Source: Bacillota bacterium
Lineage (GTDB): Bacteria; Bacillota; Clostridia; Clostridiales; Clostridiaceae
Reading direction: 5' to 3'
Assembly (NCBI GenBank): GCA_021781655.1
Contig: JAJXWJ010000008.1
Coordinates: 1-64,000 of the forward strand
DNA length: 64,000 bases
Shown here: positions 1-64,000 of the stretch, one piece after another
Layout of the letters: the number at the start of each line of letters is the position of its first letter
Numbering within the stretch: position 1 is the first letter of the stretch
The notes under the pieces: model-generated
Seen by the model: only the letters and a program-made list of their open reading frames with translations
Told to the model about the DNA's origin: nothing
Databases searched by the model: none
Translations under genes and position numbers: made by a program

Positions 1-1
1 G

Positions 2-52
2 TCATACAGACTTAAGGAACAGATGCAGCATATGACTGAAGATGCATCATAA
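2..52 (+). CDS. 3' end of an unidentified gene cut by the window edge
   Basis: The second forward frame is open from the window edge to a TAA at 50-52 and reads SYRLKEQMQHMTEDAS. A strong hairpin at 63-112 follows at once, as expected for the end of a transcription unit. The fragment is too short to assign. It could equally be chance open sequence, so confidence is low. Confidence 0.3.
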   Translation, partial: SYRLKEQMQHMTEDAS

Positions 53-62
53 AATACAAAAT

Positions 63-112
63 AAAAATGTAGGTTTTCATACATATTTATTTTGTATAAA
101 ACCTACATTTTT
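63..112. terminator. bidirectional intrinsic terminator
   Basis: The arms at 63-77 and 98-112 are perfectly complementary over 15 bp (AAAAATGTAGGTTTT). An inner stem at 79-83/93-97 lengthens the hairpin. Both outer flanks are A/T runs, so it can work in either direction. The last codons of the truncated leftward ATPase lie inside the right arm. Confidence 0.75.
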
Positions 113-672
113 ATATTGACTTTTGCACCAGCTAAAATTACACTTTGAAAGGTTATATCTTTACCCATATTTCTTAATAAGAATTTGTTTCTGAGCATCC
201 CTAAAAAGCTTAAAAACAGTTGATTATTGCTGCTTTTATCTACCTCATCTATTAATAGAATTACTTTTTTATCAATATTTTTCATTAATTTTGTTATAAG
301 CCTAGAAAGCTCTTCTAAAGATTTTATTTTTTCCTTTTCACCTTCTAAAAAATCAGCTAAAGACTCAGATTGAAAGCGTAAGCTATCTTCTACTATTCCA
401 AGAAATGCTTTTGAAAATCTTTCTTCACTTTCAAAAACTAAGTCACCAATACCTTCAAAGCTTATAAATATTACAAGATATTCTTCATTATTAGCTAAAT
501 TTCTCTCTAACATATAAAGCGTAGTTGTTTTCCCATATTGCCTTGGTCTGTTGATTACAAAATATTCTTCATTATCAATAAACTCAACTATCTTGTTAAG
601 CTTATTCTTTATATCAATCATGTAGTGTTTTTCTGGTATGCAGGTTCCTGTAACATTAAACTTCTTTTTCAA
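103..672 (-). pseudogene. truncated AAA-ATPase-like protein
   Basis: This 189-residue product begins like the AAA-ATPase_like family (PF09820): an N-terminal stretch, a Walker A-like NRPRQYGKTTTL near residue 43, and a Walker B-like VILLIDEVDKS. Family members usually run to about 500 residues and end in a PD-(D/E)XK nuclease-like domain. Here the reading stops just after FQSVILAGAK, and the last codons (VNIKM, stop) are supplied by the terminator hairpin at 63-112, so about 300 residues are missing. The start is TTG at 672, behind AAGGAG. The 5' region is duplicated at 1734-1806. The family is common in multi-copy form in clostridia and its role is not established. I read this as a 3'-deleted remnant. 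Confidence 0.7.
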
Positions 673-743
673 AAAATCAACTCCTTATAACAAGGTAACA
701 AAATATATACCGATTAGATGTATAAATCATATAATTATTTTAC
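671..743. repeat. 5' region of the ATPase relic, copy A of a diverged direct repeat
   Basis: These 73 bp align without gaps to 1734-1806, with about 60 of 73 positions identical by eye. The repeat covers the leftward ribosome site (CTCCTTATAAC on the plus strand) and the presumed promoter of the truncated ATPase. Confidence 0.7.
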
Positions 744-799
744 CACATTAGTTATAGAATAATTACTAAACTGCAATAATTCAACAGCTTTACTTAACC

Positions 800-1654
800 T
801 CAAAATTTATTATGTAACTTATTTACAATATTCTCATATATACTGTCTGGGACAAAGAAGTCACCTTCTCCTGTACCAAGAGCGATTTCTTTTCTGTAGA
901 TACCATGAAAATCTGTACCACCTGAAGGAATAAGCTTATATTTATCAATTATATATTGTGCAAATTCATTATCCTTTTCATCAAAAGCTGGATAATATCT
1001 TTCTATACCATCTAGACCTAAGGTTATTAAGCTCTTTATATGTTCCTCAATGTCATACTTATTATATCTACCAAAGCCTATTCTTTTATTATAATGAGCA
1101 AGAAATGAAAGTCCTCCACTTTTTCTTATTACCTCTAAGGTTTCTTCTATTTCTAAAAGTTCTCCTTTTCCATAGGGAATAGGGTCTAAATAGTCATGCC
1201 ACACTTCCGGAACTGTATCACATATTTTATTTTCTACAAAGTATTTTGTTATAGCATGTCTATCTATGTATTTGCCTATAGCATATTTTTTTAAGTCTTC
1301 TATTTTAATTGAAATATTTTTCTTTTTTAGTATTTCCAATACTTCATCTATGCCTTCCTCTCTAGCAATTCTCATTTTGTTATAGCACCCTAAAAAGTAT
1401 TCATTATTCGTATCTATACCAAGCCCTAAAATATGAAGAAGCCCCCCATCCCCATAGGCTGTGCTTATTTCTATACCTTTTAAAAATTTAACCTTGTACT
1501 TTTGTGCTTCCTCCTCGGCTTCCTTAAGACCCTCTATGCTGTCATGATCTGTGAGAGCTATTGCTTTTAAATTCTTTTCATGAGCCAATTTAATTATTTC
1601 CCTAGGGCTATTATAACCATCGGATACAAAAGAATGTACGTGTAAATCTATCAT
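800..1654 (-). CDS. PHP-domain metal-dependent phosphoesterase
   Basis: The 284-residue protein opens with MIDLHVHSFVSDG and has ALTDHDS near residue 35, the first two metal-binding motifs of the PHP (polymerase and histidinol phosphatase) fold. Further metal ligands are visible as FLAHYNK and the C-terminal SGGTDFHG. Length and motif order match the YciV/TrpH-type cytosolic phosphoesterases, which act on nucleotide 3',5'-bisphosphates or short RNA ends. The true substrate cannot be read from sequence. It stands alone between the ATPase relic and a second copy of the ATPase 5' region. The family call is firm and the substrate is unknown. Confidence 0.85.
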   Translation of the reverse strand: MIDLHVHSFVSDGYNSPREIIKLAHEKNLKAIALTDHDSIEGLKEAEEEAQKYKVKFLKGIEISTAYGDGGLLHILGLGIDTNNEYFLGCYNKMRIAREEGIDEVLEILKKKNISIKIEDLKKYAIGKYIDRHAITKYFVENKICDTVPEVWHDYLDPIPYGKGELLEIEETLEVIRKSGGLSFLAHYNKRIGFGRYNKYDIEEHIKSLITLGLDGIERYYPAFDEKDNEFAQYIIDKYKLIPSGGTDFHGIYRKEIALGTGEGDFFVPDSIYENIVNKLHNKF

Positions 1655-1733
1655 TTTCTAGTCCGCCTTATTTATAAATTTGATTTTATTTTACTCTCCA
1701 TAGTAGATATCTTCAAGTGAAATAAAGACTTGT

Positions 1734-1806
1734 CAAAAATCATCTCCTTATAACAAAGTAACAAAAAATATTCTAGTTAATTGTTTAAATCATATAATCG
1801 TTTTAC
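1734..1806. repeat. 5' region scar, copy B of the direct repeat
   Basis: This diverged copy of 671-743 includes an intact leftward AAGGAG site, but no ATPase coding sequence follows it; the PHP gene region is reached instead. The simplest reading is the leftover promoter and ribosome site of a deleted paralogue of the ATPase. Confidence 0.6.
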
Positions 1807-1810
1807 ATAT

Positions 1811-2491
1811 TTATATAATCCCTTTAAATACAAAAAACAAAATCGGAAAAGCTAACGCTGGCAACATATTTAATACTTTTACTTCCTTAATTTTTAAAAT
1901 ATTAATTCCAGAGCTTAATATTAAAATTCCACCCACAATAGAAACCTCTGTTATTAAGTCTTTTGAGAAAAAAGCTCCCGATAAAAAATAAGCTACTAAA
2001 TATATGCTACCTTGCCAAGCAAGTAGAATAGGTGCTGCCAGTATCATTCCTATACCATAGGTTGACCCAAATACCATTGATGTTACAAAATCTAAGGTTG
2101 CATTGGTAAATAAAAATGAATTATCTCCATGAATTGCGCTCATTACTGGACCTAATATAGAAAGGGTTCCAACACAGTATAAAAGCACTCCAGTTGTCAG
2201 ACCTTGTCCGAGGTTTGACTTTGATTTTTTACCTATAAGTCTTTGGATTTTTTCATCAATATTAAAAATCGAGCCAATTAAGCTACCTAATGCAAGACTT
2301 ACAATAAATAAAACAGGATATTTACTGTTATTCATATTGCTAGCAATAGTCCTAATACCTAATGCCATAGCTGCAAATCCCATGGCATTAAAGAGTGCAT
2401 CTTGATACTGCTCTTTAATGCCTTTTTTAAGGAAACATCCTATGATAGTTCCTATAATAATAGCTCCAACATTTACAAATGTTCCTAACAT
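1811..2491 (-). CDS. DUF554 family membrane protein
   Basis: The 226-residue protein is very hydrophobic, with about seven membrane segments. It starts MLGTFVNVGAIIIGTIIGCFLKKGIKE, followed by a glycine-rich repeat pattern (GFAAMALGIRTI, and later GILILSSGINIL) that is typical of DUF554 (YdfK/YqgA-type) proteins. These sit in the cytoplasmic membrane; their function is not known. It is monocistronic by spacing, with its own ribosome site (GGAGTGG) just upstream of the ATG at 2491. Nothing appears broken. Confidence 0.85.
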   Translation of the reverse strand: MLGTFVNVGAIIIGTIIGCFLKKGIKEQYQDALFNAMGFAAMALGIRTIASNMNNSKYPVLFIVSLALGSLIGSIFNIDEKIQRLIGKKSKSNLGQGLTTGVLLYCVGTLSILGPVMSAIHGDNSFLFTNATLDFVTSMVFGSTYGIGMILAAPILLAWQGSIYLVAYFLSGAFFSKDLITEVSIVGGILILSSGINILKIKEVKVLNMLPALAFPILFFVFKGII

Positions 2492-2571
2492 TAATCTCCA
2501 CTCCTATACTTTTATAAGTGTACAGAAATAAGAATAAACCCTCTAGTAACATGAGAGTCAAATATAATTTT

Positions 2572-3385
2572 TTAGGCACTTACAATTGGTAATAGTATTT
2601 CCGTCACATATTTATCTTCCTCATTAGTAATACAATAATCAATTAGCGCTATCTCGATAGAATCTCCTGAAAGCTTATAGTTATGTTTTTTCATATATTC
2701 AAATAATCTTCTATAATAGCTTGCTGCTTCTCTATGGCTTCCCTTAAAACATATTCTTAAATATTTCCCTGATGGAAAAATATTTTCCGAAGTACTTATT
2801 TCCTCATCATTTTCTAAAACCATAAAAATTCCACAATATTTATCAAAGCTATTATTTCTCAAATCTGAAGCAGAAATAGATATTCCAATCTTTCCAAGAA
2901 AAACATGTTCAAATACCTTATGTTCTGCAATGAGCTTTGAAATTGAATATTCTATGTCATCACCTATAAAATAGTTATCTTTCAAATAAGCAATGCGCAA
3001 CTTCGGAAGAAATACCTCTTCAATTAAATCTAAGGAATAAGTTTCTGCATCCTTAATTTGAGCTAATCTATTATTAATTTTACCCTCTATTCTCTCTAAC
3101 CTTTTCCTTATCAATTTTTATTAGCTGTTTTTCCATTATATCAACTAAAGTATCTATTTTACGATAATTAAAATAATCAATTAACTTACTAATTGGAATT
3201 CCTAAATTCCTTAAGTACTTTATAGAATTCAATTTTTCAAATTGTGGCGTTGAATAATAACGATAATTGGTATTTTCATCTATATATTCAGGTTTCAAGA
3301 GTCCAATTTCATCATAATATCTCAGGGTTGGTATTTTTATATTGAAAAGCTTTGACATTTCTCCTATAGTATAATACTCCTTCAT
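2572..3385 (-). pseudogene. MerR-family regulator with effector domain, split by a frameshift
   Basis: Two overlapping leftward frames make one regulator. The upstream frame (3080-3385, 101 residues) holds the MerR winged helix: [30 protein letters not shown], then NYRYYS. The downstream frame (2572-3114, 180 residues) holds the end of the dimer helix and a BmrR/GyrI-like effector domain (EEVFLPKLRIAYL). They overlap by 35 bp. In a normal protein the helix would pass from KQLIKI straight into [10 protein letters not shown], so a one-base change near the A-run at about 3105-3125 explains the break. It may be a genuine mutation, a sequencing error, or slippage at the A-run. It faces away from the LysR gene at 3498. 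Confidence 0.7.
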
Positions 3386-3497
3386 TAATAATCCCCCTTG
3401 TAACTATTGTAATTAGTATAACAAAACAATATATTTTTTTACATATAAATATTTTTTATGCTATAATTAATCAACCTTAATTTTGGAGGAAAACCTT

Positions 3498-4379
3498 ATG
3501 AATACTCGCCAATTAGAATGCTTTATAGCTGTAGCTGAAAACTTAAGCTTTACAAAAGCCTCAGAAAAGATTTTTATTTCTCAAACTGCTGTCACTCAGC
3601 AAATACAAAAGCTAGAATTACAATTAAATGTGAAACTTTTTGAGCGTACGAACCGAAATGTGAAACTGACCACAGCTGGTGCTACTTTTCTGCATGAAGC
3701 TAAAGCTATTCTAGAGAGAGAAAAAGATGCTATTACAAAGACACAGCTTGCTGCTAATGGCTTTACCGGTAATCTTAGAATAGGCTGGATAAAAGGTTAC
3801 GAAATGAGTAACTTTGTTGAATATATTCGAAATTTTCATTCCAAATTTCCAAATATTTCGCTAAGCTTCTCTCGACAAAATATGGGCGTACTTCATTCTA
3901 TGCTTGAAAATGATGAATTAGATATAATATTTACTATTCGTTTTAATATAGAGCATTATGAAAATATAACCTTTAAAACCATAGATAGCTTTTCATTATA
4001 TGCTGTTCTCGCACCTTTTCATCCTTTTGCTCATAAACTATCTATCAAACGCATTGATTTAAAAAACGATCCAGTTATTTTAGCTGAAAAATCAAAGGAA
4101 GACACAGATTTAAATAGGTTTATTATTAACCAATACGATGCAGCTGGTTTTATTCCTGAAAATATTTTAGCTACAGATGATCTAGAAACAATTTTATTTA
4201 TGGTAGCAGTCGGTATGGGAACTGCTGTACTTCCTTCTTATGCAATATCACAATTTGGTAGTTGGGATCATTTAGTTACTATACCCCTTGAAGATGAGCA
4301 CCCTGCTGAAATTATAGCGGCTTGGAGGAAAAACAATACAAACCCTTCATTAAATAAACTTATAGAAATGTTTAAATAA
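3498..4379 (+). CDS. LysR-family transcriptional regulator
   Basis: The 293-residue protein has the LysR layout. The N-terminal winged helix reads NTRQLECFIAVAENLSFTKASEKIFISQTAVTQQIQKLE, followed by a two-lobed periplasmic-binding-like effector domain from about residue 90. I place the start at ATG 3498, preceded by GGAGG at 3485-3489, rather than the upstream TTG that overlaps the ribosome site. It is divergent from the MerR relic and convergent with the DHA2 exporter at 4435-5868, a likely but unproven target. The ligand is unknown. Confidence 0.85.
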   Translation: MNTRQLECFIAVAENLSFTKASEKIFISQTAVTQQIQKLELQLNVKLFERTNRNVKLTTAGATFLHEAKAILEREKDAITKTQLAANGFTGNLRIGWIKGYEMSNFVEYIRNFHSKFPNISLSFSRQNMGVLHSMLENDELDIIFTIRFNIEHYENITFKTIDSFSLYAVLAPFHPFAHKLSIKRIDLKNDPVILAEKSKEDTDLNRFIINQYDAAGFIPENILATDDLETILFMVAVGMGTAVLPSYAISQFGSWDHLVTIPLEDEHPAEIIAAWRKNNTNPSLNKLIEMFK

Positions 4380-4383
4380 AAAA

Positions 4384-4427
4384 GAAAAAAGCTTTAGAAA
4401 ATTTTATTTCCTAAAAGCTTCTTTTAC
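4384..4427. terminator. bidirectional terminator between convergent genes
   Basis: The sequence forms a stem around AAGCTTTAG / CTAAAAGCTT with one bulged base. It is flanked by A-rich and T-rich runs and lies between the ends of the LysR gene and the exporter gene. Confidence 0.65.
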
Positions 4428-4434
4428 TTTTTAT

Positions 4435-5868
4435 TTATTCAGCAATTTTTTCATCTATTAAATAGTCATTTTCATTTTCAGAATATTTAAATGCTATAAC
4501 CTGGGCAATCAAACATACTACTACCAATATCAATAAAAATATGAATCCATTGTCCGCACCAATTGCGGTTTTTATTTCATAAGAACTGCTGGATAAGCTC
4601 CCTTGTGAAGCTCCTAAAATTGCAGCAACAATAGAAGTTCCAACTGCTCCGGAAAATTGGAGCAACGTATTGAAAGCTGTATTTCCATCTGCTGATAGAT
4701 TTCTTGGAAGCTGCTTTAAACCATTGGTCATTGTGTTTCCAAAAGACCATCCACAACCTATTCCATAAATAATATAACCTACTACAATCATTGCTGATGA
4801 AAGATTTTTACCAAATATAGCTAAAAAGGCAATGCTAACAACAAATAAAATTGCACCCATTATAATTGGCTTTTTAGCGCCAAGCTTATCGTACATAAGC
4901 CCACCAACTAAAGCCATAAATGCATTTAAAAATGCACCTGGTAGCATAAGCATTCCAGCATTCATAGAATTTAATCTATTAGTTATTTGAAGATAATTCG
5001 GTAAAATAAATGCTAATCCAAGTATAGATACATTTATTATAAAAAATGCTAGTAGATGTGCACTAAATGCTCTATTTTTAAAAATTTCCATACTTACTAA
5101 TGGGTTATTTACTTTTAAACAATGTCTTATGAATAAAATCAAGCCAATAATACCTACTATAAAAAATGCTATTTCTCCTATTAAATTTGTTTTGATTGCC
5201 TCTAAATTTGAAAAGCCATATACAAGGCAAAAGAATGTAATCATCACAAGAAAAATACCTTTAGCATCTGTTGGTACCTTTTCTAAAGGTGTAACTTGTG
5301 AAATTGTTAAAAACCCTAGTAATATAACTATAATGATTATTGGTATCAAAAAAGCAAAAATTGCTCTCCAACCAAATGCTACATTGATGATGCCACCAAA
5401 GGTAGGTCCCACTGCTGGTGCCGCAGCTGTTACTAATGCACCAATCCCCATGAAAGCACCCGTTTTAGATGGTGGTATTTGAGTAAGTATAATAGAAAAG
5501 CCTACTGGTACGCAAAGTCCCATTGCAACACCTTGAATTAATCTTGCTAATAAAAGCATCGTAAAATTTGGCGATATTACTGCTAGAATTGTTCCTATTA
5601 AAAATATAATAGCTCCACATGTAAATATATTTTTTAGTTTAAATCTTTTATGAAAAAATGCTGTAAGTGGAGTTATCATAGCTACTACCAGGAGGTTTCC
5701 TGTTGTTAACCATTGAACTGTAGCTGTATCGATTTTAAATTCCTTTATCAATGTAGGAAACACAATATTTACTGCTGTTTCTGTTAAAAGTCCGCAAAAT
5801 ACAATTAGACATGCTGCAAATATAGAAATCAGTACTTTACTGCTTACTTTTTCATTTTCTTTATTCAT
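4435..5868 (-). CDS. DHA2-type MFS drug exporter
   Basis: The 477-residue protein has about 14 predicted membrane helices, the mark of the drug:H+ antiporter-2 group (EmrB/QacA/LmrB type). Visible family features are the loop after helix 2 (FFHKRFKLKNIF), helix 4 with LLLARLIQGVAMGLCVPVGFSIIL, and GWRAIFAFLIPIIII following the conserved glycine- and proline-rich APAVGPTFGG of helix 5. It should sit in the cytoplasmic membrane and expel small amphipathic compounds using the proton gradient. It ends convergently with the LysR gene. It differs from the pump at 8372-9925 in having no partner HlyD gene. Confidence 0.85.
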   Translation of the reverse strand: MNKENEKVSSKVLISIFAACLIVFCGLLTETAVNIVFPTLIKEFKIDTATVQWLTTGNLLVVAMITPLTAFFHKRFKLKNIFTCGAIIFLIGTILAVISPNFTMLLLARLIQGVAMGLCVPVGFSIILTQIPPSKTGAFMGIGALVTAAAPAVGPTFGGIINVAFGWRAIFAFLIPIIIIVILLGFLTISQVTPLEKVPTDAKGIFLVMITFFCLVYGFSNLEAIKTNLIGEIAFFIVGIIGLILFIRHCLKVNNPLVSMEIFKNRAFSAHLLAFFIINVSILGLAFILPNYLQITNRLNSMNAGMLMLPGAFLNAFMALVGGLMYDKLGAKKPIIMGAILFVVSIAFLAIFGKNLSSAMIVVGYIIYGIGCGWSFGNTMTNGLKQLPRNLSADGNTAFNTLLQFSGAVGTSIVAAILGASQGSLSSSSYEIKTAIGADNGFIFLLILVVVCLIAQVIAFKYSENENDYLIDEKIAE

Positions 5869-6014
5869 TTATTTACCTTCCTTTTGCTTAATCATAAAGT
5901 TTTATAATAATTTCTTCACTAGTGATAATTAAAACTTATAATTATATTTACAAGTTTAATTATATCATAAGCTTTTTTAAGGTATAATCGAAAAAACTTG
6001 TTACAATGATTTGT

Positions 6015-6088
6015 TTTACTTATAAATGCAAAGAAACTGTCATCAAGCCTATTTTACTTGATGACAGTTTCTTTGCATTTATTAAGTA
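6015..6088. terminator. very long perfect hairpin in the 5.87-6.16 kb gap
   Basis: The arms at 6024-6047 and 6057-6080 are perfectly complementary over 24 bp with a 9-nt loop. With one bulged base the pairing extends outward (TTTACTT/AAGTAAA). It lies between two leftward genes: the Cof phosphatase ends at 6164 and the exporter starts at 5868. It probably ends phosphatase transcription. The rest of the 295-bp gap shows only AT-rich promoter-like DNA for the exporter. Confidence 0.65.
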
Positions 6089-6163
6089 AACTTCTCTTTC
6101 TAGAAATACTTTAAGCTTAACTTATAGTTTTTCATTGAAAAAAAATCTCTTCCCTTTAAAATC

Positions 6164-7054
6164 TTATTTTTTCTTTCTTAATTTCTCTAAGTTATTATCT
6201 AGCATCTTTTCAACTGCGTATGCAAACCCTTCTTCTTTATTGCTTTTTGTAATATATTTTGAAACTTCCTTGATTTTTTCCATAGCATTTCCCATTGCAA
6301 CCGTAGCTCCAAAATCCATTTTTAGCATAGAATAGTCATTCATGCTGTCTCCAAGCACCATAACTTCCTCCATTGAAAATCCAAGTTCTTCTATATACTC
6401 CCTTAAGGCTATGCCTTTCTGTGCATTAATATGAGTAAGTTCTAAATTAGATGCAAAAGATGATGCAGATACAATCCCTTCAATATCTGAAAGTGCACTA
6501 TCCATCTCATGGATTATAGATTCATCGAAAGCAAAAATGAAAATTTTATATATTGGTATATTATTTAATTTCAATTCTTTCAAATCACTAATAACCTTAA
6601 TTCCAGATAACATATTTTGAAATCTAGGTGAAGCTTCAATCTCAGAAAGGCTTCCAATATCAAAAAAGCTACTGGCCTCTAAAAGTAAACTTTTCTTTAT
6701 TTCTTCTTCATTTCCAAGCATATAATCGTAATCATTAGAACAAAATCTCACTGCTATAGGAAACTTTTTAATCCTATCTAAAATATCTTGAAACTTAGAA
6801 GCATCCATTTCAATTTGTTTCAATATTTTAGCATCTTGATTTCTAACCTCAGCTCCACTAGACACTATATAATCACATTTTATATCATATTTTTCCAAGG
6901 TCTTCATTGCCGACAAATAATGCCTGCCAGTAGAAATCATAAATCTTATATTATTTTCGTATAATTTTTTAATTGCTACTATCGAGCGCTCTGTTATTTC
7001 ATGCTTTTCATTTAACAAAGTTCCATCCATATCAGTTACTACTACTTTTATCAT
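6164..7054 (-). CDS. Cof-type HAD hydrolase (sugar-phosphate phosphatase-like)
   Basis: The 296-residue protein carries the four HAD motifs of the Cof subfamily: VVTDMDGTLL at the N-terminus (nucleophile Asp), ISTGRHYLSA (motif II), and GDSMNDYSMLKMDFGATVAMGNA near the C-terminus (motif IV). A type IIB cap of about 100 residues lies between motifs II and III. Relatives dephosphorylate sugar phosphates or flavin/PLP-type cofactors in the cytoplasm. The substrate cannot be predicted here. It stands alone, ending before the long hairpin at 6015-6088. Confidence 0.85.
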   Translation of the reverse strand: MIKVVVTDMDGTLLNEKHEITERSIVAIKKLYENNIRFMISTGRHYLSAMKTLEKYDIKCDYIVSSGAEVRNQDAKILKQIEMDASKFQDILDRIKKFPIAVRFCSNDYDYMLGNEEEIKKSLLLEASSFFDIGSLSEIEASPRFQNMLSGIKVISDLKELKLNNIPIYKIFIFAFDESIIHEMDSALSDIEGIVSASSFASNLELTHINAQKGIALREYIEELGFSMEEVMVLGDSMNDYSMLKMDFGATVAMGNAMEKIKEVSKYITKSNKEEGFAYAVEKMLDNNLEKLRKKK

Positions 7055-7141
7055 ATTAATATTACCTCATAAATCATAAAATTATACTTTAATTATAAAT
7101 CAACAAGGTAAATTTAAAAAGTAGTATCCCTTATATTATTT

Positions 7142-8359
7142 TTATTTAACCTTTATCTTAGCTGTTACAGACATTCCTGGTATAAAATTATTTGTAGAAG
7201 AATCAAAATCTATTTTAATAGGCACACGTTGGCTTACCTTTGTATAATTTCCAGAGTTATCTGTTGTGTTAAATAGACTAAAGGTGGACGCTGTCGCTAA
7301 ACCTAGCTGACTTACTTTACCTGTAAAAGTAGTGCCTGGGAATGCATCAACACTCAAATCAACACTTTGTCCCAATTTAACCTTTTCAAGATCACCTTCC
7401 AATACGTATGCTGTAACTTGGAGCTTAGACATATCAACTAAAGAAATTGCTCCAGAGCCTGCTGCAATGGTATCACCTACATGAATATTTACTTGTGCTA
7501 CTGAACCATCCATTGGAGCTTTAACTGTTGTGTTATCTAAACCTAATTTAACCAAATCATATGCTGCTTGTGCTTCCTTAACTTGATCTTCTGCAATAGC
7601 TATATCCTTATTTGATGCACCTGCATTTGTAAGTTTAAGTTGACTATTTGCTCCATTTATACTAGCCTGTGCTGCATTTATTTGTGCATTTGATGCGTTT
7701 ATTTGTCCCTGTAACTGTTGAATTTGGTTTTCAAGCTGTTGTTTTGCCGAAAACATTTGCTCTATAGCTTGTGCTTTAACAGTATATTGTCCATCAGAAA
7801 TCTGTCCAGCTGCCTTAGCTGCATCTAACTGACCTAAAGCATAACTAGCATCATACTGTCCTGTTTTTGGATTTTTTGTACTATCCATTTGAGATAGTAA
7901 AGTATTGTATTGAGACTGTAAACTATTTAAAGTATTTTGTAAATTTGTTTTTGTAGTATTAGCTCCATTCAAACCTGCTGTTGCAGCATCTACTGCTGCT
8001 TGCGCTGCTGATATTTGCTCACTTCTTGCTCCTCCCTCAACTTTATCAAGGGAAGCTTTAGCAACATCAAGAGCAGCTTGTGCTTGATTTAATTGTGCTT
8101 GTGCTTGATCAGTTTCAAGAGTGAAAAGTACGTCACCTTTTTTAACCTTATCTCCTTCTTTAACCATAACTTGTGCAACTCTTCCTGGCACTAAGGAACT
8201 AGCACTTATTATATCTCCAGTTACATTGGCATCATCCGTTGATACGTATGTAATACTATTATAATACATGTACCCTCCAACCGCTGCAAATACTACTAAT
8301 ATAACCGCTATTACTGATATAAAAATCTTTTTACTTGATTTCTTATTTCCTTTTTCCAT
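7142..8359 (-). CDS. HlyD/EmrA-type efflux adaptor subunit
   Basis: The 405-residue protein begins with one membrane anchor (about residues 12-32), followed by YVSTDDANVTGDIISASSLVPG, the typical EmrA opening. A split lipoyl domain is visible as VMVKEGDKVKKGDVLFTLE and later VKAPMDGSVAQVNIHVGDTIAAG. They bracket a long alanine- and glutamine-rich coiled-coil hairpin (about residues 80-270) and are followed by a beta-barrel domain. It lies 12 bp downstream of the EmrB-like pump and should work with it, outside the cytoplasmic membrane. The adaptor in a Gram-positive cell is expected to reach the wall rather than an outer membrane. Confidence 0.88.
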   Translation of the reverse strand: MEKGNKKSSKKIFISVIAVILVVFAAVGGYMYYNSITYVSTDDANVTGDIISASSLVPGRVAQVMVKEGDKVKKGDVLFTLETDQAQAQLNQAQAALDVAKASLDKVEGGARSEQISAAQAAVDAATAGLNGANTTKTNLQNTLNSLQSQYNTLLSQMDSTKNPKTGQYDASYALGQLDAAKAAGQISDGQYTVKAQAIEQMFSAKQQLENQIQQLQGQINASNAQINAAQASINGANSQLKLTNAGASNKDIAIAEDQVKEAQAAYDLVKLGLDNTTVKAPMDGSVAQVNIHVGDTIAAGSGAISLVDMSKLQVTAYVLEGDLEKVKLGQSVDLSVDAFPGTTFTGKVSQLGLATASTFSLFNTTDNSGNYTKVSQRVPIKIDFDSSTNNFIPGMSVTAKIKVK

Positions 8360-8371
8360 TAGTTTTCCTCC

Positions 8372-9925
8372 TTATTCTCCGATAAAATTTTCTGATTTTT
8401 CTCCTTCAGGTGCAGCTGCTTTCTTTATAAAGAAGGCTACTGGAATACCAAACAGGCATATAAATGACGAAACTAAAAGGGCATCATTTATACCACCAAC
8501 TGCAGCCATTTTCACAAGCTGAGTATATATTTGCATAAATATTCCACTTTTCACTGCTGACAAACTCATTCCGTTTTTTATAGCTAATGCTGCAAAGTTA
8601 TTTTGTGCTGCTACAACTGTTGGGGAAGTCAAATTTACTGCCTCACTTAATCTTTCTGTATGGAACACTTCTCTATTTTGAAAAATTGTAGTTAAAACAG
8701 CAATACCTAAGGAAGCACTTACCTGTCTGAGAGTGTTATTAAGTGCAGTAGCTCTTCCAGATTGATCTCTTGGAATTGAATTCATCCCATTAGTTTGCAC
8801 AGGCATCATTGACATACCCATTCCTAGTCCTCTAACCATCATTATTAAAAGTATTACTGTATATGAGGTTTCTAGAGTTAGTTTACTTAACATAAAAGAT
8901 GCTCCAGACAAAATTGCTAGTCCTATAATTGTAAGCCACTTAGCTCCAAATTTATCAAATAATTTACCACTTATAGGCATCATTATTCCTGTTACTATAG
9001 CCATTGGCAGTGATAACAGTCCAGATTCCATAGGTGTATATCCTCTTATATTCTGCATATATATTGGTATTAAAAATAAGGCTCCATACATTCCTATTGT
9101 TGTTATTGTAGAAACTACAAGACTTATTGAAAACGAGCCATTTTTTAAAACTCTCAAATCTAGAAGTGGCTGTTCATAGGTTAACTCTTGGTATATAAAA
9201 CAAACTATAGATAAAATTGAAATTGCAAATAGAACAATCTCATATGTTGATGTCCATCCTTTTGAATTACCTTGATCTAGTGCTAACAATAAAGTGAATA
9301 ATCCAATTGCACTTGTTATAGCTCCTATGAAATCGAATTTTTTATTCTCATGGATTTCAGTTTCCTTTAACAGAAGTATAGCCAATGTAGTTCCAATTAT
9401 TCCCACAGGAACATTTATAGTAAATATTAATCTCCAATCTAAATATTGTACAATATAACCGCTTAACGTAGGTCCAATTGCTGGTGCTGCCATAGCAGAT
9501 ATTCCCCATACACCGAGAGCAACTCCTCTTTTTTCTATAGGTACAATCATGAAAATCATCGCCATACCAACAGGCATTATCATTCCACCGCCAATGGCTT
9601 GTACTACTCTAGCTGCAATCATAGTTTGAGTACTTACAGAGAGACCACAAAGTGCAGATCCTGCAGTAAAAATTATTAATGACATAATATAAAGCCTTTT
9701 TATTCCAAAACGGTCTCCTAGATATCCTGTAAGAGGAATAACAATACTCATAGTAAGCATATATCCCGTTACTACCCATTCGATTTGATCTGTAGATGCA
9801 CCAAATACTGTCATCATTTTGGGGATTGCAACATTTACTATACTAGAATCTAGTATGGACATAAATGTTCCAACAATAACAACACTAAGTGCCATCCACA
9901 TATATCTTTCTTCATGCTTATCCAT
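8372..9925 (-). CDS. EmrB/QacA-type MFS drug exporter
   Basis: The 517-residue DHA2 transporter has about 14 membrane helices. Motif C is present (GISAMAAPAIGPTLSGYIV), as are the helix-1 LDSSIVNVAIP and helix-4 VVQAIGGGMIMPVGMAMI of this family. I place the start at the second ATG (9925), eight bases after AAAGGA; the first ATG touches the ribosome site. The HlyD adaptor follows 12 bp later and a TetR gene precedes it, so this is a regulated tripartite-style export operon. A palindrome matching the TetR gene's own operator lies upstream at 9969-9988. The exported compound is unknown. Confidence 0.88.
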   Translation of the reverse strand: MDKHEERYMWMALSVVIVGTFMSILDSSIVNVAIPKMMTVFGASTDQIEWVVTGYMLTMSIVIPLTGYLGDRFGIKRLYIMSLIIFTAGSALCGLSVSTQTMIAARVVQAIGGGMIMPVGMAMIFMIVPIEKRGVALGVWGISAMAAPAIGPTLSGYIVQYLDWRLIFTINVPVGIIGTTLAILLLKETEIHENKKFDFIGAITSAIGLFTLLLALDQGNSKGWTSTYEIVLFAISILSIVCFIYQELTYEQPLLDLRVLKNGSFSISLVVSTITTIGMYGALFLIPIYMQNIRGYTPMESGLLSLPMAIVTGIMMPISGKLFDKFGAKWLTIIGLAILSGASFMLSKLTLETSYTVILLIMMVRGLGMGMSMMPVQTNGMNSIPRDQSGRATALNNTLRQVSASLGIAVLTTIFQNREVFHTERLSEAVNLTSPTVVAAQNNFAALAIKNGMSLSAVKSGIFMQIYTQLVKMAAVGGINDALLVSSFICLFGIPVAFFIKKAAAPEGEKSENFIGE

Positions 9926-9968
9926 TTCACACATCCTTTCTAATTGTTTTTTAGGAAATATAATGATT

Positions 9969-9988
9969 TTAACTAACTATTTAGTTAA
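9969..9988. promoter_or_regulatory. putative TetR operator for the pump operon
   Basis: An inverted repeat TTAACTAA-(4 bp)-TTAGTTAA lies about 44 bp upstream of the pump start. It repeats the half-site and the 4-bp spacing of the palindrome upstream of the TetR gene at 10650-10675, so both are likely sites for the same repressor. Confidence 0.6.
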
Positions 9989-10022
9989 TAAAATGGTGCA
10001 GTGGTCATAATTACATTTTTAA

Positions 10023-10637
10023 TTATTTTTTTAATGAATTAAAAAAGCCAACTTGATGCTTAATAAAAGTTTTTATAAATACATCTTTTGCTTTTTCTTT
10101 GTCTACTCCTACAATATCAAACCAATCATCTGCAAAAGTTGAATATCCTAGCAACGGAATTGTAATATAGAAAAACCTATTAATAAGTATTTGAATAGTT
10201 TCTTCTTCTGTTAAGTCTCTCTTCTTTAATTCTTCTTTTCTGCTTTGAAATATTGGCAATACAGTAGATAATAATGAACTTTCCTTAAAGCCTGATTTCA
10301 TGTAGTCCATAAAAATAATTCTTATAAGATCTTTTTTATCCTCTAAAAACTTTTCTATTTTTCCAAAATATTTTTGGACTTCATCTATTTTTTCCCAATT
10401 AATTTCATTTTTTATTTCTGCCTTAAATTCATCGCAATCTTTAAGATAAATTTTTATTATTTCAGCAAATAAATTTTCTTTACTATCGTAATAATAATAT
10501 ATCATAGCCTTGTTTACCTTTGCTTTTGCAGCAATTTCATCAACTCTAGCTCCACCAAAACCTTTTTCTGAAAAGATTTCTATTGCAGCATCAGTAATTT
10601 TTTGCTTTGTTATATATGCCTTATCTTTTTCAGTCAT
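10023..10637 (-). CDS. TetR-family repressor of the adjacent efflux operon
   Basis: The 204-residue protein has the N-terminal TetR helix-turn-helix (KQKITDAAIEIFSEKGFGGARVDEIAAKAKVNKAMIYYYYDSKENLF), followed by an all-helical ligand-binding domain. It is immediately upstream of, and in line with, the EmrB/EmrA genes. Matching inverted repeats sit before its own start and before the pump start. The obvious inference is autorepression and repression of the pump, relieved by a pump substrate. The ligand is not predictable. Confidence 0.88.
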   Translation of the reverse strand: MTEKDKAYITKQKITDAAIEIFSEKGFGGARVDEIAAKAKVNKAMIYYYYDSKENLFAEIIKIYLKDCDEFKAEIKNEINWEKIDEVQKYFGKIEKFLEDKKDLIRIIFMDYMKSGFKESSLLSTVLPIFQSRKEELKKRDLTEEETIQILINRFFYITIPLLGYSTFADDWFDIVGVDKEKAKDVFIKTFIKHQVGFFNSLKK

Positions 10638-10649
10638 ATTTCCACCACC

Positions 10650-10675
10650 TTATTAACTAACCGTTTAGTTAATAA
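10650..10675. promoter_or_regulatory. putative TetR autoregulatory operator
   Basis: A perfect inverted repeat has 11-bp arms (TTATTAACTAA at 10650-10660; TTAGTTAATAA at 10665-10675) separated by 4 bp. It is directly upstream of the TetR start, within the intergenic region shared with the divergent radical SAM gene. Confidence 0.65.
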
Positions 10676-10801
10676 TATCATCTTGTACAATTTAATTCAA
10701 TATATTTTTCAAATTACAGCAAATTTTTATTATTATCTTGACAACTAAACTTATTAATGACTATAGTTTTTATAGAAATTGTTCACTAGGAGGTGAGAAA
10801 A

Positions 10802-11704
10802 TTGCTGGAAATGCTTAAAAACTGCAAACTTTGTCCTAGAAATTGTAATGTAAATAGATTAAAAGGCCAGCTTGGTTTCTGTAAATCTAGTCATAACATT
10901 AGTTTAGCTAAGGTTTCTCTCCACCAATGGGAAGAACCTTGTATTTCTGGTGCAAATGGTTCTGGTACAGTGTTTTTTTCAAACTGCAATTTAAATTGTG
11001 TATTTTGCCAAAACTACAAAATAAGTCAAGAACATTTCGGAATAGAAATAACTATAGAAAGACTTGCTGAAATTTTTATAGAACAGGAAAAAAGAGGGGC
11101 TCATAACATCAACTTAGTTAATCCTACTCACTACGTACCACAAATTATTGAAGCCATTAAAATTTCACGAAATTGTGGTCTTACTATTCCTATTTTATAT
11201 AATAGCAATGCTTATGAAAATGTAGATACTATAAAAGCTTTAAACGGCTATATAGATATATACCTTCCAGACTTTAAATACTTTAATGACAAATATGCTG
11301 TAACCTATTCCAACGCTAAAAACTATTTTGAAGTAGCTAAAAATTCAATTTCTGAAATGGTAAAACAGTGTCCAGAGACAATTATGAGTGACGATAGTCT
11401 TATTTTAAAAGGAGTAATTATTCGTCATTTAATGCTGCCTGGATTACTTTTTGATTCTAAGAAAATAGTAGATTATATATTTAGAAGCTTCGGTGACTCC
11501 GTTTATTTAAGCCTAATGAATCAATACACTCCATTCTATGATTGTGCTAAATATCCAGAAATAAACAAACCTATTAATTCTAAACATTATGATAGTTTAA
11601 TTGCTTATTGCTTAAATTTGGGTGTAAAAAAAGGATTTATTCAAGAAGAAGGAACGGTTAAGGAAAGTTTTATTCCCGATTTCAATTTGGATGGCATAAA
11701 TTAG
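10802..11704 (+). CDS. radical SAM protein, PflA-like (COG1313 type)
   Basis: From a TTG start at 10802, eight bases after AGGAGG (10788-10793), the protein is 300 residues. The nearby GTG at 10793 overlaps the ribosome site and is unlikely. The radical SAM motif CNLNCVFC gives Cys62, Cys66 and Cys69 for the SAM-binding 4Fe-4S cluster. An N-terminal cysteine set (Cys8, Cys11, Cys15, Cys27) may hold a second cluster. The protein resembles a widespread group annotated as putative pyruvate formate-lyase activating enzymes, but no glycyl radical enzyme is nearby and its substrate is unknown. The stop codon abuts the palindrome at 11704. Confidence 0.8.
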   Translation: MLEMLKNCKLCPRNCNVNRLKGQLGFCKSSHNISLAKVSLHQWEEPCISGANGSGTVFFSNCNLNCVFCQNYKISQEHFGIEITIERLAEIFIEQEKRGAHNINLVNPTHYVPQIIEAIKISRNCGLTIPILYNSNAYENVDTIKALNGYIDIYLPDFKYFNDKYAVTYSNAKNYFEVAKNSISEMVKQCPETIMSDDSLILKGVIIRHLMLPGLLFDSKKIVDYIFRSFGDSVYLSLMNQYTPFYDCAKYPEINKPINSKHYDSLIAYCLNLGVKKGFIQEEGTVKESFIPDFNLDGIN

Positions 11705-11762
11705 GTGCCTGACCCCAAAGTACCTGACCCCTTAGGGGTCAGGTACTTTGGGGTCAGGCACC
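11704..11762. repeat. REP-like 59-bp perfect palindrome
   Basis: The arms at 11704-11731 and 11735-11762 are perfectly complementary over 28 bp with a TTA loop. Each arm holds two copies of a CCTGACCCC motif. It is GC-rich in an AT-rich window and sits exactly between convergent genes, starting inside the stop codon of the radical SAM gene. It resembles REP/BIME-type mobile palindromes and could also end transcription from both sides. No REP-associated transposase is in the window. Confidence 0.75.
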
Positions 11763-11767
11763 AACTA

Positions 11768-13570
11768 TTATATTTTGTATTTTTTCAAATCATTTCTGAA
11801 GCCTTCTGATAATATCTTAAATTGATCAATATTTTCTGTTAGGCTCTTTATTTCATTTGTATAAGTTATTACACTTGCGCTTACTTCTTGTGAAGATGCA
11901 GAATTTTCTTCTGCTATTGCCGCTAATGATTCTATATTTTCATATACTCCAACCATAGCTTCTGCCTGTTTCTCTAGTTTTTCTATAGTTTTAATCATTG
12001 CTGCTGATACTGAAACAGCTGATTCTTTAGCTTCATAGCTAACATTTCTAACATCATTTAAGCTGCCAATTTCACCTTGTAAAACTGAATACTGAACTTC
12101 TATCTTGTCCACTAAAAGATCAATATCATTTACGAAAAGTTTTAAATTGTTATTAATTTCTTCTACAGCTGATTGAGTTTGTTCTGCTAATTGCCTTACT
12201 TCTTCCGCAACTACGCTAAAGCCTTTTCCAGCTTCACCAGCACGAGCTGCTTCGATAGATGCATTTAATGCAAGTAAATTTGTCTGTTCTGAAATCGCTG
12301 ATACAATGGAAACTATATTTGTAATATCTTTTGCTTTATTACCAAGATCCATGCCTTTATCTTTAACTTCTTGGAATTTTTCCAAGCTATTTAATATATT
12401 TTTTCCTGTTGTTTCTACACTTTCATAACTTTTTTTGATTTTATCTATAGATTGCTCTAATTGTTCTTTATTTTCATTTTCTCTATCAACTACAGCTTTC
12501 AAATCATCTACATTACTATTTAATACAGCTGAAGCTTCTTGAGTGTTTGTAGCTTGGTCAACAGATGTACCTGCTAATTGTTCCATTACTTGCGATATTT
12601 CAACTGAAGTATTACTCATTGTTTCTGATATTTCTGCTACCTTTCCAAGGAAAGTGTTCATTTCATCAGTAACACCTTTAAATCCAACAAAATCTGCAGA
12701 AACAACTTTTTTCTGTTCAATCAAGTCGTTGAAAATATCTTCAAAAAAGTCTCCAGTGTCTATACTGCTATTTATTACATAATTAGTTTGCTTCATTGAA
12801 GCTATTTCCTCACGAATAAATTTTTTTGGACTTAATAAAGCTTCAGTTAAAACAGCTGATATTACACTAGGAATTGCTGCTGCTATAAGTTCCTTTACTA
12901 TTTGTGAAGTTCCACCAAATAGTGGAATAAACACCACTAAGGATATAATGAAAGTTACAATTGAAGCTTTAATCCCTATACTTTTTATAAACCCAAAAGA
13001 TAATAATTTATTTAAAAAATATTTCTTTTTATAATAAATATCCTTTTCAAACTTAAGCTTTAAAGTTACTGAGTTATCTGTTCGTTTTAACTCTTCAATG
13101 TCAACTTTTTCTTTGAAAAACTCTGCTCCACCTTTTAATAATCCAAATAGATAACCAAACATACCTCTGTTTGAATGATAAGTAAATATAGCTTCCCTAT
13201 TTGAAATAGGTTCTATCTTTACAAGTGGTGGATTCGCACCTTTAAATTTTTTTGTCATTACAACATGAATATCAAAAAGAGACCTTAAGAAGGAATAAAA
13301 ATTTTCATGATCAAAAAAAGCTTGAAAATCATGATAAAAAGATAAAATATTATCTTTACCTATTATTTCCCAAAGTTCAACTGTATCCATTTTTAGTTCA
13401 TTTGACATAAACTTAACGAATTCTTTTACATCTTCATCTTTTACATCTTCTAACGGCGTAAAAATTTTGCTTTTGCTAAAGCCCACATGTTCTAGAGCCC
13501 CATTTACAAGTTCATCTCCATATAGCTTTCTGCAAGTTTTTACCCAAGTTCCAACTACTGTTCCTTTCAA
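11768..13570 (-). CDS. H-NOX (heme gas sensor) methyl-accepting chemotaxis protein
   Basis: I place the start at TTG 13570, eight bases after GGGGG, giving 600 residues beginning [18 protein letters not shown]. Residues 1-185 are an H-NOX heme domain with proximal His102, Pro115 and the YxSxR heme-propionate motif (Tyr131, Ser133, Arg135). Two membrane helices lie at about 203-250. The rest is an MCP signalling domain ([20 protein letters not shown] in the hairpin tip region). This is the Tar4H/SONO architecture of anaerobic Firmicutes, sensing O2 or NO and signalling to CheA. Trp9, Asn74 and Tyr140, the distal O2-binding trio known from the Caldanaerobacter H-NOX, are all present. It is convergent with the radical SAM gene. 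Confidence 0.93.
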
Positions 13571-13658
13571 GACTTGCACCCCCGAATCGATAAATTAATT
13601 TATATTATTTTTTACTAAATATAATGCTTTCTTATATATCACTTTACAGTATACTTTA

Positions 13659-14342
13659 TCATAATTCAATTTCAATTTTTGTTAATTTTGCGATAAATTT
13701 TATTTCTTTTAAATTAACAGTTTCTGTTCTTAAACTTCTTTCATTGCTAATTAAAAGAACTTTATTATTATCTAATTTTTTAATTTGTCTTAAAAGCCTC
13801 TCTCCATTATGTTCAATTATGCAAATATCGTTATTTGCTGCTTCTTGAACAAAGTGAGCAAAAGCGATATCCCCTTTTTCTATTCGAAAACCTTGTAAAT
13901 CATCACTATCTATTTTAAGAAAAAATACTTTATCTTGTGCAAAGCCTTCTATTTTATTTGAAATAACAGGGAGCTGTCTTAAGCCTACTGGCTTTTTTAA
14001 ATCTATTGTATATATAGGAACATTTTTCAAAATGGAACTTAGTGCATTGTCCCATACTAAATTTACATCTTCCTTTTTTTGTGTATTGTTTCTTCTTTGA
14101 TTTTCGTAGATTGGTTCTTTAATTTCTTTAATGTCTTCACTATAGGAATTATTATCTACATCTTTTCCAAACACTTTAGTCATTCTATTTATTAAGCTTT
14201 CATTTACAACTTTTCTTCCTGTCTCAATTTCATTAATAAAGCTTTCAGCAACTCCAAGTTTCTTTGCTAATGCTTTTTGAGTCATGTTAGCTTCAAGCCT
14301 TAACTGTTTGATTCTTTCTCCAATTCTATTCATAGCCATCAT
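13659..14342 (-). CDS. XRE regulator with degenerate S24/LexA-like domain
   Basis: The 227-residue protein has an N-terminal XRE helix-turn-helix (IGERIKQLRLEANMTQKALAKKLGVAESFINEIETG), a linker, and a C-terminal S24-like fold (about residues 125-225). Aligned by eye to LexA/CI, the catalytic Ser position in FLKIDSDDLQ...EKGDIAF is Asp, and the usual Lys position (LLRQIKKL) is Arg. Self-cleavage is therefore unlikely. Its ATG overlaps the DUF3783 stop codon as TAATG, so the two are translationally coupled. The operator and inducer are unknown. Confidence 0.75.
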   Translation of the reverse strand: MMAMNRIGERIKQLRLEANMTQKALAKKLGVAESFINEIETGRKVVNESLINRMTKVFGKDVDNNSYSEDIKEIKEPIYENQRRNNTQKKEDVNLVWDNALSSILKNVPIYTIDLKKPVGLRQLPVISNKIEGFAQDKVFFLKIDSDDLQGFRIEKGDIAFAHFVQEAANNDICIIEHNGERLLRQIKKLDNNKVLLISNERSLRTETVNLKEIKFIAKLTKIEIEL

Positions 14343-14722
14343 TACCTTCTGCGTTTGTTATTAAACTTCCTTTCTTCTAATAAATGTTCTAAAAGTTCTG
14401 TAAACGTCCAATTAATCGAAGTCTTAGTGACAACAGCAAAAATTATATTGTCAGTTATTTCACTTTTAAAAAACTTAATGCAGCTTTCTAGCTCACTATC
14501 TTCTAAATTATTGAATAATACAACCTTTTCTTTTACTATCTTTGCATTTTCTGTAGCTAAATTTATTCCTTTAATTATACTTTCAATTTTCATATTAGCT
14601 AATCGGTTATCTATTATTTTATTCTTAGGTAAATTATGTTTTTCTGAAATTTCATTTATCTTTTCAATTTCATTCTCCTCAAAACCATAGAGCATTACTA
14701 ATTTATTATTACTAAGTACCAT
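14342..14722 (-). CDS. DUF3783 family protein
   Basis: From ATG 14722, eight bases behind GGGGG, the protein has 126 residues. It has a short N-terminal segment (NNKLVMLYGFEENEIEKINEI) and a C-terminal segment with FFKSEITDNIIFAVVTKTSINWTFTELLEHLLEER, the pattern I associate with DUF3783, a family of small clostridial proteins of unknown function. No membrane helix or catalytic motif is seen. It is coupled to the downstream XRE regulator. Confidence 0.6.
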   Translation of the reverse strand: MVLSNNKLVMLYGFEENEIEKINEISEKHNLPKNKIIDNRLANMKIESIIKGINLATENAKIVKEKVVLFNNLEDSELESCIKFFKSEITDNIIFAVVTKTSINWTFTELLEHLLEERKFNNKRRR

Positions 14723-14752
14723 TTGCATCACCCCCACCCAGTTTAAAGTATA

Positions 14753-15268
14753 TTACATTTTTACAGGTTCGCTGTACTCTTCTCCAAAAGTATCCACTGT
14801 AACGCTTTCGATTAATTGCTCTTCCATTGGTCTATCGTTATAATCTGTTTTTTCTTCTGCTATATTTAATGCAACTTCTATACCTTCCACTACTTTACCA
14901 AATGCTGCATATTGGTCATCAAGATGAGGTGCATCTGCTACCATTATGAAAAATTGGCTTCCTGCAGAATCAAAATTCATAGCTCTAGCCATCGATAAAA
15001 CACCTAAAGTATGTTTTAAATCATTATCTACACCGTTTCTTTTAAATTCACCTTTTATAGAATATCCAGGGTTTCCTGTTCCTGTCCCTTCTGGGCATCC
15101 TCCTTGAATCATAAATCCTTTGATTACTCTATGAAATATTAGTCCATCATAAAATTTATTATTTATAAGGCTTATAAAATTATTAACTGTATTCGGAGCT
15201 TTATCTGGATATAATTCAGCCTTCATTATTTCTCCGTTTTTCATTTTTATTGTAACTATTGGGTTCAT
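14753..15268 (-). CDS. cyclophilin-type peptidyl-prolyl cis-trans isomerase
   Basis: The 171-residue protein is a complete single-domain cyclophilin. Family motifs are FHRVIKGFMIQGGCPEGTGTG (catalytic Arg in FHRV), GVLSMARAMNFDSAGSQFFIM, and HLDDQYAAFGKVVEG. There is no signal peptide, so it acts in the cytoplasm, speeding proline isomerisation during folding. It sits between murI and the DUF3783 gene on the same strand, with an 80-bp AT-rich gap upstream. Confidence 0.93.
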   Translation of the reverse strand: MNPIVTIKMKNGEIMKAELYPDKAPNTVNNFISLINNKFYDGLIFHRVIKGFMIQGGCPEGTGTGNPGYSIKGEFKRNGVDNDLKHTLGVLSMARAMNFDSAGSQFFIMVADAPHLDDQYAAFGKVVEGIEVALNIAEEKTDYNDRPMEEQLIESVTVDTFGEEYSEPVKM

Positions 15269-15348
15269 AAAAACTCTCCTTTAATATCATATTATACTTA
15301 TTATACAATAATTTTTACAAAATAATAAGTATTAATTAGCATATATTT

Positions 15349-16110
15349 TTATAGGTTTAGCAATTTATAACTCAATTTTTCTTTTGTTTTTAAAGAATTA
15401 TATATTACTATTTCTCCATCTTTATTATTGTCTTTAAGCATATTTTTTAAACCTAATTGTCTTTTTAACTGATTAACAGTACCTAAACTTCCGTCTATAA
15501 CAAAGGCATCTCTTGCAATGTTTTGCACTGCTTCTCTTACAAAAGGGTAATGAGTGCAGCCAAGAACTACTGCTCCTATTTTTCCGTTTGCTTCGCTTAA
15601 TTTTTCTTTTAAATAATCATCTACTTCTTTACCACTAAGTTTTCCACTCTCTACAAATTGAACTAGTTGTGGACACGCAATTGGAACGAATTCTGCTTTA
15701 TCGATATATTTATTCATTAATCTATTAAACTTCTGTTCTGCCAAGGTCATTGGAGTTGCCATTATTACTATTTTGCCACCTTTATTTTGTTCTACCGCTG
15801 GCTTTATAGCCGGCTCTATACCGATTATCGGTATTCCTTTGTATTTTTGTCTTAGTTCCTTAATAGCAACGCTGGTAGCTGTATTACAAGCAACGACTAT
15901 TGCCTTAACATTTTTACCTACCAAAAATTGTGCAGCTTTAAGGGTAAGGTTTTGAATTTCTTCATAACTTTTTGTTCCATAAGGTGCATTTTTAGAATCT
16001 CCAAAATATATAAAATCCTCACTTTTAAGAACCTTTACTGCTTCACGTAGAACACTTATACCACCTACTCCAGAATCAAAAAAGCCAATAGGTCTATCAT
16101 TTATTTCCAC
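15349..16110 (-). CDS. murI: glutamate racemase
   Basis: The 253-residue cytosolic enzyme interconverts L- and D-glutamate for peptidoglycan. Both catalytic cysteines are visible in their motifs: VVACNTATS near residue 73 and VLGCTHYPF near residue 185. The N-terminal GFFDSGVGGISVL binds substrate. Length and motif spacing are normal. It follows proC by 17 bp on the same strand, so the two may be co-transcribed and share glutamate chemistry. Confidence 0.95.
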   Translation of the reverse strand: MEINDRPIGFFDSGVGGISVLREAVKVLKSEDFIYFGDSKNAPYGTKSYEEIQNLTLKAAQFLVGKNVKAIVVACNTATSVAIKELRQKYKGIPIIGIEPAIKPAVEQNKGGKIVIMATPMTLAEQKFNRLMNKYIDKAEFVPIACPQLVQFVESGKLSGKEVDDYLKEKLSEANGKIGAVVLGCTHYPFVREAVQNIARDAFVIDGSLGTVNQLKRQLGLKNMLKDNNKDGEIVIYNSLKTKEKLSYKLLNL

Positions 16111-16127
16111 ATTACCACCTCAGGATT

Positions 16128-16928
16128 TTACATATTCTTTGATTTATCTGTACAAACATTTATAGCTTCAATAACAGTTCCCCTGAAATTGTTTTTTTCC
16201 AAAGAATATACTGCTTCAATTGTTGTGCCGCCTGGTGATGAAACTTCATCCTTAAGCTTGCCTGGGTGTTTGCCGGTTTCTAACACCATCTTTGCTGAGC
16301 CAAGTACTGCTTGGGCTGCAAACTTATATGCTTTATCCCTTGGCATACCTTGAAGTACAGCACCGTCAGCCATAGCTTCTATAAACATATAAACATATGC
16401 TGGTGAAGATCCGCTTACTGCTGTTACTGCATCCATTAATTTTTCATCTATAACTTCAGCCTTACCAAAGGAATTAAAAATTTTTACTACTTCTTCTAAT
16501 TCCTCGTCACATACATTTTCATTTATTGAAATAGCACTCATACCTTCATTAACTAATGCAGGCGTGTTTGGCATAACTCTTACAAGCTTCACCTCATTTT
16601 TGAAACTTACTGATAGTTTCTCAAGCTTTTGACCTGCAGCTATAGAAATTATTACTGTACTAGGCTTAATAAAATCCTTTATTTTTTCAATAACAGACAT
16701 TATAATATTGGGTTTCACAGAAAGTATAATAATATCTGCAAAATTTACAACCTGTAAATTATCAGTTGTAGTCCTAATTCCGTATTTTTCCTGAACTTCT
16801 TTTAGGGAACTATCTGATGGATCACTAACCATTACATTATTAGGATCATACAGTTTAGAATTAACTATTCCACCTATCATAGCCTTTCCCATATTTCCAC
16901 AACCGATAAAACCTAAATTTTTACTCAA
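16128..16928 (-). CDS. proC: pyrroline-5-carboxylate reductase
   Basis: The 266-residue protein has an N-terminal Rossmann motif (LGFIGCGNMGKAMIGG) and the ProC C-terminal signature (AVSGSSPAYVYMFIEAMADGAVLQGMP, then SSPGGTTIEA). It reduces pyrroline-5-carboxylate to proline with NAD(P)H in the last step of proline synthesis. It is divergent from proB at 17092, so the 163-bp region between them probably carries both promoters. proA is not in the window. Confidence 0.95.
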   Translation of the reverse strand: MSKNLGFIGCGNMGKAMIGGIVNSKLYDPNNVMVSDPSDSSLKEVQEKYGIRTTTDNLQVVNFADIIILSVKPNIIMSVIEKIKDFIKPSTVIISIAAGQKLEKLSVSFKNEVKLVRVMPNTPALVNEGMSAISINENVCDEELEEVVKIFNSFGKAEVIDEKLMDAVTAVSGSSPAYVYMFIEAMADGAVLQGMPRDKAYKFAAQAVLGSAKMVLETGKHPGKLKDEVSSPGGTTIEAVYSLEKNNFRGTVIEAINVCTDKSKNM

Positions 16929-17091
16929 GAAAATTCCTCCTCTATAAACTTATTAGCATAGCTAACAATATGTATCTTATAAAAATTGAAAATTATTTAT
17001 ATTATGATATAATTGACCTTGTTATTAATTATATACTTATTTTATGTAATATAATAGTGGATTTGTACATATTATTAAAGGGGATTATCAA

Positions 17092-17895
17092 ATGAATACT
17101 CGAAGCAAATATTTTGAAAACGCAAAAAGAATAGTCGTAAAGGTTGGAACTTCTACCCTTACTCACGAAAGCGGGCTTTTAAACTTTGAAAGAATAGAAA
17201 AAATAGCTAGACAGCTATCAGACCTACATAATCAAAACAAAGAAGTTATACTTGTAACTTCCGGTGCCATAGGTGTTGGTGCTACAAAATTAGCCTTAAA
17301 GAAAAGTCCTAAAACTATTCCTGAAAAGCAAGCAGCGGCAGCAATTGGTCAAGGATTACTCCTTCACATATATGAAAAGTTTTTCTCTGAATATGGTCAA
17401 ATTATAGCTCAAATTCTTTTAACTAAAGATGACATAAATCATAAGGTTAGATATTCCAATGCTCATAATACCTTTAATGAGCTTTTAAGACAGGGGGTTA
17501 TTCCCATTGTTAATGAAAATGATGCAATTGCTACCCATGAAATAAAATTTGGTGACAATGATACTTTATCTGCTTTAGTTGCCAAATTAGTTGATGCTGA
17601 TTTACTCATTCTTCTTTCAGATATCGATGGTTTATATGACTGTGACCCAAGAAAAAATCCAAATGCTAAGCTTACCTCTTTAGTTAAAGAAATAACTGAA
17701 GATATAGAAGATTGTGCTGGTGATGCAGGTTCAAAGCTTGGAACTGGCGGCATGAATACTAAAATAAAAGCTGCAAAAATAGCAGTTGACGCTGGCGTTT
17801 CAATGGTCATAGCTAATGGTGCTTCTGAAAATATTATAAAAGATATTATATCTGGAAAAGAAATGGGAACCCTTTTTTTAGCACAAAAAAATTAA
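17092..17895 (+). CDS. proB: glutamate 5-kinase, PUA-less form
   Basis: The 267-residue protein is an amino-acid kinase catalysing the first step of proline synthesis. Visible motifs are [12 protein letters not shown] at the N-terminus, [34 protein letters not shown] and [15 protein letters not shown]. It stops after the kinase domain, lacking the C-terminal PUA domain of the about 370-residue E. coli enzyme; PUA-less forms are known and this one looks complete. An AGGGG-like site (AAAGGGG) precedes the ATG. Its last codons lie inside the terminator stem at 17881-17928. Confidence 0.93.
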
Positions 17896-17928
17896 GAATG
17901 AAAAATTCATTCTTAATTTTTTTTGTGC
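17881..17928. terminator. bidirectional terminator between proB and asnS
   Basis: A 22-bp stem with one bulged base runs from GCACAAAAAAATTAAGAATG to its complement ending in TTTTTGTGC, with a tiny AAA loop. It covers the proB stop codon and ends one base before the asnS stop codon, so it serves both convergent genes. Confidence 0.8.
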
Positions 17929-17929
17929 A

Positions 17930-19321
17930 CTAAAACTCTGCTGAGCCTGTAGTTCTTGGAAAGGGTATTACATCCCTGATATTAGATACCCCTGTTATAT
18001 ACATAATTATTCTTTCAAATCCAAGTCCAAAACCAGCATGTTTTGTTTCTCCATACTTCCTTAATTCTAAATACCACCAGTAGTCTTCCTTATTTAGTCC
18101 TAACTCATTCATTCTATTTTCTAAAACTTTAAGTCTTTCTTCTCTTTGACTACCACCTATTATTTCTCCTACACCAGGAACTAAAAGGTCTGTAGCCGCA
18201 ACAGTTTTTCCATCATCATTAAGTCGCATGTAGAACGCCTTGATTTCTTTAGGGTAATCTGTAACAAATACTGGTTTCTTAAATATTTTTTCTGTTAAAT
18301 ATCTCTCATGTTCCGTTTGAAGATCTACTCCCCATTTTACTGGATATTCAAACTTCTCACCACACTTTATAAGTGTATCCACCGCTTCTGTATATGTTAT
18401 CCTTGCAAAATCTGAATTTACTACGTTATTTAATCTATTTAACAACTCTTTATCAATAAAGCTATTGAAAAATTCCATTTCTTCTGGTGCATTCTCTAAA
18501 ACATAGTTGATCACGTACTTTACCATTTCTTCAGCAAGTTCCATATCATCTTCTAAATCAGCAAAAGCAATTTCTGGCTCAATCATCCAAAATTCTGCTG
18601 CATGACGTGCTGTATTAGAGTTCTCTGCTCTAAAGGTCGGTCCAAAGGTATATACATTTCTAAAAGCTAATGCAAAACTTTCTGCTGAAAGCTGACCACT
18701 AACTGTAAGATTAGTTTCTTTTCCAAAAAAATCCTTGCTGTAGTCTATTTTACCTTCTTCGTCTAATGGTATATTTTTCATGTCTAGAGTAGTTAATCTA
18801 AACATTTCTCCTGCGCCTTCACAATCGCTTCCTGTTATAATAGGTGTATGTGTATATACAAAGTCTTTGTCTTGAAAAAATTTATGTATAGCAAAGGCTG
18901 CTAAGGATCTAACTCTAAATACTGCTGAAAAGGTATTACTTCTAGGTCTTAAATGTGCAATTGTCCTTAAAAACTCTAAGGAGTGTCTCTTCTTTTGAAG
19001 GGGATAATCGATATTTGAATTTCCTTCAATTGTTATTTTAGTAGCACTAATTTCAAAAGCTTGTTTAGCACTTGGCGTTAAAACTAACTTCCCTTCTACA
19101 GTTATAGATGAGCTTATAGTTATTTTAGAAAGCTCCTTAAAATTTTCCAAATTACTATCAAAAACGACTTGAACATTTTTAAAAAAACTTCCATCATTAA
19201 CTTCTATAAATCCAAAAGCATTAGAAGCTCTAACTGTTCTTACCCAACCAGAAATCTTAATTTCCTTCTCTTTAAATTTCTCAGTTTCTTTAAATAGCTT
19301 TCTAAGCAATACGTAATCCAT
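17930..19321 (-). CDS. asnS: asparaginyl-tRNA synthetase
   Basis: The 463-residue protein has an N-terminal OB-fold anticodon-binding domain ([23 protein letters not shown]) and a class II catalytic core with motif 2 ([25 protein letters not shown]) and motif 3 ([27 protein letters not shown]). The AEFWMIEPE and GETKHAGFG signatures favour Asn over Asp specificity. A near-consensus promoter sits about 190 bp upstream. The leader has a possible hairpin but no T-box motif. It is convergent with proB. Confidence 0.95.
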
Positions 19322-19521
19322 ATAAGTCCTCCTCTTTTATACTAATTATGAGAAGAAAACCTTTCAACCTCTTCTGCGATAAGAAGCTGAAGTACATAAT
19401 ATATTTTTATCAATAATACAAATAATTTATGTAATCTAATCTAGTGCATTTTATAATATTGCTAATTATTCACAGAATTTTCGTCTCAGAATTATAATAT
19501 TAATATTATTATCTTTAAAAA

Positions 19522-19550
19522 ATTATAATATTAATACCCCTCTATGTCAA
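19522..19550 (-). promoter_or_regulatory. consensus sigma-A promoter for asnS
   Basis: On the minus strand TTGACA (19550-19545) and TATAAT (19527-19522) are both perfect and separated by 17 bp. Transcription should begin near 19515, giving a leader of about 190 nt before the asnS start at 19321. The leader contains a weak CTTC/GAAG hairpin at about 19355-19395. The rest of the 19322-19616 gap shows no gene. Confidence 0.75.
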
Positions 19551-19616
19551 CAAAGAATGCATGTTTAATTTGTTCATTTACACTAAGAGCTAGTCTTCTC
19601 TGTACTTTATATTTCC

Positions 19617-20291
19617 TTATTTTACCCCATATTGCTCATAATATTCTTCTATTTTATTTTTCATCTCATCATCTATTACAACTTTACCATTTACTTCTCT
19701 ATTATATAAATAAGAAATTACTTCTTCCATAGTGACAATTGCAGATGTTTTAAAATTAAATTTATCTTTTATCTCTGTAAGTGCTGTTTGTGAGCCCTGT
19801 CCTCTTTCCATTCTATTAACGGAAATAATAAGACCAACTACATTAACTTCACCTTGGGCCTTTAAAATAGGCATAGTTTCATAAATCGATGTACCTGCTG
19901 TAGTAACATCTTCAATTATTAAAACCCTACTTCCATCACCTAGCTTTCCACCTAGTAGTATTCCTTTATCTCCATGATCTTTAAGTTCCTTTCTATTGGA
20001 ACAATATGCAACATCTAAATCATATAAATCATTCAAAGATATAGCTGTTGCTACGCTTAATGGTATACCTTTATACGCAGGACCGAAAAGTACATCTATT
20101 TCTGTACCAAAATTTTCATTTATTGCTTTTGCATAAAATTCACCTAATTTTTTAAGCTGTCTTCCTGTTTTATAGTTTCCTGTATTAATAAAAAAAGGTG
20201 TTTTTCTTCCACTTTTTGTTACAAAATCACCAAAGGTAAGTACATTGCACTCTACCATAAAATCAATAAAATCCTTTTTATATTGTTCCAT
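19617..20291 (-). CDS. pyrE: orotate phosphoribosyltransferase
   Basis: The 224-residue protein joins orotate to PRPP to make OMP in pyrimidine synthesis. The PRPP-binding signature RVLIIEDVTTAGTSIYET is present, as are GPAYKGIPLSVATAISL and the catalytic-loop KELKDHGDKGILLGG. It is a normal-length cytosolic enzyme. It stands alone here, with its own upstream region at 20292-20434 and the asnS promoter just downstream. No other pyr genes are in the window. Confidence 0.94.
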   Translation of the reverse strand: MEQYKKDFIDFMVECNVLTFGDFVTKSGRKTPFFINTGNYKTGRQLKKLGEFYAKAINENFGTEIDVLFGPAYKGIPLSVATAISLNDLYDLDVAYCSNRKELKDHGDKGILLGGKLGDGSRVLIIEDVTTAGTSIYETMPILKAQGEVNVVGLIISVNRMERGQGSQTALTEIKDKFNFKTSAIVTMEEVISYLYNREVNGKVVIDDEMKNKIEEYYEQYGVK

Positions 20292-20434
20292 ATGATTGCA
20301 CTCCTTATTATTTTTTATAATTTCACGACAATTATACTACAAATATAAATATGTAGCAAAGAAGTACAAAAAAATATTTGGTTTCTATCATTAATAGTAT
20401 ATAATATTGTTATAATTAGCTTAGGTGGTGTGAT

Positions 20435-20938
20435 ATGAGTAATATAGAAAATGGAGCGAATGAAAACGTTCTAGCTATTGAAGTTGCTGATTTAAAAAAA
20501 CAATTGTCTGAAGTTGTAAGTCTATACAATGAAGAACGAAAATATAACAACGACTTAAAATCATCTCAACTAAAACTGGTATCTAAAAACTGGGAAAAGA
20601 TGGCTGATGAAAACCAAATAAAAATGCAGGATATGGCAAATGAATATTCTACTAAATTTGCAAAATTTCAAAATAAGACTGAATCTGATCTGCTTTCATT
20701 TAATAAGAACATTAATACAAAGATTGATGATTTAGAAAGTAAAATTGAAAACATAGAAGTTAGACTTTTAGCTATGGAAGTAACTCCTGATAAGGATTCT
20801 TTTAGTGCTAATAACTTAAATAAGGACACTCTCGACCCTGCTGTTCAAACTATTATAATTTGTATTTTATCTTTGATTTTATCTATTATTATTAATATTA
20901 TATTAGGGATAACTTTAATTCCACATCTTGTCAAGTAA
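20435..20938 (+). CDS. hypothetical coiled-coil protein with C-terminal membrane anchor
   Basis: The 167-residue protein is not recognised. Residues 10-115 are highly charged and heptad-like, consistent with a long coiled coil (ADLKKQLSEVVSLYNEE, later NINTKIDDLESKIENIEVRLLAME). Residues 138-160 form a single isoleucine-rich membrane helix near the C-terminus, so it should be tail-anchored with the coiled coil in the cytoplasm. AGGTGGTG lies before the ATG. It is 80 bp upstream of the split asparagine synthetase gene on the same strand and might belong to the same sporulation locus; that is inference from position only. Confidence 0.7.
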   Translation: MSNIENGANENVLAIEVADLKKQLSEVVSLYNEERKYNNDLKSSQLKLVSKNWEKMADENQIKMQDMANEYSTKFAKFQNKTESDLLSFNKNINTKIDDLESKIENIEVRLLAMEVTPDKDSFSANNLNKDTLDPAVQTIIICILSLILSIIINIILGITLIPHLVK

Positions 20939-20957
20939 GTACAAGCCAAAATGTGTT

Positions 20958-20985
20958 AACCAAAAAAATAATGTATCATATATTA
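20958..20985 (+). promoter_or_regulatory. candidate sigma-K-like promoter for the split asparagine synthetase gene
   Basis: AACC at 20958-20961 and CATATATTA at 20977-20985 are separated by 15 bp. This fits the B. subtilis sigma-K pattern (mACm, about 16 bp, CATAnnnTA) except for one base of spacing. The same arrangement occurs at 60149-60176, before a spore-coat-like gene. The motif is short and the region is AT-rich, so it is only a candidate. Confidence 0.35.
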
Positions 20986-21018
20986 TTATTATATATTAAT
21001 TACCGGGAGATATAATAA

Positions 21019-22164
21019 ATGTGTGGTATTTCTGGTTTGGTTAACTTTAAAGATAACCTTTTATACAAAAAATATATTATCGAAAAGATGACAAATACGC
21101 TAAAAAAAAGAGGTCCTGATGATGAAGGCTATTATTTTTCAAAGCATACTCTTTTAGGACATAGAAGGCTAGTTGTTGTAGACCCTACTGGCGGAGGTCA
21201 GCCGATGATTAAAAATGTGGCTGGTAATAAGTTTGTTATTGTTTATAATGGCGAATTATATAATACAGACGAACTTAAGGCTACTTTAATAAATGAAGGC
21301 TATGAATTTGAATCTTACTCTGATACAGAGGTACTTTTAACCTCTTATATACACTGGGGATATAAATGCACAATGCATATAAATGGTATTTATGCTTTTT
21401 GCATTTGGGATGAAAATAACAAAAATTTATTTTTAGCTCGTGATCCACTTGGCGTCAAACCATTATTTTATAGTATAATTGGTGACAATTTTATTTTTGG
21501 CTCAGAAATCAAAACTATTTTAGCCCATCCATCAGTAAAACCTATTATTACAGAAGAAGGGCTAACTGAAATATTTGGTCTTGGACCTGCACGTGCACTA
21601 GGTAGCGGAATATTTAAAAATATAAAAGAACTCCCACCTGCACACTTAGGTATATTAACTCCATATAGCTTTTCCTTGCAGGAATTTTGGAAGCTTAAAG
21701 CTAAAGAACATACAGAAACCTTAGATGAAACTGCAGAGCATTTAAAAAGTTTATTAACTGATGCAGTTAAAAGACAGCTTGTAGCCGATGTACCCTTATG
21801 CACTTTCCTTTCTGGTGGTTTGGATTCTAGTGCAATTTCTGCTATAGCAGCTACTGAATTTAAAAATAAAGGTGAAATTTTAGACACTTATTCAATAGAT
21901 TATGTGGATAACGACAAATACTTTACTGAAAGCGTTTTTCAACCAAATTCGGATAGTAAGTGGGTCAAAAAAATGCAAGCCTTCATTAATAGCAATCACA
22001 TAAACGTTGTTAATGATAACGTTACTTTGGCAACATCATTAGTCGATGCAGTAATAGCAAATGACTTACCTGGTATGGCAGATATAGATTCTTCACTATT
22101 TTTATTTTGTAAAGAAGTGCGTAAAAATCATACTGTTGCACTCTCTGGTGAGTGTGCATATTAG
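21019..22164 (+). CDS. asnB: asparagine synthetase, 5' part, interrupted by a serine-recombinase element
   Basis: The 381-residue product has the full class II glutamine amidotransferase domain, with the catalytic Cys after the initiator Met (MCGISGLVNF), and the start of the synthetase domain with the ATP pyrophosphatase loop (FLSGGLDSSAISAI). It ends in LSGECAY and a TAG supplied by the inserted element. Intact enzymes continue ECADEIFGGYPWF, exactly what lies at 27498 beyond the element. Joining codon 373 to 27498 gives one 613-residue protein, about the length of B. subtilis AsnO. The stop lies 5 bp from the convergent recombinase stop. As it stands the product should not make asparagine. 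Confidence 0.93.
   Translation: MCGISGLVNFKDNLLYKKYIIEKMTNTLKKRGPDDEGYYFSKHTLLGHRRLVVVDPTGGGQPMIKNVAGNKFVIVYNGELYNTDELKATLINEGYEFESYSDTEVLLTSYIHWGYKCTMHINGIYAFCIWDENNKNLFLARDPLGVKPLFYSIIGDNFIFGSEIKTILAHPSVKPIITEEGLTEIFGLGPARALGSGIFKNIKELPPAHLGILTPYSFSLQEFWKLKAKEHTETLDETAEHLKSLLTDAVKRQLVADVPLCTFLSGGLDSSAISAIAATEFKNKGEILDTYSIDYVDNDKYFTESVFQPNSDSKWVKKMQAFINSNHINVVNDNVTLATSLVDAVIANDLPGMADIDSSLFLFCKEVRKNHTVALSGECAY
22137..22157. repeat. left attachment site (attL core)
   Basis: This 21-bp core is identical to 27497-27517; its last 20 bases are GCACTCTCTGGTGAGTGTGC. It lies in the codons for the conserved SGECA motif. The core is itself a partial dyad centred on GG at 22147-22148, a plausible crossover dinucleotide. 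To its right, 22149-22169 is one arm of the reconstructed attP. Confidence 0.9.
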
Positions 22165-22169
22165 TTGAT

Positions 22170-23756
22170 TCAATAATCTAAAGTCAGACTCTCAATATTT
22201 ACTTTTAGAATAAACTCTAAAGTGTTATCATGATATACTAGTATTTTATCTAAAATACGCTCTAAATCACCTCTATTTGGTGCCTCCAAACTAATAATTC
22301 TATCAAATATTTCTATATTACTTTTAATCCTGTTATCTATGTTATTGATTTTCTTTAGTTCTTCTATATTCCTTTTTAAACTTGAAATCTTTTTTGCCTT
22401 TTCCAAAATCATATTTTCATAGGTGCTCTCTATTATTTCTTTTTCACCATCACCTTTTACTTTTTCTATATCTTTTATTTTCTGAATAAAAGATAGCTTT
22501 AACTGTTCTTCTTCAATTTTTAGTCTTGCTTCAAAATTACCTAAACTATTTCTAATCCTTTTTTTCTTTTTTTCTATTTTAATATTATTTATGCAATCTT
22601 CGTATTTATCTCTGATTTCTTTTAAAAACTCTTTCAAATAAAATACAATCTGAGCTTCTTCTATTGTATGATTTGAGCAACTTTTTTTGCCATATTTAAT
22701 ATAATTTGTGCAATTATACGCATTTATATTGTTTATCCTTCTTCTAATTTGTATTCCAGATAAACATTTTCCACAATCACCGCACCTTATAAATCCTGTA
22801 AAGTAATAATTATATTTAGCCATTGATTCTCTACATGATTTATCTGCTCTTTTCGCATTAATTTCTTGTGCTAATTTAAAGTCTTCTTTTGAAATTATTG
22901 CTTCATGATTATTGGGAAACTTCAACTGCTTACACTTTTCAATGTTTTTTTGTTTACCTTTAATTCCTTCTGCTTGCCTTTTTCTTGTAGTCAATGTCCC
23001 AATATATATATCATCAGAAATAATTCTATATATCATATGTGTTTGCCATTTAGTTGATGATTTATTTTTAAATACCCTGCCGTTATTCATATGCCTTTGC
23101 CTTATATGCTCACTAGGCGTCGGATAATACTTTAAATCAAGAATATCACAAATTCTTTTATAACCCATTCCTTTTAAATATGATTCAAATATCAATTCAA
23201 TTACAGGTCTTATATCTTCATCAACAACAAGTTGAAATTTTGATTTTTCTCCCTCTAAAACTTTAATTTTATTATAACCATAATGATTACCCATAATAAG
23301 CTTTCCTAATTCCTGTTGCATATGCATATTTGCTCTAATCTTTCTAGATATATCTTTAACATAAAAATCGTTATACCATGTTTTAATACCTAAAAAATTA
23401 TCATCATCGCTTGAAACGTCTAGACCACCACTTTTTTCTGTAATTAATATTAATCTTATCCCTGCCTCTTTTATTTCATCAAATAAAACTAATACCTGTC
23501 CATTTTTTCTACCTAACCTTGAAGCATCTTTTGCAAGTATCACATTTATATTCCTATTTTTAACCTCATTAAGCATCTCTTTTAAAGCTGGTCTATCAAA
23601 AGTATATCCGCTATAATTATCATCTATATACATTTTAGATACAATAAAACTATTTTCTTTTGCAAATTTCTTTATAATATCTTGCTGTGTTATTATCGTT
23701 TCTCCATTCTCTCCATCTTCATTTCTTGAAACTCTCACATATCCAACTACATTCAA
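22170..23756 (-). CDS. large serine recombinase (integrase/excisionase of the element)
   Basis: The 528-residue protein has three parts. The resolvase domain (about 1-150) starts NVVGYVRVSRNEDGENGETI, with the nucleophile Ser in RVS, and has AKDASRLGRKNGQVL. A recombinase domain spans about 165-275 (LIMGNHYGYNKIKV). A zinc ribbon (GFIRCGDCGKCLSG, then CTNYIKYGKKSCSNH) is followed by a lysine- and glutamate-rich coiled coil (about 385-465), which controls directionality in this family. It resembles the TndX/TnpX and skin-type enzymes of clostridia. Its stop codon begins at 22172, three bases from the attP arm, the usual placement for such integrases. Confidence 0.93.
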   Translation of the reverse strand: MNVVGYVRVSRNEDGENGETIITQQDIIKKFAKENSFIVSKMYIDDNYSGYTFDRPALKEMLNEVKNRNINVILAKDASRLGRKNGQVLVLFDEIKEAGIRLILITEKSGGLDVSSDDDNFLGIKTWYNDFYVKDISRKIRANMHMQQELGKLIMGNHYGYNKIKVLEGEKSKFQLVVDEDIRPVIELIFESYLKGMGYKRICDILDLKYYPTPSEHIRQRHMNNGRVFKNKSSTKWQTHMIYRIISDDIYIGTLTTRKRQAEGIKGKQKNIEKCKQLKFPNNHEAIISKEDFKLAQEINAKRADKSCRESMAKYNYYFTGFIRCGDCGKCLSGIQIRRRINNINAYNCTNYIKYGKKSCSNHTIEEAQIVFYLKEFLKEIRDKYEDCINNIKIEKKKKRIRNSLGNFEARLKIEEEQLKLSFIQKIKDIEKVKGDGEKEIIESTYENMILEKAKKISSLKRNIEELKKINNIDNRIKSNIEIFDRIISLEAPNRGDLERILDKILVYHDNTLEFILKVNIESLTLDY

Positions 23757-23786
23757 ATTATCCCATCCTACAAAATTTATGGTGAA

Positions 23787-23981
23787 TTACTTTCTACTTT
23801 CTATAATATTAGTTAATGCTGTTTTTATGCTATTTTTGCCTCCTACAAATATTGCAGTATATTTATATTTTTTCTTTAAGTCAATAATTTTTTCTTTAAT
23901 TGTAATATCCAATAGTTCTTCATTGGCAATATAAATCATTGCCAATTTTGAGTTGCAATAAAAAACTTCTACAACTCTCAT
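23787..23981 (-). CDS. small protein upstream of the recombinase, candidate directionality factor
   Basis: From ATG 23981, six bases after GAGGTG, the product is 64 residues, beginning MRVVEVFYCNSKLAMIY and ending in a lysine-rich half. I do not recognise a family. It lies 30 bp upstream of the recombinase on the same strand, so the two are probably one operon. Large serine recombinases integrate alone but need a small partner protein to excise. Position and size make this the only candidate in the element. The upstream GTG at 23990 overlaps the ribosome site and is less likely. Confidence 0.6.
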   Translation of the reverse strand: MRVVEVFYCNSKLAMIYIANEELLDITIKEKIIDLKKKYKYTAIFVGGKNSIKTALTNIIESRK

Positions 23982-24016
23982 ATATAACACCTCAATATGT
24001 TAAGTGAACTTAAAAT

Positions 24017-24044
24017 AATATATGTTTTAACTTCAAAATTATTC
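24017..24044 (-). promoter_or_regulatory. candidate mother-cell (sigma-E-like) promoter for the recombinase operon
   Basis: On the minus strand GAATAAT (24044-24038) and CATATATT (24024-24017) are 13 bp apart. This approximates the sigma-E pattern KMATATT, 14 bp, CATACAnT, with one mismatch in each box and one base short. The -10 octamer is the same as the one before the split synthetase gene. In such AT-rich DNA this is weak evidence. Confidence 0.25.
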
Positions 24045-24053
24045 TAATTATTG

Positions 24054-24110
24054 TATAAATAAAAACCTTTTGAGTATGATATGAAAATACTCAAAAGGTT
24101 TTTATTTATA
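24054..24110. terminator. 24-bp perfect hairpin inside the element
   Basis: The arms at 24054-24077 and 24087-24110 pair perfectly around a 9-nt loop, with A-rich and T-rich outer ends. The hairpin separates the cargo genes (transporter stop at 24147) from the recombinase operon, so read-through from cargo into the recombinase should be low. Confidence 0.75.
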
Positions 24111-24146
24111 TTAATGAAAATTTAAAATAGTTTCAATATACATATT

Positions 24147-25490
24147 TTAATTATTACTAACCGCATTTCTTTTATTTAAATCTTCTTGTATTTTGCTTAA
24201 ATTCTTATCTAAATTATATCCCATCATTATAATTAGTCCTATTACACATACAATTATAGGTATCCATATAAAGTTTATTTGAATAGCAAATAAAGCTTTT
24301 GAAGTTTGTTTTACCTTTGGTATATAACCACCCCATGCTAAAAGGAAACTAGAAACTGCACCAGCAACACCCATAGCTAACTTTGCTGCAAAACTTGATA
24401 TTGAAGATAAAATACCTTGTGCTCTTACGCCTGATTTCCATTCGCCATAATCCACTGTATCTGGTAACATTGAAAATCTAGCTCCACTTGTAAGTCCTGA
24501 ACCGATTCCTGAAACTACAAGTCCTAATATTATTACGGGTACTGAAGTTATACCTAAAAACATTACCAAGGAGCCAACTATTGTAAGCACATAACCAGCC
24601 CTCAAAGAATTTGCTTTCCCAACTTTTTGAGCTACAACGGGAAGAACGATAGTACCAGGTATAGATGAAAATGTACTTATAGTTGCAATTAATGCGATTA
24701 ATGCTGGTTTACTAACATTGTAAGTGAAGAAATATACAATACAGCTTGATCTTATTAACATTCCTAAATATATAAAGAATGTATTTATCATTATTATTAT
24801 CCATGGAGTATTACCTTTTATTGCTTTTAGAGATTCACTAAAGGGAATCTTTGGATTTTTACTTTTAATTTTTTCTTCTGTTCCTTTAAATGTAAGCATA
24901 AAGAAACCAACCGCTAAAACTGCAAAAATTATAATTGTATATAAAAAACCTTTCTTTTGATTTCCTCCACCTAGTTGCTGAATCATAGGCATTGCCATTG
25001 CACTTACAATAGTTGAGCCTATAAGTGAAAGTATCATTCTAACAGTAACATACATAGTTCTCTCTTGTGGATCATCAGTTAAACTTGGTAACATTGCTGT
25101 TATCGGTATATTTATAACATCATAAACAACACATAATAATATGTATGTAACGTATGCATAAATAAGCTTCCCAGTTGGGGCTAAATTAGGCACATTAAAT
25201 GCTAAAACTGCTATAACACCTAATGGTATGGATACAAATAAAAAGTAAGGCCTGCATTTTCCCCATTTGGTATCTGTTTTATCTATCATAATTCCTATAA
25301 ATATATCTGCTATTGCATCAACAACCCTTGATAATAATAGCATAGATCCTACTGCTACTGCTGTTATTCCAAATACATCCGTATAAAAATACATCATATA
25401 AAGAGACATCATTTGGAAAACCAAATTTGATGCCAAATCTCCGCAGCCATACGCAATTTTACTCTTCAATGAAGATACATCGTTTTTCAT
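24147..25490 (-). CDS. GPH-family sugar:cation symporter (element cargo)
   Basis: The 447-residue protein has about 12 membrane helices and the glycoside-pentoside-hexuronide symporter pattern: IAYGCGDLASNLVFQMMSLYMMYFYTDVFG at the N-terminus, the DAIADIFIGIMIDKTDTKWGKCRPYFLF loop, and MLPDTVDYGEWKSGVRAQGI in the second half. Such carriers bring glycosides or oligosaccharides across the cytoplasmic membrane with Na+ or H+. It is 25 bp downstream of the esterase and likely forms an operon with it. It is related to, but distinct from, the GPH symporter at 44268-45665. The substrate is not predictable; xylosides or acetylated oligosaccharides would fit the partner esterase. Confidence 0.88.
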   Translation of the reverse strand: MKNDVSSLKSKIAYGCGDLASNLVFQMMSLYMMYFYTDVFGITAVAVGSMLLLSRVVDAIADIFIGIMIDKTDTKWGKCRPYFLFVSIPLGVIAVLAFNVPNLAPTGKLIYAYVTYILLCVVYDVINIPITAMLPSLTDDPQERTMYVTVRMILSLIGSTIVSAMAMPMIQQLGGGNQKKGFLYTIIIFAVLAVGFFMLTFKGTEEKIKSKNPKIPFSESLKAIKGNTPWIIIMINTFFIYLGMLIRSSCIVYFFTYNVSKPALIALIATISTFSSIPGTIVLPVVAQKVGKANSLRAGYVLTIVGSLVMFLGITSVPVIILGLVVSGIGSGLTSGARFSMLPDTVDYGEWKSGVRAQGILSSISSFAAKLAMGVAGAVSSFLLAWGGYIPKVKQTSKALFAIQINFIWIPIIVCVIGLIIMMGYNLDKNLSKIQEDLNKRNAVSNN

Positions 25491-25515
25491 AATATAATTC
25501 CCTCCAAAATTTTAC

Positions 25516-26301
25516 TTAAAGCATTTCCAAAAACCATTTTAAACACTTTTGTATAGCTTCATCCCAATATTCCCAGGAATGAATTCCTTTGCTTTCATCA
25601 TATGTGATATCAAATCCTTTTTTTATCAATATGTCTTTAAATTCTACGTTCATATTGTAAAAGAAATCTTCCCTTCCACAGCTAATATATATTCTAGGTG
25701 CATTATTTTGTGGATCTTCAAAGTTATTTGCCAAATTTACTAAATCATTTTCACTTCCTAAAACCTTTTCATAATCTCCAAAAATATCATTAAAAATAAT
25801 TCTTCTCCCGTCTCTAATTTGTTCTGGTAAAGCATTCAGTGCTTTTTCAATTTCAACTGCTCCTGAAAAACTTGCCACTGCTTTAAACTTTTCAGGCTTT
25901 TTTAAAGCTAATTTTATGCTCCCATATCCACCCATAGATAGCCCTGCAACAAAATTTTCTTCTCTTTTACTAGAAATGGAAAAAAATTCTGTTACTACTC
26001 TCGGCAATTCTTCACTTATAAAAGTCCAGTACCTTTTCCCATGGGCCATATCCGTATAATAGCTTAAGTCTCCACTGGGCATTACGACAGCTATTCCCTT
26101 ATCTTCAACATATCTTTCTATTGCTGTTTTTCTTGTCCACGCTGTATTGTCATCACTAAAACCGTGTAATAAATATAAAACTGGATATCTGCCTTTATTT
26201 TCACTTCTATCTTTCAGTTTATTTTTTTCAGGTAAAATTACCTTTACAGTTGTGTTCATTCCCAAAACTTCTGAAAAAAAATTACAATCTATTAATGCCA
26301 T
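25516..26301 (-). CDS. alpha/beta-hydrolase esterase (element cargo)
   Basis: The 261-residue cytosolic protein has an esterase D / tributyrin esterase-like fold. The nucleophile elbow is GLSMGGYGS near residue 122. The triad is completed by a probable Asp in CGREDFFYNMN and a His in GIHSWEYWDE at the C-terminus. The oxyanion region YPVLYLLHGFSDDNTAW is present. Relatives remove acetyl or feruloyl groups from sugars or hydrolyse short esters. With the adjacent sugar symporter, deacylation of an imported oligosaccharide is a reasonable inference. A perfect palindrome lies 30 bp upstream of its start. Confidence 0.85.
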   Translation of the reverse strand: MALIDCNFFSEVLGMNTTVKVILPEKNKLKDRSENKGRYPVLYLLHGFSDDNTAWTRKTAIERYVEDKGIAVVMPSGDLSYYTDMAHGKRYWTFISEELPRVVTEFFSISSKREENFVAGLSMGGYGSIKLALKKPEKFKAVASFSGAVEIEKALNALPEQIRDGRRIIFNDIFGDYEKVLGSENDLVNLANNFEDPQNNAPRIYISCGREDFFYNMNVEFKDILIKKGFDITYDESKGIHSWEYWDEAIQKCLKWFLEML

Positions 26302-26330
26302 TAAAGCCCCTCCATTTTAATAATTATTTT

Positions 26331-26348
26331 ATTTAAAACGTTTTAAAT
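26331..26348. promoter_or_regulatory. perfect 18-bp palindrome upstream of the esterase-transporter operon
   Basis: ATTTAAAACGTTTTAAAT is a perfect dyad with a central CG, the style of LacI/GalR-type operators. It lies 30 bp upstream of the esterase start, probably just downstream of its promoter. No LacI-family gene is in the window, so the binder may be encoded elsewhere. Confidence 0.45.
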
Positions 26349-26440
26349 ATTTAATTTAGCTTTATGTATACATTTTACTTACTATATAACTTTATATCCA
26401 ATACATATATTTATATATAATCTATATAGTTTTTTGCATA

Positions 26441-26484
26441 AATAAAAAAGCAGTAAATTCAAATTAATTTACTGCTTTTTTATT
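26441..26484. terminator. terminator after the element's LysR gene
   Basis: The arms at 26441-26459 and 26466-26484 pair perfectly over 19 bp with a 6-nt loop and A/T-rich ends. The stem starts right at the stop codon of the leftward LysR gene. The remaining gap to the esterase holds AT-rich promoter DNA and the palindrome at 26331. Confidence 0.75.
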
Positions 26485-27375
26485 TTAAATCTTTTCTGCA
26501 TTATCTTGTAAATTTTTAAAATAACTCATTGCAAAATTTCTAAATAATATTGATGCTTTAGATAAGTATCTTTTTTCATTCCATTCTATATAAATTGTTC
26601 TATTGCACACTGGTTCCTCAATATGTAAGAACACTATAGAAGAACCTACTGAACTTCCCCAAGATATTTGTGGTATAAATGCCACTCCTTGTCCTGCTTT
26701 TATAAGTTGTCTAACCGTTGCAGGATCATCGCTTTCAAAAATAATTTTAGGTTTAAATCCAGCTTTTTTACAGTAGTCATCTGTTATTTTGCGAAGTGGT
26801 TTCCCCTCTTTAAGACTTATAAAATTTTCGTTTTCTACTTCTTTAAGGCTAACACTTTTTCTATTGGAAAGCGGGTGATTTAACGGAACTGCAAAATATA
26901 CTTCTTCATTTAATAACACCATACTGTTTTCACTTTGCTTTTCAAAATGCGAGGCGGATATACATAGATCAAAATCTGAATTGCCAACCTCACTTGGAAA
27001 ATGCTGAAACAATTGAAATCTTATATTCGGATGTAACTTGCAAAAATCACTTAAAAGATCTGGTATTATGGTAGATGCAGCGAGAAAAATTAGTTGTATT
27101 TCTCCAAACTCTTTCCCCTGCAAATCTGTAATCTCCCTTTTACCATCTTCAAGTGCATTTAATGCAATATCAACCTTTGCAAGAAATAGTTTCCCATATT
27201 CATTTAACTTTATATACTTTCCATTCCTATCAAATAAATTAATGCCTAATTCCTTTTCAAGCTGAGAAATATTTTTGCTAAGAGCTGGTTGAGCTATGTA
27301 AAGTTCATTTGCTGCCTTTGTAACATTTTCAAGTCGTGCCACCGTTTTAAAATATTTAAGCTGCAATAAATCCAA
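26485..27375 (-). CDS. LysR-family regulator (element cargo)
   Basis: The 296-residue protein has the LysR winged helix (LLQLKYFKTVARLENVTKAANELYIAQPALSKNISQLEKEL) and an effector domain with the GQGVAFIPQ motif near residue 220. It is the gene nearest the right attachment site. A plausible promoter lies at about 27430-27460 (minus strand TTGACT, 16 bp, TATATC). It precedes the esterase and transporter on the same strand and probably regulates them. It is unlike the LysR at 3498 beyond the family level. Confidence 0.87.
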   Translation of the reverse strand: MDLLQLKYFKTVARLENVTKAANELYIAQPALSKNISQLEKELGINLFDRNGKYIKLNEYGKLFLAKVDIALNALEDGKREITDLQGKEFGEIQLIFLAASTIIPDLLSDFCKLHPNIRFQLFQHFPSEVGNSDFDLCISASHFEKQSENSMVLLNEEVYFAVPLNHPLSNRKSVSLKEVENENFISLKEGKPLRKITDDYCKKAGFKPKIIFESDDPATVRQLIKAGQGVAFIPQISWGSSVGSSIVFLHIEEPVCNRTIYIEWNEKRYLSKASILFRNFAMSYFKNLQDNAEKI

Positions 27376-27496
27376 ACATCATCATCCCCTTAAAATCTTT
27401 TGTGAATAAACAAATATGGTTTGCTTCTCTTAATGATATAATACCTGTACTACAAAAGTCAAAATAATTAATTTCACATAATAATATCAACTAATA

Positions 27497-27517
27497 TGCA
27501 CTCTCTGGTGAGTGTGC
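27497..27517. repeat. right attachment site (attR core)
   Basis: This is the second copy of the 21-bp core at 22137-22157. To its left, 27486-27506 is the other arm of the reconstructed attP. To its right the reading continues as the intact synthetase motif ECADEIFGG. The central GG is at 27507-27508. Confidence 0.9.
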
Positions 27518-28220
27518 TGATGAAATATTTGGTGGCTATCCTTGGTTTACAAGAGAGGAGGATTTAAATTCAGATACTTTTCCTTGGTCAAAATCAGTAA
27601 GTGATAGGAAAAGTATACTAAGTAATGACCTCAAAAGATTGCGCTTAGAAGAGTTGGTAAAGGAAAATTATGATGCTACTTTAAAAAATGTTCCTAATTT
27701 AGAAGTGGAATCAAAATATACAAAAAGAATTAGAGAACTTGTATACTTAAATATAAAATGGTTTATGGTTACACTTCTAACTAGGAAGGATAGGATGAGT
27801 ATGAGCAATAGCCTAGAGGTCAGAGTTCCCTTTGCCGATTACAGAGTTGTAGAATACGCCTATAATATTCCACCAGAAATGCGCTTTGCAGATGGACGAG
27901 AAAAAGGCATATTAAGACGGGCGCTTAAAGGAATACTGCCAGAAGAAATATTGCTAAGAAAAAAGAGCCCTTATCCTAAAACTCATAATCCAAAATACAC
28001 TGAAGTTGTTCAAAAATGGATGTTCAACATTTTAAGCGATAAAACTTCTCCTATTTTAGACCTTATAGATATTAATGAAGTAACTAAAATCGTTTCATCT
28101 GGCGGAAGTTATTATACTAAACCTTGGTTTGGACAACTAATGACAGGTCCGCAGCTCATGGCTTATTTAATACAAATTGATGCATGGCTTAGACTTTATA
28201 AAGTTCAAATAGAAATTTAA
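27498..28220 (+). CDS. asnB: asparagine synthetase, 3' part, cut off from its start
   Basis: The frame opens at the right attachment site as ALSGECADEIFGGYPWFTREED and runs 240 residues to the stop at 28220. It is the C-terminal part of the synthetase domain: SNSLEVRVPFADYRVVEYAYNIP is conserved in AsnB-type enzymes, as is the ILLRKKSPYPKTHNP segment. It has no ribosome site or plausible start at the junction; an in-frame TTG at 27639 is not convincing. It becomes translatable only when joined to 21019-22137. No frameshift or stop has built up, which suggests that the joined gene is still under selection. The cotJ genes follow. Confidence 0.92.
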   Translation, partial: ALSGECADEIFGGYPWFTREEDLNSDTFPWSKSVSDRKSILSNDLKRLRLEELVKENYDATLKNVPNLEVESKYTKRIRELVYLNIKWFMVTLLTRKDRMSMSNSLEVRVPFADYRVVEYAYNIPPEMRFADGREKGILRRALKGILPEEILLRKKSPYPKTHNPKYTEVVQKWMFNILSDKTSPILDLIDINEVTKIVSSGGSYYTKPWFGQLMTGPQLMAYLIQIDAWLRLYKVQIEI

Positions 28221-28283
28221 CTCACAAATATTTATATATAGAATATTCTATTATTGTAAGTTTTTTAAAAAAGAGGTTAACTA

Positions 28284-28481
28284 ATGTATCAAAACTTTAC
28301 ACCTAATACGAATCAATTCAATAACAGATGTTACTATAGTCCTTCTGAATGTCCTTCAAATTTAAAACTGACCAGAGCATATGTTTTAGACCAGCCTTAT
28401 TCAAATTTACTGCCTTTAAACGTTGCTTTGAAAAATGGCACTATTTTTTCAAATATCGATGTAAAATATTCTAAATATTAA
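28284..28481 (+). CDS. cotJA: spore coat-associated protein CotJA
   Basis: The 65-residue protein matches the CotJA pattern in its second half: LTRAYVLDQPY, then LLPLNVALKNGTIFSNIDVKY, spaced like the L.RAYV..Q.Y and ALK.GTIF signature of the family. The N-terminal third is low complexity (QNFTPNTNQFNNR). CotJA is a mother-cell spore-coat component. It is the first of the three cotJ genes, with AGAGG upstream of ATG 28284, 63 bp after the synthetase stop. I see no clear separate sporulation promoter in those 63 bp. Confidence 0.85.
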   Translation: MYQNFTPNTNQFNNRCYYSPSECPSNLKLTRAYVLDQPYSNLLPLNVALKNGTIFSNIDVKYSKY

Positions 28482-28501
28482 TATAATTTTGGAGGTAAAG
28501 C

Positions 28502-28750
28502 ATGAATAAGGATCAATTATCTGAAAAACTATATGAACTTAAATTCGCTGCTGTAGATTTAAATTTATATCTAGATAACCATCCTGATAATAAAGAAGCT
28601 ATAGACGATTATAATACTATAGTAGAAAATTTAAAGAAGTTAACAAACCTTTATGAAGCTAATTATGGTCCTCTAACAAACTTTGGATGTGCCGAAAGTA
28701 AAGAATGCTGGTCTTGGGTAGATAATCCTTGGCCATGGGAAAACATGTAA
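28502..28750 (+). CDS. cotJB: spore coat protein CotJB
   Basis: The 82-residue protein fits CotJB: an N-terminal helical region (LYELKFAAVDLNLYLDNHPDNKEAIDDYN) and a tryptophan-rich tail (WSWVDNPWPWE), a hallmark of the family. GGAGG precedes ATG 28502. It is 20 bp after cotJA and 12 bp before cotJC, so all three should be one transcript. It acts in the spore coat with CotJA and CotJC. Confidence 0.9.
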   Translation: MNKDQLSEKLYELKFAAVDLNLYLDNHPDNKEAIDDYNTIVENLKKLTNLYEANYGPLTNFGCAESKECWSWVDNPWPWENM

Positions 28751-28762
28751 GGGGGCTATTTT

Positions 28763-29341
28763 ATGTGGAATTATGAAAAAAGACTTGAACATCCTGTTAA
28801 TATAAAAAATAAAGATTTAAAAATGGCTAAATTTTTAGTCACTCAATATGGCGGACCGGACGGCGAATTAAGCGCTGCTTTAACCTATTTGAACCAGAGA
28901 TATACTATGCCTACAGGAAAAATTAAGGGCCTACTAACAGATATAGGAACGGAAGAATTAGCTCATGTTGAAATAATATGCACTATGGTAGTACAACTAC
29001 AACAAGGTGCCACTCCAGATGAATTAAAAGCTGTTGGTCTTGGAGGAAATTTTGCACAACATGATAACGCTGTATTCCCTACAGATGCCAATGGAGTTCC
29101 TTGGACTGCAACTTATATATCCACTCTTGGCAATCCAGTTACTGACTTAACTAACGATATGGCTGCTGAGCAAAAGGCAAGAGCTACTTATGCACATTTA
29201 ATTAATTTGACCGATGATCAAGCTGTAAAAGATGTTTTAAGATTTTTATATGCAAGAGAAGTAATTCATTATCAACGGTTTGGGGAAGCCTTAGTAGATG
29301 TTTACGATTTAATAGATAATAAAAAAATATCCGTTCATTAA
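28763..29341 (+). CDS. cotJC: spore coat protein CotJC (manganese-catalase family)
   Basis: The 192-residue protein is a full-length CotJC, a Mn-catalase-like four-helix bundle. Expected metal ligands are visible: E in GGPDGELSAALTYLNQR, E and H in GTEELAHVEII, E in NDMAAEQKARATY, and E/H in YAREVIHYQRFGEAL. It may remove hydrogen peroxide during coat assembly, though in B. subtilis the protein is mainly known as a coat component. It ends the asn-cotJABC array; decayed DNA follows. Confidence 0.92.
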   Translation: MWNYEKRLEHPVNIKNKDLKMAKFLVTQYGGPDGELSAALTYLNQRYTMPTGKIKGLLTDIGTEELAHVEIICTMVVQLQQGATPDELKAVGLGGNFAQHDNAVFPTDANGVPWTATYISTLGNPVTDLTNDMAAEQKARATYAHLINLTDDQAVKDVLRFLYAREVIHYQRFGEALVDVYDLIDNKKISVH

Positions 29342-29418
29342 TATAATGTGGATGTGACAAAATATAGTATAATATATATAGGAATATATTGATTTTACTA
29401 CATTTTTAGAGGCTTACA

Positions 29419-29805
29419 ATGAAAAAAATAACAAGAAAACAGAAGAGAGAAAAAGAAGAAGAAATAAATTTTTTCGTGGAGTTTATAAAAATTAAGAATC
29501 ACTTTTTTAAATCTTTAAATTCAATGCTTAAAAGTGTTAAAGATAATAGACATAAAAGTTATATTGAATATAGTCTTGATATTTTATTATTTCTTCTGAT
29601 AACGAAAAATATTTCAGGAATAAAAAGCATGGACAAAATGACTGATAATTTTAGTAGATCAGAAAAAAGTTATGATTTGATTAGAAATCTAAATTATGGC
29701 ATAACAAAAATATCTTCAACGGTACTTGATTCTTTTCGACGAGATATCATAACGATTGAAGATATTTCTAAGTTAGATAAACGCACGCAAATACGTTCTT
29801 TATAA
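29419..29805 (+). pseudogene. N-terminal fragment of a transposase-like protein
   Basis: This 128-residue frame begins with a charged leader (KKITRKQKREKEEE) and contains DNRHKSYIEYSLDILLFLLITKNISGIKSMDKMTDNF. The pattern of a short leader and then a conserved helical block before a DDE domain resembles the start of clostridial DDE transposases annotated as ISNCY or unclassified. No catalytic domain follows before the stop at 29805, and no terminal inverted repeats were found. I treat it as an insertion-sequence remnant. A genuine short host protein is the alternative. Confidence 0.35.
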
Positions 29806-30728
29806 CGTATTTATCTTATAATAGATGGTAATAATTTTAATTTCTGTGATTTCACTTTTTGATATATATTTTTTATTTTAATCTTTAAAGCTGTTACTTT
29901 TATTAGTTACTTGTAAAACTTGCATATTTACATTATAAAATTTATCTCTATAACTCACAATCCTTTAAACCGACATTCTTACTTTTGTATTATGATAAAT
30001 CTCTTTATTATTTATTGCTTATAAATTGCACAAAAAAGACATAGATTAATATATGATATCTCTTTTATATGCATGTCCATTTTAATTTCTACTATGAACT
30101 ATGTATAGACAATTTCTGATAACTGCTTCCTATATTGAATAGGTGTCTTACCAAATTTTTCTTTAGAAATTTTATAAAAACAATTAGATTTCCTATAGCC
30201 TATTTTCTCCGAAATATCTTGAATAGTCACTTGGAAATATTTCAATAAACATCCATCATATCTAAGTTTTTCATATTTGATAGTTTCATTAAAGTTATAT
30301 TTAGTTTTTTCCTCAATTAACCAACTTAAGTAATCTATCTTAAAATGAAAACTCTTAGCTAAACTCTCTAATGTAGTATTATTAAAAAATCAGCTCTATA
30401 AAATCATGCTTATGAAAATAAGTATTTATAAATTTGTTATGCTTCTTAATTATAAATTCATTAACTATTCTTTTTATGTGGTAGTTTGATTTAAAAATTC
30501 TACTTTCAAATTCATTTCAGATTCCTCAAATCATAAATTATTATAGTATATATATTCTAAAATATCTTCAGCTTATATAAACCAAATTATGTTAACGACT
30601 TAAATGTCACGTGTTTTTTCAACTAATTATTTGCCAATTCTAGCCATATAGTGTAAAATTACCTCTTTACCGCTTTCATGAAATCGTTTATATTAATGAG
30701 AAATTTAGTTATATTCTGAGGTGTATTT
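29806..30728. other. 923-bp region without an intact gene
   Basis: From 29806 to 30098 I see only AT-rich sequence. From 30099 to 30389 there is an AraC-type DNA-binding domain remnant on the minus strand, listed separately. From 30390 to about 30470 a short decayed continuation can be read in another frame (HKHDFIELIF, like the cupin part of AraC proteins). From 30470 to 30728 nothing is recognisable. Confidence 0.6.
30099..30389 (-). pseudogene. AraC-family regulator remnant (C-terminal DNA-binding domain)
   Basis: A 96-residue open stretch on the minus strand has no start codon and is bounded upstream by an in-frame TGA. It reads as two AraC helix-turn-helix units: TLESLAKSFHFKIDYLSWLI, then TIQDISEKIGYRKSNCFYKISKEKFGKTPIQYRKQ, ending at the TAG at 30099-30101. 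The effector domain is decayed; traces (HKHDFIELIF) lie in a different frame at about 30395-30440. It may once have governed the neighbouring carbohydrate cluster, which now has an intact AraC gene at its other end. Confidence 0.7.
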
Positions 30729-31574
30729 TTAAATGTTTTTATTCATGAATTCAGCACTTAACTGAAATGATTTTATAGGAGACTTATGGATCCAATTTTT
30801 ATGACTTTCTAATATAATTGCCTCCACCCCATTTTTCTTCGCTATTTCAACCATTGCTATAAGATTCATATTTCCATATCCTAACTCGATACTATCCGAT
30901 TTAACTATTGAACCTGTAGCCCCAGTTATTCTAGTCCCCCTATCATTTATGTGATAAAGCTTTAATCTTCTATCTAAAGTCTTCATAAGCTCTAAAACAT
31001 CACAGCCCGCTTCAGCAGCCCAATAGGAATCAAATTCAAAATTAACATACTTAGGATCTGTCCTTTCTATAATCAACTCATAGGCGGATTTTTTAGCTTC
31101 TACTTTTCTAAATTCACAGTTATGGTTATGGTACAAAAAAGCTATGCCACCATCTAACAACAACTTACCTGCTTTATTTAATTTATCAATCAATTCTATT
31201 ACAGCTTGTTTATTTGAATAATCAAAATGCCTCATCCCTGTAACTACAATATTTTTTGTATCAAAGGTTTTAGCTTCCTCAATGACTTTATGTGGATTAT
31301 TTATAATACCATTTAAATCCTTATGCAGGCTAACAACCTTTAATCTGGATTCTTTTACTAATTTTTCCCAGTTTAGATTCCCACTTTTACCTATAGGCAT
31401 GCCAGCAACTCTACATAGTAATCTAACTGCAAGAGACATTCTATTTATCATAAAATCATTAAGTTCAATACCATCGTATCCTACTTCTTTCATTTTTTGC
31501 AGTGTATCTCTTGCTTGACTCTCTTTTCCAATAACTGATCTAAGTTGAAATTGCTGAACAGCTTTTATTATCAT
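30729..31574 (-). CDS. sugar phosphate isomerase/epimerase-like TIM-barrel protein
   Basis: The 281-residue protein has the AP-endonuclease 2 / xylose-isomerase-like barrel seen in sugar isomerases and epimerases. Features are EVGYDGIELNDF near the start, VVSLHKDL, FLYHNHNCEFRKV (metal-ligand His), VNFEFDSYWAAEAGCD (Glu/Asp), LYHINDRG, and ILESHKNW at the C-terminus. It is the last gene of the leftward carbohydrate cluster. It could act on a keto or epimerised sugar made by the cluster's dehydrogenases. The reaction is not predictable from sequence. Confidence 0.8.
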   Translation of the reverse strand: MIIKAVQQFQLRSVIGKESQARDTLQKMKEVGYDGIELNDFMINRMSLAVRLLCRVAGMPIGKSGNLNWEKLVKESRLKVVSLHKDLNGIINNPHKVIEEAKTFDTKNIVVTGMRHFDYSNKQAVIELIDKLNKAGKLLLDGGIAFLYHNHNCEFRKVEAKKSAYELIIERTDPKYVNFEFDSYWAAEAGCDVLELMKTLDRRLKLYHINDRGTRITGATGSIVKSDSIELGYGNMNLIAMVEIAKKNGVEAIILESHKNWIHKSPIKSFQLSAEFMNKNI

Positions 31575-31628
31575 ATTCTTCTACACCTCATTTTTTATAT
31601 CATATTTTATAAATTACAAATACATAAA

Positions 31629-33071
31629 CTAGTTTCCATTAATTAGTTTTTCTAACTCTTTACTTAAATTATTGATTCCATTAACTAGCTTATATATATC
31701 TTCTATGCTTTCCTTCTGTTCTTCAGAAATTGCTAACATTTCCTCTATTCCAGCTGTATGCTCTATGGAAATCGATGCAAGGCTTTCAGTTTGCTTTCGT
31801 ATACCTTGAAAAACAGTGCTTATATTTTCTGACATACTAAATTCCTTTGAAATATATCCATCTATATTTTGAAAATTATTATTGATTTTATCAAAACCCA
31901 GGCTAACTTCACCAGTTATTATTTGGCCCTCTTCTATAGCCAGTTTCCCATTACTTACCTTCTCCAAAACTAAAGAAGTCTTGACCTTTATTTCACTTAT
32001 AATCTTATCAATTTGTTCAACTACCTTAGAACTTTGATCAGCTAATTTTTTAATTTCTCCAGCAACAACAGCAAAGCCTTTTCCTGTTTCACCCGCTCGA
32101 GCTGCCTCGATAGCTGCATTAAGGGCTAATAAGTTAGTTTGTTTCGATATAGCAATAATATTCTGTAAAAAACTATTTATATCGTCCATACTTACGTTTA
32201 ATTCTTCCACTGTTTTTACAGCTTCAGTAACTGCAATATTAATAATGTCCATATGTTTGTCCATTTTGTTTATATTGACAGCACCATCTCTAACAACCTC
32301 TATGGTATTACTAGATGTATCCGAAAGGTACTTTGAAAGCTCAGTAATATTGAGCATCTTTTCATCAGCCTTATTCATCATGTCATTAATATTGTTAATA
32401 TTTTCTGATTGATTTACCACCCCTTCTGTAATTTCTTGTGCATTACTGGCCATTATGCTGCTGTTCTTTTTTACAGCACCAATGCTTTCATAGCAATTTG
32501 TTACATCTTCATTTAGTGATATAGTATTTTTGCGTACAAGTTCAATTATTGCATCTAAGGAGTTTAAGTACTCCTTAGAGATTGCTTCACTTTTTTCAGC
32601 AGCATAAACTAAATTGTTTCCCCATTTGCACAAGAAAAATAGAATTAAAATAACAAACTGAATTGAAATAAACGTTGCTATAAAAATCCAAGTCTGAAAG
32701 CCTCGAGTTAATATCTCAGTAAGCACCAATGCAATATCATAGAAAGCACCACAAATCAATAAATAATACTTATTTAAAAACAAAGCTGCTATACAAAGGC
32801 CTATCATTATTAACATTCCTGAAATATATTGGTTTGAAAGAATAGATATATTTTGTAAAATATAGCTTAAAATTATAATTAAGCTAGTAGTCTTTTGAAA
32901 TATCTTTTTATGGATAAATATAGATGAAGTTACTATGCCTATGCCACTTCCACACAACAAAACTATTCCAATAAATGTAGCTTCTCTCACAGCTCCATAA
33001 ATTGATCCCAATAAAAATAACCAAAGTACAGTTACAATTATCTTATTAACTTTTATAGTATGACTTAACAT
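31629..33071 (-). CDS. methyl-accepting chemotaxis protein with a multi-helix membrane N-terminus
   Basis: The 480-residue protein has about six membrane helices in residues 10-165 with only short loops and no large outside sensor domain. A cytoplasmic signalling domain follows, with the conserved tip [30 protein letters not shown]. It should report to CheA, sensing either something within the membrane or a partner protein. It lies inside the carbohydrate cluster on the same strand (15 bp after the dehydrogenase gene, 54 bp before the isomerase gene), so its signal may relate to the sugars handled there. Confidence 0.87.
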
Positions 33072-33086
33072 AATTTTATCCTCTCA

Positions 33087-33893
33087 TTAAAGTAATTCAG
33101 TATTTTTCCATCTTATTGGAGCCTTCAATCCTGCTGCCATTCCGCCATCTACAGGAATTATAGCGCCATTTACATATCTTGCAAGTTCAGAAGCAAGGAA
33201 TAAGCTAAGATATGCTATCTCCTCAGGTTTTCCCATTCTTCCGCTAGGGCATCCTTCAATGTACCTTTCCAATAAATTAATGGGAGCATCACCAAAAATC
33301 TCAGTTCTTGTATATCCAGGACAAATAGCATTAACGGTTATATTGTGCGAAGCATAATCAAGAGCCGAGGATTTGGTAAGTCCTATAACTCCATGTTTTG
33401 TTGTTGAATAAAGATTTAATCCAGTTTGCGGCATAAGGCCTGCATTAGAAGCAATGTTTATTATAAAGCCCGCAGAAGCTTTTGACTTTAGAATTGCTTC
33501 AACTCCGTATTTAGTTCCCAAAAATACACTTTTTAGATTTATATTTGAAATCTTTTCAAAATCATCTATTGTTAACTCGTGTACAGGTGCTCCTCCCATA
33601 CCTATTCCAGCATTATTAACTATGCCATCCAAAGTACCGTAAGTTTCTATAGCAAAATTTACTAATGCCTTTACATCTGTTTCAGAGGTTACATCAGTTC
33701 TAAAAAACACAGCTTCATTTCCTGTAGCTTGTATCTCATTTACGACTTCTATGCCCAAAACTTCATTTATATCTGCAACTACAATTTTCATACCATTATC
33801 GCAATAAAGCTTACTTATGGCTCTACCAATACCGCTAGCACCTCCTGTAACAATGGCAACTTTATCCCTTACACTAGTAAAATCTATCATCAA
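33087..33893 (-). CDS. short-chain dehydrogenase/reductase
   Basis: The 268-residue protein is a classical SDR. The cofactor motif is VAIVTGGASGIGRAI (TGxxxGIG), followed by NNAGIG and the catalytic Ser-Tyr-Lys set in NIASNAGLM...YSTTKHGVIG (YxxxK). The C-terminal GAIIPVDGG is typical of glucose-dehydrogenase-like SDRs. Asp in VVADIN after strand 2 suggests NAD(H) preference. In the carbohydrate cluster it likely oxidises or reduces a sugar or sugar acid. It is one of two SDRs here, with 48039-48851. Confidence 0.87.
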   Translation of the reverse strand: MMIDFTSVRDKVAIVTGGASGIGRAISKLYCDNGMKIVVADINEVLGIEVVNEIQATGNEAVFFRTDVTSETDVKALVNFAIETYGTLDGIVNNAGIGMGGAPVHELTIDDFEKISNINLKSVFLGTKYGVEAILKSKASAGFIINIASNAGLMPQTGLNLYSTTKHGVIGLTKSSALDYASHNITVNAICPGYTRTEIFGDAPINLLERYIEGCPSGRMGKPEEIAYLSLFLASELARYVNGAIIPVDGGMAAGLKAPIRWKNTELL

Positions 33894-33916
33894 TTAATCC
33901 TCCCTTTAATACATAT

Positions 33917-36595
33917 TTACTTTTCAAGTAATAACCTAACCTTACCAACAATGCCTGTAGGTGATAATACTGGCTCTTTAGCAAATCTTGCAAAATGTGC
34001 ATAGGGACTATCCATTGGTATAGGGGCAAAATATCTTTCGCGTTCCAGAGTTGTTGCAACCTCAATACTCACGGTATTTTTACCAACTTTAAGCTTTTCA
34101 CTGATATCAAATACAAAGGGTTTTGCTACTTGAATTCCCACAGAGACACCATTTACAAATACTTCTACCCCTTCATAAGCCTCTTCTATTAACAAAGCTA
34201 CCTTGCTAAGCTTTGTAATTTCAAATGAATTTTCATAACGTATAAAGCCTGAAAACTCAGGATGTGTAATCCCAATATTTTCAAAATTAGATATATATTT
34301 CGATTCACCAAACTTAGGATAATCTATAGCTGAGGCGAGACTCATGGTCCAACTATCTTTTAAATATAATTCCTCTTCATAAACTGTATCTGACTTAATT
34401 TCTACCCCTTCAGCCCTGTCAAATACAACAACAACACTTTGATAAGGTGGAATTTGTAAATTAAGAATAGTATTATCCAAAGTATGTTCTGCATTTATTT
34501 GGTGCAATTCATTTCTCCAGGCATCATAACCGTATACATAGCCTGTTAAAGGTACAGTAACCTGTCCATAAAAGGTCTCAGCTATATTTTCATTTGTGAA
34601 GATGTAAATATCATCCTGTTCCTTATAATGCAAATAACGCAATTTTGAAAAAGCTGGTTCTATATTGATTTCATGAAAGTAGCTTGACTTCACCTCAGAA
34701 GCTAAGTCTTCTATATCTACTACCCTACAAGAAGACAACTCCTCCAGAAGACTGTTATCTCCTCCTATAATACCAGTTGGAAGTTTATCAATAAATATCA
34801 CTGGAAAGCCTAAGGCTTTTAGTTGTACTATTGCTTTTGATGCAGCCCTCGTAATATACTCTGTATATGGAATAATGAGAAGCTTATACTTATGATTATT
34901 GACTTCCAAATGCTTACCAAGCTTAGTTTTATACCTATCGGCCTCAACAAATATATCTGAAGGAATAATATCAAAGTCGATTTGATTATCCATTAATACA
35001 TGAGCTGGTTTTTGGCTAAGCATATATTTTCCAGACCATTCTGCTTCAGCATGATAAAGTATGGCTGTTGAAGTCACACGTGCTCCATTGCTGATCAAGG
35101 TACTCATACGATTTAAATATCTCATCAAGACTCCAAAATGCCTGAACTGCGGATCATGTCCATTTGCATAAAAATGTGGTGGGCAATCAGGATCTGGATA
35201 TGGTTTGCAGGAAAAAGCATGTGGCACATAATAATTAACCCCTCTTACAAGAAAATGGTCCACAAGATATTTCATTGTCCTTACTCCTTCAGACCATCCA
35301 TAAGCTCCAAAAATTTCACACATCGTACGGCCTTTCTTTTTTGGATCAATAGCAGCATAAGAGCTACCTAGTTTTCCAAGCATATAGTGATAAAATTCAC
35401 CATCACGTTCTCCGATAAGTCCTTTTATTGGGTACGTTTCTCCAGCTGGCATTACCTGCCCTCCAATATCATCTATACCTGACATATGCTGCCCAGAAAG
35501 GCCTCTAAAAAAATGTCCTAAGCTTCCCCCAGTTCTTCCATGTGCATTGTTATCTTCAAGTATGTGTCCAATATATTCAACTCCATGTTCCTCACACCAA
35601 TTACCTAATTGCTTTGAAAAGTCCTCTTCAACTAATCTTGTTATTATATCCATGTATGCATATCTTATCTCTGCCGTTTCTTCACATCGAACATCCTTTT
35701 CCCAAAGCATAGGTAGTTTTGTTTTCCAGTTTTTCCCTAAGCGAAACATTAAAAGCTCCTCTACTTCCTCACTCCAAGGAAGATCCTCATCCTCACCAAT
35801 AGCTTTATTAGTGTCCATTGAACCATTTCCAAATTCTGGTTCATCCGAGAAAAAGCCTGCAATTGTCTTGCCGAATTCATCTTTATAATGTTCATAATGC
35901 GGTTCATATACTGCTTCAAGCTGCTTTTTTACGCTTCTTCGGCTAAGCATATTAATGTACCCATCCCTAGTTCCAGCGTTTCTTGTAAGAAAATTTACAT
36001 AAATTCTCCATCTACCTACTGGTATATGCCAAATTAGTTGTCCATCTTCAACATGCTCTGTAATATCTATTAATGTACTGGCATCAAAGCCTTCATCAAC
36101 ACGAACTGCACATACACTAATTACAGTGTCATCATCAAATTGCCTTTTTTCCTTATTGCTGCTCATAGAAAAAATGCTGTTAATAAAAGGATTTTTAACA
36201 TATTTCCCATGCTTTATGATGCTAAGCTGAGCATCCTTCATAGGTCCTACAACTTCTATTGAAGATTTATAGAGAAATTGCCTGCACAATTCGGCAGGTG
36301 CATCCTTTAAGGAACCATTGGCGTAGCCCGTAGGAAAGTGGCTATCATCGAGAATCCAAATCTTCATATTATATTTTTTAGCTTCCTCTATAATAATATC
36401 CATATCATGCCACCATTTTGGTCCGCAATAATCAGGGTGAGGCCTGCTTTCAACACAAACTGCTCCTATACCTGAACTATGAATTGCTTCAATATATTCT
36501 CGTATTATAGCTTCTTCTTCTCCATGAAGCCATAAAAAAGGCAGGATATGATTACTACCCTTTGAGTTTAATAAATTAGAGATCTTTTGATTCAT
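33917..36595 (-). CDS. large glycoside hydrolase, GH106-like
   Basis: The 892-residue cytosolic protein (no signal peptide) opens with PFLWLHGEEEAIIREYIEAIHSSGIGAVCVESRPHPDY and KMKIWILDDSHFPTGYANG-like sequence. That pattern resembles the N-terminal barrel of GH106 alpha-L-rhamnosidase-type proteins and their many uncharacterised relatives. The C-terminal 150 residues form a jelly-roll binding domain (VFVNGVSVGIQVAKPFVFDISEKLKVGKNTVSIEV). It lies 29 bp after the GH1 gene and is probably co-transcribed with it. The exact family and substrate are uncertain; an alpha-L-rhamnoside or a related glycoside is a guess. Confidence 0.6.
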   Translation of the reverse strand: MNQKISNLLNSKGSNHILPFLWLHGEEEAIIREYIEAIHSSGIGAVCVESRPHPDYCGPKWWHDMDIIIEEAKKYNMKIWILDDSHFPTGYANGSLKDAPAELCRQFLYKSSIEVVGPMKDAQLSIIKHGKYVKNPFINSIFSMSSNKEKRQFDDDTVISVCAVRVDEGFDASTLIDITEHVEDGQLIWHIPVGRWRIYVNFLTRNAGTRDGYINMLSRRSVKKQLEAVYEPHYEHYKDEFGKTIAGFFSDEPEFGNGSMDTNKAIGEDEDLPWSEEVEELLMFRLGKNWKTKLPMLWEKDVRCEETAEIRYAYMDIITRLVEEDFSKQLGNWCEEHGVEYIGHILEDNNAHGRTGGSLGHFFRGLSGQHMSGIDDIGGQVMPAGETYPIKGLIGERDGEFYHYMLGKLGSSYAAIDPKKKGRTMCEIFGAYGWSEGVRTMKYLVDHFLVRGVNYYVPHAFSCKPYPDPDCPPHFYANGHDPQFRHFGVLMRYLNRMSTLISNGARVTSTAILYHAEAEWSGKYMLSQKPAHVLMDNQIDFDIIPSDIFVEADRYKTKLGKHLEVNNHKYKLLIIPYTEYITRAASKAIVQLKALGFPVIFIDKLPTGIIGGDNSLLEELSSCRVVDIEDLASEVKSSYFHEINIEPAFSKLRYLHYKEQDDIYIFTNENIAETFYGQVTVPLTGYVYGYDAWRNELHQINAEHTLDNTILNLQIPPYQSVVVVFDRAEGVEIKSDTVYEEELYLKDSWTMSLASAIDYPKFGESKYISNFENIGITHPEFSGFIRYENSFEITKLSKVALLIEEAYEGVEVFVNGVSVGIQVAKPFVFDISEKLKVGKNTVSIEVATTLERERYFAPIPMDSPYAHFARFAKEPVLSPTGIVGKVRLLLEK

Positions 36596-36624
36596 ATTAG
36601 TTCCTCCTAAAATGAAGATTTAAA

Positions 36625-37920
36625 TTACAGACCAAACTTCTTTATATTTCCAAGGACTGAAAGGCTCTCCTTTGCATATCTGGTTTGTGTTTTCCTATCT
36701 ACCGATATAAGTCCAAATTTAGGTGTGTAACCAAGTTGCCATTCAAAATTATCCAATAAGGACCAATGCATATATCCAAGTACTTCTATGCCCTCTTCCA
36801 TGCATTGGTATAAGCTAGCTAAGGCTTCTTGTATAAATTCTACTCTATCCTTATCATTACTTGTTGCTATTCCATTTTCAGTTACAATAATTGGTTTTTT
36901 CCAATACCTTGAAACATATCTTAAAACTCCAGCTAAGGATTCAGGGTAAAATTCATTACCAACTTCAGTTAATCTAGTATTTTCATCTGGCTCTATCTTC
37001 CCCTTTGGTCCAAAGACCTTCCTAGTGTAGTTTTGCACTCCGAAAAAATCATCTTCTTGGATGAATGGTAAGTAATGCAAAAAATCCTCATCCCAAAGTG
37101 ATTTTACATATTCTTCACCTCCAAGCTGTGCTTGATAATCATATAATGACATAGTTAAACCAACCTTTATACTAGGATTTATTTCTTTTATAATCTTCCT
37201 GGCTCTTTCATGACATTTCATAATTATAAGATCTCCCTTTGAGCTTCTTGGATCATGAAAGGTACTTAATTTTCTTGGATCTACTTTAAAGGCTTCTCCA
37301 GCAGCTCTATAATATTTTTCCATGGCACTTTGTATATCGATGTTAATTCCAACTTGAATATCAGCATTTGCAGACTGTGCTTCTGAAGTCTTTGCCATCT
37401 TAACTTGATATTCTTTCATGATTCTTGATATTTGTACCCCCATATTTGCTTCGTTTATAGTGCAAATATAAGATATTCTATCCCCTAATTCTGAAATTAA
37501 ATATTTACAATACTCTCCAAAATACTCTACAGTAGTTTCACTCTCCCAGCCACCTTCAGTGATTAACCATTTTGGTGATGAAAAGTGATGCAATGTTACT
37601 ATAGGTATCACTCCATTTTCATAGCAACATTCTAGAACTTTTCTATAATGTTTTATTTCTATTCTATCGAATTCACCTTTTATAGGTTCAATTCTTGCCC
37701 ATTCTATTGAGAACCTATAGGAATTAAGCCCTGCGGCTGCAAGGAGCTTTATATCCTCTTCATATCTATGGTAATGGTCCACAGCATCTAGTGAAGGCTC
37801 TTTATACATAGAGCCTGGTAGATTTTCTAATGTCCAAAAATCACTATTAACATTATTTCCTTCTACTTGATGAGCAGCAGTTGCAGCTCCAAGCATAAAA
37901 TCTTTATTAAAAATTTTCAT
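36625..37920 (-). CDS. GH1 family beta-glycosidase
   Basis: From ATG 37920, behind GGAGG, the protein has 431 residues and a GH1 barrel. Family marks are FMLGAATAAHQVEG at the N-terminus, YRFSIEWARIEP, the acid/base Glu in TINEAN (usually T-[IL]-NEP), and the nucleophile Glu in IVTENGIA. The C-terminal GYMHWSLLDNFEWQLGYTPKFGLI completes the signature. There is no signal peptide, so it cleaves imported beta-glucosides or related glycosides inside the cell. The NEP-to-NEA change is mild. The earlier GTG start at 37932 overlaps the ribosome site. Confidence 0.9.
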   Translation of the reverse strand: MKIFNKDFMLGAATAAHQVEGNNVNSDFWTLENLPGSMYKEPSLDAVDHYHRYEEDIKLLAAAGLNSYRFSIEWARIEPIKGEFDRIEIKHYRKVLECCYENGVIPIVTLHHFSSPKWLITEGGWESETTVEYFGEYCKYLISELGDRISYICTINEANMGVQISRIMKEYQVKMAKTSEAQSANADIQVGINIDIQSAMEKYYRAAGEAFKVDPRKLSTFHDPRSSKGDLIIMKCHERARKIIKEINPSIKVGLTMSLYDYQAQLGGEEYVKSLWDEDFLHYLPFIQEDDFFGVQNYTRKVFGPKGKIEPDENTRLTEVGNEFYPESLAGVLRYVSRYWKKPIIVTENGIATSNDKDRVEFIQEALASLYQCMEEGIEVLGYMHWSLLDNFEWQLGYTPKFGLISVDRKTQTRYAKESLSVLGNIKKFGL

Positions 37921-38018
37921 ATTTTCCTCCACAATAGTTTTTTTTCACCATAACATAATAATACCCTATAACGTTTTTATTTACTCGTAATTTTTTAACT
38001 TATATCGTAAATTATTTA

Positions 38019-39812
38019 CTATATACAATTTGTTACCTTTTGAACCACACCTTCTGTGATACCATTTTCATTAAAGCTATCCACTCTCACATATAAAGCC
38101 TGTCCTTTAACCAAAGCACCTATTTTCATTTGATTACTATCAAAAACCATACAGCTGTGATATAGCTTTTCTGGCGAGAAGCCCCAAAGAACATTGTATC
38201 CAACAACTTCAATAGCTTTCCATTTTACTAAAAGATCAAGTTCGCTTAAGAAAGCTATAGATGAAATTATTATTTTTTCAGGTAGACTTCCCTTCCCTTT
38301 ACCAAAAACTCTAAGACCAGAGACACAAGCTTTTTGATTATATGGAAGCTCTTTAATTGTACATCTAAGATATCTTGCTTTAATTCCTGCTTCTATAATA
38401 ATAAAATCATGGGCTAAATCTGTTGCCACATCAGACTTATCTTCTATAAGAAAGTAGTTTATGCCATCTTCTGAGCCTTCCAAAAGCCATCTAGTATAAT
38501 GCTTTCTTTCATCTATATACCTCATTTCTGAACCTGATTTATGAAACATACTCTCTTCAGGAATTACGGTAGCTATCTTATCCTCTGCAAAATTTATTTG
38601 TATAGCATGGACGTCACACAACTGTTCTAAGTCTATCTCAAGCCATTCATTAGCTACATTAGAGCCAGCTTTCCACCAAGTTTGAATATTCTCATCAGTG
38701 GCTCTAGAAGGAGAATATCCTATTTCAAAGGATGAAGCTTTAGCTGGTTTTCCATATGATAATAGCATCCACTGCGGATTTTCCCATGGATTTATTTTTG
38801 ACTTTTCAAGCTTTTGTGGCCAATCTCCATATCGTTGATTGCAAAATAGCTCTCCTTCATTATCATAACCTGCTGGCCAAATTCCTAATCGTCTTTCAAA
38901 CATATGGTTAATACTTATTCTCATGGTTGATGTATGCCATAAGTTTCCGAATTCATCCTCCATAGTGGAACCATGACCTGCGCCAGGTATAAAGCCACCA
39001 GGTTTATAGGAATATGGATTATTTTGAGCTAGTGTAAAGGGACCAAGAGGTCCATTTGATATATATACACCATCTGCGTATACATTGTACTGTGCTCCAG
39101 GACATGCATACTGCAAATAATACTTCCCCTTATTTTTACTCATCCAAGAACCTTCTACATATGGCAGGTAACTAAAATGGAGCCTCATAGCCTTAAGTAT
39201 TGCTTCTGGTAATTCTGGATTTCTCTTCTTATGCTCATTGATTATTGCTTCTACTTCTTCAGGTGATTGGGTTTTGATATAATTTTCACCACACCTTTCA
39301 AAGCCATGAAGCTTTTCATTACTAAATATGAGCTCTACAGGTTCTCCTTTAGGTTGCATATCCTTGGGATCTAACTCTACACCATAAATAGGTGTAATAT
39401 TAGAGCAGCCCCAATAGAAGTATATCTTTCCATCCTCATCAGCAAATAGGTTAGGATCCCAGAAAGGGAAAGCGCCTGGTATTTCCTCAAACTCCTTATT
39501 AATAGGATCCTTGCTTCTAAAAAAAGAACAGTTTTTATATTTATTTGAAGCTGAAAAATAAATATAATCACCGATTACTCGTACATCTGGTGCATAGTCA
39601 TAAATAGGTACGTCCTTTAAGGTATGGAACTCCCAATCAGCTAAGTTATCACTGGTAAAAAAGCCTGCTGCCATAGAGGGAAAAAGATAATACTTGTTTT
39701 TAAACCTAATTAGAGAAGGATCAGCAGCTTCTCTAGAAATAGAAGTATTGCCGTAAAACCTAATAAATTGATATTTATACTCTATATTTATTGGATTACA
39801 TATGTATTTCAT
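38019..39812 (-). CDS. GH43-type glycosidase with discoidin-like C-terminal domain
   Basis: The 597-residue protein starts with a five-bladed propeller of GH43 style. The catalytic base Asp is in AADPSLIRF, the pKa modulator Asp in FWDPNLFADEDG, and the acid Glu in PYVEGSWMSK. Residues about 350-500 form an F5/8 (discoidin)-type carbohydrate-binding domain (AKASSFEIGYSPSRATDENIQTWWKAG; ARYLRCTIKEL). The end looks like a small fibronectin-type domain. It has no signal peptide. Its start overlaps the upstream GH43 gene by 4 bp (ATGA), so the two are translationally coupled. The substrate may be an arabinoside or xyloside. Confidence 0.8.
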   Translation of the reverse strand: MKYICNPINIEYKYQFIRFYGNTSISREAADPSLIRFKNKYYLFPSMAAGFFTSDNLADWEFHTLKDVPIYDYAPDVRVIGDYIYFSASNKYKNCSFFRSKDPINKEFEEIPGAFPFWDPNLFADEDGKIYFYWGCSNITPIYGVELDPKDMQPKGEPVELIFSNEKLHGFERCGENYIKTQSPEEVEAIINEHKKRNPELPEAILKAMRLHFSYLPYVEGSWMSKNKGKYYLQYACPGAQYNVYADGVYISNGPLGPFTLAQNNPYSYKPGGFIPGAGHGSTMEDEFGNLWHTSTMRISINHMFERRLGIWPAGYDNEGELFCNQRYGDWPQKLEKSKINPWENPQWMLLSYGKPAKASSFEIGYSPSRATDENIQTWWKAGSNVANEWLEIDLEQLCDVHAIQINFAEDKIATVIPEESMFHKSGSEMRYIDERKHYTRWLLEGSEDGINYFLIEDKSDVATDLAHDFIIIEAGIKARYLRCTIKELPYNQKACVSGLRVFGKGKGSLPEKIIISSIAFLSELDLLVKWKAIEVVGYNVLWGFSPEKLYHSCMVFDSNQMKIGALVKGQALYVRVDSFNENGITEGVVQKVTNCI

Positions 39813-41491
39813 TTTTTCACCTCAACTGTTTCTGTATAGTCAAACCAATCGTAATCTGCTACATTATCACTGCTATTTCCATTACTGCTTGCAAACATAC
39901 CAATATAAGTTCCCACAAAACCACCAGCCATGTCAGGACTCAAAATACGTCCATCTACATTTTCAAGCAATAGTTTCATATCTACTAAAGATTCTCCATA
40001 ATAGAAACTGTAATTCTGTCCATTAGCAGTTATCTTAAGATATATTATCTCTGAGTCAAATGCTGCTTGAGCCATTTTCTTCTCAAAATTTTCAAAATTA
40101 AAGCTTCCTGTAGTATAGTCCATCTCAGTTTTTGAGGTACACTTTATTAATCTTATAATCTTCCGTCCACAACTTATTGAATATTCAAATCTATATTGAA
40201 AATTATTATTCTGAACTAAAGCAATTCCAGCAGTCTCAAAATCATGTTTAGGATTAAATTCCATCTTTACAGCAGCTGTAAAATTCATATGTTGTTGACG
40301 CCGTCCAAGAAAGCTTGGATTATCAATCACATGCTCTTTTTTATCCTCATGACACATGGACATAGAAGGTGGCTTAAGTGAATCAACTAAACCTATGGGC
40401 CTTAGCATTAATCTTAAGAAACCTTTTCTCTCAGTAAGGCTGTAAAATTTTTCCCTTGGTGTCCGTATTCCATTCCATATAAGATTTAAAGTATTCTTAT
40501 CAAAATCATCACGAACTACACATTCTGGTACTTTAAAGGCGGGTAAATCTGGAACTTCATAGCTGCCCTCTACTCTCCCAGTTCCTGGACTTACAACTAG
40601 CCAACCATCTTCCCATTCTACTGGTATTAGGAAAGTTTCTCTTCCTAAATTTTTATAATTACCACCATAAGGTCTTGACGCAAGAGCAACCATCCACCAT
40701 TCACCATTTTGAGTTTCAACCAAGTCAGCATGCCCAGGATTTGTGATTGGATACTTCTTTCCTAAATGTCTATGAGTTAGAATTGGATTTCCTGCATAAC
40801 CTTCATATGGTCCAAAAACTTCTTTACTTCTAGCTATTGTTACTGCATGGTAATGCTGTGTACCACCTTCAGCAATTATAAGATAGTAATAACCATTAAA
40901 TTTATAGATGTGAGGCCCTTCTGGTGAATGAGCATTTTTCAAGGCGCCCTTCCATAACCCCTGTGGTTCTCCAATAAGCTTCATGGTTTTTAAGTCTAAT
41001 TCCTGACACCATATCTCCATATCACTATAGCTTTTTGCATCCTTTGCTATCCAGGAGGCAGTAAAGTATACTTTATCATCTTCATCAAAAAACAAAGATG
41101 GATCAATACCTGGAGCATTCTCAATCCAATAAGGCTCTGACCATGGATCTTTTGGGTTTTCAGCAGTTACAATAAAATTCCCTCCATTTGATACATTAGT
41201 AGTAACCATGTAAAAGATCCCTTTATTATATCGTATAGTGGGGGCATATATTCCTCCAGATATACCTGAGTGATCTAGATTCAACTGTGATGGTCTATCA
41301 AGAATATTCCCAATCTGCTCCCAATTAACTAAATCCTTACTATGGAAAATAGGTACCCCTGGAAAGTATCCAAAGGTTGATGTAACCATATAGTAGTCCT
41401 CACCTGCTCTACAGATTGACGGATCAGGGTAAAAACCAGAAAGTATTGGATTATTGAATGTTTGTTTTATATCATTTATTTTTTTCATCAT
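39809..41491 (-). CDS. GH43 beta-xylosidase / alpha-L-arabinofuranosidase
   Basis: The 560-residue protein matches intracellular XynB-type GH43 enzymes. The N-terminal NPILSGFYPDPSICRAGEDYYMVTSTFGYFPG contains the catalytic base Asp (YPDPS). The modulator Asp is in GIDPSLFFDED and the acid Glu in SPEGPHIYK. The C-terminal 200 residues form the concanavalin-like domain (FLGRRQQHMNFTAAVKMEF) that closes the pocket in this subfamily. It acts on imported xylo- or arabino-oligosaccharides and is coupled to the next GH43 gene by a 4-bp overlap. I see no damage. Confidence 0.9.
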   Translation of the reverse strand: MMKKINDIKQTFNNPILSGFYPDPSICRAGEDYYMVTSTFGYFPGVPIFHSKDLVNWEQIGNILDRPSQLNLDHSGISGGIYAPTIRYNKGIFYMVTTNVSNGGNFIVTAENPKDPWSEPYWIENAPGIDPSLFFDEDDKVYFTASWIAKDAKSYSDMEIWCQELDLKTMKLIGEPQGLWKGALKNAHSPEGPHIYKFNGYYYLIIAEGGTQHYHAVTIARSKEVFGPYEGYAGNPILTHRHLGKKYPITNPGHADLVETQNGEWWMVALASRPYGGNYKNLGRETFLIPVEWEDGWLVVSPGTGRVEGSYEVPDLPAFKVPECVVRDDFDKNTLNLIWNGIRTPREKFYSLTERKGFLRLMLRPIGLVDSLKPPSMSMCHEDKKEHVIDNPSFLGRRQQHMNFTAAVKMEFNPKHDFETAGIALVQNNNFQYRFEYSISCGRKIIRLIKCTSKTEMDYTTGSFNFENFEKKMAQAAFDSEIIYLKITANGQNYSFYYGESLVDMKLLLENVDGRILSPDMAGGFVGTYIGMFASSNGNSSDNVADYDWFDYTETVEVKK

Positions 41492-41522
41492 ATTCCTCCA
41501 ATTGGAAACCTCCTAATTCTTG

Positions 41523-41574
41523 AAAGACACCCTATATAGTAGCTATCAAAATCATAACTATACACAGTGTCTTT
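41523..41574. terminator. intercistronic hairpin between the GH3 and GH43 genes
   Basis: AAAGACAC (41523-41530) pairs with GTGTCTTT (41567-41574), with an inner stem TATAGT/ACTATA. There is no strong U-run on the minus strand. It may be a processing or partial termination site that changes the ratio of GH3 to the downstream enzymes. Confidence 0.4.
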
Positions 41575-41586
41575 TAGTCAATTAAA

Positions 41587-43404
41587 TTAGAATCTAGTAT
41601 CCAGCATATTGCAGAATACATCTACAGTTGATTTACCTTTAAATTGACTCTCACCAGTAAACTTACTTATAAACGCATCAACACTGGCATCTATAGCATC
41701 ATAACAATTAATATAATTCTTAACCTGTGAAACATCTGCAAGGTGGAAAGGACTATTAAAGGAAACAAATACAGTCGGTATTTCATTCACGTACCAGGGA
41801 TTATCCCAGCCACCCTTTGAGATTGCCCATTCTATACGCTGAGTTGTTCTCATGGTTGCACTAACATTTGCTACGAGAAGCACTAAATCATAGTTTTCAG
41901 TTAGCGCCGCAATACTCTGCTTGTTACCATAAGCCCCTTTACCCTTACCTTTTAATCCAGCTCTAGAAGCTTCCATACGCTGTTCTGGAGTCATATTCTT
42001 CATGGCTTCCATTGCCTTAGCAACTGGATCAACATATACCTCAACATTAAATCCCTTAGCTTCTAGTTGTCCAATAAGGTTATTTCTTAATTTAGAACCG
42101 TCACCGCCCATACCAGATGCCGCAAGTATGGCATGTCCTTCTGGTCCAACCGATACATAGAGAATCCTTTTATATTTCTCAGGAGTTACAGGAAAAATAT
42201 TTTCTCCTACCTGTTTTGCAAGTGTAACAGACTTATCGGCAACTTCTTGCTGAATTTTCTTATGTTCCTCACAACCGATGATAGAGAATCCTTCCACAGG
42301 GGCAAAATTCTCCTCTGAGTAATTGTTCAAGCCAATCATTGCCTTGAAACCAAGTACTCTTTTTAATGCATCCATAAATCTCTCTTCTGTCAACCTGCCG
42401 TCTTCAAGAGCATCCTTCATAAATTTAAGATCTTCTTCAACATCATTAAAGAAGAGGAACATATCACAACCTGCCATAATAGCACCTGGAACAATATCGC
42501 TACGTTTTGATCTGCCCGAGACCCCAACCATATGACTTGCATCAGTAACAACAAGGCCATTAAAGCCTAGTTTCCCACGTAGAAGATCACTAGTAATCTC
42601 CTTACAGATAGTTGCTGGAAGATATTCATTCTCCTTCATGGTAGGATTAAAATATTTTTGATAGCAGGGAAGCATGATATGTCCAATCATTACAGACTGA
42701 ACTCCTTCATCAATCATTCCTTTGTACACTTTACCAAAAGTCTCATCCCATTCTTCGCAGGAGAAGGGGTTTATGCTGGTAGCAAGATGTTGATCTCTTT
42801 CATCAACTCCATCACCAGGAAAATGCTTCATAGCACAAGGAATACCACTTTCAGAGATTCCCTTGAAATACTGCTTTGAAAATTCAAGTACTAGATCAGG
42901 GTCATTACCGAATGAACGAGTTGAAACAACAGGATTATGCCAATTGTATAAAATATCTACGATCGGGGTGAAAGCCCAATTGCAACCAACTGCTTTTGTT
43001 TCCCTCCCACAAACTTGTCCCATTTTATATGCAAGCGTTGAATCACTTGTCGCAGCAACCTTAAGTTGTTGTCCTACACATGTACCATCACTGGTTGCAC
43101 CATTACCTCCAGATTCTACATTAACTGCAGACAGTACTGGTATTTTACTATGTTTGTGAAACAATCGATTCATTTCTCTAATTACTTCTTTTTTTACAGG
43201 ATTAAAACGGATGCCGCCTAATTTAGTAGCCTTAACATCTTCTATAACTGACTCTTCGTCATCGTAGGAGCCTGTCAAATGCACAAATAACTGTCCAATC
43301 TTTTCCTCCAAGGTCATAGCTGCAATAGTATTGTTAACCCATTTTATTTGTTCCTCATTAAGACAAAATGGTTTCTTTTTTAAATCTACATTATACATTT
43401 TCAT
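41587..43404 (-). CDS. GH3 family glycosidase with a NagZ-type catalytic dyad
   Basis: The 605-residue protein has the GH3 barrel followed by a GH3 C-terminal alpha/beta domain (from about residue 400). The loop KHFPGDGVDERDQHL near residue 195 holds the His-Asp pair that serves as general acid/base in NagZ-type beta-N-acetylglucosaminidases, and VVTDASHM gives the nucleophile Asp. It lacks a signal peptide. In a cluster otherwise suited to plant glycans this chemistry is unexpected; some GH3 members with this motif are glycoside phosphorylases. It lies 4 bp upstream-coupled to the HAD gene. Confidence 0.85.
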   Translation of the reverse strand: MKMYNVDLKKKPFCLNEEQIKWVNNTIAAMTLEEKIGQLFVHLTGSYDDEESVIEDVKATKLGGIRFNPVKKEVIREMNRLFHKHSKIPVLSAVNVESGGNGATSDGTCVGQQLKVAATSDSTLAYKMGQVCGRETKAVGCNWAFTPIVDILYNWHNPVVSTRSFGNDPDLVLEFSKQYFKGISESGIPCAMKHFPGDGVDERDQHLATSINPFSCEEWDETFGKVYKGMIDEGVQSVMIGHIMLPCYQKYFNPTMKENEYLPATICKEITSDLLRGKLGFNGLVVTDASHMVGVSGRSKRSDIVPGAIMAGCDMFLFFNDVEEDLKFMKDALEDGRLTEERFMDALKRVLGFKAMIGLNNYSEENFAPVEGFSIIGCEEHKKIQQEVADKSVTLAKQVGENIFPVTPEKYKRILYVSVGPEGHAILAASGMGGDGSKLRNNLIGQLEAKGFNVEVYVDPVAKAMEAMKNMTPEQRMEASRAGLKGKGKGAYGNKQSIAALTENYDLVLLVANVSATMRTTQRIEWAISKGGWDNPWYVNEIPTVFVSFNSPFHLADVSQVKNYINCYDAIDASVDAFISKFTGESQFKGKSTVDVFCNMLDTRF

Positions 43405-43408
43405 TCTC

Positions 43409-44254
43409 CTATCTATTGAAATTGTTGTGAAATTTTTCTATAAGTTTATCTTGATATTCTCTATAATTTCCTAAATAAAATTGCTTTAAATAGAATTCCA
43501 TTAAATCCTTCCAACACTTCTTCTCTTGCTCCGCCAGAATAGGATAAAAGAAAACTCCATTATCTTTAGCTGCTTCTAAATCTGAAAAGGCATCTCCAAT
43601 CATAAGCACATTTTCAGTACTATATCCCTTCAAAAGCATTTGGGCAATACACTGACCTTTGGTCCCTATTTCCTGTGAAGTCATTGCACCCACATACTTT
43701 AACATATCAAAATGTGACCATTCTTCAGTAATTGCTCCAATATTAGCACTTGAAATAACAGAAATATCTACTTTATCAAAGGCATATTGGAGACATTCTC
43801 TTACACCCTCAAAGGGTTTATTATCTTCAGCTGAAAGCTTAGCTATTTCTTTATTTACTTCAATGGACCAATTAAGAGCCTTTTTTAGTATATTACTAGG
43901 GTTTCTTTGAATTTCTTCCTTTAAACAATTATTAGACAATTCTGGGGCTGTCTCCACCCACAATATTAAAGCTTCTAATCCATCAATTTTTATTATTTTA
44001 TTTTCAATTCTTTTTAGTACCTCTGTAAAGGTAATAAATCTATTACAGCCTCTGGTTTTACTATACAAGTTAACTTCATTCCAAAGTTTTATAACTAAAT
44101 CTCTATGTGCTTCTAATCCCCATTCCTTAATAAAGCATGGCCCAAAACACTGTTTGTGCTTAATGTTCATTGCATCCATGGCAGTACCATCAGAATCTAT
44201 ACATATAAGATATTTATGAGTTTTTATAAATTTGTTAATTTCAGGATAATTCAT
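43409..44254 (-). CDS. HAD-superfamily hydrolase
   Basis: From ATG 44254, eight bases after AAGGAGG, the protein has 281 residues. HAD motif I is ICIDSDGTAMD, motif II is in VISSANIG, and motif IV is MIGDAFSDLEAAKDNGV. A mainly helical cap lies between motifs I and II, as in the phosphoglycolate/beta-phosphoglucomutase group. It sits between the GPH symporter and the GH3 gene, so a sugar-phosphate phosphatase or phosphoglucomutase-like role in the cluster is plausible. The upstream ATG at 44287 would overlap the symporter gene and lacks a ribosome site. Confidence 0.78.
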   Translation of the reverse strand: MNYPEINKFIKTHKYLICIDSDGTAMDAMNIKHKQCFGPCFIKEWGLEAHRDLVIKLWNEVNLYSKTRGCNRFITFTEVLKRIENKIIKIDGLEALILWVETAPELSNNCLKEEIQRNPSNILKKALNWSIEVNKEIAKLSAEDNKPFEGVRECLQYAFDKVDISVISSANIGAITEEWSHFDMLKYVGAMTSQEIGTKGQCIAQMLLKGYSTENVLMIGDAFSDLEAAKDNGVFFYPILAEQEKKCWKDLMEFYLKQFYLGNYREYQDKLIEKFHNNFNR

Positions 44255-44267
44255 TGTGAAAACCTCC

Positions 44268-45665
44268 TTAGCTTTTTCGACGTTCATCCAGCTCCTTAGC
44301 TATTTGAGCCTGTTTTTCTTCTGTTAAGTCAAACTTAATTACAAACAATGTTAACAATAATATAACTGCAGGTACTATACTCATAAGCATTTTAATTCCA
44401 AGAATTGTATTATTGCTTTGAGAAGCCGCGCCGCTAACATATCCAATAATTGAAAGAGAAGCTGCAGCTACTGAACCAGATATTGCAGTTGAAAAAGTTT
44501 GTAAAAATCCTTGTAAAGAACCCATTAGTCCATTTAAGTTCTTACCTGTTTGCCATTCAGTATAATCCATAGCAGCAGGCATCATTGTCCCTGACGCCGG
44601 AGTTGAAATACCTGTAAACAATCCACCTATTACTGAAAGCATCATATAAACTCCTAAGCCAAGCTTTGAGGATGGGACTGCAATAAAGCCTAAGGTAGTA
44701 ATTATGGTTACAACAGAACCTATAATAAGATTATTCTTTATTCCTATTCGCTTAGTAATTCTTCCACTGAAAGCTACGCCTATTAGTGTAGGTAAAATTC
44801 CTATTATACCCATAATAGCTACCAAACCCTCGTTATGAAAATAATACTTGTAAAAGTAAATTGACAAGGTTGTCCTAAATCCGTTTGATAAATTCAAACC
44901 AAGTATATAAGCATACACTATTAAGGCGGTTTTGTTTGAAATTAAAACCTTAAACATCTCTTTAAAGGACATATCAGATTCATTTTTTCTTGGTGGTACA
45001 ACATATCTTTCCTGAACCTTAAAAACTTGAAAAATACCAATTAATATGGTAATAACCGCTACAACCCCCATAATTATCGAGAAACCTCTAACACCATTTC
45101 CACCTCCTAACTTTTTATATAAAGGTTGAACCCCTATACTTGCCAGCATAGCTGCTATCATCATAAAAAAATAACTAATTTGATTCATAGAAATTCTATC
45201 ATCTAACCTTTTTGTCACCACTGGAACTATTGCCATTTGAGGAGCAATTTCAAGAGTCTTAAATGTACTATATAGAAAATAGGTTATGGTGATATAGATT
45301 AACAATCCCATGCCTGAAAATCCGAAATCAGAAAAAGTTAACCATCCAAAAATGGCGGCAAATATTGAAATACCTATAAACCAAGGTTTGTATTTCCCCC
45401 AAGGTGTTTCAATTTTATCAATCAATATTCCAAATGTCGGAGCGGCTATGGCATCAAAAACACGAATAACTAAGAATAATCCTGCAGCATATGCAGGACT
45501 AATACCAAGCATATCTGTGTAAAAAAACAGTAAAAATAATTGTATTACTTGCGAATGAAAGGTTCCTAATGTTCCTGATATAACCACGGCTAGCTTCTCA
45601 CTAAACTTTAGCTTAGCTTGGTCTTCTTCAAAAACTCTAGCATCTGAATTATGGTCTATATTCAT
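44268..45665 (-). CDS. GPH-family glycoside:cation symporter of the carbohydrate cluster
   Basis: The 465-residue protein has about 12 membrane helices and the GPH pattern: FYTDMLGISPAYAAGLFLVIRVFDAIAAPTFGILIDKIETPWGKYKPWF in the first half and MMPAAMDYTEWQTGKNLNGLMGS in the second. It is the only transporter in the cluster and should import the oligosaccharides or glycosides that the unsecreted hydrolases cleave. It is 51 bp downstream of the GH2 gene. It differs clearly in sequence from the element-borne symporter at 24147. Confidence 0.9.
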   Translation of the reverse strand: MNIDHNSDARVFEEDQAKLKFSEKLAVVISGTLGTFHSQVIQLFLLFFYTDMLGISPAYAAGLFLVIRVFDAIAAPTFGILIDKIETPWGKYKPWFIGISIFAAIFGWLTFSDFGFSGMGLLIYITITYFLYSTFKTLEIAPQMAIVPVVTKRLDDRISMNQISYFFMMIAAMLASIGVQPLYKKLGGGNGVRGFSIIMGVVAVITILIGIFQVFKVQERYVVPPRKNESDMSFKEMFKVLISNKTALIVYAYILGLNLSNGFRTTLSIYFYKYYFHNEGLVAIMGIIGILPTLIGVAFSGRITKRIGIKNNLIIGSVVTIITTLGFIAVPSSKLGLGVYMMLSVIGGLFTGISTPASGTMMPAAMDYTEWQTGKNLNGLMGSLQGFLQTFSTAISGSVAAASLSIIGYVSGAASQSNNTILGIKMLMSIVPAVILLLTLFVIKFDLTEEKQAQIAKELDERRKS

Positions 45666-45716
45666 TATGTTGGCCTCCTTGTATATATATCTTTTAAATC
45701 ATTGTATTAACAGGTA

Positions 45717-48026
45717 TTATAACTTTTTAATTTTAGTTAACTCACTATTAAGTACATAAATCATTTTCTCATTGAAAATTTCCTTTGAATTTGCCAGCCT
45801 AGCCATGTTATCTATTGACATTTCCATGGCCATAGCAAAGGAAGGATGTTCATCTATTTTTCCAAGGTATTTTCTTATCACTGCCTTTGCTTCATGACAA
45901 TCCATAAGTTCTCTAAAGCTACAGCGAGTTGAATAAACCTCATCTGTTATTTCCAGCTCTTCTAATACAACTTCCCTAAGATCAGGTGTCTGAAACCAGT
46001 TATCAACTGAATTTCCTATATCTTCTACCGGAGCTACATAGCTTTTATTCTCTTCACTGACCTTAAGAAATATAGCTATATCACTTAGTATCTCATCTTT
46101 ATCATCTCCCACAGCCTTAACTTTATTTATTCCATTCTGTAATTTAACATTTTCAAAAATAAAAATCCTAGGAGACTTTGTTTTTGTTTCAAGAAGCAAA
46201 TCATTTATATACAGAGCTACTGTGCTGCAATTAGAATAAACTTTAACTTGTATTTTATCTGCTGTTCTCTCAATAAATCTCTTACTGGCAATATGAACAA
46301 ATTTCTCCTCACTCCAATAAGCTTTGTACATATAGAATGCGTCCTTTTTAATTTTTCTGTCATAGGTTACCAGTCCTTTATTATTCCTCCCCTTGACCCC
46401 ACCTTCATCACGGATATTAGCCCCGAAATCAAACATATTCCATACATATGTACCCCATAAGAAGGTTTTTCCTTCAAATATATTCCAAACTTTTTCATGA
46501 AGTAGAGCATGATATTCCTCACTATAATCCTTAACCTTAGGTTCTTCACTATGATATTCTATAATTCCTTCTGCACCATATTCAGAAATACATAATGCAA
46601 CTTCTGGATTTGTTTTGTGATAATTATCTAACCATTCTGAAAAATTTTCACACTCTCCTGAATACCAGCCAAAGTAATGGTTAAATCCTATTACGTCTGT
46701 AATATAATTGTACTCATCCACTTTGTCTACAAACCCGACATTTGCCATTGTAGATAATCTTGTAGGATCTATTTCTTTAGTAAGCTTGTTAAGATCCTTA
46801 ACTAGCTTCCTTACTTCCGGTCTATCACCACCAATCTGTATTTCATTTTGAATTCCCCAAAAGAAAATTGAAGCATGATTAAAATTTTGTTTTATCAATT
46901 CTAGTAGCTGCTGTTTTGCATTTTTCCCCTCTAAATCTTTCTTTGACATAACTGATATGAAAGGAATTTCTGCCCACACAACCATTCCCTCCTTATCACA
47001 CAAATCATAAAAAAAACTATTGTGCTGGTAATGAGCTAGCCTGATAGAAGTGGCACCAATTTCCTTTATGAGTTTCATATCCTCAAGCTGCTCTTCTTCT
47101 CCTATGGCCCACCCCATATCCTTTCTATCTTGATGCCTTGATACTCCTTTTAAAGAAAGGTGTTTGCCATTTAAGAAAAAACCATCTTCAGCGTCAATTA
47201 AAAAGTATCTGACGCCAAAAGGAATATTCAGCTCATCAAGTATATCATTGTAACTCGAAAGGTATATTCTTAATTTATATAGATATGGATTTTTTCTTCC
47301 ATCCCAAAGTATTGGGTTATCAATTTCCACCTTCAAATCAACCTCTTGAGTCTCATGTCCACTTACAATTATTTCATGAGCCATGTAAGTTACAGCTTTA
47401 TTTTCAGCATTTAAAACCTCTCCCCAAAGTCTTAACTTTTTCTCTGCCTGATTATCATTAGTTAATCTTGCTGTGATTTTTATTAATGCCTTTTTATCTG
47501 TTACTTTTTCTTGAGTTATATATACTCCTGAAGAACCATAGTCTAATAAATCAAAGTGAACTTTATCTGCAATGACAATATTTACATTCCTATAAATTCC
47601 TCCATAGAAAGTAAAATCTGCAACCGTTGGATACACATCCTCTACCACAGTATTATCGACTTTTACAGCTAAAATATTGTTACTACCATATTTGATAGCC
47701 TCTGTAATATCAAATCTAAAAGTAGAATACCCTCCTTTATGCTGCCCTATATGATTACCATTTATATAAACATCAGTTATGCTATTAGAGCCTTCAAATT
47801 CTATATAAATTCTTTTATCCGATTCGCTTTCATTTATTACAAAGCTTTTTCTATACCAACATGCACCCTTATAAAAACTGTTACCATTTGCACCATCTAT
47901 TGAATTCCAAGTATGTGGTAAATTGATTTTCTGCCACCTTGTATCCTCGTATACTTTTTCCCAAGCATTCACTTCATCTTGCTTAATAAATTTCCAATTG
48001 TCATTTATATTAATTTTTTTCCTCAT
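45717..48026 (-). CDS. GH2 family beta-glycosidase (beta-galactosidase-like)
   Basis: The 769-residue cytosolic protein has GH2 architecture: an N-terminal jelly roll (NLPHTWNSIDGANGNSFYKGACWYRKSF), an immunoglobulin-like domain, then a barrel. The acid/base Glu is in FFWGIQNEIQIGG and the nucleophile Glu in ALCISEYGAEG. A C-terminal region of about 180 residues has an added beta domain (VKVYSNCSTVALYINDLLLETKT). Sequence alone does not separate beta-galactosidase from beta-glucuronidase or beta-mannosidase activity. It follows the SDR gene by 12 bp and is second in the cluster transcript. Confidence 0.88.
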   Translation of the reverse strand: MRKKININDNWKFIKQDEVNAWEKVYEDTRWQKINLPHTWNSIDGANGNSFYKGACWYRKSFVINESESDKRIYIEFEGSNSITDVYINGNHIGQHKGGYSTFRFDITEAIKYGSNNILAVKVDNTVVEDVYPTVADFTFYGGIYRNVNIVIADKVHFDLLDYGSSGVYITQEKVTDKKALIKITARLTNDNQAEKKLRLWGEVLNAENKAVTYMAHEIIVSGHETQEVDLKVEIDNPILWDGRKNPYLYKLRIYLSSYNDILDELNIPFGVRYFLIDAEDGFFLNGKHLSLKGVSRHQDRKDMGWAIGEEEQLEDMKLIKEIGATSIRLAHYQHNSFFYDLCDKEGMVVWAEIPFISVMSKKDLEGKNAKQQLLELIKQNFNHASIFFWGIQNEIQIGGDRPEVRKLVKDLNKLTKEIDPTRLSTMANVGFVDKVDEYNYITDVIGFNHYFGWYSGECENFSEWLDNYHKTNPEVALCISEYGAEGIIEYHSEEPKVKDYSEEYHALLHEKVWNIFEGKTFLWGTYVWNMFDFGANIRDEGGVKGRNNKGLVTYDRKIKKDAFYMYKAYWSEEKFVHIASKRFIERTADKIQVKVYSNCSTVALYINDLLLETKTKSPRIFIFENVKLQNGINKVKAVGDDKDEILSDIAIFLKVSEENKSYVAPVEDIGNSVDNWFQTPDLREVVLEELEITDEVYSTRCSFRELMDCHEAKAVIRKYLGKIDEHPSFAMAMEMSIDNMARLANSKEIFNEKMIYVLNSELTKIKKL

Positions 48027-48038
48027 TATTTCCTCCCA

Positions 48039-48851
48039 TTATTTTGTTTGTTCATATAATTTAGCACCAAACGCTTTCTTTACTATTCTCGTTGCAAAAC
48101 TTGGATTAAGGCTATATAAGAGATTCATGAATTTAGAGTCTTTACCTATAAAAAATCTATATTTGTTTTTTTCCATACCCCTTATAATTTTAAAAGCTGC
48201 ATCATAAGGGGATAATAATAACTTAACATTCTGATCTGCGGCTGCTTGTGCATTATTGCTTATATCAGAATTTTTCATAATATCTGTTGCAATTCCTCCA
48301 GGGAAAACAATAGATACTCGTACTTTAGTACCTAGTAGTTCAGAATATAAACCTTCTGTCATTAGTTTTACTGCTGCTTTAGAAGCTCCATACGCGCACT
48401 GTCCTGGAAATGGAAAGAAGCCACCCATACTAGCAATATTAACAATATTCGCTTCGGGTCTAGTTAATAAATGATTTAAAAAAGCCTTTGTCATATATAA
48501 GGTTCCATAAAAATTTACATTCATAACTTTATATATTTGTTCTAATTTTAGATCCTTTAAATCTATAAAAGGTTGAATAATACCAGCATTGTTAATAATG
48601 CCATCAATGTAACCTACATAAGAAATGATTTCATCTGCAAAATTGAAAACTTCTTCAGCTTTAGAAATATCTAATGATCGAATTATTAATTTTTTATTTT
48701 CGCCAGAAATTCTAAAAGTTTCTTGAAGTGCTGTTTCATTAATATCAACTGCAATAACCTTAGCTCCTTTGGAAAGCAATTGAAGCACTAACTCTCTCCC
48801 TACTCCGTTACCTCCACCAGTAACAATAATACTTTTGTCCACAATCTTCAT
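48039..48851 (-). CDS. short-chain dehydrogenase/reductase, first gene of the cluster
   Basis: From ATG 48851 the protein has 270 residues. It is a classical SDR with SIIVTGGGNGVGRELVLQL, NNAGI, and the catalytic Tyr-Lys in YGASKAAVKLM. The tail resembles SDRs acting on lipids or sterols (KAFGAKLYEQTK) more than sugar dehydrogenases, so the substrate is open. I chose the internal ATG because the longer reading to 48923 runs into the promoter region of the divergent AraC gene. It leads the leftward transcript that includes GH2 and the symporter. Confidence 0.82.
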   Translation of the reverse strand: MKIVDKSIIVTGGGNGVGRELVLQLLSKGAKVIAVDINETALQETFRISGENKKLIIRSLDISKAEEVFNFADEIISYVGYIDGIINNAGIIQPFIDLKDLKLEQIYKVMNVNFYGTLYMTKAFLNHLLTRPEANIVNIASMGGFFPFPGQCAYGASKAAVKLMTEGLYSELLGTKVRVSIVFPGGIATDIMKNSDISNNAQAAADQNVKLLLSPYDAAFKIIRGMEKNKYRFFIGKDSKFMNLLYSLNPSFATRIVKKAFGAKLYEQTK

Positions 48852-49016
48852 ACCTTTGTATTCACTCCTCACAATATTGATTCGATAAAACAATTGTATA
48901 TTAAAAGGTTTACATTTACTCATAAAATATTGACTATATTAGTAAATTTCTTAATATACTTATTTATTTTTCTGCTGTATAATGAATTTATAAATTATGC
49001 AAATGGATGTGATAAA

Positions 49017-50258
49017 TTGGAAAAATATAAAGATTCAATTACTAAAATATGTACTAATGCTTTTTATCTTACAAATATTGATACCGCCTTTATAGATCAT
49101 TCCTCAAAAGTCATTATTGACTTCGGTTATACTCAATTACCTGAACTTATTAGACCATATTGGCTCAAGATGACTGAACTTTTAGCCCTGCATTCTTACA
49201 ATACGGATAAAGATGCAATTATACATTCAACTTCTTACATGACCAATTTTATCTCAGTTAAAGTTTATTGTAACAGCCAATATCTAGGAAGTATAATAAT
49301 TGGACCCTATTTAACTGAAGAGCCTAATTTTCTTATGATTGAAAATATAATACTTGAAAATAAGCTTTCAATTTCATTAAGAAACATAATCAATCAGTAT
49401 TATCTCACACTACCGCTAATAAGCAGTCGTAAGGCCAAAAATATAGCTGAATTTATAGCCTATAGTGCTCACAATATTGATTTTATAAAAAATTATACTA
49501 TAGGGATTGGCAATAAAAAATATGACTTCCCATCTGGCCTTCATGCTGAACGAAGTACAATAAAACAAAATACCGAACAATCTCTAGAAATAATAGAAAA
49601 AAACTATACGCAAGAAAATGCTCTGCTACACGCAGTAGAAACTGGCGATCTTGAAAAGTTGGAAGAATTATCTGAAGATAGGACTCTTATTATTAATAAT
49701 TTTTCTGATAGATTTCCAAATGATCCTTTGCGATCTGGCAAAAATTTAGCTTTTGTCCTAAATACCCTGCTGAGAAAAGCTGCAGAAAAAGGCGAACTTC
49801 CTTTAATAGACATTCATGGTATATCTGAGAAGTATGCAGTGCAAATCGAAAGAACTACTTCAATACATCATTTATCAGATTTAATTGTGAAAATGCGTTT
49901 TGAATACTGCAATGCCGTCAGAAAAATGTCACTTAAAGATTTCAATTATCTTACTAAAAAAGTCATAACATATATTCGAAAAAATCTAGATGGAGATTTA
50001 CGATTAGAAACAATATCTAATGCTATTAACGTAAATCCTACAATGTTATCGAGAGAATTTAAGAAAGATATGAAGCATAATCTTAATGAATATATAAATT
50101 CCCAAAGAATTAATGAAGCAATTTATATTATAGAAAATTCAAAAATATCCATAACAGACCTAGCATATATGGTTGGATTTAATGACCTTAATTACTTCAC
50201 TAAAGTATTTAAGAAGTATACAGGAGTGACACCAACTGAATATAGAAAAAAATCATAA
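49017..50258 (+). CDS. AraC-family regulator of the carbohydrate cluster
   Basis: I place the start at TTG 49017 after GGATGTGA, giving 413 residues; the ATG at 48894 would put a false hydrophobic leader before the protein and lies in promoter DNA. The C-terminal 100 residues hold two AraC helix-turn-helix units (LRLETISNAINVNPTMLSREFKKDM; ISITDLAYMVGFNDLNYFTKVFKKYTGVTPTEYRKK). The N-terminal 300 residues include a PocR- or GAF-like fold region (CTNAFYLTNIDTAFID, SIIIGPYL), seen in sugar-responsive regulators. It is divergent from the cluster and probably activates it. Confidence 0.85.
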   Translation: MEKYKDSITKICTNAFYLTNIDTAFIDHSSKVIIDFGYTQLPELIRPYWLKMTELLALHSYNTDKDAIIHSTSYMTNFISVKVYCNSQYLGSIIIGPYLTEEPNFLMIENIILENKLSISLRNIINQYYLTLPLISSRKAKNIAEFIAYSAHNIDFIKNYTIGIGNKKYDFPSGLHAERSTIKQNTEQSLEIIEKNYTQENALLHAVETGDLEKLEELSEDRTLIINNFSDRFPNDPLRSGKNLAFVLNTLLRKAAEKGELPLIDIHGISEKYAVQIERTTSIHHLSDLIVKMRFEYCNAVRKMSLKDFNYLTKKVITYIRKNLDGDLRLETISNAINVNPTMLSREFKKDMKHNLNEYINSQRINEAIYIIENSKISITDLAYMVGFNDLNYFTKVFKKYTGVTPTEYRKKS

Positions 50259-50510
50259 AATAAAAAAGCGGCTAACCTACTCCATCCTTAAAAACAACAA
50301 TAAATATAGGAAACTCAAGCTTGACAGACCAATATAGAGTATATTACTTCTAACAGTGTAGGTTGTAATCCAAATAGTGTTATAAGTATAAAGAAAACTT
50401 CTACCATTAAATTAACTGATATAAGTACTTCCTTCGTCAAAATGCAGTATGATACTGTAACACTCTCTAGTGGCAAAACTGGTATTCTTTATTTCTTTTT
50501 ACATCCGTAA
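50259..50510. other. 252-bp gap with an open but unassignable stretch
   Basis: The forward frame is open from about 50325 to a TAA at 50506-50508 (reading TDISTSFVKMQYDTVTLSSG in its middle) but has no start or ribosome site. It could be the relic of a secreted or coat-type beta protein, or chance. Nothing else is recognisable. Confidence 0.3.
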
Positions 50511-50578
50511 AATAATAAAAAAGAAATGGGGTCGTAGCACTTTCTATTTTGCAACGATCCCATTTCTTTTTTATTATT
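50511..50578. terminator. long hairpin terminating the aro operon
   Basis: The arms at 50511-50535 and 50554-50578 pair over 25 bp with a single G/T wobble. A-rich and T-rich ends allow use in both directions. It lies just past the aroK stop codon at 50597 on the minus strand. Confidence 0.75.
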
Positions 50579-50596
50579 TATTTTTATGCAATTTTA

Positions 50597-51115
50597 TCAG
50601 TCAACTAATTTTTCACGATATAAAATATCAGCTATATCATCAATCACTTCCAAAAGCGGTTTATTATTAACGATACGTATATCTGCATACTTTTTATAAA
50701 GAGGATATCTTTCTTCATATAAACTATAAAGCTTCAAAGGATTATCCTTTAAAAGTGGCCTGCTACTATTGTCCACATCATTAAATATGTTTTCAGGTGG
50801 CCTGTCAATAAAAATCACAAGCCCATTCCCCTTTAAAATCTCCATATTCGCAGCTGATTTTATTACTCCACCTCCTGTAGAAATAATAATTCCTTGCTCT
50901 TTGCAAATATCTTTTATAGATTTATTTTCAATAAGTCTGAAGTAATCTTCTCCTACTGAAAACATTTCTTTAATCGTTTTTCCTTCCGTTTCTTCGATAT
51001 AGCGGTCAACATCTATAATCTTAGCTTTAATTCGTTTTGAAAGATACTTTGAAATTGTAGTTTTTCCTGAGCCAGGCATACCTATAAATACTATGTTTTT
51101 CTTTATACTCATCAC
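50597..51115 (-). CDS. aroK: shikimate kinase
   Basis: The 172-residue protein phosphorylates shikimate with ATP in the fifth step of the shikimate pathway. The P-loop is IGMPGSGKTTISKYL, substrate residues lie in DVDRYIEETEG (Asp pair) and IISTGGGVIKS, and the lid Arg is in SSRPLLKDNPL. It is the last gene of the eight-gene leftward operon, 17 bp after aroE. Normal length; it ends in the long hairpin at 50511. Confidence 0.95.
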   Translation of the reverse strand: MMSIKKNIVFIGMPGSGKTTISKYLSKRIKAKIIDVDRYIEETEGKTIKEMFSVGEDYFRLIENKSIKDICKEQGIIISTGGGVIKSAANMEILKGNGLVIFIDRPPENIFNDVDNSSRPLLKDNPLKLYSLYEERYPLYKKYADIRIVNNKPLLEVIDDIADILYREKLVD

Positions 51116-51132
51116 TTTATTCCTCGTTCAAT

Positions 51133-51936
51133 TTATTGAAGCTTTTTAAAAATTTCATCAGTAATCTCTTCACCTATAGTTATATTATTCCATATCTCTT
51201 CCGCTGCCATTGCTTGACCAACTAACATATATAGTCCATTGACACTCTTAAGTCCTTCTTCTTTGGCAAACTTTAAAAACAAGGTTTCTAGCGGATTGTA
51301 TATCAAATCAACTGCAGCTGAAAACTTAGCTATACATTTTCTATCTACAGGAAATGCATCTAGCTTAGGATACATTCCAAGTGGAGTACAATTAACGATT
51401 ATATCACCATTGTAATATTCATTAAGTTCCTCATAACTTATCACCTTAATATTAGGAAATGCATCTGTAGCCTTCTTTTTATCTCTGCTAACTAAAACTA
51501 TTTCCTTAGCATTATTAAAAAGAAAATATTGTATTACTGCTTTAGCAGCACCTCCAGCTCCTAAAATAACTACCTTCGAATCACAAGATTGTATGTTATT
51601 TTTTTGAAGCATCCTTCCAAAGCCAAAATAATCTGTATTATAACCAATGGTTTTATCTCCCTTAAAATAAATGGTATTAACAGCACCTATTTCCTTAGCC
51701 TCTATGGATATATCATCTAAAAACTCCATGATGTCTACCTTGTAAGGTATGGTTACATTCAAACCCTTTACCCCTTCAGCCTTAAGCTTTAAAACGGCAT
51801 TTTTAAGCTCATCTTTTTTTATTTCAAAAAGCTCGTACTTTGCATTCTTACTCAAAATATTAAAAAGTTCGCCATGAATTTTGGGTGAAAGGCTGTGAGT
51901 TAATTTTTCTCCTATTAATCCATATAATTCACACAT
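51133..51936 (-). CDS. aroE: shikimate dehydrogenase
   Basis: The 267-residue protein reduces 3-dehydroshikimate with NADPH. The substrate site is seen in GEKLTHSLSPKIHGELF, the catalytic Lys in NVTIPYKVDIMEFLD and Asp in GYNTDYFGF. The cofactor loop is VVILGAGGAAKAVIQYF. It is full length. It follows the chorismate mutase gene by 2 bp in the operon, so translation is probably coupled. Confidence 0.95.
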   Translation of the reverse strand: MCELYGLIGEKLTHSLSPKIHGELFNILSKNAKYELFEIKKDELKNAVLKLKAEGVKGLNVTIPYKVDIMEFLDDISIEAKEIGAVNTIYFKGDKTIGYNTDYFGFGRMLQKNNIQSCDSKVVILGAGGAAKAVIQYFLFNNAKEIVLVSRDKKKATDAFPNIKVISYEELNEYYNGDIIVNCTPLGMYPKLDAFPVDRKCIAKFSAAVDLIYNPLETLFLKFAKEEGLKSVNGLYMLVGQAMAAEEIWNNITIGEEITDEIFKKLQ

Positions 51937-51938
51937 AT

Positions 51939-52199
51939 CTATTCCTCTTCTAGCTTTTTGCTAGCTTCAATAATACTTTTATAAATTTCCTCTATTGCAA
52001 AAGAAAAATGCTTGTTATTTAACTTGCTCGTATTTTTTATTATTACTTCAGCTTCTCTTTCTTTATTAAATACTGGGAGATTGTGCTCTTTTTTATATTG
52101 TCCAACCTTTAAAACAATCTCTAATCTTTGCTCTATTAGTTTTGTAAGTTCTTTGTCTATTTCATCGATTTGTGCTCTGTATACATCCAAATTTTCCAT
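51939..52199 (-). CDS. chorismate mutase (AroQ type)
   Basis: The 86-residue all-helical protein is a minimal AroQ chorismate mutase, converting chorismate to prephenate for tyrosine and phenylalanine. Family residues are in DVYRAQIDEIDKELTKLIEQRLEIVLKVGQYKK (catalytic Arg and Lys) and PVFNKEREAEVI. It is not fused to another domain; the prephenate dehydrogenase is separate at 55647. It sits between aroC and aroE. Confidence 0.92.
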   Translation of the reverse strand: MENLDVYRAQIDEIDKELTKLIEQRLEIVLKVGQYKKEHNLPVFNKEREAEVIIKNTSKLNNKHFSFAIEEIYKSIIEASKKLEEE

Positions 52200-52210
52200 A
52201 ACTTGCCCTC

Positions 52211-53293
52211 CTATTTGTTGTCATATAATAAATCTAAAATAGCAAGGGCCGCTGCCGCTTCTACCACAGGAACTGCTCTTGGAACTATACAAGGATCATG
52301 TCTTCCTTTAATCTCAAGCTTTATATCTTGCAGCTTTTCAATATCTATAGTGTTTTGGCTTCTTGCTATGGAGGCTGTTGGCTTAAATGCTGTACTGAAT
52401 ACAACAGGCATTCCGCTAGTTATGCCGCCTAAAATACCTCCGTTGTTGTTTGTACGAGTTTTTACCTTGTTGTCTTCCATATAATATTCATCATTTGCTT
52501 CTGCTCCAGTCATTTCTGTAATAGCAAAGCCTTCACCGAATTGTACTCCCTTTACTGCTGGTATAGAGAACAAAAGGTGTGAAAGATGGCTTTCTAAAGA
52601 ATCGAAGAAAGGAGATCCAATTCCAGCAGGAAGGTTTAACACAGCAGTTTCAATAACTCCACCAACAGAATTTAACTCTTTTTTTACAGTTAAAATTTTA
52701 TTAACCATATCATTTAATGCTACCTTATTTATTACAGGGAAATCTTCTTTTAGTAAATTATTTAAAAGTTCTTCTTTTAAATTTACCTTGTCAAAAACCT
52801 CATCTTTTATATTGTGAATGCTCTTTATATGACTTCCTATTATTATACCTTTTTCTTTAAGTAGTTGCTTTGCTATAGCACCAGCAAAAACTAAAGGTGC
52901 AGTAATTCTTCCAGAAAAGTGTCCGCCTCCCCTGTGGTCGTTAAAGCCCTTATATTTTATATTACCTGTATAATCTGCATGAGAAGGTCTTATCATAACC
53001 TTCAAATTTTCATAATCCTTTGAGTGCTGGTCTGAATTTCTTATTATACTGCAAAGAGGAGTTCCTGTAGTTTTTCCATCGTAATATCCGGAAAGTATCT
53101 CAAAAACATCTCCTTCTTTTCTAGGTGTTGACAGTGCACTATTCCCTGGTGCTCTTCGCTTCATTTCACTCTTTATAAAATCGATATCTAGTTCTACACC
53201 TGAAGGCAATCCATCAATTGTTATTCCTATAGCATTCCCATGAGATTCTCCAAAAATGGAAAGCTTAATATTTTTACCCCACACTCCACTCAT
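52211..53293 (-). CDS. aroC: chorismate synthase
   Basis: The 360-residue FMN-dependent enzyme makes chorismate from EPSP. Signatures are FGESHGNAIGITIDGLPSG at the N-terminus, RPSHADYTGNIKYKGFNDHRGGGHFSGRIT, and GGILGGITSGMPV with KPTASIARSQNTID near the end. Its start overlaps the aroA stop by 20 bp, consistent with coupling. It is complete. Confidence 0.96.
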   Translation of the reverse strand: MSGVWGKNIKLSIFGESHGNAIGITIDGLPSGVELDIDFIKSEMKRRAPGNSALSTPRKEGDVFEILSGYYDGKTTGTPLCSIIRNSDQHSKDYENLKVMIRPSHADYTGNIKYKGFNDHRGGGHFSGRITAPLVFAGAIAKQLLKEKGIIIGSHIKSIHNIKDEVFDKVNLKEELLNNLLKEDFPVINKVALNDMVNKILTVKKELNSVGGVIETAVLNLPAGIGSPFFDSLESHLSHLLFSIPAVKGVQFGEGFAITEMTGAEANDEYYMEDNKVKTRTNNNGGILGGITSGMPVVFSTAFKPTASIARSQNTIDIEKLQDIKLEIKGRHDPCIVPRAVPVVEAAAALAILDLLYDNK

Positions 53294-54566
53294 CTAATTT
53301 TCCTCCTAGCATTTTGTAATGTTCCCAAAAGGTTGGATAAGATTTTTTTATACAACCACTATCTCTTATAGTAACTGATTCTTTACATCTAATAGCTGCA
53401 ACTGCAAGCGCCATAGCAATTCTATGATCGTTAAAGCTATCAACCTCTCCGCCTATAAGCTCCTTTTTTCCTTTAATTATTAGGCCGTCTTCCTTTTCCT
53501 CAATATCTGCTCCAAGTTTTTTTAGTTCTGATGCTATTGCACTTAATCTGTCACATTCCTTAATGCGAAGTCTTCCTGCATTAACTATTTCAGTAGTTCC
53601 TTCACTTAATGCTGCAAGAACTGCTAAAACCGGAATAATATCTGGACATTCTGAGCCATCAATAATCGTGCTTACTGTTTCTGCTGTTGTGGAAGTCATT
53701 TTGCCATCCTCAGTTATAAGATTTCCTTGCATTCTTTTAATTATATCTACAATAACCTTATCTCCCTGAAGAGAATCCTCTTTTAAATCGTGGCATACAA
53801 TATCTCCACCTAAAGCTCCTGCCACAAGCCAAAATGCTACTTGTGAAAAGTCACCTTCAACTCTATAATTTCTTTTAATGTACTTTTGATTTCCCTTTAT
53901 TATAAATCTATTGTAAGCTTCATTAATTATGTTTATTCCAAATTTATTTAATATATCTAAAGTTAAATCTACATAACCCCTAGATTCAAGCTTTTTTGTA
54001 ATAACAATTTCCGAATCTCCATCAATTAAGGGTAATGCAAAAAGCAGTCCAGATATAAATTGGGAGCTTACATCTCCAGCCATTTTATACGTACCAGCTG
54101 TAAGCTTTCCATCTATCATAAGCGGCAATTGACCCTTATTTGTACTATATTTTATTCCTTTTTCATCAAATATATCGTAATACTCTTTTAAAGGTCTTGT
54201 AACTAATTTACCTTTACCATTAAAGGTTACTTTATTTCCATTTGCTATGGCAATAGGAATAAAGAACCTAATTGTTGAGCCTGACTCATTGCAATTTATT
54301 GTGTCTCCTTCAATAACTAATCTCGTATTTCCTTCAATAGTTAATGTTGTGGTTTTATCACTTTGCTCTTCTTTTTTTATTTTTACCCCTAAAGCTTCTA
54401 AAGCATTACAAGTAGCAATAATATCTTCTGAAAATATAATATTTTCAACAGTACTCTCACCTTCTGATAACCCTGCTGCTATTACAGCTCTGTGGCTTAA
54501 GCTTTTAGAAGGTGGGATAGTAACTTCTCCTTTTAACTTACCTGGTGTAATTTTAACGTATTTCAT
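53274..54566 (-). CDS. aroA: EPSP synthase (3-phosphoshikimate 1-carboxyvinyltransferase)
   Basis: The 430-residue protein joins PEP to shikimate 3-phosphate. Motifs include PPSKSLSHRAVIAAGLSEG at the start, NCNESGSTIRFFIPIAIA, and RIKECDRLSAIASELKKLG with DSFNDHRIAMALAVAA near the end. The GESGSTxRF-type PEP loop has Asn-Glu-Ser-Gly here (NESGSTIRF), without the usual LGNAGTAMRP of class I enzymes, so a class II-type enzyme is likely. It is central in the aro operon. Confidence 0.95.
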   Translation of the reverse strand: MKYVKITPGKLKGEVTIPPSKSLSHRAVIAAGLSEGESTVENIIFSEDIIATCNALEALGVKIKKEEQSDKTTTLTIEGNTRLVIEGDTINCNESGSTIRFFIPIAIANGNKVTFNGKGKLVTRPLKEYYDIFDEKGIKYSTNKGQLPLMIDGKLTAGTYKMAGDVSSQFISGLLFALPLIDGDSEIVITKKLESRGYVDLTLDILNKFGINIINEAYNRFIIKGNQKYIKRNYRVEGDFSQVAFWLVAGALGGDIVCHDLKEDSLQGDKVIVDIIKRMQGNLITEDGKMTSTTAETVSTIIDGSECPDIIPVLAVLAALSEGTTEIVNAGRLRIKECDRLSAIASELKKLGADIEEKEDGLIIKGKKELIGGEVDSFNDHRIAMALAVAAIRCKESVTIRDSGCIKKSYPTFWEHYKMLGGKLDEWSVG

Positions 54567-54582
54567 TATTTAATCCCCTTAC

Positions 54583-55650
54583 CTACATGTAATTTTCCAT
54601 CTCAGTATTTGGAATGTTTTTTATAAAAGAATCGCCAATTTTTTTAATTAATATTATATTCATCCTATCTCCATTATTCTTTTTATCAAGAGCTATAGCT
54701 TCTAAAAGGCTTTCCTTTGGAATTTCAGGAAGTTCATATGGAAGTTCATATTTAATTAATAGCTGCTTTAACTTCTCACTAGACCCTTTTTCAGTTATAC
54801 CTAATTGTTCACTTTTTAAGGTTATAGTATACATTCCTATAGCAACAGCTTCACCATGTGAATATTTTTCAAAATTATAGTATTTTTCAATAGCATGCCC
54901 TATAGTGTGTCCAAAATTTAAAAGCATTCTATCGCCTTTTTCTTTTTCATCTTTTTCTACAACTTCTCTTTTTATATCACAACAAGTGTAAATGATATCT
55001 CCTATATTTTGAAGAAGCTCAGCATCATCTTTAAAGTTCAGCAATGCTTCAAATAGTTTGCTATCCTTTATAGCTCCATACTTAATTACCTCTGAAAGTC
55101 CATCATGAAGATATTTTTTATCCAAAGTACCTAAAACCTCAATATCTATAAACACAGCTTCTGGATGATAAAAGCTTCCAACAAGATTTTTACCTTTAGC
55201 TACATCTACTGCAACTTTACCACCAATACTGCTATCTACCTCTGCTAAAAGCGAAGTTGGTATTTGAACAAAGGGAACTCCTCTAAGTATGGTAGAAGCT
55301 GCAAAACCAGTTAAGTCACCAATAACTCCGCCTCCTAGAGCAATTATTAAATCCCCTCTCGTTATAGGAAAATCTAAAAGCTCATCATAAACATAAGTAA
55401 GGGTTTCAAAGGATTTACTACTCTCTCCAGGTTTTAAAACTATCTTTTTTACACTAAAGCCTTCATTTTTAAGACTATCTATAACTTTATCACCATAATA
55501 TCTATTTACATTTTCGTCAGTAACTATCGCTATTTTTTTTCCGCTGAATATTTTAGAAATTTCTTTACCTATGGAGTTTAATAGCCCTTTTTCAATGTAT
55601 ATTGGATAAGTTTTATGAGAAAGCTTTACGTCAATTATGTTTCTTATCAT
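54583..55650 (-). CDS. aroB: 3-dehydroquinate synthase
   Basis: The 355-residue NAD- and metal-dependent enzyme makes 3-dehydroquinate from DAHP. The nucleotide site is IALGGGVIGDLTGFAASTILRGVPFVQIPTSLLAEVDSS, and the metal-ligand region includes LSEVIKYG and NFGHTIGHAIEKYY...SHGEAVAIGM. Its start overlaps the tyrA stop by 4 bp. It is complete and of normal length. Confidence 0.96.
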   Translation of the reverse strand: MIRNIIDVKLSHKTYPIYIEKGLLNSIGKEISKIFSGKKIAIVTDENVNRYYGDKVIDSLKNEGFSVKKIVLKPGESSKSFETLTYVYDELLDFPITRGDLIIALGGGVIGDLTGFAASTILRGVPFVQIPTSLLAEVDSSIGGKVAVDVAKGKNLVGSFYHPEAVFIDIEVLGTLDKKYLHDGLSEVIKYGAIKDSKLFEALLNFKDDAELLQNIGDIIYTCCDIKREVVEKDEKEKGDRMLLNFGHTIGHAIEKYYNFEKYSHGEAVAIGMYTITLKSEQLGITEKGSSEKLKQLLIKYELPYELPEIPKESLLEAIALDKKNNGDRMNIILIKKIGDSFIKNIPNTEMENYM

Positions 55651-56489
55651 TTAAGTTCACTCCTTTTCTTACCAGCCTTATCAAACAATTTCTTCATCCC
55701 TATGGTATCTTCATTTTTTACAGCTTCCTTTAATTCAGCTAAATTATTTTGGAACTCTTCAAGTTCTCTTACTATGTTTTCTTTATTTAAAACAAATAAT
55801 TCTGTCCACAAGGAAGAATTAATTAATGCCACCCTAGTAGCATCTCTAAAGCTTCCTCCAACAAAATAGCTCTTTTCATTATCAAAACTATCACTATTCA
55901 TAAGTGAAGCTGCAATAATATGCGGAACGCCGCTAGTGTAAGCTACATATTTATCATGAAGCTCTGGAGTTACTTCTATAACATTTTTGCAACCTATGTC
56001 ATAGGCTAACTTTTTTATTATATTTATATTTTCTTTTTTATTTTTATCTGTAGGTGTTATTATGTAGTTTGCATTTTTAAATATATCCTTGGATGCGTAA
56101 CCTATGCCACTAGCTTCTCTTCCAGCCATTGGGTGACCAGCTACAAAATCTAAATAATCGGGTATGAAAACTTCTACTTCTTTAACTATTCTCTCTTTTA
56201 TACCTGAAACATCCGTTATTATTGCACCTTTTTTAAAGTTTCCAATATTATTTTTAATAAACTTTACTGCATCTAGAGGATATAAGGAAATTATTACTAT
56301 ATCAGATTGTTTAAGTGGAATATTGGCATCAATGTATCCTTTATCTATTATGCCCTTTACTTCTGCATACTGGATTGATTCCTCATTTACGTCTATAGCC
56401 CATAAATTTTTAGGGTTAAGCTCTCTAAGAGCCATAGCATAAGATCCTCCTATTAATCCAAGTCCTACAATAGTAATGCTAAAGTCCAA
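55647..56489 (-). CDS. tyrA: prephenate dehydrogenase
   Basis: The protein oxidises prephenate to 4-hydroxyphenylpyruvate for tyrosine. The Rossmann motif is TIVGLGLIGGSYAMAL, and FVAGHPMAGREASGIGYA with TPTDKN and SGVPHIIAASLMN are family signatures. I favour a TTG start at 56489 after AAGGTGAG (280 residues). An ATG at 56504 gives 285 residues but has GGAG only two bases away. There is no ACT domain, so feedback control by tyrosine may be weak, matching transcriptional control in the leader. It overlaps the DAHP synthase gene. Confidence 0.92.
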   Translation of the reverse strand: MDFSITIVGLGLIGGSYAMALRELNPKNLWAIDVNEESIQYAEVKGIIDKGYIDANIPLKQSDIVIISLYPLDAVKFIKNNIGNFKKGAIITDVSGIKERIVKEVEVFIPDYLDFVAGHPMAGREASGIGYASKDIFKNANYIITPTDKNKKENINIIKKLAYDIGCKNVIEVTPELHDKYVAYTSGVPHIIAASLMNSDSFDNEKSYFVGGSFRDATRVALINSSLWTELFVLNKENIVRELEEFQNNLAELKEAVKNEDTIGMKKLFDKAGKKRSELK

Positions 56490-57510
56490 GTTTCTCACCT
56501 TCATATCTCCATTTAAACTTTTCTATTTCTTTTAAAGATTTCATAAGTGAACTAAATTCGTCTGGTACTATACATTGCTGTCCATCACATAGTGCATTGG
56601 CAGGGTCGTTATGAACTTCTACAATTATTCCATCTGCACCAACTGCTATTGCAGCTTTAGAGAGAGGTTCAACCATCCAATTTAACCCAGCTGCATGACT
56701 TGGATCAACTATTACAGGTAGATGGCTCAATTTTTTAACAGCTGGTATAGCACTTAAATCCAATGTGTTCCTTGTGTAAGTTTCGTAGGTTCTTATTCCT
56801 CTTTCACAAAGTATTACATTATCATTTCCTTCAGCCATTATATATTCTGCTGACATTAACCATTCTTCTATTGTTGCAGCAAAACCTCTTTTTAAAAGTA
56901 TTGGTTTCTTTGTTTTACCAAGTTCCTTTAATAGCTCAAAATTTTGCATATTTCTTGCACCAACTTGAATAATATCTACATCTTCAACAAAGTTTTCTAT
57001 AAATTCCGTTGACATTATTTCTGTTACTATAGGAAGTCCTGTCTTTTCTCTAGCTATTTTAAGAAGCTCTAACCCTTCAAGTCTTAGACCTTGAAAGCTA
57101 TAAGGTGATGTTCTTGGCTTAAAAGCTCCTCCTCTTAAAAAGCCTGCACCTCCCCTTTTAACACTTTCTGCTATAGACACTATTTGCTCTTCACTTTCAA
57201 CAGAACAAGGTCCTGCTATAACTGCTATTTCTTTTCCACCAATTTTATTTCCACATATGTCTATTATACTGTCATCTGGATGAAATAATCTATTTGCTTT
57301 TTTAAATGGCTCTTGTACATAAATAACCTTTTCAACTATACTGTTTGCCTGTAAATGAGTGTGGTCTATTCTACTTGTGTCCCCTATTATCCCCAATACA
57401 CAATAGTTTTCTCCAAAAACAGGATGCACCATTAAATTTTCCTTTTCTAATCTTTCTTTAAACTGCTCAATTGCACTTTGTGTTACTCCATTCTTAATTA
57501 CGATAATCAT
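56479..57510 (-). CDS. aroF: DAHP synthase with N-terminal ferredoxin-like domain
   Basis: The 343-residue type I-beta enzyme condenses PEP and erythrose 4-phosphate, the entry step of the pathway. Residues 1-75 form the regulatory ferredoxin-like domain (MIIVIKNGVTQSAIEQFKERLEKENL). The barrel has AVIAGPCSVESEEQI, RGGAFKPRTSPYSFQGL, and ILCERGIRTYE...PVIVDPSHAAG. It is the first structural gene of the operon, with AGGGGG before ATG 57510. A leader peptide and terminator precede it. Confidence 0.95.
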   Translation of the reverse strand: MIIVIKNGVTQSAIEQFKERLEKENLMVHPVFGENYCVLGIIGDTSRIDHTHLQANSIVEKVIYVQEPFKKANRLFHPDDSIIDICGNKIGGKEIAVIAGPCSVESEEQIVSIAESVKRGGAGFLRGGAFKPRTSPYSFQGLRLEGLELLKIAREKTGLPIVTEIMSTEFIENFVEDVDIIQVGARNMQNFELLKELGKTKKPILLKRGFAATIEEWLMSAEYIMAEGNDNVILCERGIRTYETYTRNTLDLSAIPAVKKLSHLPVIVDPSHAAGLNWMVEPLSKAAIAVGADGIIVEVHNDPANALCDGQQCIVPDEFSSLMKSLKEIEKFKWRYEGEKLGL

Positions 57511-57592
57511 TAAATTTGCCCCCTTAGTATTATTATATAATAATTCCTAGCAGTTAAGCTAAGAAATACATAGCATAAAAATTCAATATATG

Positions 57593-57623
57593 AAAAAAGG
57601 AAACTCTTAATGAGTCTCCCTTT
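57593..57623 (-). terminator. attenuator-type terminator upstream of the aro operon
   Basis: On the minus strand AAGGGAGACTC pairs with GAGTTTCCTTT over 11 bp, two of them G-T wobbles, around ATTAA. A run of six T follows. It lies 42 bp past the leader stop codon and before aroF, so transcription must pass it to reach the operon. A smaller hairpin (GTAGGC-ACG-GCTTAC) lies just upstream and may act as a pause. Confidence 0.8.
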
Positions 57624-57664
57624 ATATTTATATAGTAAGCCGTGCCTACAAAATACTTATCGAT

Positions 57665-57793
57665 TTATTTAACCCATTGATATGAGGTGATATTAAATTT
57701 TTTTATGCAGAAAAAACCAGCGCTAAAATAAAAGCCCCAGCTATAATAAAAACCATATACTTTTTTAGAAACTTCCTTTATTAGCTTTTCCAT
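57665..57793 (-). CDS. aromatic-rich leader peptide of the aro operon
   Basis: A 42-codon frame runs from ATG at 57793 (AGGTG upstream) to TAA at 57665. It contains 13 aromatic residues; residues 12-28 read VYGFYYSWGFYFSAGFF, with further Phe, Tyr and Trp before the stop. It lies between a consensus promoter and a terminator, all ahead of the common aromatic pathway genes. By analogy with trp and phe leader peptides, slow translation when charged aromatic tRNAs are scarce could prevent terminator formation. A small membrane protein is the alternative, since the segment is also hydrophobic. Confidence 0.7.
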   Translation of the reverse strand: MEKLIKEVSKKVYGFYYSWGFYFSAGFFCIKKFNITSYQWVK

Positions 57794-57839
57794 CTGCACT
57801 CACCTATCTTTCAACTTTGTAAATTAAGTGTACTTTTTC

Positions 57840-57867
57840 ATTATAACAAACGAGGAGTTATTGTCAA
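57840..57867 (-). promoter_or_regulatory. consensus sigma-A promoter of the aro operon
   Basis: On the minus strand TTGACA (57867-57862) and TATAAT (57845-57840) are both perfect, 16 bp apart. Transcription should begin near 57833, giving a leader of about 320 nt that contains the aromatic-rich peptide and the terminator. The right part of the 57511-57969 gap holds this promoter and the start region of the DUF4317 gene. Confidence 0.8.
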
Positions 57868-57969
57868 CCTTTTATTGGCTATTCTGTTTAACTCCTTGCA
57901 CTGATTTCAATTGAACAATATACTATATTTAGATTAAATTTTTAAAGTTATGAACTGAAAGGATTAGTT

Positions 57970-59202
57970 ATGAAGAAAAAGGATATATTAGAATTAAAAA
58001 GACGATTAAAAAAAGATGACTGTACTTTTACAAAAATGTGCGGTTGCTACGTAAATTCAGAAAAAAATATTATATTAAAATTTAAAGAAAACTTTTTAAA
58101 CTTAAGGGATGAGGAGTACTATAAATATTTAGAAATCGCAAAAAAAACCTTGTCTGGTACTATAGGTAACAACCTATTAGAACTTAACTTCCCATTTGAT
58201 GAAACAAGCGTTAATAGCACTCAACTTTCTCTTATGGAACTAAAAAAAAGTGCCTTAAAGGACGATGCTATGCTTGATAGCTTCTACAAATTGATTATAG
58301 ACAGCTATGATTATTCAGGTAATTTTCTAATTGTTATTTTTCATGATGCCTATGATGTTATTTCTCGTACTACCGATAACGGCAAATTAGATGAATCTGA
58401 AGAAGTTTATGAATACCTTTTATGCTCAATTTGTCCAGTAGAACTTACTGCAGCTGGTCTTGGTTATTTTGAAAGTGAAAATGAAATTAAAGCACGAACT
58501 CGTGATTGGGTAGTTAGTATGCCTGATGTAGGCTTTGTTTTTCCTACCTTTTCTGACAGAAGCAGTGATGTAAATTCTATTATTTACTATACAAAAAATG
58601 CAAAAAATCCACACCCCGAATTAATGGAGCAGGCTCTTGGCTGTAATTCAAAAAAGACAGCTTATGAACAAAAAGAAACCTTTAATTGCATCCTTAATAA
58701 AGCTGTAGGAGACGATAAGCAAAAAACAGACCACTTATTTATGGAAATCCAAGAAACTCTCAATAATATGATTGAAGAAAATAATGAAATTAATGGCAAA
58801 GATGCTGAGCCTATAATTATAAATAAAGATAATATTGGTGAACTTCTAACAGAAAGCGGTATTCCAGAACATATTTCTTCAAAGATAGAAGAATGTTACA
58901 ATGACGAATTTATAGATGCTCCACCTATAGCTGAAAATTTAATAGATAAAAAAGCACTTGATAAAAATGAACAGCGAAAAAAGGAAGAAAGGCTTGAAAA
59001 AAAAGTTCAAATTTTAGAAGAAAAACTAGAGACAACAAAGAAAGAACTTGAAGCTAACAATGATACGGACATTATAGTAAAAGTTCGCCCTGAAAAAGTA
59101 TCGGAAATAAAGTCACAAATAATTGACGGAAAAAAATACATTATAATTCCTATAGAAGAAAATGAACAAGCTAATGTAAATGGTATTGCTTCCTTATTGT
59201 AA
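57970..59202 (+). CDS. DUF4317 family protein
   Basis: The 410-residue protein starts MKKKDILELKRRLKKDDCTFTKMCGCYVN, which I associate with DUF4317, a family found in Firmicutes with no established role. The middle (SYDYSGNFLIVIFHDAYDV, YEYLLCSICPVELTAAGLGY) looks globular. Residues about 325-365 form a charged coiled coil, and the C-terminus ends with a short beta-rich tail (KKYIIIPIEENEQ). It has no membrane segment. It is divergent from the aro operon leader and upstream of two spore-coat-like genes. Confidence 0.7.
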   Translation: MKKKDILELKRRLKKDDCTFTKMCGCYVNSEKNIILKFKENFLNLRDEEYYKYLEIAKKTLSGTIGNNLLELNFPFDETSVNSTQLSLMELKKSALKDDAMLDSFYKLIIDSYDYSGNFLIVIFHDAYDVISRTTDNGKLDESEEVYEYLLCSICPVELTAAGLGYFESENEIKARTRDWVVSMPDVGFVFPTFSDRSSDVNSIIYYTKNAKNPHPELMEQALGCNSKKTAYEQKETFNCILNKAVGDDKQKTDHLFMEIQETLNNMIEENNEINGKDAEPIIINKDNIGELLTESGIPEHISSKIEECYNDEFIDAPPIAENLIDKKALDKNEQRKKEERLEKKVQILEEKLETTKKELEANNDTDIIVKVRPEKVSEIKSQIIDGKKYIIIPIEENEQANVNGIASLL

Positions 59203-59316
59203 ATTTAATAATTACGTGAACTTCACTGTGACACTTTAAAAGTTATGGAATAGTATATAACAGGATATGAAACAAGCTGTTATGTATCCAATAGTTTATA
59301 ACGAGGAGATAATAAT

Positions 59317-60093
59317 ATGGATAACGCAAAAGTTTATTCTGATCCTGTATGCAATGCAAGTGTCGTAAATTCAGAAACATTAACAGAAGCAGATAACCGC
59401 AGATGGCGAGGCGGAGATATAAAAGTTCCTAAAGTTCTTGCAGAATTTGTAATTCAAATAGATTCAGAATCAAAAATTAGATTAAATGAACCTGCATATG
59501 AAATAAAAAGAATAGAAAAGCAAGTATTTTTAACACAATGCAGATATATAGCACCAACTGATAAAGTTTTTATAGAAGGTTACATTAGAAAGAATATTGA
59601 ATATGCCACACGAGTATGCACAACAGAAACTGGTATAGGCGGAGTTCTTAGAGATACAGTAGTTCACATTCCGTTTAGAGCTTACACAAAAGTAGACTTT
59701 AAGCACTCACCAAAAATTATTCCAAACCTTCCTCCACAAGTGGCTAGATATTTTGATGCAAAAAAAATGGGAAAAAATATTAGAGAAGCAGACAGATCCG
59801 ATGTGGAAATATTTAACGAGCCAGTATTTTGTGAACTAGAATGGTCTGCAGTTTACGATGCTGATATAGACGATAAGGGTACTCCTATAACTGGTTTTAT
59901 AAATGAAGAAGAATTCCAAGAATTCACTGATAAAGCCGTTGTTTATTTATGCATAAAATTGCTTCAAAAACAACAAGTACACTTCAAAGAGCATAGAAAA
60001 GGCTTTAATGAAATGGACATGATTGAAAATTCTTGGGACTCTCCAATCGATGCTTTAAAAAACAATACTAAAGACAAGGATGAAGATGACTAA
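59317..60093 (+). CDS. SPOCS/DUF3794-like spore surface protein
   Basis: The 258-residue protein has one domain resembling SPOCS (DUF3794): VPKVLAEFVIQIDSESKIRLNEPAYEIKRIEKQVFLTQCRYIA, then FIEGYIRKNIEYATRVC and VHIPFRAYTKVDF. Proteins with this domain take part in spore coat or exosporium assembly in clostridia. The acidic C-terminus (NNTKDKDEDD) and lack of a signal peptide fit a mother-cell protein. The next gene is a clear paralogue. AGGAG precedes the ATG. Confidence 0.6.
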   Translation: MDNAKVYSDPVCNASVVNSETLTEADNRRWRGGDIKVPKVLAEFVIQIDSESKIRLNEPAYEIKRIEKQVFLTQCRYIAPTDKVFIEGYIRKNIEYATRVCTTETGIGGVLRDTVVHIPFRAYTKVDFKHSPKIIPNLPPQVARYFDAKKMGKNIREADRSDVEIFNEPVFCELEWSAVYDADIDDKGTPITGFINEEEFQEFTDKAVVYLCIKLLQKQQVHFKEHRKGFNEMDMIENSWDSPIDALKNNTKDKDEDD

Positions 60094-60105
60094 TACAATT
60101 ATTTC

Positions 60106-60132
60106 AGCTGGCATTTTTTAAAATTGCCAGCT
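60106..60132. terminator. hairpin between the two SPOCS-like genes
   Basis: AGCTGGCA (60106-60113) pairs with TGCCAGCT (60125-60132), and the stem continues into A/T pairs with one bulge. There is no long U-run after it, so it may weaken rather than end transcription into the next gene. Confidence 0.5.
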
Positions 60133-60148
60133 ATCCATTAAAAACTTT

Positions 60149-60176
60149 AACCTTATATAAAATTTTTCATATTATA
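60149..60176 (+). promoter_or_regulatory. candidate sigma-K-like promoter of the second SPOCS-like gene
   Basis: AACC at 60149-60152 and CATATTATA at 60168-60176 are 15 bp apart. This repeats the box and spacing found before the split asparagine synthetase gene at 20958-20985. It supports late mother-cell expression but is only a pattern match. Confidence 0.35.
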
Positions 60177-60205
60177 TATTAACAGTAAATTATGGAGTGA
60201 ATATA

Positions 60206-60970
60206 TTGAGTAATCACAAGAAAAACAATAAAAAAACAGATTCCACTCTTAAATTTATAAGAAATTATATCAACGAGGATACCTTTGAGAAATTTGAAAC
60301 AGCTTCAATCAAAATAAATCTATCTGACAACTTAAATTTACCTAATAACAATACTTGTAACAACGTATCTTCTAAAATAATAGCTAATTGTGAAAGTGAA
60401 AGTCTTAAACCAAATATTAACTTAGGCTTTTTCATTGTTAGAGTTCCAATAGTTATATCGGAAACCATTGTTCATATTGAATTAGAAAATAACATCACCT
60501 TTTCAAAACCTGCAAAATCCATTAAAGCTATACATCATAATATATATTTAACTGAATGTACACTTTTACCACAAATAAAAAAATTATTTTTAAGCGGCTA
60601 TATAAAAAAAAGCATTGAATATAATGAGTGCACTAATATTGACAATTCACATTGTACAAACAATTTAAAGAGTATGTTTATTTCTGTACCTTTCAATATA
60701 GTTACCGAGATTGAATACACCTCTTTGCCAGAAGTTTTTGAAATAAAGAATGACAAAATAATTACTAAAGCTGAAGAAACCATATTTTCTGAAACTATAG
60801 GTGAAGTCAGTAAAATAAACTGTAATCTTGTACAGGCTAACTTTGAGGAAGTAAATATACTAGATGAAAATGAAAACATAGAATACTTTAAAAAAGTCAC
60901 TCAAAAGATGTCAGTGAAATTAACCATACGATTAACTCAAGAGCAAAATTTTAATATTTCTAGTGTTTAA
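60206..60970 (+). CDS. second SPOCS/DUF3794-like spore surface protein
   Basis: From TTG 60206, eight bases after GGAG, the protein has 254 residues. It repeats the pattern of the upstream gene: VPIVISETIVHIELENNITFSKPAKSIKAIHHNIYLTECTLLP, then FLSGYIKKSIEYNEC and ISVPFNIVTEIEY. The N-terminal 70 residues are lysine- and asparagine-rich and not conserved between the two. The pair probably arose by duplication and diverged. It probably belongs to the spore coat or exosporium; the exact layer is unknown. Confidence 0.58.
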   Translation: MSNHKKNNKKTDSTLKFIRNYINEDTFEKFETASIKINLSDNLNLPNNNTCNNVSSKIIANCESESLKPNINLGFFIVRVPIVISETIVHIELENNITFSKPAKSIKAIHHNIYLTECTLLPQIKKLFLSGYIKKSIEYNECTNIDNSHCTNNLKSMFISVPFNIVTEIEYTSLPEVFEIKNDKIITKAEETIFSETIGEVSKINCNLVQANFEEVNILDENENIEYFKKVTQKMSVKLTIRLTQEQNFNISSV

Positions 60971-60995
60971 TATCTTCCCTATTGGTTGTTACTTC

Positions 60996-63563
60996 TTATT
61001 TTTTTAAATAAATATCCGCCGCTTCAACCCTGTTTTTGACACCAAGCTTAGAGTATATATTAATTATATGAGTTTTTACTGTAGCAACAGATATACAAAG
61101 AGCTTCTGAAATTTCTTTATTTGTAGCCCCTGTTGCCAGTTCTTTAAGTATCTCCTTCTCCCGCTCACTTAAAATATCCTGTTTATTTTCTTTTGCTATA
61201 TAAGATAAAATTTCATTTAAAAAATCTTTTTCTTTTTTTATTAGCCCTATACTTTTTTCGTTTCTTAAAATCTGTAATAAACTTAATATTCCTTCACCTT
61301 CAAGAATATATGGCTCGATAATTCTATTTTCATAGCTATAATGTATTGCTTCCTTCAGCAAATTAAAAATTTCTCTTTGGTTTTGTTTACCATCCTCTGT
61401 TAATATTTGAGTCTTTATTAACAGAGCATGAATTAATCTAGGTTTCACACAGTATTTTCGTAATACCTCTAAGGCTTCATTTACAATTCTTAGTGCTTCA
61501 ACTTTTTCCTTTTGAATAATTAAAGCCTTAGCATAGATTAATTTATCTCTAACAAACAACTCTTTTTCACTTTTACACTGCTTTATAAAAGCATCAACCT
61601 CAGCTTCCGTTGCATTTTTAGATAACATAAGTAGCTGCATTAATCCAGAATAATAGGCAAACTGTTTGTATACATCAAATATCATAAGTCTATCTATTAT
61701 ATTCCTTATATCCTTATTATCTCCTGTTATTATTTTAAATTCAATAAAATTTCCTAAATATGCACCTTCCATTATATCGAAGCTTTTGTGAATTATTTTC
61801 TCAATAATGTTTAAATAATACTTAGCTTTATCAATTTCAAATTTTTTTATATATACTCCTATTATCCCTAAAGTTATGCTAACCTTAATTTTATCTAATA
61901 TCGGATACTTTTTCTCCATCAAAAACAACTGTTCATATATTTTCTCAGCTTCTATAAGGTCTCCAAACTCTTCAATTATTTGAGCTCTTTGAAACAATGC
62001 ATAGTATTTTAGGTATGGATTTTTATTCTTTTTCTCTATGTTCCCCAATATATCCAGTATAGCTTTCTTATCCTCATATCTTTCAGACAAAGATAATGCA
62101 AAGGCAGGAAATATAATTAAATACAAAATAGACTTTGAAATATTGCTAATATTAAGCTTTTCAATTTCAGAAAAAGCATCAAGATTAAATTCCAACAGTT
62201 CTTCAACATCCATATTGTAGAAAGCTAGGTTTGCAGTAAATTTTAAAATTTTCCCTATTTCAAGGTAATCTTCTCTACCGACTATGCTCTTATAGGCTTC
62301 ATCAAACTTTTCAGATTCTCCATTACAAAAATGATGAAAAAGTCTTTGAAGCATTAAATCTTTGTTTTCAATTACATATTCTATTGGAATATTAATTAAA
62401 AAAGGCCATCCTTTTTGTTCCTCCTCAAACCTTTTAATTATTTTAATTGCCTTTTCATATTCATTTATAGAAAGAAAATGCTTTAAGCCTTCCTCAAAAT
62501 CATAAATATTCTCATAAATTTCTCCAGCTAAATAGTGCATTTTTTTAATGTCAGTATTATCTCTTTTTAAAAATTCAAGCTTTAAAAACTCATTAAAAAT
62601 ATTATGATATCTATATATTCCTTTATCTTCATCTATACAAATTAAAAACAGATTTCTTTCTAAAAGTGTACTAATTAACTCTTCTGAATTACAAATATTA
62701 AGAAGCTTGTTACAAATTTCTTCATCAAAATAGCTGAGAATTGAAGTTAAAATTAAAAATTCCCTTTCTTCTTCTTTTAAAGCTGTGAGTATTTCCTTTG
62801 ATAAGTAATCTATCATATATTTATTAATGATATTAATTTTTCCTATATTATTATTATTTGAAGCTAGGACAATTAACTGAAGTCCACCTACCCAGCCCTC
62901 AGATAGTTTAATTATCTTATTTATCTGTTCATCTTTAAAATTAGCCTTTAGGGTACTATTAATAAAAGTTTTACTTTCTTCTTCTGAAAATTTAAGCTCC
63001 TCATCACTTATTAAAACCATTCTGTCAGACATTAATAAATCTCCAAAATATATTGGCACTTCTTCTCTTGTCAATAAAACAAAATGCACATTATCATTTG
63101 CAAATTTTATAAAATATTCTATGGTTTGAAGTAAGCTTCTATCTGTTATGTTGTGAAAATCATCCATGATAATTATAATTTCTTCATCTACGCTTATATT
63201 GTTTATAAGCATTGTTACTAACTTCTCAATATCTTCTTTATTTATCATTATTTTAGAAAAATCCAATACTTCTATAGAATTTATAAGGTTATTTTTAACA
63301 GTCTCCAAAAGATAATACCAAAAGGAAAACAAATCATTGTTTCCATCATCTAAACTTATCCACTTAACATTTTGAAAAGCATTTTCTTTAACAAAAGAAG
63401 TTATTAATGTAGTTTTTCCACTAGCTGCTCCTCCCTTAATTATGCTCAGTTTATAATCTAAGATATTGTTTAGCTTTTCCATAAGCTTAACTCGTGATAT
63501 ATAATTTTTCCTCGGCTGAGGCATTATTAATTTTGTTGAAACAAACCTTATATTATTTTCCAT
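60996..63563 (-). CDS. MalT-like LuxR-family ATP-dependent regulator
   Basis: From ATG 63563 after AAAGGTGA the protein has 855 residues. It opens like MalT (VSTKLIMPQPRKNYISRVKLMEKL), with a STAND NTPase P-loop GGAASGKTTLITSF near residue 33 and Walker B EIIIIMDDFHN. A helical repeat region (about 330-780) follows, and a C-terminal LuxR helix-turn-helix (LSEREKEILKELATGATNKEISEALCISVATVKTHI). Such proteins need ATP and an inducer, often a sugar, to activate transcription. It follows an ABC permease gene on the same strand, which may be its target. The inducer is unknown. Confidence 0.9.
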   Translation of the reverse strand: MENNIRFVSTKLIMPQPRKNYISRVKLMEKLNNILDYKLSIIKGGAASGKTTLITSFVKENAFQNVKWISLDDGNNDLFSFWYYLLETVKNNLINSIEVLDFSKIMINKEDIEKLVTMLINNISVDEEIIIIMDDFHNITDRSLLQTIEYFIKFANDNVHFVLLTREEVPIYFGDLLMSDRMVLISDEELKFSEEESKTFINSTLKANFKDEQINKIIKLSEGWVGGLQLIVLASNNNNIGKINIINKYMIDYLSKEILTALKEEEREFLILTSILSYFDEEICNKLLNICNSEELISTLLERNLFLICIDEDKGIYRYHNIFNEFLKLEFLKRDNTDIKKMHYLAGEIYENIYDFEEGLKHFLSINEYEKAIKIIKRFEEEQKGWPFLINIPIEYVIENKDLMLQRLFHHFCNGESEKFDEAYKSIVGREDYLEIGKILKFTANLAFYNMDVEELLEFNLDAFSEIEKLNISNISKSILYLIIFPAFALSLSERYEDKKAILDILGNIEKKNKNPYLKYYALFQRAQIIEEFGDLIEAEKIYEQLFLMEKKYPILDKIKVSITLGIIGVYIKKFEIDKAKYYLNIIEKIIHKSFDIMEGAYLGNFIEFKIITGDNKDIRNIIDRLMIFDVYKQFAYYSGLMQLLMLSKNATEAEVDAFIKQCKSEKELFVRDKLIYAKALIIQKEKVEALRIVNEALEVLRKYCVKPRLIHALLIKTQILTEDGKQNQREIFNLLKEAIHYSYENRIIEPYILEGEGILSLLQILRNEKSIGLIKKEKDFLNEILSYIAKENKQDILSEREKEILKELATGATNKEISEALCISVATVKTHIINIYSKLGVKNRVEAADIYLKK

Positions 63564-63605
63564 TCTATCACCTTTGATTTTCAAATTACAATTATTTGCA
63601 AAACT

Positions 63606-63636
63606 AATTTAGGCATGCAAACTGCATACCTAAATT
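63606..63636. terminator. hairpin between the ABC permease and MalT-like genes
   Basis: AATTTAGGCATGCA (63606-63619) pairs with TGCATACCTAAATT (63623-63636) with one mismatch and a 3-nt loop. U-runs are short, so termination may be partial. The 75-bp gap also carries the ribosome site of the regulator. Confidence 0.5.
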
Positions 63637-63659
63637 TTATACTAACTGTATACTTAATA

Positions 63660-64000
63660 TCAATATTTTCCTTCACTGTATCTTTTGTAACAGATTCCAA
63701 TACCTATTACAAACAATGTCATAGATAGCACAAGTATATAGCTAAGCTCCCCACAATAATTTAATATTGTATTCTTATTTTCAATTCCTTGTACTAAGTT
63801 TATATATTGTTTTTGAGGAATTAGATTTATTATTTTATCTAAAAACCTGTTTTTATTAGTAAAGGAATAAAAGCTACCACCTAGAATAGAAGTTAACATT
63901 ACTATTAAATTTGACATCATAGCACTATCATCTGTATTTTCAATAACTGTGCTCATAAAAAATCCAAAGGCTGTAGAAAGAAAAACTAAAATTGCTAACA
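63660..64000 (-). CDS. ABC-2 type transporter permease, C-terminal part
   Basis: The frame is open to the right window edge and reads LAILVFLSTAFGFFMSTVIENTDDSAMMSNLIVML, then a second helix near the end (SYILVLSMTLFVIGIGICYKRYSEGKY). This is the last two or three helices of an ABC-2 permease of the YhgE/NatB or drug-export type; the PQKQYINLVQGI segment is the usual outside loop. The ATG at 63956 is internal, not the start. The ATPase subunit should lie to the right of the window. Substrate unknown. Confidence 0.8.
   Translation of the reverse strand, partial: LAILVFLSTAFGFFMSTVIENTDDSAMMSNLIVMLTSILGGSFYSFTNKNRFLDKIINLIPQKQYINLVQGIENKNTILNYCGELSYILVLSMTLFVIGIGICYKRYSEGKY

What the first reader, a model, noticed from the sequence alone, without database searches (positions are those of the whole stretch)
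11768..13570. H-NOX chemoreceptor predicted to bind O2, with the complete distal trio
Counting from the TTG start, His102, Pro115, Tyr131, Ser133 and Arg135 fall at the same numbers as in the Caldanaerobacter H-NOX. Trp9, Asn74 and Tyr140, which hydrogen-bond O2 in that protein, are also all present. NO-selective H-NOX proteins lack this network. An anaerobe would then use this receptor for oxygen avoidance, not only NO sensing. The numbering match also supports the TTG start.
Basis: partly seen in the sequence, partly recalled or inferred. Interest (0 to 1): 0.6.

Follow-up and report, generated by a model that had tools for sequence, protein, structure and literature searches.

The report
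Ordinary clostridial H-NOX gas-sensing chemoreceptor
A Clostridium-family bacterium carries a standard membrane chemoreceptor with a heme sensor of the type that can bind oxygen; this is the normal form of the protein in its family, and the idea that it warns anaerobes of oxygen is already published but unproven.

Summary
The residue observation is correct. The minus-strand gene 13570-11768 starts at TTG (GGGGGTG six bases upstream) and encodes 600 aa: an H-NOX domain, two hydrophobic segments and an MCP signalling domain. H102, P115, Y131/S133/R135, W9, N74 and Y140 all match the Caldanaerobacter (Cs/Tt) H-NOX number for number.

The trio is not special to this gene. It occurs in 49 of 51 sampled Clostridiaceae H-NOX proteins, in all 80 loci of a second survey (one truncated before Y140), and in all 27 intact MCP fusions sampled across the phylum. 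Nine stand-alone H-NOX proteins of the same phylum lack it. That Tyr-bearing, O2-binding, MCP-fused H-NOX proteins mark obligate anaerobes is already in the literature.

The interpretation goes too far on two points. Trp9 and Asn74 bond Tyr140, not O2. C. botulinum H-NOX shares the residues nearest the ligand yet binds O2 about 1000-fold more weakly than Cs (reported KD 53 µM against 44 nM), so the trio does not predict a tight O2 complex. O2 binding is likely; O2 avoidance is plausible but unshown. The genome has no ferrochelatase, so the heme is probably scavenged.

Verdict: new member of a known kind, low interest.

The parts
11768..13570 (-). H-NOX-MCP chemoreceptor gene, 600 aa, TTG start
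   Evidence: ORF and residue numbering; HNOB and MCPsignal over Pfam cut-offs
13577..13583 (-). probable ribosome-binding site GGGGGTG, 6 bases before the TTG
   Evidence: read from sequence
13094..13567 (-). H-NOX heme domain
   Evidence: PF07700 150.4 bits; AlphaFold model mean pLDDT 91.9; Foldseek TM 0.94 to 1u4h
13544..13546 (-). Trp9 codon (distal trio)
13349..13351 (-). Asn74 codon (distal trio)
13265..13267 (-). His102 codon, proximal heme ligand
   Evidence: role from established knowledge of Cs H-NOX
13151..13153 (-). Tyr140 codon, distal hydrogen-bond donor
   Evidence: role from PMC12329717
12833..12973 (-). two hydrophobic segments, residues 200-218 and 228-246: probable transmembrane hairpin
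   Evidence: Kyte-Doolittle peaks 2.37 and 2.04
12101..12436 (-). MCP signalling domain, residues 379-490
   Evidence: PF00015 101.9 bits
13659..14342 (-). HTH plus S24 (LexA-like) regulator gene just upstream, same strand; conserved neighbour, not shown to be part of the sensor
   Evidence: Pfam; within 300 bp upstream on the same strand in 20 of 80 loci

Best explanation
This is the Clostridiaceae orthologue of the MCP-fused H-NOX gas sensors. Heme is held by His102 and by the Y-x-S-x-R motif. On the distal side Tyr140, oriented by Trp9 and Asn74, can donate a hydrogen bond to bound O2; NO and CO should also bind. Ligand binding would change heme and domain shape, and the signal would pass through a membrane hairpin to the MCP tip and on to CheA and the flagella. 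Shown here: sequence, fold, architecture, conservation, and the presence of CheA and flagellin genes. Inferred: heme and O2 binding, and coupling to CheA. Unproven: that O2 rather than NO is the natural signal. O2 affinity may well be micromolar, as in C. botulinum H-NOX, rather than nanomolar as in Cs, so that it would report substantial oxygen exposure.
For: Residue match. Pfam architecture. AlphaFold/Foldseek match to O2-complexed 1u4h, TMq 0.94, 34% identity. Trio present in 49 of 51 family proteins, in all 80 loci of the second survey apart from one truncated before 140, and in 27 of 27 intact phylum MCP fusions, against 0 of 9 stand-alone H-NOX. Tree with MCP fusions and stand-alone proteins split by a 100/99 branch and the query among Clostridiaceae. 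Two CheA and three flagellin matches, no COX1-type oxidase. Literature on the class.
Against: No biochemistry. The same closest residues give a thousandfold range of O2 affinity in two characterised relatives (PMC7356049). The C. botulinum relative was first described as a femtomolar NO sensor (title cited in PMC9814294). No ferrochelatase in the genome and no AhbD-type match (best 118 bits), so heme loading in the cell is uncertain. The C. botulinum sequence was not retrieved under its name, so this gene was not compared with it directly.
Confidence: 0.75

Rival explanations
1. Its natural signal is NO, sensed at very low concentration, and O2 binding is a weak by-product of the distal tyrosine.
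For: C. botulinum H-NOX was published as a femtomolar NO sensor (title in reference list); its reported O2 KD is 53 uM.
Against: The trio is conserved in every intact heme-type MCP fusion read and absent in stand-alone H-NOX, which suggests selection on the O2-contacting pocket; PMC8738867 and PMC12329717 favour O2.
Confidence: 0.3
2. Oxygen avoidance with a tight, Cs-like O2 complex.
For: Identical signature and trio.
Against: The same closest residues in C. botulinum H-NOX do not give tight binding; position 5 is Val here where Cs has Ile, and other pocket-shaping residues may differ.
Confidence: 0.2
3. In the cell the domain is often heme-free, or loaded only when outside heme is available, so it reports heme supply or redox state as well as gas.
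For: No ferrochelatase in 206 of 206 Clostridiaceae genomes while 124 carry H-NOX; this genome has no AhbD-like hit above 118 bits.
Against: The heme-ligand set is conserved in nearly all, so heme binding is under selection; uptake genes were not examined.
Confidence: 0.15

Closest known systems
Caldanaerobacter subterraneus (Thermoanaerobacter tengcongensis) H-NOX-MCP, PDB 1u4h
   Same: Domain order, fold (TMq 0.94), His102, Pro115, YxSxR, Trp9, Asn74, Tyr140 at identical numbers
   Different: 34% identity in the domain; separate branch of the tree; Val5 instead of Ile5; O2 affinity unknown
Clostridium botulinum H-NOX (SONO)
   Same: Same class, from a Clostridium; PMC7356049 says its residues nearest the ligand equal those of Cs
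   Different: Sequence not recovered by name here; its O2 affinity is reported about 1000-fold weaker than that of Cs
Clostridium acidisoli and C. hydrogenum H-NOX-MCP (L052, L054)
   Same: Nearest named relatives (65% and 63% identity in the domain), full trio
   Different: No functional data known to me
NO-selective H-NOX (Nostoc, Shewanella, sGC beta1)
   Same: Fold (TMq about 0.72-0.86)
   Different: 16-20% identity; published as lacking the distal Tyr

Membership tests
H-NOX (PF07700) | HNOB profile match above curated cut-off | tested here: met
   145.9 bits against a cut-off of 25.5
H-NOX (PF07700) | Proximal His102, Pro115 and YxSxR heme motif | tested here: met
H-NOX (PF07700) | H-NOX fold | tested here: met
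   pLDDT 91.9, TMq 0.94 to 1u4h
H-NOX (PF07700) | Binds ferrous heme | not testable with these tools
   needs purified protein
O2-binding, MCP-fused H-NOX of obligate anaerobes | Fusion to an MCP signalling domain | tested here: met
   PF00015 101.9 bits; two hydrophobic segments
O2-binding, MCP-fused H-NOX of obligate anaerobes | Distal Tyr140 with Trp9 and Asn74 | tested here: met
   27/27 MCP fusions against 0/9 stand-alone
O2-binding, MCP-fused H-NOX of obligate anaerobes | Host is an anaerobe with chemotaxis | tested here: inconclusive
   Clostridiaceae relatives; CheA and flagellin present, no COX1-type oxidase: consistent, but strict anaerobiosis is inferred, not tested
O2-binding, MCP-fused H-NOX of obligate anaerobes | Forms a Fe(II)-O2 complex | not testable with these tools
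   needs spectroscopy

The most novel reading that the evidence does not exclude
Because no genome of the family has a recognisable ferrochelatase, these receptors may depend on scavenged heme, so that the response to O2 or NO is gated by outside heme.
Probability: 0.2. Interest if true: 0.45.

Novelty: new member of a known kind. Interest (0 to 1): 0.2.

Why it matters
The gene is one more example of a receptor whose heme domain is found in 124 of 206 Clostridiaceae genomes. It matters mainly as a reminder that the distal trio marks the MCP-fused class but does not predict O2 affinity. The side result, heme-dependent receptors in a family without ferrochelatase, raises a question that can be tested directly.

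Tried and rejected
Genus-level survey: no other held genome in the genus. The first DNA-reference alignment failed because those loci are not all match-forward; proteins were extracted by script instead. The text of Wu et al. 2015 is not held, so its KD values are taken from PMC7356049. No held paper joins H-NOX, Clostridium, chemotaxis and aerotaxis. The plasmid search found one relative only (Acetoanaerobium noterae). One family search used a wrong accession (PsbM instead of a heme-uptake domain) and says nothing. Rejected: that the GTG at 13579 is the start; that the trio is a special feature of this gene; that the trio alone implies a stable O2 complex.

Full report
What is there. The gene runs on the minus strand from TTG at 13570 to the stop at 11768 and encodes 600 aa. 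GGGGGTG lies six bases before the TTG. The alternative GTG at 13579 sits inside that site, and relatives begin at the same residue as the TTG, mostly with ATG, so the TTG start is well supported. Pfam finds HNOB at residues 2-159 and MCPsignal at 379-490. Hydrophobic segments at 200-218 and 228-246 look like a membrane hairpin. An AlphaFold model of the domain (mean pLDDT 91.9) matches 1u4h, the O2 complex, with TMq 0.94 and 34% identity.

Is it special? No. HNOB matches occur in 124 of 206 Clostridiaceae genomes. I read 50 other family proteins: 30 of the strongest matches and 20 chosen mostly among the weakest. With the window protein, 49 of 51 keep W9, N74, H102, P115, Y131, S133, R135 and Y140. 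In 80 loci from another collection, mostly of named organisms and overlapping the first set in part, every one has W9, N74 and H102, and all that reach residue 140 have Tyr. Across 398 phylum genomes, 27 of 27 intact MCP fusions carry the trio, while nine stand-alone H-NOX proteins have L/I/F, W/F and I/L/F at positions 9, 74 and 140 (position 9 not covered in one), mostly with H102, P115 and YxSxR kept. On a maximum-likelihood tree the two kinds are separated by one branch with 100/99 support. The association of trio and MCP fusion therefore reflects one deep split, not many independent events.

What the literature says. PMC12329717 and PMC8738867 already state that H-NOX from strict or obligate anaerobes have the distal Tyr, bind O2, are fused to MCPs and probably mediate chemotaxis to O2. 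PMC9814294 adds that this function is not yet demonstrated. PMC7356049 reports that C. botulinum and Caldanaerobacter H-NOX have the same residues closest to the ligand but O2 KD values of 5.3e-5 M and 4.4e-8 M, and describes Trp9 and Asn74 as hydrogen-bonding Tyr140.

Genome setting. The genome has two CheA matches, three flagellin matches and no COX1-type oxidase, consistent with a motile anaerobe. The nearest named relatives are Clostridium hydrogenum and C. acidisoli. An S24-type regulator gene lies just upstream on the same strand, as in 20 of 80 loci within 300 bp. A convergent radical-SAM gene lies downstream, as in 24 of 80. These look like an old chromosomal neighbourhood; no functional link is shown.

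Heme supply. No ferrochelatase (PF00762) was found in this genome or in any of the 206 family genomes, although the same search rings in 8 of 14 control genomes. For AhbD, the last enzyme of the siroheme route, no family genome reaches the curated cut-off; some have strong sub-threshold matches (about 318-384 bits), but this genome's best is 118 bits. Heme is therefore probably scavenged. The genome is 97.7% complete, so a missed gene is possible for it, less so for the whole family.

Verdict. Observation confirmed; interpretation partly supported; an ordinary member of a known class. I put 0.75 on a functional H-NOX chemoreceptor able to bind O2 in vitro, and 0.2 on tight Cs-like binding with O2 avoidance.

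Noticed in passing
window 21019-28220: An asparagine-synthase-like gene is split by a 5,360-base element that carries a large serine-recombinase-type ORF (22170-23756, -), a transporter-like, an esterase-like and a LysR-like ORF. 21-bp direct repeats TGCACTCTCTGGTGAGTGTGC at 22137 and 27497 flank it; joining at the repeats gives one 613-aa open frame. It could be an excisable element; ORF names are by eye.
   Followed up: partly
L032, L033 (G167, G168): Full-length H-NOX-MCP relatives from one genus have lost the heme set (His102 to Leu, Pro115 to Gly, Tyr131 to Phe, Arg135 to Ile, Tyr140 to Leu) and also the usual MCP tip sequence (EAARAGE to KAARSGE or KATRVGE); apparently heme-free receptors kept open in two species.
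   Followed up: partly
G000-G205, family-wide: No ferrochelatase in 206 Clostridiaceae genomes although 124 encode H-NOX.
   Followed up: partly
window 11704-11762: Inverted repeat GGTGCCTGACCCC...GGGGTCAGGCACC between the convergent radical-SAM gene and the H-NOX gene. The 12-mer occurs 20 times in the genome, mostly as inverted pairs, with none for the reversed control: a REP-like element, possibly a terminator.
   Followed up: partly
window 4435-10637: Two MFS transporter-like genes, one beside an HlyD-like membrane-fusion ORF (7142-8359) and a TetR regulator: an EmrAB-like efflux set (HlyD and the first MFS by eye).
   Followed up: no
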